From IMG/VR virus record IMGVR_UViG_3300035670_001415, positions 1 through 21,127 of that record: 21,127 nt of DNA. One strand, 5' to 3'. A program made the translations under genes and the position numbers. Origin of the DNA: a virus. How positions within the stretch are numbered: the stretch's first letter is position 1; each line of letters begins with the position of its first letter. Under the pieces are notes generated by a model. That model worked only from the letters and a program-made list of their open reading frames with translations, was not told where the DNA came from and did no database searches. This document shows, in pieces, positions 1 through 21,127 of this stretch.

Positions 1-1
1 G

Positions 2-73
2 CCCACCCAGCCTCTCTCCGGCCGGGTTGTCCACAGGCTGACGCATGACTATGCAGGAGCGGGGTCGCCGTGA
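2..73 (+). CDS. Possible C-terminal end of an upstream gene (partial)
   Basis: The frame beginning at base 2 is open from the window edge to a TGA at 71-73, giving 23 residues with no recognisable motif. The stop overlaps the GTG of the next gene in a GTGA junction, the same arrangement that joins many genes in this window, which is the only reason to favour this frame. The other two forward frames close at 39-41 and 46-48. With so few residues this could be chance, and no function can be assigned. Confidence 0.3.
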   Translation, partial: PTQPLSGRVVHRLTHDYAGAGSP

Positions 74-321
74 TCGCCAAGGCCGTCAGCAAGTGGATCA
101 CCACTCGGCGTGGTGACGACGACTGGTCGCCCGACATGGAACCGTTGGCGGCGCTGGCGACCACGGTGGCGAAGGCCCTCGACGCCGGCGACGTGTCCGG
201 CCCGCTGGTGCGGGAGCTGCGCATGACGTTGGCCCGACTCGAACCTCTGGAGGGTGCCGGCGATGCCTTCGACCTCCTCGCTGCCGAGCTGTCCGCCGCG
301 GTTCGCGACCCGTCGGACTGA
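70..321 (+). CDS. Small protein upstream of large terminase, possible small terminase subunit
   Basis: This gene encodes 83 residues. It starts at GTG 70, with an AGGAG ribosome binding site at 55-59. The protein is acidic and mostly helical by composition, with an Ala/Leu-rich segment around residues 25-55 and an ending of the type LLAAELSAAVRD. I have the impression that short proteins with this kind of ending lie just before the large terminase in many actinobacterial phages, where they are sometimes labelled small terminase subunit. No helix-turn-helix can be pointed to, and the length is short for a typical TerS. The position suggests a packaging role, perhaps DNA recognition for the terminase, but this is inference from context. 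Its 3' end overlaps the start of the large terminase gene by about 59 bases, which points to translational coupling. Confidence 0.6.
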   Translation: MIAKAVSKWITTRRGDDDWSPDMEPLAALATTVAKALDAGDVSGPLVRELRMTLARLEPLEGAGDAFDLLAAELSAAVRDPSD

Positions 322-1675
322 TCGTCCGACCTGGGGCGACCAGGTGGCGACGGTGGCCGAGCACCTCGGCACACCGCTGATGCCCTGGCAGCGACAGGTC
401 GTCGACACGGCGCTGGAGTACGACCCGGACACCGGCCTGCTGGTGCACCGGGAAGTGGTGGTCACCGTGCCGCGCCAGTGCGGCAAGACGACGCTCAGTC
501 TCAGCCTCATGGTCTGGCGTGCGCTGCACGACCCGGGGGCGCGGATCATCTTCACTGCGCAGGACGGCGCAGCGGCCCGGGCGAAGTTCAAGAACGACCA
601 GGTGCCGATGCTCGAGGCGTCGCCGTATTCGGCCGGCTACACGATCCGCTACTCGAACGGCGAGGAGGCGGTGCGCTGGCGCAACGGCAGCCTCCACGAG
701 GTCGTTGCGCCGACCGACCGGGCGGGTCACGGCAAGAGCCTTGACCTGTGCGTCATCGACGAGTGCTGGGAGTTTGAGGACTTCCGACTCGACCAGGGCT
801 TCGGCCCGGCGATGATTACGCGGCCCGAGCCGCAGATGTGGGTGATCTCGACGGCGGGGACGTCCCGCTCGACGTACCTGCTGTCCAAGGTTGAGCGTGG
901 TCGCGACGCAGTGCGTGACGACGTGACGACGGGGCTGGCGTACTTCGAGTGGGCCGCTTCGGCCGACGATGATCCGTCGGACCCGGAGACCTGGTGGTCG
1001 TGCATCCCGAGTCTGGGCCGCACGATCCCCGAGTCGGCGATCGCTGCCGAGCAGGCGTCGAAAGAGCCGGCAGAGTTCGAGCGGGCCTACCTGAACCGGT
1101 GGACGGCCAACGCGTTCGCAAGCAAGATCCCGGCGAGGAGCTGGGCGGCGTGCGCCGGTCAGAGCTCACCGGACGGCGAGGATCTGACCTTTGCGGTCGA
1201 CGTGTCGCCTGATCGGACGGTCGGCACGATCGGCGTGTGCGACGGCTCGACGTTCGAGATCGCTGCCCGCCAGTCGGGCACCGAGTGGATCGTCGCCGAG
1301 TGCATCCGCATGTGGGACGCCCACACGCCGGTCGCGTTCGTGATCGACGACGCCGGCCCGGCGTCGTCGCTGGTCCCGGAGTTGGAAGCTGCCGGGGTGC
1401 GGGTCGTTCGCACCAGTGGACGTCAGATGGCTGCGGCGTGCGGGCGGATCTTCGACGCAGTGACGAACCGTCAGGTGCGCCACTCGTCGCAACCTGACCT
1501 TGACGCTGCGGTCGCTGGGGCTGCGGTCCGCAAGCTCGGCGACGCGTGGGCGTGGTCGAGGTCGTCGTCGACGGTCGACATCTCGCCGCTGGTGGCGGTG
1601 ACGCTCGCCCTGTGGGGGGCGACGGTGCTGGAACGCGAGGAGCCCGAGTCGCCCGGCCCGGTGTTCGCCTACTGA
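263..1675 (+). CDS. Phage terminase large subunit (TerL)
   Basis: This is the ATPase-nuclease motor that cuts concatemeric DNA and drives it through the portal into the prohead. The 470-residue protein has an N-terminal ATPase domain with Walker A (VPRQCGKTT, about residues 69-77) and Walker B (LDLCVIDE, acidic pair about 166-167). A coupling-type segment ISTAGT follows near residue 195. The C-terminal half fits an RNase H-like nuclease: an Asp-bearing strand FAVDVSPDRT, FVIDDAG, and a late Asp in VDISPLVAV near the end. I chose ATG 263 because GGAGGG at 249-254 lies at good spacing before it. GTG 254 is an in-frame alternative that would add three residues. The N-terminal PPRF segment before TWGDQ matches the remembered family pattern, so the start inside the preceding gene is credible. 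The Walker A lysine and Walker B acids are intact. The product is expected to dock on the portal at 1824. Confidence 0.95.
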   Translation: MPSTSSLPSCPPRFATRRTDRPTWGDQVATVAEHLGTPLMPWQRQVVDTALEYDPDTGLLVHREVVVTVPRQCGKTTLSLSLMVWRALHDPGARIIFTAQDGAAARAKFKNDQVPMLEASPYSAGYTIRYSNGEEAVRWRNGSLHEVVAPTDRAGHGKSLDLCVIDECWEFEDFRLDQGFGPAMITRPEPQMWVISTAGTSRSTYLLSKVERGRDAVRDDVTTGLAYFEWAASADDDPSDPETWWSCIPSLGRTIPESAIAAEQASKEPAEFERAYLNRWTANAFASKIPARSWAACAGQSSPDGEDLTFAVDVSPDRTVGTIGVCDGSTFEIAARQSGTEWIVAECIRMWDAHTPVAFVIDDAGPASSLVPELEAAGVRVVRTSGRQMAAACGRIFDAVTNRQVRHSSQPDLDAAVAGAAVRKLGDAWAWSRSSSTVDISPLVAVTLALWGATVLEREEPESPGPVFAY

Positions 1676-1686
1676 TCGGGGACCTG

Positions 1687-1824
1687 GTGAAGCTGCTGTC
1701 CACGCTGCTCGAGCTCGCCGGCCTCGTGGCCGTGTCGAGCGCTGCGTTCCTCGTCTCGCTGCCCCTCGGCCTCCTCGTCGCCGGTGTCGCCCTGTTCGCT
1801 GTCGGTTGGGTCCTGGAGGACTGA
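1687..1824 (+). CDS. Small two-helix membrane protein between terminase and portal
   Basis: A 45-residue hydrophobic protein starts at GTG 1687, 12 bases after the terminase stop, with GGGGA at 1678-1682 as a weak ribosome binding site. Two membrane-length segments can be drawn, about residues 8-22 and 25-42, separated by a Pro-Leu turn, with an acidic end (VLED). Its TGA shares its last base with the portal ATG (TGATG at 1822-1826), so it is probably read together with the portal. I recall small hydrophobic proteins of this size at this position in other actinophages, but I know of no established function. It could recruit packaging or prohead components to the membrane, but that is speculation. 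The frame is also open upstream inside terminase, so a longer form starting at 1546 is formally possible but unlikely. Confidence 0.7.
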   Translation: MKLLSTLLELAGLVAVSSAAFLVSLPLGLLVAGVALFAVGWVLED

Positions 1825-3056
1825 TGGGACTGTTCCGACGTGCGGCGACTCCCAGCGAGGAGCGTTCGACGATCAGCCTCGGGCGTTACGCCCACCTGTG
1901 GACCGACAGCCTGTCGGCCTACAGCCCGGTGCCGGTGTCGACGTCGACGGCGTTGACGCACGCCGCGAGCTCGGCGTGCATCGACACGCTCGCCTCGTCG
2001 GTGTCGGCGCTGCCGCTCGACGCCGTGCGTGAGGTCGGCGCCCAGCGGGTTCCGGTGATGCCGTCACCGTCAATCATCCGGGAGCCGTCGCCGCTGGTCG
2101 ACCAGGACGTGTGGCTCTACCAGCTGATGTTCGCGCTGTTGACCGACGGCAACGCGTTCGGCGAGATCCTCGGATTCTCGGCAAACGGCCTGCCGACGTC
2201 GATCGAGCTGGTCGACAGCGACGAGGTGCTGAACCGTCGGATCGTCGACGGCATCCCGACGGTGACGGTGAAGAACGTCGACCGCCAGCTGTGGCCGTTC
2301 GGCGACCTGTGGCATCTGCCCGGCAGGTTCGTGCGTCCCGGCAGCCCGTTCGCCGACTCCCCTGTGCAGCGGGCCCGCTCGACGATCGGCGCCGCGGTCG
2401 CAGCTCGCGACTTCGGCAGCAGGTTCTTCGGCGACGGCGGCCATCCCGGCGGGCTGATCCGCTCCGACCAGGAGCTGACTCAGGAGCAGGCGCAGGGCAT
2501 CAAGCGTTCGTTCCTGAACGCCGTGCGCGGCAATCGCGAGCCGATGGTCGTCGGTTCGGGCCTGAGCTTTGAGCCGTTGATGGTCGATCCGAACGACTCG
2601 CAGTTCATCGACCTCATGCGCTTCACCACCGAGGAGGCGTGCCGTTTCTGGCGGGTGCCTCCGTCCATGGTCTACGCCGCCACGTCCGGCCAGTCCGTCA
2701 CCTACGCCAACGTCAGCCAGGCCGACCTCGCGTACTTGAAGCACTCGCTCGAGGGTCACCTGGTCCGCATCGAGAAGGCGCTGACCCGCCTGCTGCCACG
2801 TCCGCAGTTCGCTCGGTTCAACCGGGCGGCGTTCCTCCGCTCCGACACCGACGGCCGCTTCGCCGCCTACCAGACCGCGCTACGGAACGGCTGGATGAGC
2901 GTGAACGAGGTCCGGGCCCTGGAGGACGAAGCACCCATCGAGACCGGCGACCAGTACCTGTGGCCGCCGTACCGAGCGTTCCCCGTCAGCGGCGACGACC
3001 CTGACGACTCGCCGGACGACTCACCCGACATCATCCCGGAGGCTCCCAATGCCTGA
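1824..3056 (+). CDS. HK97-type phage portal protein
   Basis: The portal forms the dodecameric ring at the unique capsid vertex, through which DNA enters and leaves, and to which terminase and the neck attach. The 410-residue product has the expected HK97-family length. It shows family-like segments: an N-terminal GLFRR, a long alpha/beta core, FFGDGGHPGG around the middle, EACRFWRVPPSMV in the region that carries the clip/stem-like helices, and a late RNGWMSVNEVRALED helix followed by a Pro- and Asp-rich tail. Start ATG 1824 overlaps the preceding TGA by one base, and GGAGGA at 1815-1820 is its ribosome binding site. An in-frame GTG at 1806 would add six residues but has no better signal. The 3' end overlaps the protease start by eight bases, consistent with coupled production of head components. 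Confidence 0.93.
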   Translation: MGLFRRAATPSEERSTISLGRYAHLWTDSLSAYSPVPVSTSTALTHAASSACIDTLASSVSALPLDAVREVGAQRVPVMPSPSIIREPSPLVDQDVWLYQLMFALLTDGNAFGEILGFSANGLPTSIELVDSDEVLNRRIVDGIPTVTVKNVDRQLWPFGDLWHLPGRFVRPGSPFADSPVQRARSTIGAAVAARDFGSRFFGDGGHPGGLIRSDQELTQEQAQGIKRSFLNAVRGNREPMVVGSGLSFEPLMVDPNDSQFIDLMRFTTEEACRFWRVPPSMVYAATSGQSVTYANVSQADLAYLKHSLEGHLVRIEKALTRLLPRPQFARFNRAAFLRSDTDGRFAAYQTALRNGWMSVNEVRALEDEAPIETGDQYLWPPYRAFPVSGDDPDDSPDDSPDIIPEAPNA

Positions 3057-3744
3057 CGCACCGAAGGCCCTGCTCACGCGGGCCGCACCCTTCACGACCC
3101 GGGCCACCGACGACAACGGCTTCACCCTCGAGGGGTACGCCGCCGTGTTCGACACTCCGACCCGCATCGACTCGTGGGAAGGACTGTTCGACGAGCAGAT
3201 CTCCCGGGGTGCGTTCACGAAGACGCTGAGCGAACGCAAGCCGGTCATGCAGTTCGACCACGGCCACGACATCGCCACGGGCTCGGTGCCGATCGCTGCG
3301 ATCGAGTCGATCCGTGAGGACGACCACGGCCTGTTCGTGCGAGCCACGATGTTCGACAACCCCCGGGTCGAGCCGATCCGCCAGGCCATCGCCGGCGGCG
3401 CGATCGACGGGATGTCGTTCCGGTTCCGTGTCACCCGGGAGAGCTGGGACGAGACCCGCGACACGCCGCTGCGCACCATCCGGGAGCTGTCGCTGTTCGA
3501 GCTCGGACCCGTCGTGTTCCCCGCCTACGAGGCGACATCGGTCGGCGTGCGTTCACTGCTCGCCGGACTCGACGACACGCAGCGTCAAGCGCTGCTCGCA
3601 GAACTCGGCGTCGACGCCGTCCACCTGGACACCTCGACGCCAACCCCCGACGCCGTCCGTGAGGACACCTCGGGTCCCAACGGCCGCGACCCGCGCGCCG
3701 TACTCGCACTGGCCCACGCCCTTCGCGTGCGGCCACGACACTGA
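3049..3744 (+). CDS. HK97-family prohead maturation protease (peptidase S78)
   Basis: This serine protease cleaves the capsid delta domain and itself inside the prohead. The 231-residue protein has the S78 layout: an early GYAAVFD segment, a conserved His region MQFDHGHD (His 71 and 73), the nucleophile region AIDGMSFRF with Ser 123, and LSLFELGPVVFPAY near residues 147-160, the usual end of the catalytic core. The C-terminal 65 residues are variable and rich in Asp, Thr and Arg, as expected for a scaffold-interacting or self-cleaved tail. It overlaps the portal gene by eight bases and is followed by the capsid gene, the canonical portal-protease-capsid order. Catalytic assignment is from family knowledge; the exact cleavage site cannot be read here. 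Confidence 0.93.
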   Translation: MPDAPKALLTRAAPFTTRATDDNGFTLEGYAAVFDTPTRIDSWEGLFDEQISRGAFTKTLSERKPVMQFDHGHDIATGSVPIAAIESIREDDHGLFVRATMFDNPRVEPIRQAIAGGAIDGMSFRFRVTRESWDETRDTPLRTIRELSLFELGPVVFPAYEATSVGVRSLLAGLDDTQRQALLAELGVDAVHLDTSTPTPDAVREDTSGPNGRDPRAVLALAHALRVRPRH

Positions 3745-3755
3745 GAGGTACTGAC

Positions 3756-5180
3756 ATGAAGGCACTGGAACTGCTGCGCGCCGAGCGCGAGAAGCTCGAA
3801 GAGCAGCGCACCGCCGCCGTCGAGGCGATGGAGGCCGTCGCCACCGCCGCCCTCGACGAGACCCGATCCCTGAGCACCGAGGACGACGCCGAGATCGCCG
3901 GCCGTCAGGCCGAGGTCGTCGAGCTGGACGAGAAGCTGTCCGCGCTCGACGCCCGCGAGGCCGAGCTCGTCGCCATCGAGGAGCGGACCGCCGAGCGCGC
4001 CACCCGGCCCTCGCTGCAGGTGATCTCGAAGCCCGAGCCGACCGACGTCTACAACGACCGCAGCGCCACCCCGCAGCAGGTCGCCGACGCCGTCACCCGG
4101 AGCCTCGAGCCGAAAGTCGAGCGCCCCGAGGACATGGCGCACGTCCGCAAGCTCGTGCTGCGCCACCGCTCCGACACCGCATGGGCGCGCGAGCTGATCG
4201 CCCGCTCGAGCGACGTGTACGAGTCGGCGTGGGGCAAGGTCGTCACCGGTCGCGAGTTCCAGCTGACCCCCGAGGAGCGCACCGCGCTCTCCACGGTCAC
4301 GAACGCGAACGGCAACTTCCTCGTGCCGACGCACCTCGACCCGACGGTGATCCTCTCCAACGACGGCAGCTCCAACTCCGTCCGGGCGATCTCCCGGGTC
4401 GTCACCCTCACCCGCCCCGGCGACACCTCCTGGCAGGGCATCACGTCGGCCGGCGTCACCGCCAGCTTCGACGCCCAGCTCACCGAGGTCTCGGACGACA
4501 GCCCGACCTTCGAGCAGCCGTCGATCCCGGTGCACAAGGCGCAGGCGTTCGTGATGGCGTCGATCGAGGCGGCCGAGGACATCGCCGGTCTCCAGACCGA
4601 GATCCTCGCCATGTTCGCCGACTCCCGCGACCGCCTCGAGGGCGCAGCCCACGCGACGGGTTCGGGCACGAACCAGCCGACCGGTGTGTTCACGGCGCTC
4701 GACGCGAACACGAACGTCGAGATCGTGTCGGACACGGCGGCGGCGATCTTCAAGGAGGACCTTGACGAGGTCTACCGCTCGGTCCCGGTCCGATACCGGA
4801 GCCGGTCGTCCTGGCTCATGCACCCGATCTGGGCGCTGGAGATCCAGAACCTCGGCAGCGCAGTGAGCAACAAGTTCACCACCGAGCTGACGCAGGGCAC
4901 GGCGACGCAGCTCTACGGCCGGCCGGTCGTCGAGTCCGACGACGCCCCGTCGACCACCACGACCACCGTCCGGGACAACCGGATCGTCTTCGGTGACTTC
5001 CAGAACTACGTCATCGTCGACAAGCCCGGCAGCTTCGCCGTCGAGTACATCCCCCAGATGTTCAACACGGCGAACAACCTGCCGGACGGCCGGCGCGGCT
5101 GGTACGCCTACTGGCGGACCGGCGCCGACGTCGTGGTCGACACGGCGTTCCGCCTCCTCCAGGACAAGACCTCGGCCTGA
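3756..5180 (+). CDS. HK97-fold major capsid protein with N-terminal delta (scaffold) domain
   Basis: This is the main shell protein, 474 residues. Residues 1-85 form a highly charged, Glu/Ala/Leu-rich coiled coil (LLRAEREKLEEQR, then VVELDEKLSALDAREAEL), typical of the delta domain that acts as an internal scaffold and is removed by the protease. A linker and helical stretch follow. The capsid fold is recognisable from about residue 184 (NGNFLVPTHLDP), through GDTSWQGIT and FEQPSIPVHKA, to the AEDIAGLQTEIL spine helix and the GTNQPTGVF loop. The ending NLPDGRRGWYAYWRTGADVVV is of the type seen in this family. AGAGG at 3744-3748 gives a good ribosome binding site seven bases before ATG 3756. 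The length after delta removal would be somewhat under 400 residues. It is followed by a strong RNA hairpin, which may set it apart from downstream expression. Confidence 0.94.
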   Translation: MKALELLRAEREKLEEQRTAAVEAMEAVATAALDETRSLSTEDDAEIAGRQAEVVELDEKLSALDAREAELVAIEERTAERATRPSLQVISKPEPTDVYNDRSATPQQVADAVTRSLEPKVERPEDMAHVRKLVLRHRSDTAWARELIARSSDVYESAWGKVVTGREFQLTPEERTALSTVTNANGNFLVPTHLDPTVILSNDGSSNSVRAISRVVTLTRPGDTSWQGITSAGVTASFDAQLTEVSDDSPTFEQPSIPVHKAQAFVMASIEAAEDIAGLQTEILAMFADSRDRLEGAAHATGSGTNQPTGVFTALDANTNVEIVSDTAAAIFKEDLDEVYRSVPVRYRSRSSWLMHPIWALEIQNLGSAVSNKFTTELTQGTATQLYGRPVVESDDAPSTTTTTVRDNRIVFGDFQNYVIVDKPGSFAVEYIPQMFNTANNLPDGRRGWYAYWRTGADVVVDTAFRLLQDKTSA

Positions 5181-5198
5181 TCCGAGGTCGAGTTCGAC

Positions 5199-5241
5199 CG
5201 TGAGGGGCGGGCGGCCTGGCAGGCGCCGTCCGTCCCTCACG
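5199..5241 (+). terminator. Strong hairpin after the capsid gene, possible terminator or mRNA stabiliser
   Basis: The arms at 5199-5215 and 5225-5241 pair over 17 positions with no mismatch in RNA: 15 Watson-Crick pairs and two G-U pairs, enclosing a nine-base loop. It begins 19 bases after the capsid stop, in the longest intergenic gap of the window (5181-5275). No U-run follows, so it is not a classical intrinsic terminator. In high-GC actinobacteria, U-poor hairpins are often proposed as terminators, and a partial block or an RNA-stability role after the most abundant structural gene would fit. Function is inferred only from structure and position. Confidence 0.6.
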
Positions 5242-5275
5242 CCTGCCGCCCCGCCTGCTGCGAAGGGAGTCTGCC

Positions 5276-5464
5276 GTGTCGAAGGTGCACGCGACGCGCA
5301 CGTGTGTCGTCACCCACAACGGGGTGCCAGTGCTCGTGCGCGAGGACCAGGCGTTCGATCGCGACGACCCGCTGGTGCGGGACTTCGCGTGGCTGTTCGC
5401 TGCGGACGTGGAGGAAGCAACCGCTCGCCCCGGCGAACGGCGCTCCACCAGGCGTAAGTCGTGA
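5276..5464 (+). CDS. Small post-capsid protein of unknown function
   Basis: This gene encodes 62 residues. It starts at GTG 5276 with AAGGGAG at 5263-5269 as ribosome binding site. The N-terminal half looks like a small beta-rich unit (CVVTHNGVPVLVREDQAFD). It is followed by an acidic, aromatic stretch (PLVRDFAWLFAADVEE) and a strongly basic end (RRSTRRKS). Short proteins with this kind of pattern often follow the capsid gene in actinophages; I know of no proven role, though a capsid decoration or head-completion function is possible. Its TGA overlaps the GTG of the first glycosyltransferase (GTGA at 5461-5464), so it heads the sugar-transfer cluster as a transcription and translation unit. 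Confidence 0.7.
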   Translation: MSKVHATRTCVVTHNGVPVLVREDQAFDRDDPLVRDFAWLFAADVEEATARPGERRSTRRKS

Positions 5465-6222
5465 AGCGCGACCGCGTCATCTTCGGCTACCTGCACCCGG
5501 GCCACGAGTCGCACTGCTTCTCGGCGTCGGTGCGAGAGCTGTTGTTCTACGACGCAGCCCACGGTCAGCACCTGGTCTCGCACCCGTTCGGTGTGGCGCC
5601 GAAGGAGACTGGCGCAGCGCACATCCACGCCGGTCGCAACGAACTGGCGCGCATCACCGTCGAACAGGACGCCGCCGACTGGCTGCTCATGATCGACGCT
5701 GACATGGGTTTCGCCCCGGACGTCGTCGAGCGACTGCTCGCAGCGGCCGACCCGGTGAAACGGCCGATCGTCGGCGGGCTCGCGTTCGCGCAGAAGTCCG
5801 ACGGCCCCGGCCCGTTGTACGCCCGCCGCTACCGGTGCGTCCCGACGCTGTACCGGATGCACGAAACCGACGACGAGGTCGGCTTCGTTCCGCTGTTCGA
5901 CTACCCACGGGACCAGCTGGTCGAAGTCGACGCCACCGGCGCCGCCTGCGTGCTGATCCACCGGCGGGTCTTCGAGTCGATCCAGACGACGTCGCCGTTC
6001 CGACCGTTCGACCAGGTGATCGTGCCGAAGGGCCCGACCGGCCGGACCGAGTTCGGCGAGGACCTGTCGTTCTGCCTGCGAGCCAAGGCCGCCGGCGAAG
6101 GGTTCCCGATTCACGTCGACACCAGCGTGAAGACCACTCACGACAAGGGCGCTGTGTTCCTGGACGAGGAGACCTACGACCTGCAACAGGCGATGATGGC
6201 GCTCCGAGGGCTCGCAGCGTGA
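5461..6222 (+). CDS. GT-A fold glycosyltransferase (family 2-like)
   Basis: This protein is predicted to move a sugar from a nucleotide donor to an unknown acceptor in the cytoplasm. The 253-residue sequence has an N-terminal nucleotide-binding alpha/beta region, and HIHAGRNELARI before WLLMIDADMGF, whose DAD (residues 79-81) matches the metal-binding DxD motif. Next is VDATGAACVLIHRRVF, a strand-helix segment typical of GT2-like proteins. FGEDLSFCLRAKAAG near residue 200 supplies the ED usually taken as catalytic base, and HVDTSVKTTHDKG supplies a late metal-ligand-type His. There is no membrane segment. It starts at GTG 5461, overlapping the previous stop, and ends overlapping the membrane protein start in the same GTGA way. 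Enzyme class is well supported; donor and acceptor are not visible. Confidence 0.85.
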   Translation: MKRDRVIFGYLHPGHESHCFSASVRELLFYDAAHGQHLVSHPFGVAPKETGAAHIHAGRNELARITVEQDAADWLLMIDADMGFAPDVVERLLAAADPVKRPIVGGLAFAQKSDGPGPLYARRYRCVPTLYRMHETDDEVGFVPLFDYPRDQLVEVDATGAACVLIHRRVFESIQTTSPFRPFDQVIVPKGPTGRTEFGEDLSFCLRAKAAGEGFPIHVDTSVKTTHDKGAVFLDEETYDLQQAMMALRGLAA

Positions 6223-7052
6223 TCGTCGTTCGACCCGGTCCCGACGCCGCCCGCTACCTGCTGGCCGGTGACGGCAACCCGGTGGCGTTCCCGTTCAACG
6301 TGCGGTGGCTGCTGCCGTCGGTGTGTGGCAGCGACCTCGCAGCGTGGTGGGTTGTGTGGGGGCTGTCGTGGCCGGTGCTCGGCGTCTCGGTTGCTCTGTG
6401 GGCGCGTGGCCTGGACGCCTCGTGGCCGGTCTCGATCGCCGCTGCGGTGCTCGTGCTGGCGCTGCCGGGGGTGATGCAGCCGCAGTCGACGTGGCCGGTC
6501 GGGGTCGACCTTCCGGCGATGGCGATGTCGGCTGCCTCGGCTGCCTGCTTCGTGCATGGCAACTGGCTCCTCGCCCTCGTGTTCGCCGTCTGGGCCGTCG
6601 CGATCAAGGAACAGTCGCCAGTCTGGATCGCACTGTGGGTGTGGTCGCCGTGGCCGCTGGTCGTCCTGCCGCTGGCGCTGATCGCCTACCTGGTGCGCAG
6701 GCCGGAGATCGACCCGATCACTGCGACGCCGCTGCTGCGCCGGGTGCACGATCATCCGGTCCGCTCAGCGTTCGAGCATCGTGCGCAGGCCGGTGGCTGG
6801 CGCAACTTCTGGCTCATGGTGGCACCGTGGTCGGTGGGTGTGGCGGCGCTGCTGGAGCCGTCGTGGCAGCTCCTGGCGGCGCTCGCAGTCGGCTACGCAG
6901 CGTTGCTCGTGGCGACCGACACGGTGCGGGTCTACCAGCCGCCGGCTGCGCCTGTGGTGGCGCTCGCAGCGTGCAGCGTGATCCCTGAGAGCTGGCTACC
7001 GCTGGCGCTGCTGCCGGCCGTCTTCTTCTGGCGTCCACCGGTGACCGGGTGA
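6219..7052 (+). CDS. Polytopic membrane protein resembling a GT-C glycosyltransferase
   Basis: The 277-residue protein is very rich in Trp, Leu, Val and Ala, with about eight or nine membrane-length segments (roughly 40-62, 69-88, 96-112, 115-130, 134-159, 197-212, 217-233, 243-256, 257-271). The N-terminal 35 residues (DAARYLLAGDGNPVAFPF, then RWLLP) look like the first external loop of GT-C enzymes. WAVAIKEQSPV (KE at 130-131) and TDTVRVYQPPAAPVVALA near 233-250 also echo that superfamily. GT-C enzymes use lipid-linked sugar donors. The usual first membrane helix and its acidic catalytic loop are not obvious, so it may be shortened, or may be a transporter or anchor instead. It lies between two GT-A genes, with GTGA at 6219-6222 and 7049-7052. 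The membrane assignment is secure; the GT-C assignment is inference. Confidence 0.75.
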   Translation: MIVVRPGPDAARYLLAGDGNPVAFPFNVRWLLPSVCGSDLAAWWVVWGLSWPVLGVSVALWARGLDASWPVSIAAAVLVLALPGVMQPQSTWPVGVDLPAMAMSAASAACFVHGNWLLALVFAVWAVAIKEQSPVWIALWVWSPWPLVVLPLALIAYLVRRPEIDPITATPLLRRVHDHPVRSAFEHRAQAGGWRNFWLMVAPWSVGVAALLEPSWQLLAALAVGYAALLVATDTVRVYQPPAAPVVALAACSVIPESWLPLALLPAVFFWRPPVTG

Positions 7053-7591
7053 TGACGTCGCTCTCGATCGTCATCCCGACCATCGGCCGGGACACCCTGG
7101 AACGCGCCGACCGGTCGGCGTGTCGATGCGCTCAACGTGTCATTCGTGTCGCCGACGACTGCCCCGAGGTGCCAGCCGAGGTCCACGGCCAGTTCGGTGC
7201 GGCCGGCCTCGCCCGCAACGCCGGCCTTGACCTGGTCGACACGACGTTCGTCGGGTTCCTCGACGACGACGACGAGCTCGTCCCCGACGTCTACCGACGG
7301 GTGCTCGAGGGCAACGCAGACGCCGACCTGATCCTGCACACCGCCTGGCACCCGCAGCTCGGCCCGATCCCCCGACCCGGGTGGCTCACCGAGTTCGCCA
7401 ACACGACGATCGCGATGACGGTGCGCACCTCGGTACTGCGGTCACTCGGTGGTTTCGTCGCCGGGTTCCCGTTCACCTTCAAGGGTGAGGACTTCGAGTT
7501 GTTCCGCCGTTTCGTCGACCACGGGCGTGCCGTCGTGGCATCCCCCGAGGTCGCCTACCTGATCCGCCCCGAGGAGATCGACAGACGATGA
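7052..7591 (+). CDS. Compact GT2-family glycosyltransferase
   Basis: The 179-residue protein starts with LSIVIPTIGR, the classic first strand of GT2 enzymes. ARNAGLDLV follows, then VGFLDDDDELVP around residues 68-78, which carries the DxD-type acidic cluster for the metal and nucleotide-sugar. FKGEDFELFRRFVDHG (GED about 145-147) supplies the base and acceptor-side helix. The catalytic domain is complete in outline but small, with little beyond the core; GT2 proteins commonly have 220 or more residues. It is soluble by composition. ATG 7052 shares one base with the preceding stop; GTG 7049 would add one residue and cannot be excluded. It ends with ATGA at 7588-7591, overlapping the head-tail connector gene, so sugar transfer and head completion are translated in series. 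The acceptor is unknown. Confidence 0.85.
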   Translation: MTSLSIVIPTIGRDTLERADRSACRCAQRVIRVADDCPEVPAEVHGQFGAAGLARNAGLDLVDTTFVGFLDDDDELVPDVYRRVLEGNADADLILHTAWHPQLGPIPRPGWLTEFANTTIAMTVRTSVLRSLGGFVAGFPFTFKGEDFELFRRFVDHGRAVVASPEVAYLIRPEEIDRR

Positions 7592-8220
7592 GCATCTCCA
7601 ACGGGTACCTGACGATCGAGGAGGCGGTCAGCTACGTCGGCCGCAACGAATCCCGGGACACCTACGAGCTCGAGGACGTGGTGACCGCTGCGTCGCGGAT
7701 GGTCGACCGGCACTGCGGGCGGCACTTCTACCAGGCGTCCGCCGACGCCCGGGAGTTCGACGTCGACTCCGACGGCTACACGGTGACGTTCGGGGCGTTC
7801 AACGACCTCGTGTCGGTCACGTCCGTCGCCTACGACAACAACGACGACGGCGTGTACGAGTCGACCCTGACCGCTTCGCAGTACCAGCTGCTCGCACCGG
7901 TGCAGGGCCAAGCCCCGGGGACGTGGCCGTACACGCAGCTGCGCAACGTCACCTCGACGCTGCTGCCGTCGCCGCCGACGGCGTCCGGCCGTGAGCGTCT
8001 GATCCGCATCACGGGCACGTGGGGCTGGCCGGCGGTCCCGCCCGAGGTGAAGCAGGCGACACGCATCCTCGTCGCCGAACTGGCGAAGCTGCAGGACGCC
8101 CCGCTCATGGTCGCGGGCTTCTCGGAGTTCGGCGTGGTGCGGGTGTCGTCGTCGATGCCAGCCCGGGCCCGACAGCTGCTCCAGCCGTTCCGCCACCCCG
8201 ACAACGTGGGACTCGCCTGA
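7588..8220 (+). CDS. Head-tail connector/adaptor protein (HK97 gp6-like)
   Basis: This protein probably forms the ring below the portal that starts the neck. The 210-residue product begins with YLTIEEAVSYVG, a helix common to gp6-like adaptors. Next comes the pattern LEDVVTAASRMVDRHCGRHF, in which a helix leads to an aromatic-bearing RHF turn. A beta-rich middle (FDVDSDGYTVTFG, ITGTWGWPAVPPEVKQA) is followed by a final helix bundle. The ITGTWGWPAVPPEV segment and the helix after it are characteristic of this adaptor family. ATG 7588 overlaps the glycosyltransferase stop. Its TGA shares a base with the next ATG at 8220. The position between capsid and tail genes agrees with the role. In many phages this gene follows the capsid gene almost directly; here a glycosyltransferase cluster separates them. 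Confidence 0.85.
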   Translation: MSISNGYLTIEEAVSYVGRNESRDTYELEDVVTAASRMVDRHCGRHFYQASADAREFDVDSDGYTVTFGAFNDLVSVTSVAYDNNDDGVYESTLTASQYQLLAPVQGQAPGTWPYTQLRNVTSTLLPSPPTASGRERLIRITGTWGWPAVPPEVKQATRILVAELAKLQDAPLMVAGFSEFGVVRVSSSMPARARQLLQPFRHPDNVGLA

Positions 8221-8621
8221 TGGCCGCGACGCTCGGCGAGGTCCGCACCGCGCTGGCCTCCGCACTTGAGGACGCCTACCCCGGCTGGAACGTCTACCGG
8301 CTCCCACCGGAGACCGTCGAGGTCCCGGCGTTCGTCATCACCGGCTTCTCGGTCGTGCCGCAGGCCGCCGCCCGGGTCGACATGGCAGAGGCCGAGGTGA
8401 ACGTTCTGGTCTCGCACCGACACGTCGACCAGGTCGAACTCCTCGACGAGGTCCTGTCCCCTGGCGCCGACGGGTCGGTCTGGTCCTGCGTTGAGGCCGA
8501 CCCGTCGCTCGGCGGAGTGGTGTCGTCAACGGTCGTGACCGACGCCGGCAACTACCAGGCGACGACGGTCGCCGACGTCGCCTACTACGCCGCAGCGTTC
8601 AGCGTTCAGGTGATGCTCTGA
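8220..8621 (+). CDS. Neck or tail-terminator-like protein
   Basis: The 133-residue protein opens with a helix (TLGEVRTALASALEDAYPG) and then WNVYRLPPETVEVPAFVI. This is the helix, Tyr and Pro-Pro layout seen in small neck proteins that actinophage annotators call tail terminator or head-tail joining protein. The rest is beta-rich, with alternating Val and polar residues, and ends on the strand AAFSVQVML. It starts at ATG 8220 in a TGATG junction with the connector and ends in another TGATG with the next gene at 8621. Such proteins cap the tail tube at the head-proximal end. Order and pattern support a neck role, but which neck component it is remains uncertain. Confidence 0.75.
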   Translation: MAATLGEVRTALASALEDAYPGWNVYRLPPETVEVPAFVITGFSVVPQAAARVDMAEAEVNVLVSHRHVDQVELLDEVLSPGADGSVWSCVEADPSLGGVVSSTVVTDAGNYQATTVADVAYYAAAFSVQVML

Positions 8622-9208
8622 TGGGTCGCTCCTCGTCGCCGGCGGAACTGATCCGCAAGATCGAGGACACGACCGGCATGGCCGGTAAGAACAACAAGCG
8701 GGCGATCAAAAACGCCGCCGTGACGTTCAAGCAGGTCGGCCTGCGGATGCTCGCCGAGGAGGTCGGCTCCGACCTGCAGCTGTCGCACTGGCGGTACCGC
8801 AACGGCCAGTACATCCCACTGAAGCTCAACATCGGCTTCGAGCTCGAAGGCGAGCGGGACGTCAAGGCGATCATCCGACCCCGACCGTGGCCCCGGTGGG
8901 CTCGGGTCTCCGGCCCCTGGTACATGCTCGAGTTCGGCGCACAGCCCCACCGGATCGTGCCGAAGCCTTCACGGGTGAAGCGTCAGACACGCGACAAGGG
9001 CGCGAACACGAAGCGGGTCGGCGGCAGCCGGCGCCTCGTGTACCCGCCGGCGTTGCGGCTCGGCAACGGCCAGATGCGCTACGGCGTCAACCATCCCGGC
9101 ACCCGGCCGACGCGCCTGTGGTCACGCATCGGACGCGAGGCGAAGCGTCCTGCGTGGGAGCGGTACCGCCTGCAGATGGCGCGCGAGACGGTCAAGCGGT
9201 TCCAGTGA
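8621..9208 (+). CDS. HK97 gp10-like tail completion/neck protein
   Basis: The 195-residue, strongly basic protein has a helical start (ELIRKIEDTTGM), a long helix with FKQVGLRMLAEEVGSD, a beta section, and GPWYMLEFGAQPHRIVPK near residues 98-115. That last segment resembles the conserved EFG..PH segment of HK97 gp10-type morphogenesis proteins. A Lys/Arg-rich loop follows (residues 120-140), and then GVNHPGTRPTRLW, which recalls the HPGT-containing ending seen in this group. These proteins act at head-tail joining or tail completion. ATG 8621 overlaps the preceding TGA. The stop at 9206-9208 overlaps the GTG of the GT-B glycosyltransferase. The basic loop could contact DNA or acidic partners, but this is conjecture. 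Confidence 0.8.
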   Translation: MGRSSSPAELIRKIEDTTGMAGKNNKRAIKNAAVTFKQVGLRMLAEEVGSDLQLSHWRYRNGQYIPLKLNIGFELEGERDVKAIIRPRPWPRWARVSGPWYMLEFGAQPHRIVPKPSRVKRQTRDKGANTKRVGGSRRLVYPPALRLGNGQMRYGVNHPGTRPTRLWSRIGREAKRPAWERYRLQMARETVKRFQ

Positions 9209-10206
9209 GAGCCATCGTCGTCGGGCCGCTGGCGGCCTACTCGGTGGCCGACGTCGCCGCCGGCTGGGTGGACGGACTGCGCGAGGTCGGCGTCGACACG
9301 GCGTACTTCGACCTGTCGCTGCAGCTCGGCTACTTCCTCGCCGCCGAGGTGCGCGGCGAGACGATGACGGCGACGCAGGCCCGACAGGCGGTCACGTACA
9401 ACCTGCTCGCCGAGTGTTACCTGCTGCGACCCGACGTCGTGGTGATCGTCACCGGCAACGACCTCGACTACGAGCTCGCCGCCCGCATCGACGCGAAGAA
9501 GGTGCTCGTCCTCACCGAGTGCCCCTACGAGCTCGAAGGCCAGGCGCAGGCGTGCGCAGCGATCGAACCGGACCTGATCCTCGTCAACGACCCGCAGGGC
9601 GCCGAGGTGTACAGCCAGTTCGCCCCGACGTTCTACCTGCCGCACGCCTACCGGCCCGAGGTACACACACCGGGCAACTGGCGGCGGGACCTCGACTGCC
9701 TGTTCGTCGGCACCGGGTTCCCGAACCGGATCGAGTGGATCGCCTCGGCCGACTGGTCCGGGGTCGACCTGCACCTCGCCGGGATGTGGAAGGGCCTCGA
9801 CGACGCCCACCCGTTGCGCCGCTGCGTCCTCGACGTCGGCGTCGACGGCTGCACCGACAACGCCACCGAGACCGTGCCGCTCTACCAGCGGGCGGTCACC
9901 ACGTTCAACGTCTACCGGACCGACAGCTACGGGTCCCACAGCCACGCCGACGGCGTGGCGATCTCACCCCGCGAGGTCGAGGCCGTCATGTGCGGGGTGT
10001 GGCTGTCACGAGACCCCCGTCCTGAGGGCGACGAGGTCCTGTCGATGTTCCCGACGTTCACCTCGCCCGACGAGATGGTCGACCAGGTGCGCTGGGCGCT
10101 CGCCCATCCCGACGAGCGCGACGCCGCCGTCGAAGCCGGACGGGCGGCGCTCGCCGACCGGACGTTCGCCAACCACGCAGCCCGGGTTCTCGCCCGGCTG
10201 TTCTGA
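9205..10206 (+). CDS. GT-B fold glycosyltransferase, CgeB-like
   Basis: The 333-residue cytoplasmic protein has two Rossmann-like halves. The N-terminal half starts RAIVVGPLAAYSVADVAAGW, with a helix after the first strand as in GT-B enzymes; DVVVIVTGNDLDYEL and KKVLVLTECPYE continue the sheet. The C-terminal half holds DLDCLFVGTGFPNRIEWI and FNVYRTDSYGSHSH. SPREVEAVMCGVWLSRDP (about 254-271) is the donor-binding Glu motif of the CgeB-type group. It ends with an FTSPDEMVDQVRWALAHPDER-type helix and TFANHAARVL, also usual there. GTG 9205 overlaps the previous stop (GTGA). It separates the neck genes from the tail tube gene, which has its own strong ribosome binding site. A sugar-transfer role is well supported by fold; the tube protein or other virion proteins as acceptors are only a guess. 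Confidence 0.85.
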   Translation: MRAIVVGPLAAYSVADVAAGWVDGLREVGVDTAYFDLSLQLGYFLAAEVRGETMTATQARQAVTYNLLAECYLLRPDVVVIVTGNDLDYELAARIDAKKVLVLTECPYELEGQAQACAAIEPDLILVNDPQGAEVYSQFAPTFYLPHAYRPEVHTPGNWRRDLDCLFVGTGFPNRIEWIASADWSGVDLHLAGMWKGLDDAHPLRRCVLDVGVDGCTDNATETVPLYQRAVTTFNVYRTDSYGSHSHADGVAISPREVEAVMCGVWLSRDPRPEGDEVLSMFPTFTSPDEMVDQVRWALAHPDERDAAVEAGRAALADRTFANHAARVLARLF

Positions 10207-10233
10207 TCCCCAACCAACCAGGAGGAAGCCGAC

Positions 10234-10668
10234 ATGGCAACCAACGCAATCCACGGCCGCTTCGGTGCGCTGCTGGTCGACCAGTCGGCCGCTGCCAACG
10301 GGTCGGCATCACAGCTGGGCAACCTGTCCGACTGGTCGATCGACGGCCAGCGCGACCAGGTCGAGGTCTCGGTCCTCGGCGAGAACGTCAAGACCTACGT
10401 CGCCGGCATGTCCGACTTCACCGGGACGCTGAACGGCGTGCTCAACACGGCGTCCAACGGGATCTACACCGTCGCCGACGGGATCGCCCGGACCTTCTAC
10501 CTGTACGTCGACAACACCGACGCCACGTCCAAGTCCCCGGTCCCGACCGGGAAGGGCTACTGGTACGGGCAGGCGCTGTTCAACGGCGTCTCCACCCAGG
10601 GCGGCGTCGGCGACGCCGTGAAGTGGACGATCAACTGGTCCGCCGCCACCAGCATCTACCGGGTCTGA
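10234..10668 (+). CDS. Major tail tube protein
   Basis: The 144-residue protein has beta-rich, Gly/Ser/Thr-rich composition throughout, and its length and position fit a tail tube subunit. Notable segments are GRFGALLVDQSAAANGSA near the start, DWSIDGQRDQVEVSVLGE, FTGTLNGVL and the final WTINWSAATSIYRV. A pattern of an early strand naming the reference state, a DGQRD-type loop and an FxGTL strand is common in actinophage tube proteins. Tube subunits stack in rings around the tape measure. A strong ribosome binding site (GGAGG at 10221-10225, eight bases before ATG 10234) and a free 27-base leader set it apart from the coupled genes around it, consistent with a need for many copies. It sits directly before the chaperone and tape measure genes. 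Confidence 0.88.
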   Translation: MATNAIHGRFGALLVDQSAAANGSASQLGNLSDWSIDGQRDQVEVSVLGENVKTYVAGMSDFTGTLNGVLNTASNGIYTVADGIARTFYLYVDNTDATSKSPVPTGKGYWYGQALFNGVSTQGGVGDAVKWTINWSAATSIYRV

Positions 10669-10675
10669 CCTGCTG

Positions 10676-10990
10676 ATGCTCTCCTTCGCCTGCACTGTCC
10701 CGAACGGGCAGGTCGTTCGCCTGGACGACCTGCCCATCGAGGATCTCCAACGGCTCGCCGGCGACGCCGGACTCGAGTCGTGGTTCGACCTGTACATGCA
10801 GCCAGCCCGTCACGGGAAGGCGACCATCGCCCTCTATCGCCACTGCTGTCAGGTGGCGGGCGACAAGCCGGTCGAGCCGATCACCCCGAAGGTCATCCTG
10901 TCGGCGTTCACCGCCGTCGAGGACGACACGCTCCCGACCATGTGGGAGAACGGAAACCCTCCGACGGCGGACGACCAGACGACGCCGTGA
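10676..10990 (+). CDS. Tail assembly chaperone, short form (G-like)
   Basis: The 104-residue, helical protein lies between tube and tape measure, the standard place for the tail assembly chaperone that binds the tape measure during tail building. Segments such as LPIEDLQRLAGDAGLESW and KVILSAFTAVEDDTLP are mainly helical. The C-terminal 15 residues are Pro, Thr and Asp rich and probably disordered. The start ATG 10676 has only a weak upstream signal. A heptamer AAACCCT at 10954-10960 lies in the reading frame as A AAC CCT. A -1 shift there would join it to the frame ending at 11085, giving a 136-residue long form. The stop overlaps a GTG at 10987 in the -1 frame, so independent starting of the second part is also possible. 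Confidence 0.8.
   Translation: MLSFACTVPNGQVVRLDDLPIEDLQRLAGDAGLESWFDLYMQPARHGKATIALYRHCCQVAGDKPVEPITPKVILSAFTAVEDDTLPTMWENGNPPTADDQTTP
10954..10960 (+). promoter_or_regulatory. Candidate -1 ribosomal frameshift site (A AAC CCT)
   Basis: The heptamer fits the X XXY YYZ rule with X = A and Y = C, and it is in phase with the chaperone reading frame (AAC at 10955-10957, CCT at 10958-10960). A possible six-pair hairpin (10964-10969 with 10983-10988, 13-base loop) begins three bases downstream, which is rather close for a classic stimulator. A -1 slip leads without interruption into the frame that ends just at the tape measure start. Confidence 0.6.
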
Positions 10991-11085
10991 TCGTCTGGGC
11001 GGCCCGCCGGTACGGATGGACCCCACCCCAGGTTCGCCAGTGTTCGTGGCGTGACCTGCAGCTGTTGATGGAAGCGGAGCGCTGA
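10987..11085 (+). CDS. Tail assembly chaperone C-terminal (T-like) segment, -1 frame
   Basis: This stretch encodes VIVWAARRYGWTPPQ, then RDLQLLMEAER, 32 residues counted from GTG 10987. That is the kind of short helical segment found just before tape measure genes as the T part of chaperone G-T proteins. It is most likely made as part of a frameshift product: 95 residues of the upstream protein, then 41 residues from base 10960 to the stop at 11083-11085, with no stop in between. Separate initiation at GTG 10987, within the GTGA overlap, is the alternative and would give a very small free peptide. The stop shares a base with the tape measure ATG. The segment presumably contacts the tape measure protein. 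Confidence 0.7.
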   Translation: MIVWAARRYGWTPPQVRQCSWRDLQLLMEAER

Positions 11086-13691
11086 TGGCGACGACACGTG
11101 AGGTCCTCGAGTTCCTCATCGACGCCAACGTGCAGGGCTTCGTGTCCGGCATGGACAAGGCTGGGGCCGCCGCCGAACGTGAGCTCGGCAAGACCGACGA
11201 GCGCCTGGAGAAGATGGCCGGGCGCATGACCACGTGGGGCGCCGCCACCTTTGGTGCAGCGTCCGTCGCGGCGATCGGTCTGGGCAAGCTGGCGACGATG
11301 GCCGGCGAGTCCGAGGTCGCCCAGGCCAAGCTCGACAGCTCGATCGCCAACTCGACGCAGAGCTTCGTCGACAACGGCAAGGCGCTCGGCGACCTCGCCG
11401 ACCAGCTGATGGGCAGCACGGTCGTCGACGACGAGGCCGTCAAGGGTGTTGAGGCACTCCTCATTCAGTTCGGTTACACCGAGGACCAGGTCCTGGCGCT
11501 CACCCCGCTGGTCGTCGATTTGTCCCGCAAGATGGGCATCGACCTCGAGACCGCCGCGAAGGCGGTGGGGCGCGCCGCAGGCGGGTCGACCACAGCGCTG
11601 CAGCGCATGGGCATCCAGGTCGACGCCATTGGCGAGGGCTCGACCGACATGGAGCGGACGATTTCGGCTCTGCAGCAGACCGTCGGCGGGTTTGCCCAGC
11701 AGGAGGCGCAGACCTTCAACGGTCAGCTCGGCATCCTGAAGAACCAGCTGTCCGAAATCGGCGAACAGGTCGGCGTCGGCGCGGCGTCGACGTTGGGCAA
11801 CATCGTCGGGGTAGGCATCTCCCTCGCCGACGCACTCAACGGCGTCAACCCGGGGCTGTCGTCTGCGGCCGGGTCGCTGGCGACGATCTCGGCGATCGGC
11901 GCCGGCGGCCTTGGTGCGTTGTCGTTCGCGACCGGACAGTTCCTGCAGATGCGCGACAACCTGTCTGGCGTCTTCCAGAAGTTGCGCGACAGCAACGGCC
12001 AGCTCACGAACTTCGGGCGCGCCGCTGCAGGCATCGGGTCACTGGCGATCGGCGCAGCGATCACCGCTGCCGTGATCGAGATCGGCAACTCCTTCAACAA
12101 GGGCAGCCAGGACGCGAAAGCGTTCGCCGACAGCGTGCTCATCCTGTCGGGCGCCGCTTCCGGCGATCAGCTCCAAGCGTTCGGCACGGCCGTCCAGTCG
12201 AACGTCGGCACGCTGGACAGCTGGTCGCGCAGCGTCGACGACGCCATCAAGTTCGGCGGCGGATGGACCGAAAACCTGAGCTACATCGGGGTGTCCCTCG
12301 CGTCGATGGGCGCGCTGCTGCCCGTCACTGCGTTCCAGCGGTTTTTCGGAAACAACTCAGACCTCGTCACCCAGCTCGGCGAAGGCGCGAACGCCGCCGA
12401 GATCGACCTGAACCAGCTGGGCGAAACCGTCGACAAGCTCGCCGAGTCAGGCTCCATCCCGGCACTGAAGTCGGCGCTCGCCCAGCTCGACAACATCCAG
12501 ATCACCAACCCGGAGCAGCAGGCAGTCGTCGACGAGCAACGGGCCCGGCTGCAGGGCCTCGTCGACCAGCAGGTCAACGCCGCTGCCGGCCAGCGAAACC
12601 TCGACGTCGAAACCCGCAAGGCGACCGACGCCGCACGTCAGCAAGCGCTGGCAACCGGTGAAACAGCCGACGGTCTGGTCAAGGTGACAGCGACCGCCGA
12701 GGACCTAAAGGACATTCAGGGTGAGCTCACCCTCGAGCTCGCCAAGGTCACCGCCGAGTTCGACCTGGGTCGCGCTGCAGCCAAGGGATTCGCACGCGGC
12801 TACGAGGTCGTCACCGGGGACCTGCAGGGGATCGTCGACTCAGCGCAGGGTCTCGGCGAGGCGTTCAAGTCGTTCCGTACGACGACCGACGAGGAGGGCC
12901 AGACCGTCGCAGCCGTCCTGTCGGCGCTGCCGTCGGAGGGGTTCGACCCCGTCGCTGCGTCCCTCGGCGGGTACACCGAGGCGCAGAACAAGGCGGTCGA
13001 CGCGCTGCAGGGTTGGGGCGACGCCGTCAACAAGAGCCTGCAGGCACAGATCGCCGCCGGCGCCACGAACGAGGACGTGCTGGCCTCGGCGTCGAACTAC
13101 GAGGCGTTCCTGCGGAACTACCTCATCGGCACGCTCGGGATGTCCGAGGAAGCCGCCCGCCAGTACATCGAGACGGTCGGCCTCACGCCCGAGCAGGTGA
13201 ACACGCAGATCCTGATCTCCGGCACCGAGGAAGCAAAGGCGCAGCTGCAGTTCCTGCAAGCCGACTTCGACAACTTGCCCGCCGAGGTCCAGTCGGAGAT
13301 CTACGCCAAGGTCCGTCGAGGCGAATGGGACGCAGCGCTGGACGTCTACAACCAGTTCCAAGACAAGCAGGTCATCATCGGCGCCCTGTTCAGGCCCGGA
13401 ACGATCCTGGGCTGGTTCGGTCAGAAGAATCCTGACGGCACTCCACGAGCCATCGGCGGGCCCGTGGCGGCCGGTGAGACGTTCATGGTCGGCGAACGTG
13501 GCCCCGAGCTGTTCGTCCCGGAGACGTCGGGGATGATCGTGCCGAACAACCTGGTGCAGGACCTGTCGTCGTCACGTCAGACGTCAATGACGATCGGGTC
13601 GATCAACATCACCGAGTCGAGCGACGCCCGCCTGACCGCCTCCGAGGTGATCCGCCAGCAGCGCGACGCCATGTTCTTGGCGGGTGTGTGA
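11085..13691 (+). CDS. Tape measure protein
   Basis: The longest gene in the window encodes an 868-residue protein with the tape measure signature. It has a helical, Ala-rich N-terminal region (DKAGAAAERELGKTDERLEKMA), and three hydrophobic Gly/Ala segments at about residues 53-72, 258-287 and 311-335 that could reach or cross the host membrane. A long middle of coiled-coil and linker character follows. The C-terminal motif GETFMVGERGPELFVPETSG lies near residues 797-816, within a longer conserved end. The tape measure fixes tail length and helps DNA pass into the cell. At the usual rule of about 0.15 nm per residue it predicts a tail near 130 nm, fitting a siphovirus. No peptidoglycan hydrolase motif is obvious. 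ATG 11085 overlaps the chaperone stop, and its end overlaps the next gene. Confidence 0.92.
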   Translation: MATTREVLEFLIDANVQGFVSGMDKAGAAAERELGKTDERLEKMAGRMTTWGAATFGAASVAAIGLGKLATMAGESEVAQAKLDSSIANSTQSFVDNGKALGDLADQLMGSTVVDDEAVKGVEALLIQFGYTEDQVLALTPLVVDLSRKMGIDLETAAKAVGRAAGGSTTALQRMGIQVDAIGEGSTDMERTISALQQTVGGFAQQEAQTFNGQLGILKNQLSEIGEQVGVGAASTLGNIVGVGISLADALNGVNPGLSSAAGSLATISAIGAGGLGALSFATGQFLQMRDNLSGVFQKLRDSNGQLTNFGRAAAGIGSLAIGAAITAAVIEIGNSFNKGSQDAKAFADSVLILSGAASGDQLQAFGTAVQSNVGTLDSWSRSVDDAIKFGGGWTENLSYIGVSLASMGALLPVTAFQRFFGNNSDLVTQLGEGANAAEIDLNQLGETVDKLAESGSIPALKSALAQLDNIQITNPEQQAVVDEQRARLQGLVDQQVNAAAGQRNLDVETRKATDAARQQALATGETADGLVKVTATAEDLKDIQGELTLELAKVTAEFDLGRAAAKGFARGYEVVTGDLQGIVDSAQGLGEAFKSFRTTTDEEGQTVAAVLSALPSEGFDPVAASLGGYTEAQNKAVDALQGWGDAVNKSLQAQIAAGATNEDVLASASNYEAFLRNYLIGTLGMSEEAARQYIETVGLTPEQVNTQILISGTEEAKAQLQFLQADFDNLPAEVQSEIYAKVRRGEWDAALDVYNQFQDKQVIIGALFRPGTILGWFGQKNPDGTPRAIGGPVAAGETFMVGERGPELFVPETSGMIVPNNLVQDLSSSRQTSMTIGSINITESSDARLTASEVIRQQRDAMFLAGV

Positions 13692-14173
13692 TGGCCGGTC
13701 TGACGTGGACGACGACGGCCGGGGACCTGACCATCGGCGGCGTCGCGATGAACTGCGCCGGCTGGAAGCTGACCGGCGACTCGCTGATGCGCCTGTGGAT
13801 GCCAGCGCCCCAACGTGGCGACGACCGGATCGTGCCTGGCGCGTCGGGTGTCGTCGCGTTGCAGCGACGCAACACGTCACGTGCGGTGTCCCTGGACCTG
13901 CTGATCTCCGGTCTGGCCGACCGCAACGGGGTCGCAGCGACCGGCAGCTACGCCGCCCAGCTCTACACGAACATTGTCTACCTGCGCGACAACGTGGTCG
14001 CACCGACCGGCACCGGCGACGGCACCCGGTCCGCAGTGTTGACGATCCCGGGGGGCACCACGTTGACCGAGCCGGTGCACGTGCTGTCCCTTGAGACCGG
14101 TGAGGTGTCGCTCGACGGACGATGGGTGCGTGCCGTGCTCGGCATCAGCATCCCCAGCGGGAGGATTCAGTAA
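13691..14173 (+). CDS. Dit-like distal tail/minor tail protein
   Basis: The 160-residue protein follows the tape measure directly, the usual place of the distal tail (Dit) ring. It begins with short strands (LTWTTTAGDLTIGG, CAGWKLTG) and has a central RIVPGASGVVALQRR. This resembles the conserved loop found in actinophage proteins at this position, where an Arg-Val-Ile-Pro-Gly segment precedes an Arg-rich strand. SLDLLISGLADRNG and LYTNIVYLRDNVV then give the strand-helix pattern. The C-terminal part is a beta domain with LTIPGGTTL. It probably joins the tube to the hub. ATG 13691 shares a base with the tape measure stop; GTG 13688 is an alternative adding one residue. It ends in TAA, overlapping the next ATG by one base. 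Confidence 0.75.
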   Translation: MAGLTWTTTAGDLTIGGVAMNCAGWKLTGDSLMRLWMPAPQRGDDRIVPGASGVVALQRRNTSRAVSLDLLISGLADRNGVAATGSYAAQLYTNIVYLRDNVVAPTGTGDGTRSAVLTIPGGTTLTEPVHVLSLETGEVSLDGRWVRAVLGISIPSGRIQ

Positions 14174-14574
14174 TGGCCAATGCGCTCTATCCGAAGGGGA
14201 AGAAGGCGCTCCTCGACGGGGACATCGACCTGCTGAACGACACGATCAAGATCGTCCTGTGCGACTCGGGCTACACGTACTCGACGGCGCACGACAACCT
14301 GGACGACATCGGCGCATCGGCGCGTGTGGCGACCTCGAGCGCACTGGCCTCCAAGACCACGACCGATGGGGCCTTCGACGCCGCCGACGTGACCTACACG
14401 GCGCTCACCGGCGACACGGTGACCTCGTGGGTCCTGTTCAAGGACTCCGGCACCGAGTCGACCAGCACGCTCATCGGCTACTTCGACACGAAGTCAGACG
14501 CCTCGGCGCTGTCCTACACGCCGAACGGGTCGAACCTGACGCTCGTCTTCGGGTCGTCGATCTTCACGATCTGA
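14173..14574 (+). CDS. Small minor tail/baseplate-associated protein
   Basis: The 133-residue protein is from a group I recognise by pattern in many phage tail regions: an opening of the type ALYPKGKKALLDGDIDLLND, then TIKIVLCDSGYTYS, ASARVATSSALASKTTTDG and DVTYTALTGDTVTS. These resemble proteins that start with a residue block followed by IDWLNDTIKV and then a Gly/Thr-rich beta unit. Their function is not established; they are generally listed as minor tail proteins and may be part of the tip. ATG 14173 shares a base with the previous TAA, and GGGAGGA at 14159-14165 is a good ribosome binding site. An upstream in-frame start at 14122 would lie inside the previous gene and is less likely. 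Confidence 0.75.
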   Translation: MANALYPKGKKALLDGDIDLLNDTIKIVLCDSGYTYSTAHDNLDDIGASARVATSSALASKTTTDGAFDAADVTYTALTGDTVTSWVLFKDSGTESTSTLIGYFDTKSDASALSYTPNGSNLTLVFGSSIFTI

Positions 14575-14581
14575 GCCTGTC

Positions 14582-16006
14582 ATGGCCACCGAGACCTTCA
14601 GCGCACTGACAGGCAGCGGTGGTCCGGTCGCCTTCACGACCTCGTCGTCGGCTTCGACGCTCACCTTCGACACGCTGCAGTCACCGGCGCAGGCGCGTGG
14701 CTTCGATGTGACGGTGCCGCAGGCTGCGTTCACGCCGGCGAAGCTGCTGGTCGAGGCGTGGTCGGCCGACAACCTGACGTTCTTGGGATCGCTGGACGAG
14801 TCCTACGGCCGGTCGTTTCAGGACGAGCTGTCCGGCATGGGTCGTGGCCAGGCCAGCGTGCTGTCTTCGTCGGCCAACGCTTCGATCGACGCACGGGTGC
14901 TGCGCTTTAAGGTGGCGACACCCGGCCAGCTGGCCACCACCGGCGGTTCGTATGCGTTCGCCAGCCGGGTCGAGTCCAAGCAGTGGCGTTATGACCAAGG
15001 TGAGGAGTCGTCGCGTGGCTTCACTCTGACCGGCCGGGGTCTCGTCTCGGCCTGGGAGGATGCGATCGTCTTCCCTTACGGCGGCACCGGCGCTCGGCCG
15101 ACCTCGGACAGTCGGGCGTTCGGTTGGTTCTCACCTGAGCTGTCGACGACCGGCTGGCAGTCGGCGGTTGTGGGTGTGTCGGGTCTTGCACCCAACACCA
15201 GGACGGTGCCGCCGCTGCCGGACCCTTGGTTCCCGCCGAAGGGTTGGACCTCGGTCCTGACCGGCACCGACTGGATCTGGAGCCGGGCGACGAACAGCGG
15301 CAACCCTGAGGGTGCGTCGCTGTTCCGCACGACGTTCAGTCTCGCCAGCGCTGATCGGGTGGCGATCTTCTACACGGCCTCCTCGAGGTGCCGGGTCTGG
15401 GTCGACGGTGTGCTGGTCACGCCGGGCTGGACCTCGGAGCCGAATGAGGAGAGCTTCATCCATTCACATCGAGCCACTCCTATGCTGTCCGCAGGCACGC
15501 ACTACATCGCCGTGGAGGCCGAGTCCCGAGCGTGGACGCCGACCCTGCCGGGCGTGTCACGAGGCATCCTGCAGGTGGCGGTGCACTCGGGTGGCGGTGC
15601 CGGTGCGGTCTACTCGTCGGCGAACCTGCTGGTCGGCACCAGTTCCTCGTGGAAGTGCTTGGACTACCCGACGGTGTATCCGGCACCGACGCCCGGCCGC
15701 ATCCTGCGGGCCTTGCTCGAGGAGGCGCAGGCACGTGGTGCGCTCACGAGCTGGGCGCTCGGCTGCACCGACACGGTCGACTCTGCCGGCCAGCCGTGGC
15801 CGAACGACCAGGCGCACGTGTTCCGGGTCGGCCAGACCTACGCCGACGTGTTGCGTCAGATGGCCGACACGTCCATCGAGTTCGCTGCACGTCCGGCCGG
15901 GTTGGTCCTCGACGTATGGCGGCGGGACACGATCACGCAGCGGAACGCTGCGACGTTCACGATCGGGTCGAACCTCACCGAGCTCGAGGAGGACCAGCCC
16001 CGATGA
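14582..16006 (+). CDS. Tail hub protein, N-terminal part (ReqiPepy6 Gp37-like), with inserted beta-sandwich
   Basis: The 474-residue protein is the first part of what in related phages is one hub protein at the tail tip. Residues 1-165 form a beta-rich start with the hub-type segment EESSRGFTLTGRGLVSAWED. Residues about 178-355 look like an extra domain: WSRATNSGNPEGASLFRTTF, RVAIFYTASSRCRVWVDGVL and TPMLSAGTHYIAVEAES follow the strand order of sugar-binding jelly-roll (PA14/rhamnosidase N-terminal-like) domains. From 370, PGRILRALLEEAQARGAL and GQTYADVLRQMADTSIEF match the Gp37-like hub. The family normally continues after TIGSNLTELEED, but here a TGA ends the gene at 16004-16006 and the rest continues in the next gene. 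Eight bases separate it from the preceding stop at 14574. Confidence 0.82.
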   Translation: MATETFSALTGSGGPVAFTTSSSASTLTFDTLQSPAQARGFDVTVPQAAFTPAKLLVEAWSADNLTFLGSLDESYGRSFQDELSGMGRGQASVLSSSANASIDARVLRFKVATPGQLATTGGSYAFASRVESKQWRYDQGEESSRGFTLTGRGLVSAWEDAIVFPYGGTGARPTSDSRAFGWFSPELSTTGWQSAVVGVSGLAPNTRTVPPLPDPWFPPKGWTSVLTGTDWIWSRATNSGNPEGASLFRTTFSLASADRVAIFYTASSRCRVWVDGVLVTPGWTSEPNEESFIHSHRATPMLSAGTHYIAVEAESRAWTPTLPGVSRGILQVAVHSGGGAGAVYSSANLLVGTSSSWKCLDYPTVYPAPTPGRILRALLEEAQARGALTSWALGCTDTVDSAGQPWPNDQAHVFRVGQTYADVLRQMADTSIEFAARPAGLVLDVWRRDTITQRNAATFTIGSNLTELEEDQPR

Positions 16007-16857
16007 GCACGATCAAGAACGCCATCTTGACCCGCTACCAGGGCGGCTACCGGACCGACACCGACGCCACGTCTGTCGCTGCCAACGGCAGGCGTGAGAC
16101 GTTCCTGTCGCTGACCTCGACTGCGAACAGCGCCGCCACGACCGCTGCGATCACCGAGTACCTCGACACGCTCGATTCGGGGATCACGACGGTGCGTGCC
16201 GGTCTGCTGCCGACCTCGGACGCCGAGACGCCGTATGCCGGTCAGTGGGGACCGGGTGCGTCGGTGACGGTGCCACGCCTGTCCAACAGCCTGACGGGCG
16301 AGACGATGCAGGTGCGGTCGATCACGGTCACCGAGGACGACGCCACCGGCCAGCTGTCCTTCACGCCCGAGCTGGTGCGTGTGGCGTCCACTCGGTTCCA
16401 GCAGGCCGACGGCCAGCTGCGCCAGCTGAACGACGGAACGCTGAACGGCCGGTCGGCTGCGGCGACGATCGCCGGGGACCTGGACCCGGACGTGCGCGCC
16501 GGTCGTGTGCGGACGTTCGAGCAGGACTTCTCGCAGGACACGCTCGAGGTCTCGGACTCCGGCATCAAGTATCCGAGCGACTACGGCCGCCTGCAGTCTG
16601 CGTTCGTGACGTTGAAGACCGCCGGCACGACAGCTACGACGTGCGTGGTGAAGATCGCCGGGTTCCCGGTCGAGTTCAGCCAGTCGGGCGGGTCGTCGTC
16701 GACGACGATCACGGTCCCTGCCGGACGGGATGCGGTGTTCGGCATGACGATCGCCCAGGTCGACGTGACGCCGCTGTATTCCATGCAGGTGTCGACTACT
16801 GCGGTGGGCACCGGTGCGGCCGGTCTCGTCGTCACGCTGGTGTTCGGGGAGCGCTAG
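16003..16857 (+). CDS. Tail hub protein, C-terminal part (ReqiPepy6 Gp37-like)
   Basis: The 284-residue protein starts where the preceding hub gene stops (ATGA at 16003-16006). STIKNAILTRYQGGY, TDATSVAANGRRETFLSL and the later AGQWGPGASVTVPR read as the second half of a Gp37-like hub, whose usual order is an N-terminal part followed by a segment of the kind NAVLVRYxGGY, then a strand-rich section and a final TPEL. The C-terminal 150 residues (FQQADGQLRQLNDGTLNG onwards) are a beta-rich extension with STTITVPAGRDAVFGMTI. GAGGAGGA at 15986-15993, inside the upstream gene, is a strong ribosome binding site, spaced nine bases before ATG 16003. The protein can therefore be made separately and assemble with its partner. 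A one-base loss in the C-run at 15998-16001 would also explain the split. Confidence 0.8.
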   Translation: MSTIKNAILTRYQGGYRTDTDATSVAANGRRETFLSLTSTANSAATTAAITEYLDTLDSGITTVRAGLLPTSDAETPYAGQWGPGASVTVPRLSNSLTGETMQVRSITVTEDDATGQLSFTPELVRVASTRFQQADGQLRQLNDGTLNGRSAAATIAGDLDPDVRAGRVRTFEQDFSQDTLEVSDSGIKYPSDYGRLQSAFVTLKTAGTTATTCVVKIAGFPVEFSQSGGSSSTTITVPAGRDAVFGMTIAQVDVTPLYSMQVSTTAVGTGAAGLVVTLVFGER

Positions 16858-16859
16858 GC

Positions 16860-17819
16860 GTGCCGCAGGTTTTGCATGTGAAGGTGGTCTCGTCGTCAGA
16901 GCGTGTCGGCCTGATAGATCCACAGACCAATCAGACGATTGGGCAACCTGTCCTGACCACGGCATCAGTTGTGCCGATCGACCGGCGTGTGACCGACGAC
17001 GGGACATTCCTGTATCGGCCGTTCACGAATGTGGTCGAGAAGTGGGAGCTGCGATCGCTGACGCTGGCTGGGACATATGCGCTCAGTGGTTACACGTTCC
17101 TCTCACCTATTGCGATCAATGCGGGCGACGAGTTGTACGTGAGTCAGTCGCCTGGCATCAACGTCATTGATCGCGACGCCATGACTTCGATCGCCACGAT
17201 CACGATTCAGGTCACCGACTCCAATCAGTGGACGTTCAGCGATGCCACGACCTTGTGGGTGCCAGTTCGGACTGGACCTTCGACATTGCGGTCGGCTGTC
17301 TCAGTGGTGGACGTTGCCAGCCGCACTGTCACTGCCACGTACAACATGCCGGACGTTGGCACTTCACGCGCTCGAGTCGCTGCCTACTACAGCGGCAACG
17401 TGTACGTCGGTGTGGACGAATCGACCGGCAAGATCCACAAGGTATCGGCCTCGAGCGGATCTGTCTCTGCGACTTACACGCTGCCATCGAACTACAACCC
17501 GTCACAGATCGTGTTCGCTGGTGGATATCTGTTCGTGGCCGGTCTGTCCAACGTGAACGTCTACCGGATCGACCCGGCAACCATGACGCTGGCCGACACG
17601 TACACCTATTCGTCCAGCACAGCGACGCCACCGATCCTGACGACCGACGGCACCTATGTGTGGATCAGCGCTAATGACAACACGCAGGCAATCCGCAAGG
17701 TGGTTGGCAGTACGGGCGCAGTCACGACGCTGACGCAGACCGGACGCGCATCGTGGGTGTCTGGCAAGTATGGCTCAGCAGGCTTGGCAGGCTGGGTCGT
17801 CGGATCAGTCGGCTGGTAA
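16860..17819 (+). CDS. Beta-propeller tail protein of lower GC content
   Basis: The 319-residue protein is built of repeated four-strand units resembling NHL/YVTN-type propeller blades. Examples are YVSQSPGINVIDRDAMTSIA, VYVGVDESTGKIHKVSASSG, LFVAGLSNVNVYRIDPATM and VWISANDNTQAIRKVVGSTG. Each has a show-value strand followed by a Lys/Arg/Asp turn and a Thr/Ser/Gly-rich strand. Six or seven such units are likely. Such propellers bind ligands or partners; here, between hub and fibre genes, a role at the tail tip in host contact or ligand binding is the natural inference. Start GTG 16860 follows GGGGAG at 16845-16850; the preceding stop is TAG at 16855-16857. The gene is clearly richer in A and T than its neighbours and lacks the usual start-stop overlap, hinting at later arrival. 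No signal peptide is present. Confidence 0.72.
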   Translation: MPQVLHVKVVSSSERVGLIDPQTNQTIGQPVLTTASVVPIDRRVTDDGTFLYRPFTNVVEKWELRSLTLAGTYALSGYTFLSPIAINAGDELYVSQSPGINVIDRDAMTSIATITIQVTDSNQWTFSDATTLWVPVRTGPSTLRSAVSVVDVASRTVTATYNMPDVGTSRARVAAYYSGNVYVGVDESTGKIHKVSASSGSVSATYTLPSNYNPSQIVFAGGYLFVAGLSNVNVYRIDPATMTLADTYTYSSSTATPPILTTDGTYVWISANDNTQAIRKVVGSTGAVTTLTQTGRASWVSGKYGSAGLAGWVVGSVGW

Positions 17820-17832
17820 CTCCCAAGCAGAT

Positions 17833-17847
17833 TTACCGAGAGGGTAA
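17833..17847 (+). promoter_or_regulatory. Small hairpin holding the ribosome binding site of the next gene
   Basis: TTACC (17833-17837) can pair with GGTAA (17843-17847) around a five-base GAGAG loop, and the likely Shine-Dalgarno GAGAGGG (17838-17844) lies in the loop and stem. With only five pairs the structure is weak, and chance is likely. Confidence 0.3.
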
Positions 17848-17849
17848 TC

Positions 17850-18200
17850 ATGGCGAAGAACGTCACCTTCGACGACACCGGCGCGCACGCGCCGTGGGCT
17901 GTTCGGGAGAACTGCACCTGGTCGCGTGAGTTCACGGCGAAGGCCGACGGCGTCGCCGTCAACCTGGCGTCCTACACGATCACCGCCGAGATCACCGCCG
18001 ACGAGGTCACCGACGCAGCGTCCAAGTCGTTCACCGTGACGAAGACCGACGCCGCCGCCGGCAAGTTCAAGATCGCCATCGCCGCAGCGGACGCGACGCT
18101 GACCCCGGGTCGGTACTGGTGGTCCATGCAGTGGAACGACGGGACCAACGACGTCCCGCTGTGCTCGGGCCCCTTCGTCGTGCACCAGTGGACGCTCTGA
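17850..18200 (+). CDS. Baseplate/tail-tip accessory protein with beta-sandwich character
   Basis: The 116-residue protein starts at ATG 17850, five bases after GAGAGGG. The sequence is beta-rich with the pattern CTWSREFTAKADGVAVNLAS, YTITAEITADEV, FTVTKTDAAAGKFKIAIAAA and LTPGRYWWSMQWNDG. This is the type of short domain (BppU N-terminal or Ig-like) that phages carry between the hub and the fibre to present receptor-binding proteins. I cannot name the family with certainty. It returns to the high-GC composition of the other tail genes after the propeller. It ends at TGA 18200, and the fibre starts at 18202. Confidence 0.6.
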   Translation: MAKNVTFDDTGAHAPWAVRENCTWSREFTAKADGVAVNLASYTITAEITADEVTDAASKSFTVTKTDAAAGKFKIAIAAADATLTPGRYWWSMQWNDGTNDVPLCSGPFVVHQWTL

Positions 18201-18201
18201 C

Positions 18202-20700
18202 ATGACCGTTGAGTTCACTTCTCCGCAGTCGAACGTGACCGTCGAAGGCGACGGCTCCACGTTCGAGCTGACGGTCACGCAAACGCCACTCACGCTCGAG
18301 GTCGTCAACGCTTCGGCACCGAGCGGTGGCGGTGGGGTGACCGACCACGGTGCGCTCACCGGCCTCGCCGACGACGACCACAAGCAATACCAGCGGGCCG
18401 ACTCGGTGTTCACGACGACGAGTCCCTACACAATCACCGACGAGTCACTGCTCGCCACAACAGGCGCAGCTGTCACGCTGCCGGACGCAGAGGACAACGT
18501 TGGCCGGTCCTTCACGGTCGCTGCCTCAGCGGTCACCACGACCATCTCCTGTGCCGGGTCGGACACGATCTTCGGTGTCGGGTCGAGCTACTCGATCGTG
18601 GCGACCAGCTCGGCGACGTTCACTGCCATCAACATCGGCGGTGCGTGGGGCTTCGCACTCAGCTACGTGGACGCCTCACGTGTCACGACTGGCACGTTCG
18701 GACCGAAGCGATTCACACAGACCAGGCAGTTCGTCACCGAGGCGCACGCAGACGAGCTCGACACGACCACGGCGCTCTGGCTGCGCTGCTACCCGACGGC
18801 CGCCAGCATGGACGGCGACTACGGCGGCACGTGGCAGATCACGAACGCCGGCACCGGCACCGGCACCCTGCCGGCCACGCCGGACGGCATCGACATTCGG
18901 GCCAAGTTCTACCTCTACCGACCCTACGAGGACTCCGAGCTTGCAGGCACCAGTCAGGACTGGCCGTACCAGCGGTATCGGGAGATCCTCACGCAGACGA
19001 AGGCGAGCGCCACCGGCGGCGACCTGTCGGAGTGGGCGGTGGTTCACCCCGACGAGACCTACAGCGACCTGTCCGAGGGTGTCGCAGCGTGGTTTTGGGA
19101 GTCGACCCTGACCGGTGCTGCAGGTGAGTCGGCTGGATTCTTCGCCGACGACAGCAGCCAACTGATCGGTGTGCCGGTCATCGCACGCCTGACGCACGAC
19201 ACGGCCACCGAGACCGTGACGCAGTGGCGCTGGGTTCCCTACGACACCGGCGTGACCGGCATCGAGCAGACCGGCGACGGCTACTGGTGGGAACCGGTCG
19301 CTTCCGAGACCGACGCACGCTTCGCCAGCATGGACCCCAACGGGACCGAGACCTGGAAGATCGGCATCCAGAACCGCATGGACGTGGCGTGGATGACGGT
19401 CCACGAGTTCGGCGGGTCGAAGATCCTCGACATCCAGCCGTCGCACCTGACGACCGCCGGTGCCGGTGCGACCACGTTCACCGATGGCGTCGGGAACACG
19501 ATCAGCACGACCGACGGGACGATCGGTATCCCGCAGGCGCTGAACGCCGCCAAGGTGACTAGCGGCGTGTTCGCACCTGCACGCCTCGGTACCGGCACGC
19601 CGAGCGAATACACGTTCCTCGATGGCACCGGAGCGTGGACTGCCGACGTGCCGGTGTTCGTGGCGGTCAAGAACACGTCGGGCGTGACCATCGCCAAGGG
19701 TGCGCCGGTCTACGCCACCGGCTCGGTCGGTGCGTCCGGCGCGGTCGAGGTCGCAGCCGCCGACGCCGACGACTCGGCGAAGATGCCGGCAATCGGACTC
19801 CTCGACTCCGAGTTGATCGCCAACGCCGAGGGTCAGTGCGTGGTTATGGGCGTGGTGCGTGGCCTGAACACTGGCAGCTACACGATCAATGCGCCGCTGT
19901 ACGTGTCGACGACCGCAGGCCAGCTGACCGGGACCAAGCCGACCGGGACGAGTGAGCTGATTCAGAACGTCGGCCGGGTCATCCGGGTGAACGCCTCGTC
20001 GGGCGAGATCCTCGTGCTCGGGCCGGGCCGGACGAACGACGTGCCGAATGCCATCGACGCCGGGAAGATCACGTCGGGGACGCTGGCGACGGCACGATTG
20101 GGAAGCGGTACTGCGAGCGCCTCGACGTACCTGCGTGGCGATCAGGCCTACGCACGGCCGGTCGTGGAGGCCTACTACGTCGCCGGTCGCTACTACTACC
20201 CGCCGAACTGCACTGGCGGCGGCACCCGCTCGCTCGCCTCCGGTGCGGCGACTGCGACGCCGTATCCGATCTACCAGTCGGTCAGTGTTGACGGCCTCCA
20301 GATCGATCTGTCATCTGCGACGGCCGCATCGCAGTCGATCGACCTGCATGTGATGACCGCCAACGCCTCGGGCGACCCCGACTCGTCGGTGTTCACGGTG
20401 ACCGTCACGACGACCGGCAACGGGACGCAGGTCCTGTCAACGACCACGACCGCCGTAGCGCTCACACCCGGCCTCTACTACGTCGTGGCGCACAACCGGT
20501 CAGCGAACGCTCTCACGGCACGCTCGGCCGCAGCGGCGTCGCACATCGCACCGATGCCAGCAGCGTCGGCCAGCACCGCCAACGGATACAGCGGGTGGCT
20601 GAAGACGCCAGGGACCGGTGCGATCACGTCCTATCCGGCGGTGACTGCGATCACGGACAACGTGAACCAGTCACCTCTTGTGGCGATGAGGTTCGCATGA
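18202..20700 (+). CDS. Tail fibre / receptor-binding protein
   Basis: The 832-residue protein has a modular fibre layout. Residues 1-40 are a beta-rich attachment part. A Gly linker leads to DHGALTGLADDDHKQYQ (48-64), a short motif common in phage fibres. Residues 65-150 are repetitive Thr/Ser-rich strands. Residues 170-410 form a larger Trp- and Tyr-containing domain. The motif AAKVTSGVFAPARLGTGT (449-466) recurs as AGKITSGTLATARLGSGT (619-636), with a degenerate copy at 157-171, and probably marks stalk or trimer repeats. Between the clear copies, residues 483-616 form a module (VKNTSGVTIAKGAPVY to GPGRTNDVPN) that I recall from many phage fibres. Residues 650-832 are the tip (AYYVAGRYYYPPNCTGGGT), likely the host-binding end. 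The start has a weak binding site and follows the previous gene by one base. Confidence 0.85.
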   Translation: MTVEFTSPQSNVTVEGDGSTFELTVTQTPLTLEVVNASAPSGGGGVTDHGALTGLADDDHKQYQRADSVFTTTSPYTITDESLLATTGAAVTLPDAEDNVGRSFTVAASAVTTTISCAGSDTIFGVGSSYSIVATSSATFTAINIGGAWGFALSYVDASRVTTGTFGPKRFTQTRQFVTEAHADELDTTTALWLRCYPTAASMDGDYGGTWQITNAGTGTGTLPATPDGIDIRAKFYLYRPYEDSELAGTSQDWPYQRYREILTQTKASATGGDLSEWAVVHPDETYSDLSEGVAAWFWESTLTGAAGESAGFFADDSSQLIGVPVIARLTHDTATETVTQWRWVPYDTGVTGIEQTGDGYWWEPVASETDARFASMDPNGTETWKIGIQNRMDVAWMTVHEFGGSKILDIQPSHLTTAGAGATTFTDGVGNTISTTDGTIGIPQALNAAKVTSGVFAPARLGTGTPSEYTFLDGTGAWTADVPVFVAVKNTSGVTIAKGAPVYATGSVGASGAVEVAAADADDSAKMPAIGLLDSELIANAEGQCVVMGVVRGLNTGSYTINAPLYVSTTAGQLTGTKPTGTSELIQNVGRVIRVNASSGEILVLGPGRTNDVPNAIDAGKITSGTLATARLGSGTASASTYLRGDQAYARPVVEAYYVAGRYYYPPNCTGGGTRSLASGAATATPYPIYQSVSVDGLQIDLSSATAASQSIDLHVMTANASGDPDSSVFTVTVTTTGNGTQVLSTTTTAVALTPGLYYVVAHNRSANALTARSAAAASHIAPMPAASASTANGYSGWLKTPGTGAITSYPAVTAITDNVNQSPLVAMRFA
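18850..18867 (+). repeat. Short GGCACC tandem repeat in the tail fibre gene
   Basis: Three head-to-tail copies of GGCACC encode an alternating Gly-Thr stretch that looks like a flexible linker. Six-base units keep the reading frame, so copy number changes would only lengthen or shorten the linker by Gly-Thr pairs. Three copies is few, and chance in GC-rich DNA is possible. Confidence 0.5.
19543..19635 (+). repeat. Tail fibre motif repeat, copy 1
   Basis: This stretch encodes fibre residues 448-478, including KVTSGVFAPARLGTGT and then TFLDGTGAW. It matches the copy at 20053-20151 at many positions (K.TSG, ARLG.GT, T.L.G). The degenerate third copy at 18670-18714 keeps only VTTGTFGPKRF. Such units often mark trimeric stalk junctions in phage fibres. 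Confidence 0.65.
20053..20151 (+). repeat. Tail fibre motif repeat, copy 2
   Basis: This stretch encodes fibre residues 618-650 (DAGKITSGTLATARLGSGT, then TYLRGDQAYA), aligning with copy 1 at 19543-19635. It ends where the presumed receptor-binding tip begins, consistent with a stalk-to-tip junction. Confidence 0.65.
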
Positions 20701-20945
20701 GCGGTCACTGGCACTACGTGGACGGCGTGCTCGTCACCGCCAAGATCGACAACGGCGACGGCACTGCCACGCTCACGACCTACAACGCCGACGGCAGCGT
20801 CGCCTTGACCGAGACTGTGCCGGGTCTGCCGGTCGTCGAGGTCACACCCGACCCGCTGCACCAGCTCGCCCAGGCGATCGTCGACGCCACAAGCCTCGAC
20901 GACGTGAAGCCGGCGGCGCAGGCGATCCTCGGCGACGGGCAGTGA
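20697..20945 (+). CDS. Small protein after the tail fibre, function unknown
   Basis: The 82-residue protein starts at ATG 20697, overlapping the fibre stop in an ATGA junction. The first half is a compact strand unit (HWHYVDGVLVTAKIDNGDGT, then ATLTTYNADGSVALTETV). The second half is a Pro-linked helix pair (DPLHQLAQAIVDATSLDDVK and PAAQAILGDGQ). Coupling to the fibre gene suggests a partner of the fibre: assembly factor, cap or minor tip component. I do not recognise the family. An upstream in-frame start at 20595 lies inside the fibre gene and is not favoured. Confidence 0.65.
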   Translation: MSGHWHYVDGVLVTAKIDNGDGTATLTTYNADGSVALTETVPGLPVVEVTPDPLHQLAQAIVDATSLDDVKPAAQAILGDGQ

Positions 20946-20946
20946 C

Positions 20947-21127
20947 GTGCCTGCGCTGCTCCTGGCCCTGACGGAGGGCGAACGGCTCGGCATCCTCGGC
21001 CTGCTCGGTGTGTGCGTGACGGCTGCTGCGAGCGTGACCGGTGCGCTCATCGCACATCGCGTCAAGCGTGAGAACTCGGCGCAACACGGCGAGGTGCACG
21101 GCCAGCTGTCGCGTCTCGCGTCGAGCG
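20947..21127 (+). CDS. Membrane-anchored coiled-coil protein, start only (holin-like region)
   Basis: This gene starts at GTG 20947, two bases after the previous stop, and runs off the window end, giving about 60 residues. Residues 1-12 are a short hydrophobic/polar start, then RLGILGLLGVCVTAAASVTG and ALIAHR give one membrane helix (about 14-37). Basic residues (HRVKRENS) and the beginning of a coiled coil (GEVHGQLSRLASS) follow. Small one-helix proteins with a trailing coiled coil are common near the lysis genes of actinophages, between fibre and endolysin, and are sometimes called holin-like. That label is inference from layout. The rest of the gene lies beyond this window. Confidence 0.65.
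   Translation, partial: MPALLLALTEGERLGILGLLGVCVTAAASVTGALIAHRVKRENSAQHGEVHGQLSRLASS

Follow-up and report, generated by a model that had tools for sequence, protein, structure and literature searches.

What are four genes of the sugar-transfer type doing among the head and tail genes of a phage, and which molecules would their products modify? The question is raised by a virus record from IMG/VR, analysed here over its complete length of 21,127 bases (hereafter the window), which represents a fragment of a phage genome. As judged by open reading frames and family searches, its late block is of the siphophage type. Genes for TerL, portal, S78 protease and HK97-type capsid are followed by one for a 62-aa connector-like protein and by three denoted GTA, GTC and GT2; then come the head-tail adaptor, the tail terminator, a protein at the gp10 position, the fourth enzyme (CgeB), the tail tube, a short protein at the chaperone position, the tape measure and tail proteins, with the tape measure assigned by position and length, and gp10 likewise. 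The features discussed below are:

3756..5180, plus strand: major capsid protein, HK97 type (PF05065, 122 bits; PHROG major head protein)
5276..5464, plus strand: 62-aa connector-like protein in the capsid-GTA interval (phrog_9538, E 2.5e-4; its stop overlaps the GTA start by 4 bases)
5461..6222, plus strand: GTA, predicted GT-A-fold, GT2-like sugar transferase, 253 aa (AlphaFold2 model, structural neighbours, phrog_34859)
6219..7052, plus strand: GTC, predicted minimal GT-C-fold membrane protein without the first membrane helix (TM1), 277 aa (AlphaFold2 model, VIA-align)
7049..7591, plus strand: GT2, compact GT2-family protein, 180 aa (PF00535 in the window and a relative, PDB profile; alternative start ATG at 7052)
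7588..8220, plus strand: head-tail adaptor (phrog_442, E 6e-25)
8220..8621, plus strand: tail terminator (phrog_17840, E 2e-18)
8621..9208, plus strand: neck/tail protein at the HK97-gp10 position (by position; no significant family match in Pfam and PHROG searches)
9205..10206, plus strand: CgeB-like GT-B protein, 333 aa (PF13524)
10234..10668, plus strand: tail tube (major tail) protein (phrog_10528, E 4e-7)

The original prediction had placed four glycosyltransferase (GT)-type genes of three folds within a head-tail operon and had described them as interleaved with virion genes through overlapping stops and starts. All four reading frames are found at these places, with predicted folds for GTA and GTC and Pfam matches for GT2 and CgeB. 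Overlaps of 4 bases with the preceding gene occur at 5461, 6219, 7049 and 7588, and by the ORF coordinates the CgeB start at 9205 overlaps the upstream stop by 4 bases as well, so that such an overlap lies upstream of each of the four.

Structure prediction, which had been proposed as a check, was run for GTA and GTC and returned a GT-A and a GT-C fold, respectively. The AlphaFold2 model of GTA, calculated from a 16-sequence alignment (pLDDT 84, pTM 0.86), gives 108 Foldseek matches at E≤0.001, the top rows being mostly GT-A enzymes, and VIA-align Z scores of up to 19. Its fold neighbours comprise LH3, COLGALT1, Mnn9, GlfT2, pp-GalNAc transferases, STIV A197 and a chlorovirus capsid GT. The DxD metal motif (D79xD81) and the acidic ED motif (E200-D201) are invariant in the 16 sequences, the glycosyltransferase family phrog_34859 is matched with an E value of 3e-19, and the model is devoid of membrane helices. 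In terms of its predicted structure, GTA is a GT-A-fold protein of the GT2-like type. A sequence-profile search of the PDB with GTA gave weak or no matches, and tblastn against phage genomes gave only matches of 22–25% identity. The cultured Planktophila phage E7 was considered as a model and rejected; its GTA-like gene (about 24% identity) lies among repetitive genes resembling those of tail fibres, with no recognised capsid gene adjoining.

The assignments of GT2 and CgeB are based on Pfam. The window GT2 scores 22.8 bits against PF00535, just under the cut-off of 23.3, and a relative in contig L020 (51% identical) scores 37.1 bits, well above it. The GT2 profile matches GTs in the PDB, and D72-D75 as well as E147-D148 are invariant among the homologues. 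CgeB reaches 43.0 bits against Glyco_trans_1_2 (PF13524, cut-off 25) and its counterpart in L009 56.5 bits. Searches with CgeB gave weak or no matches by sequence profile in the PDB and none by tblastn in phage genomes; an NCBIfam search yielded weak matches only.

For GTC (pLDDT 79, pTM 0.82), Foldseek gives zero matches at E≤0.001. After VIA realignment 33 GT-C chains top the list with Z scores from 15.2 to 6.5, followed by the next unrelated row at 4.4. The best match is Pmt4 (Z 15.2, 252 residues, 4.2 Å); others are AglB, OST, ArnT, AftD, PglB, ALG12, Emb, AftB and PimE. Because helical bundles can reach Z scores of up to 13 by chance, the fold call rests on all 33 top rows being GT-C enzymes and on the gap below them. 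As modelled, GTC has the GT-C transmembrane fold. Its residue 1 or 2 aligns directly after TM1 of the GT-C enzymes, and since this helix is missing, GTC is classed as a GT-C-fold variant. Invariant residues are D9, D97, K130-E131 and R237. By the start offsets of the alignments, assumed to be ungapped, D9 occupies the position of ArnT D55 and Pmt1 D77, which we take to be the known catalytic Asp; judged by this alignment, D9 is a catalytic-type Asp in the first extracytoplasmic loop.

A TM1 hidden by the annotated starts was ruled out, as an in-frame hydrophobic segment upstream of the start motif was found in 0 of 101 GTC-family ORFs. One GTC relative was detected among 84,980 bacterial and archaeal species, namely in Microtetraspora glauca (37% identity), where the gene has chromosomal-looking surroundings and TM1 is apparently present. 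With the window GTC, a sequence-profile search of the PDB gave weak or no matches and tblastn against phage genomes none, and tblastn with a GTC relative gave one distant match, in phage GX15bay. This gene (L194, 182-1045), the only GTC relative found in the annotated phage collection, lies outside the head block of a genome that also carries several annotated glycosyltransferases and glycoside hydrolases. A GT-C family without the first membrane helix is new here, and its more than 100 members on phage contigs provide a natural test of the role of this helix and of the directions in which a GT-C can face.

A megablast of the window against 50,697 phage genomes gave zero matches. Viral contigs scanned with GTA, GTC and CgeB queries yielded about 160 loci after removal of most duplicates, and the counts given here are of contigs found through their GT genes, with close relatives partly uncollapsed, and do not amount to a phage survey. 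Of 91 contigs, 85 have GTA as the first gene that could be recognised past the capsid (median gap 117 bases), and the adjoining capsids are of at least two unlike types as judged by their C-termini. In 104 of 105 contigs the gene that follows CgeB encodes the tail tube, at a median distance of 19.5 bases; contigs of more than 100 kb are among them. The layout in two places, as originally predicted, is kept in very divergent phages. The GT cassette, modular and set among the virion genes, is thus real and conserved. By sequence comparison, the grouping of GTA, GTC and CgeB is not due to chance, as their order recurs in dozens of diverged phage contigs; the conserved gene addresses of GTA and CgeB are new here.

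The remaining positions are more variable. The upstream partner of GTC, in 84 contigs, is GTA (71), a methyltransferase following GTA (7) or TerL (6); the contigs in which GTC abuts TerL instead of following capsid and GTA are L096, L099, L101, L104, L111 and L114. Downstream of GTC the next recognised gene is most often a methyltransferase (34) or GT2 (26), and enzymes of the Methyltransf_23/24 type are found in relatives both in the GT2 slot and in the slot before GTC. The window itself yielded no methyltransferase; many relatives have one. Capsid-to-tail arrays read GTA-GTC-methyltransferase-CgeB (23), GTA-GTC-GT2-CgeB (8), GTA-GTC only (6), GTA-Methyltransf_24-GTC-GT2-CgeB (5) and GTA-methyltransferase-CgeB without GTC (5), besides others. 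A search for the same gene set in relatives accordingly recovers GTA, GTC and CgeB in order, with the four-gene set of the window as one of several cassette versions. The proposal of one multi-step pathway of four enzymes did not hold: CgeB is found without GTC and GTC without CgeB, a methyltransferase often replaces GT2, and six spanning contigs have GTA and GTC only. A division into two arms, whose tailoring enzymes can be exchanged, describes the cassette better. In L011, GTA carries a second, fused domain of the GT2 type and a TOD1/MUCI70-like gene is also present, and L136 has an extra GT gene (Glyco_tranf_2_5). In L142 (1332-6489), L136 (233-6693) and L160 (1687-7507), several kb of extra genes separate the capsid/GT genes from the adaptor or from CgeB; among them are a Methyltransf_24, a Glyco_tranf_2_5 and genes for long proteins, possibly decorations.

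GTC has a history of its own. At four-fold degenerate sites it is 76–81% identical between the window and L019, L020, L023 and L026, and in the other genes the same type of site is about 32–71%, mostly 35–58%, identical. In L019 and L020 the similarity tract starts and stops at the ends of the GTC gene. Since the high similarity between these diverged phages is confined to GTC, it was passed on as a single gene; the four contigs were found via GTC similarity, which shows that such exchange happens and not how often. Towards L003, a stretch of lowered identity begins within the capsid gene, crosses the 62-aa gene, runs into GTA and then ends. In L005 an apparent recombination breakpoint lies at the GTC/GT2 junction (about 7050-7171), with GTC 95% identical to the window and the start of GT2 about 64%. 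The tail proteins at 14122 and 14582 (window 14122-16006) are unusually similar (about 65–86%) across phages whose other structural proteins often share 30–60% identity, a pattern that, like that of GTC, suggests exchange of host-linked genes.

Pairwise distances were compared for co-variation, uncorrected for phylogeny, so that linkage alone could produce the following correlations. CgeB distances correlate with those of the tail tube at rho 0.70 and of the tail terminator at 0.48; the partial rho is 0.62 for the tail tube (given adaptor and terminator) versus 0.08 for the terminator, and for the 27 loci at which CgeB directly adjoins both of these genes the values are 0.56 and 0.41. GTA distances show rho 0.71 with the capsid and 0.68 with the protease, the half-sample interval of the difference including zero; co-variation of GTA and capsid beyond linkage was rejected as inseparable from that of GTA and protease.

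Taken together, we somewhat favour a reading in which these genes make up a modular cassette, expressed late, for glycosylation of the virion, one arm of which serves the capsid and the other the tail tube. The soluble GTA would add a sugar from host nucleotide-sugars to the capsid or another head protein; GTC, employing a lipid-linked donor, and then GT2 or a methyltransferase would extend or decorate the capsid-arm glycan, and CgeB would glycosylate the major tail protein encoded directly downstream. The overlapping starts and stops would keep GT synthesis in step with the acceptors. Enzyme activity, time of expression, donors, acceptors, the order of steps and the place of GTC in the pathway are what we infer here. 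Ser/Thr residues often lie close to the capsid C-terminus, yet the same holds for relatives without GTs, so that no acceptor site can be named from them; the C-termini of capsid and tail tube were rejected as acceptor signatures because they do not discriminate. Sugar donors would come from the host, as a scan of a few downstream proteins in a near-identical 30 kb contig (G001) brought up no recognisable sugar-nucleotide gene. This contig carries a CHAP lysin and a WhiB gene, the latter suggesting an actinobacterial host, and the hosts of this virus group are probably actinobacteria. A weak match to the C-terminal domain of Wadjet JetD (18.8 bits, cut-off 22) was noted at L047 9779-10972 (G001 22778-23971).

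The membrane enzyme is the least comfortable part of this scheme. A lipid-linked precursor handled by it had been foreseen, with which the GT-C fold is consistent; the outward active site and the missing first helix had been overlooked. The active site of a GT-C enzyme normally points out of the cell, on the side opposite to the capsids in the cytoplasm, and unassembled capsid protein is not present outside the membrane. An outward-facing GTC is at odds with action on these capsids; for that, it would have to be inverted. Hand-summed by the positive-inside rule, the loops carry about 6 K/R on the side of the active site and about 10 on the opposite side, which mildly favours the canonical outward orientation. 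That loss of TM1 has flipped GTC, so that a cytoplasm-facing active site glycosylates head proteins from an inner-leaflet lipid-linked sugar, appears quite unlikely.

The main rival is accordingly modification of the host envelope, at least by GTC, which we regard as possible though rather unlikely. Late in infection, an outward-facing GTC supplied with a lipid-linked sugar would alter a glycan on the host surface, in the manner of Gtr systems, so as to mask receptors, exclude superinfection or prevent progeny from binding to debris; in a mixed version GTC alone acts on the envelope and the soluble GTs modify the virion. The fold matches of GTC to the cell-wall enzymes AftD, Emb, AftB and PimE, the surplus of K/R on those loops which the canonical topology places in the cytoplasm, and its single-gene swaps between strongly diverged phages and position after TerL in six contigs, as might be expected of a host-linked gene, all point this way. 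However, GTC follows GTA, directly or via a methyltransferase, in 78 of 84 contigs, the GTA model is without the C-terminal membrane helices of GtrB, no GtrA-like flippase or membrane-anchored GtrB was seen among the scanned proteins of the window, itself a genome fragment, and the tube-side CgeB is left unexplained.

The very rigid positions beside capsid and tube genes might also fit proteins that resemble GTs in fold but transfer no sugar, and that serve in virion assembly or as structural components. This is very unlikely, as catalytic-type residues are invariant in GTA, GTC and GT2, the swaps of GT2 and methyltransferase and the additional GTs (the GT fusion and TOD1-like gene of L011, Glyco_tranf_2_5 of L136) point to chemistry, and the related phages Sbash and Eyre manage without annotated GTs in the head-tail block. 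Glycosylation of hypermodified phage DNA, ascribed to some phage GTs in passages of PMC12619734 citing Pyle 2024 and proposed as a role for freshwater actinophage glycosyltransferases (PMC10202952), is extremely improbable here, since the GT genes keep company with virion genes rather than nucleotide genes, a scan of a few further ORFs of the 30 kb relative revealed no gene for base modification, and such a role offers no obvious task for a membrane GT-C.

If the virion-glycosylation reading is true, such modification would be common in uncultured phages, beyond a few mycobacteriophages, and the assignment of acceptors would be directly testable because each enzyme is encoded beside its own. 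Glycans on the particle would affect phage adsorption, stability and antibody recognition.

Compared with known systems, the window resembles Gtr serotype-conversion cassettes in combining a GT2-type with a GT-C-type membrane enzyme in a phage genome, and differs in its virion-operon location and the presence of CgeB, and in that neither a flippase nor a membrane-anchored GtrB was seen. With the GT-C superfamily (ArnT, PMT, STT3/PglB/AglB, AftD, PimE) GTC shares the predicted fold across about 230–254 of its 277 residues and an invariant Asp in the first loop, whereas its family is without the first membrane helix, short and almost phage-exclusive. Chlorovirus PBCV-1 likewise encodes GTs that act on the major capsid protein, the presumed target here, and an A64R-type GT structure is among the neighbours of GTA, but it is a eukaryotic virus with an unrelated capsid and gene set. 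The cultured relatives Sbash and Eyre have about 42%-identical capsids and no annotated GTs in the head-tail block.

The closest parallel in kind is found in mycobacteriophages. Passages of PMC12363180, PMC11600133 and PMC12619734 that cite Freeman et al. 2023 report glycosylation of capsid and tail tube in Che8, Corndog and Myrna, and those in PMC11600133 and PMC12363180 describe several phage GTs and a methyltransferase as making the glycosylated virions. Several phage GTs, methyltransferase partners (here in relatives), actinobacterial hosts (here probable) and, as proposed here, capsid and tail tube as targets are common to both; the methyltransferases in the slots of relatives give an enzyme mix as in Che8. 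Che8 gp108 is a fusion of GT2 and a TylF-type methyltransferase, gp109 is GT2-like and gp110 belongs to GT25. Profiles of GTA, GTC and CgeB gave no match to Che8 gp108-110, and the window GT2 profile matches only the generic GT2 domain of gp108. Unlike in the window, the GT genes of Che8 are located at the extreme right of the genome, at a distance from those for the virion. Judged by these profiles, the GT set is like that of Che8 and Corndog in kind and unrelated in sequence to that of Che8 except for a generic GT2 domain, and it is placed differently, within the virion genes themselves.
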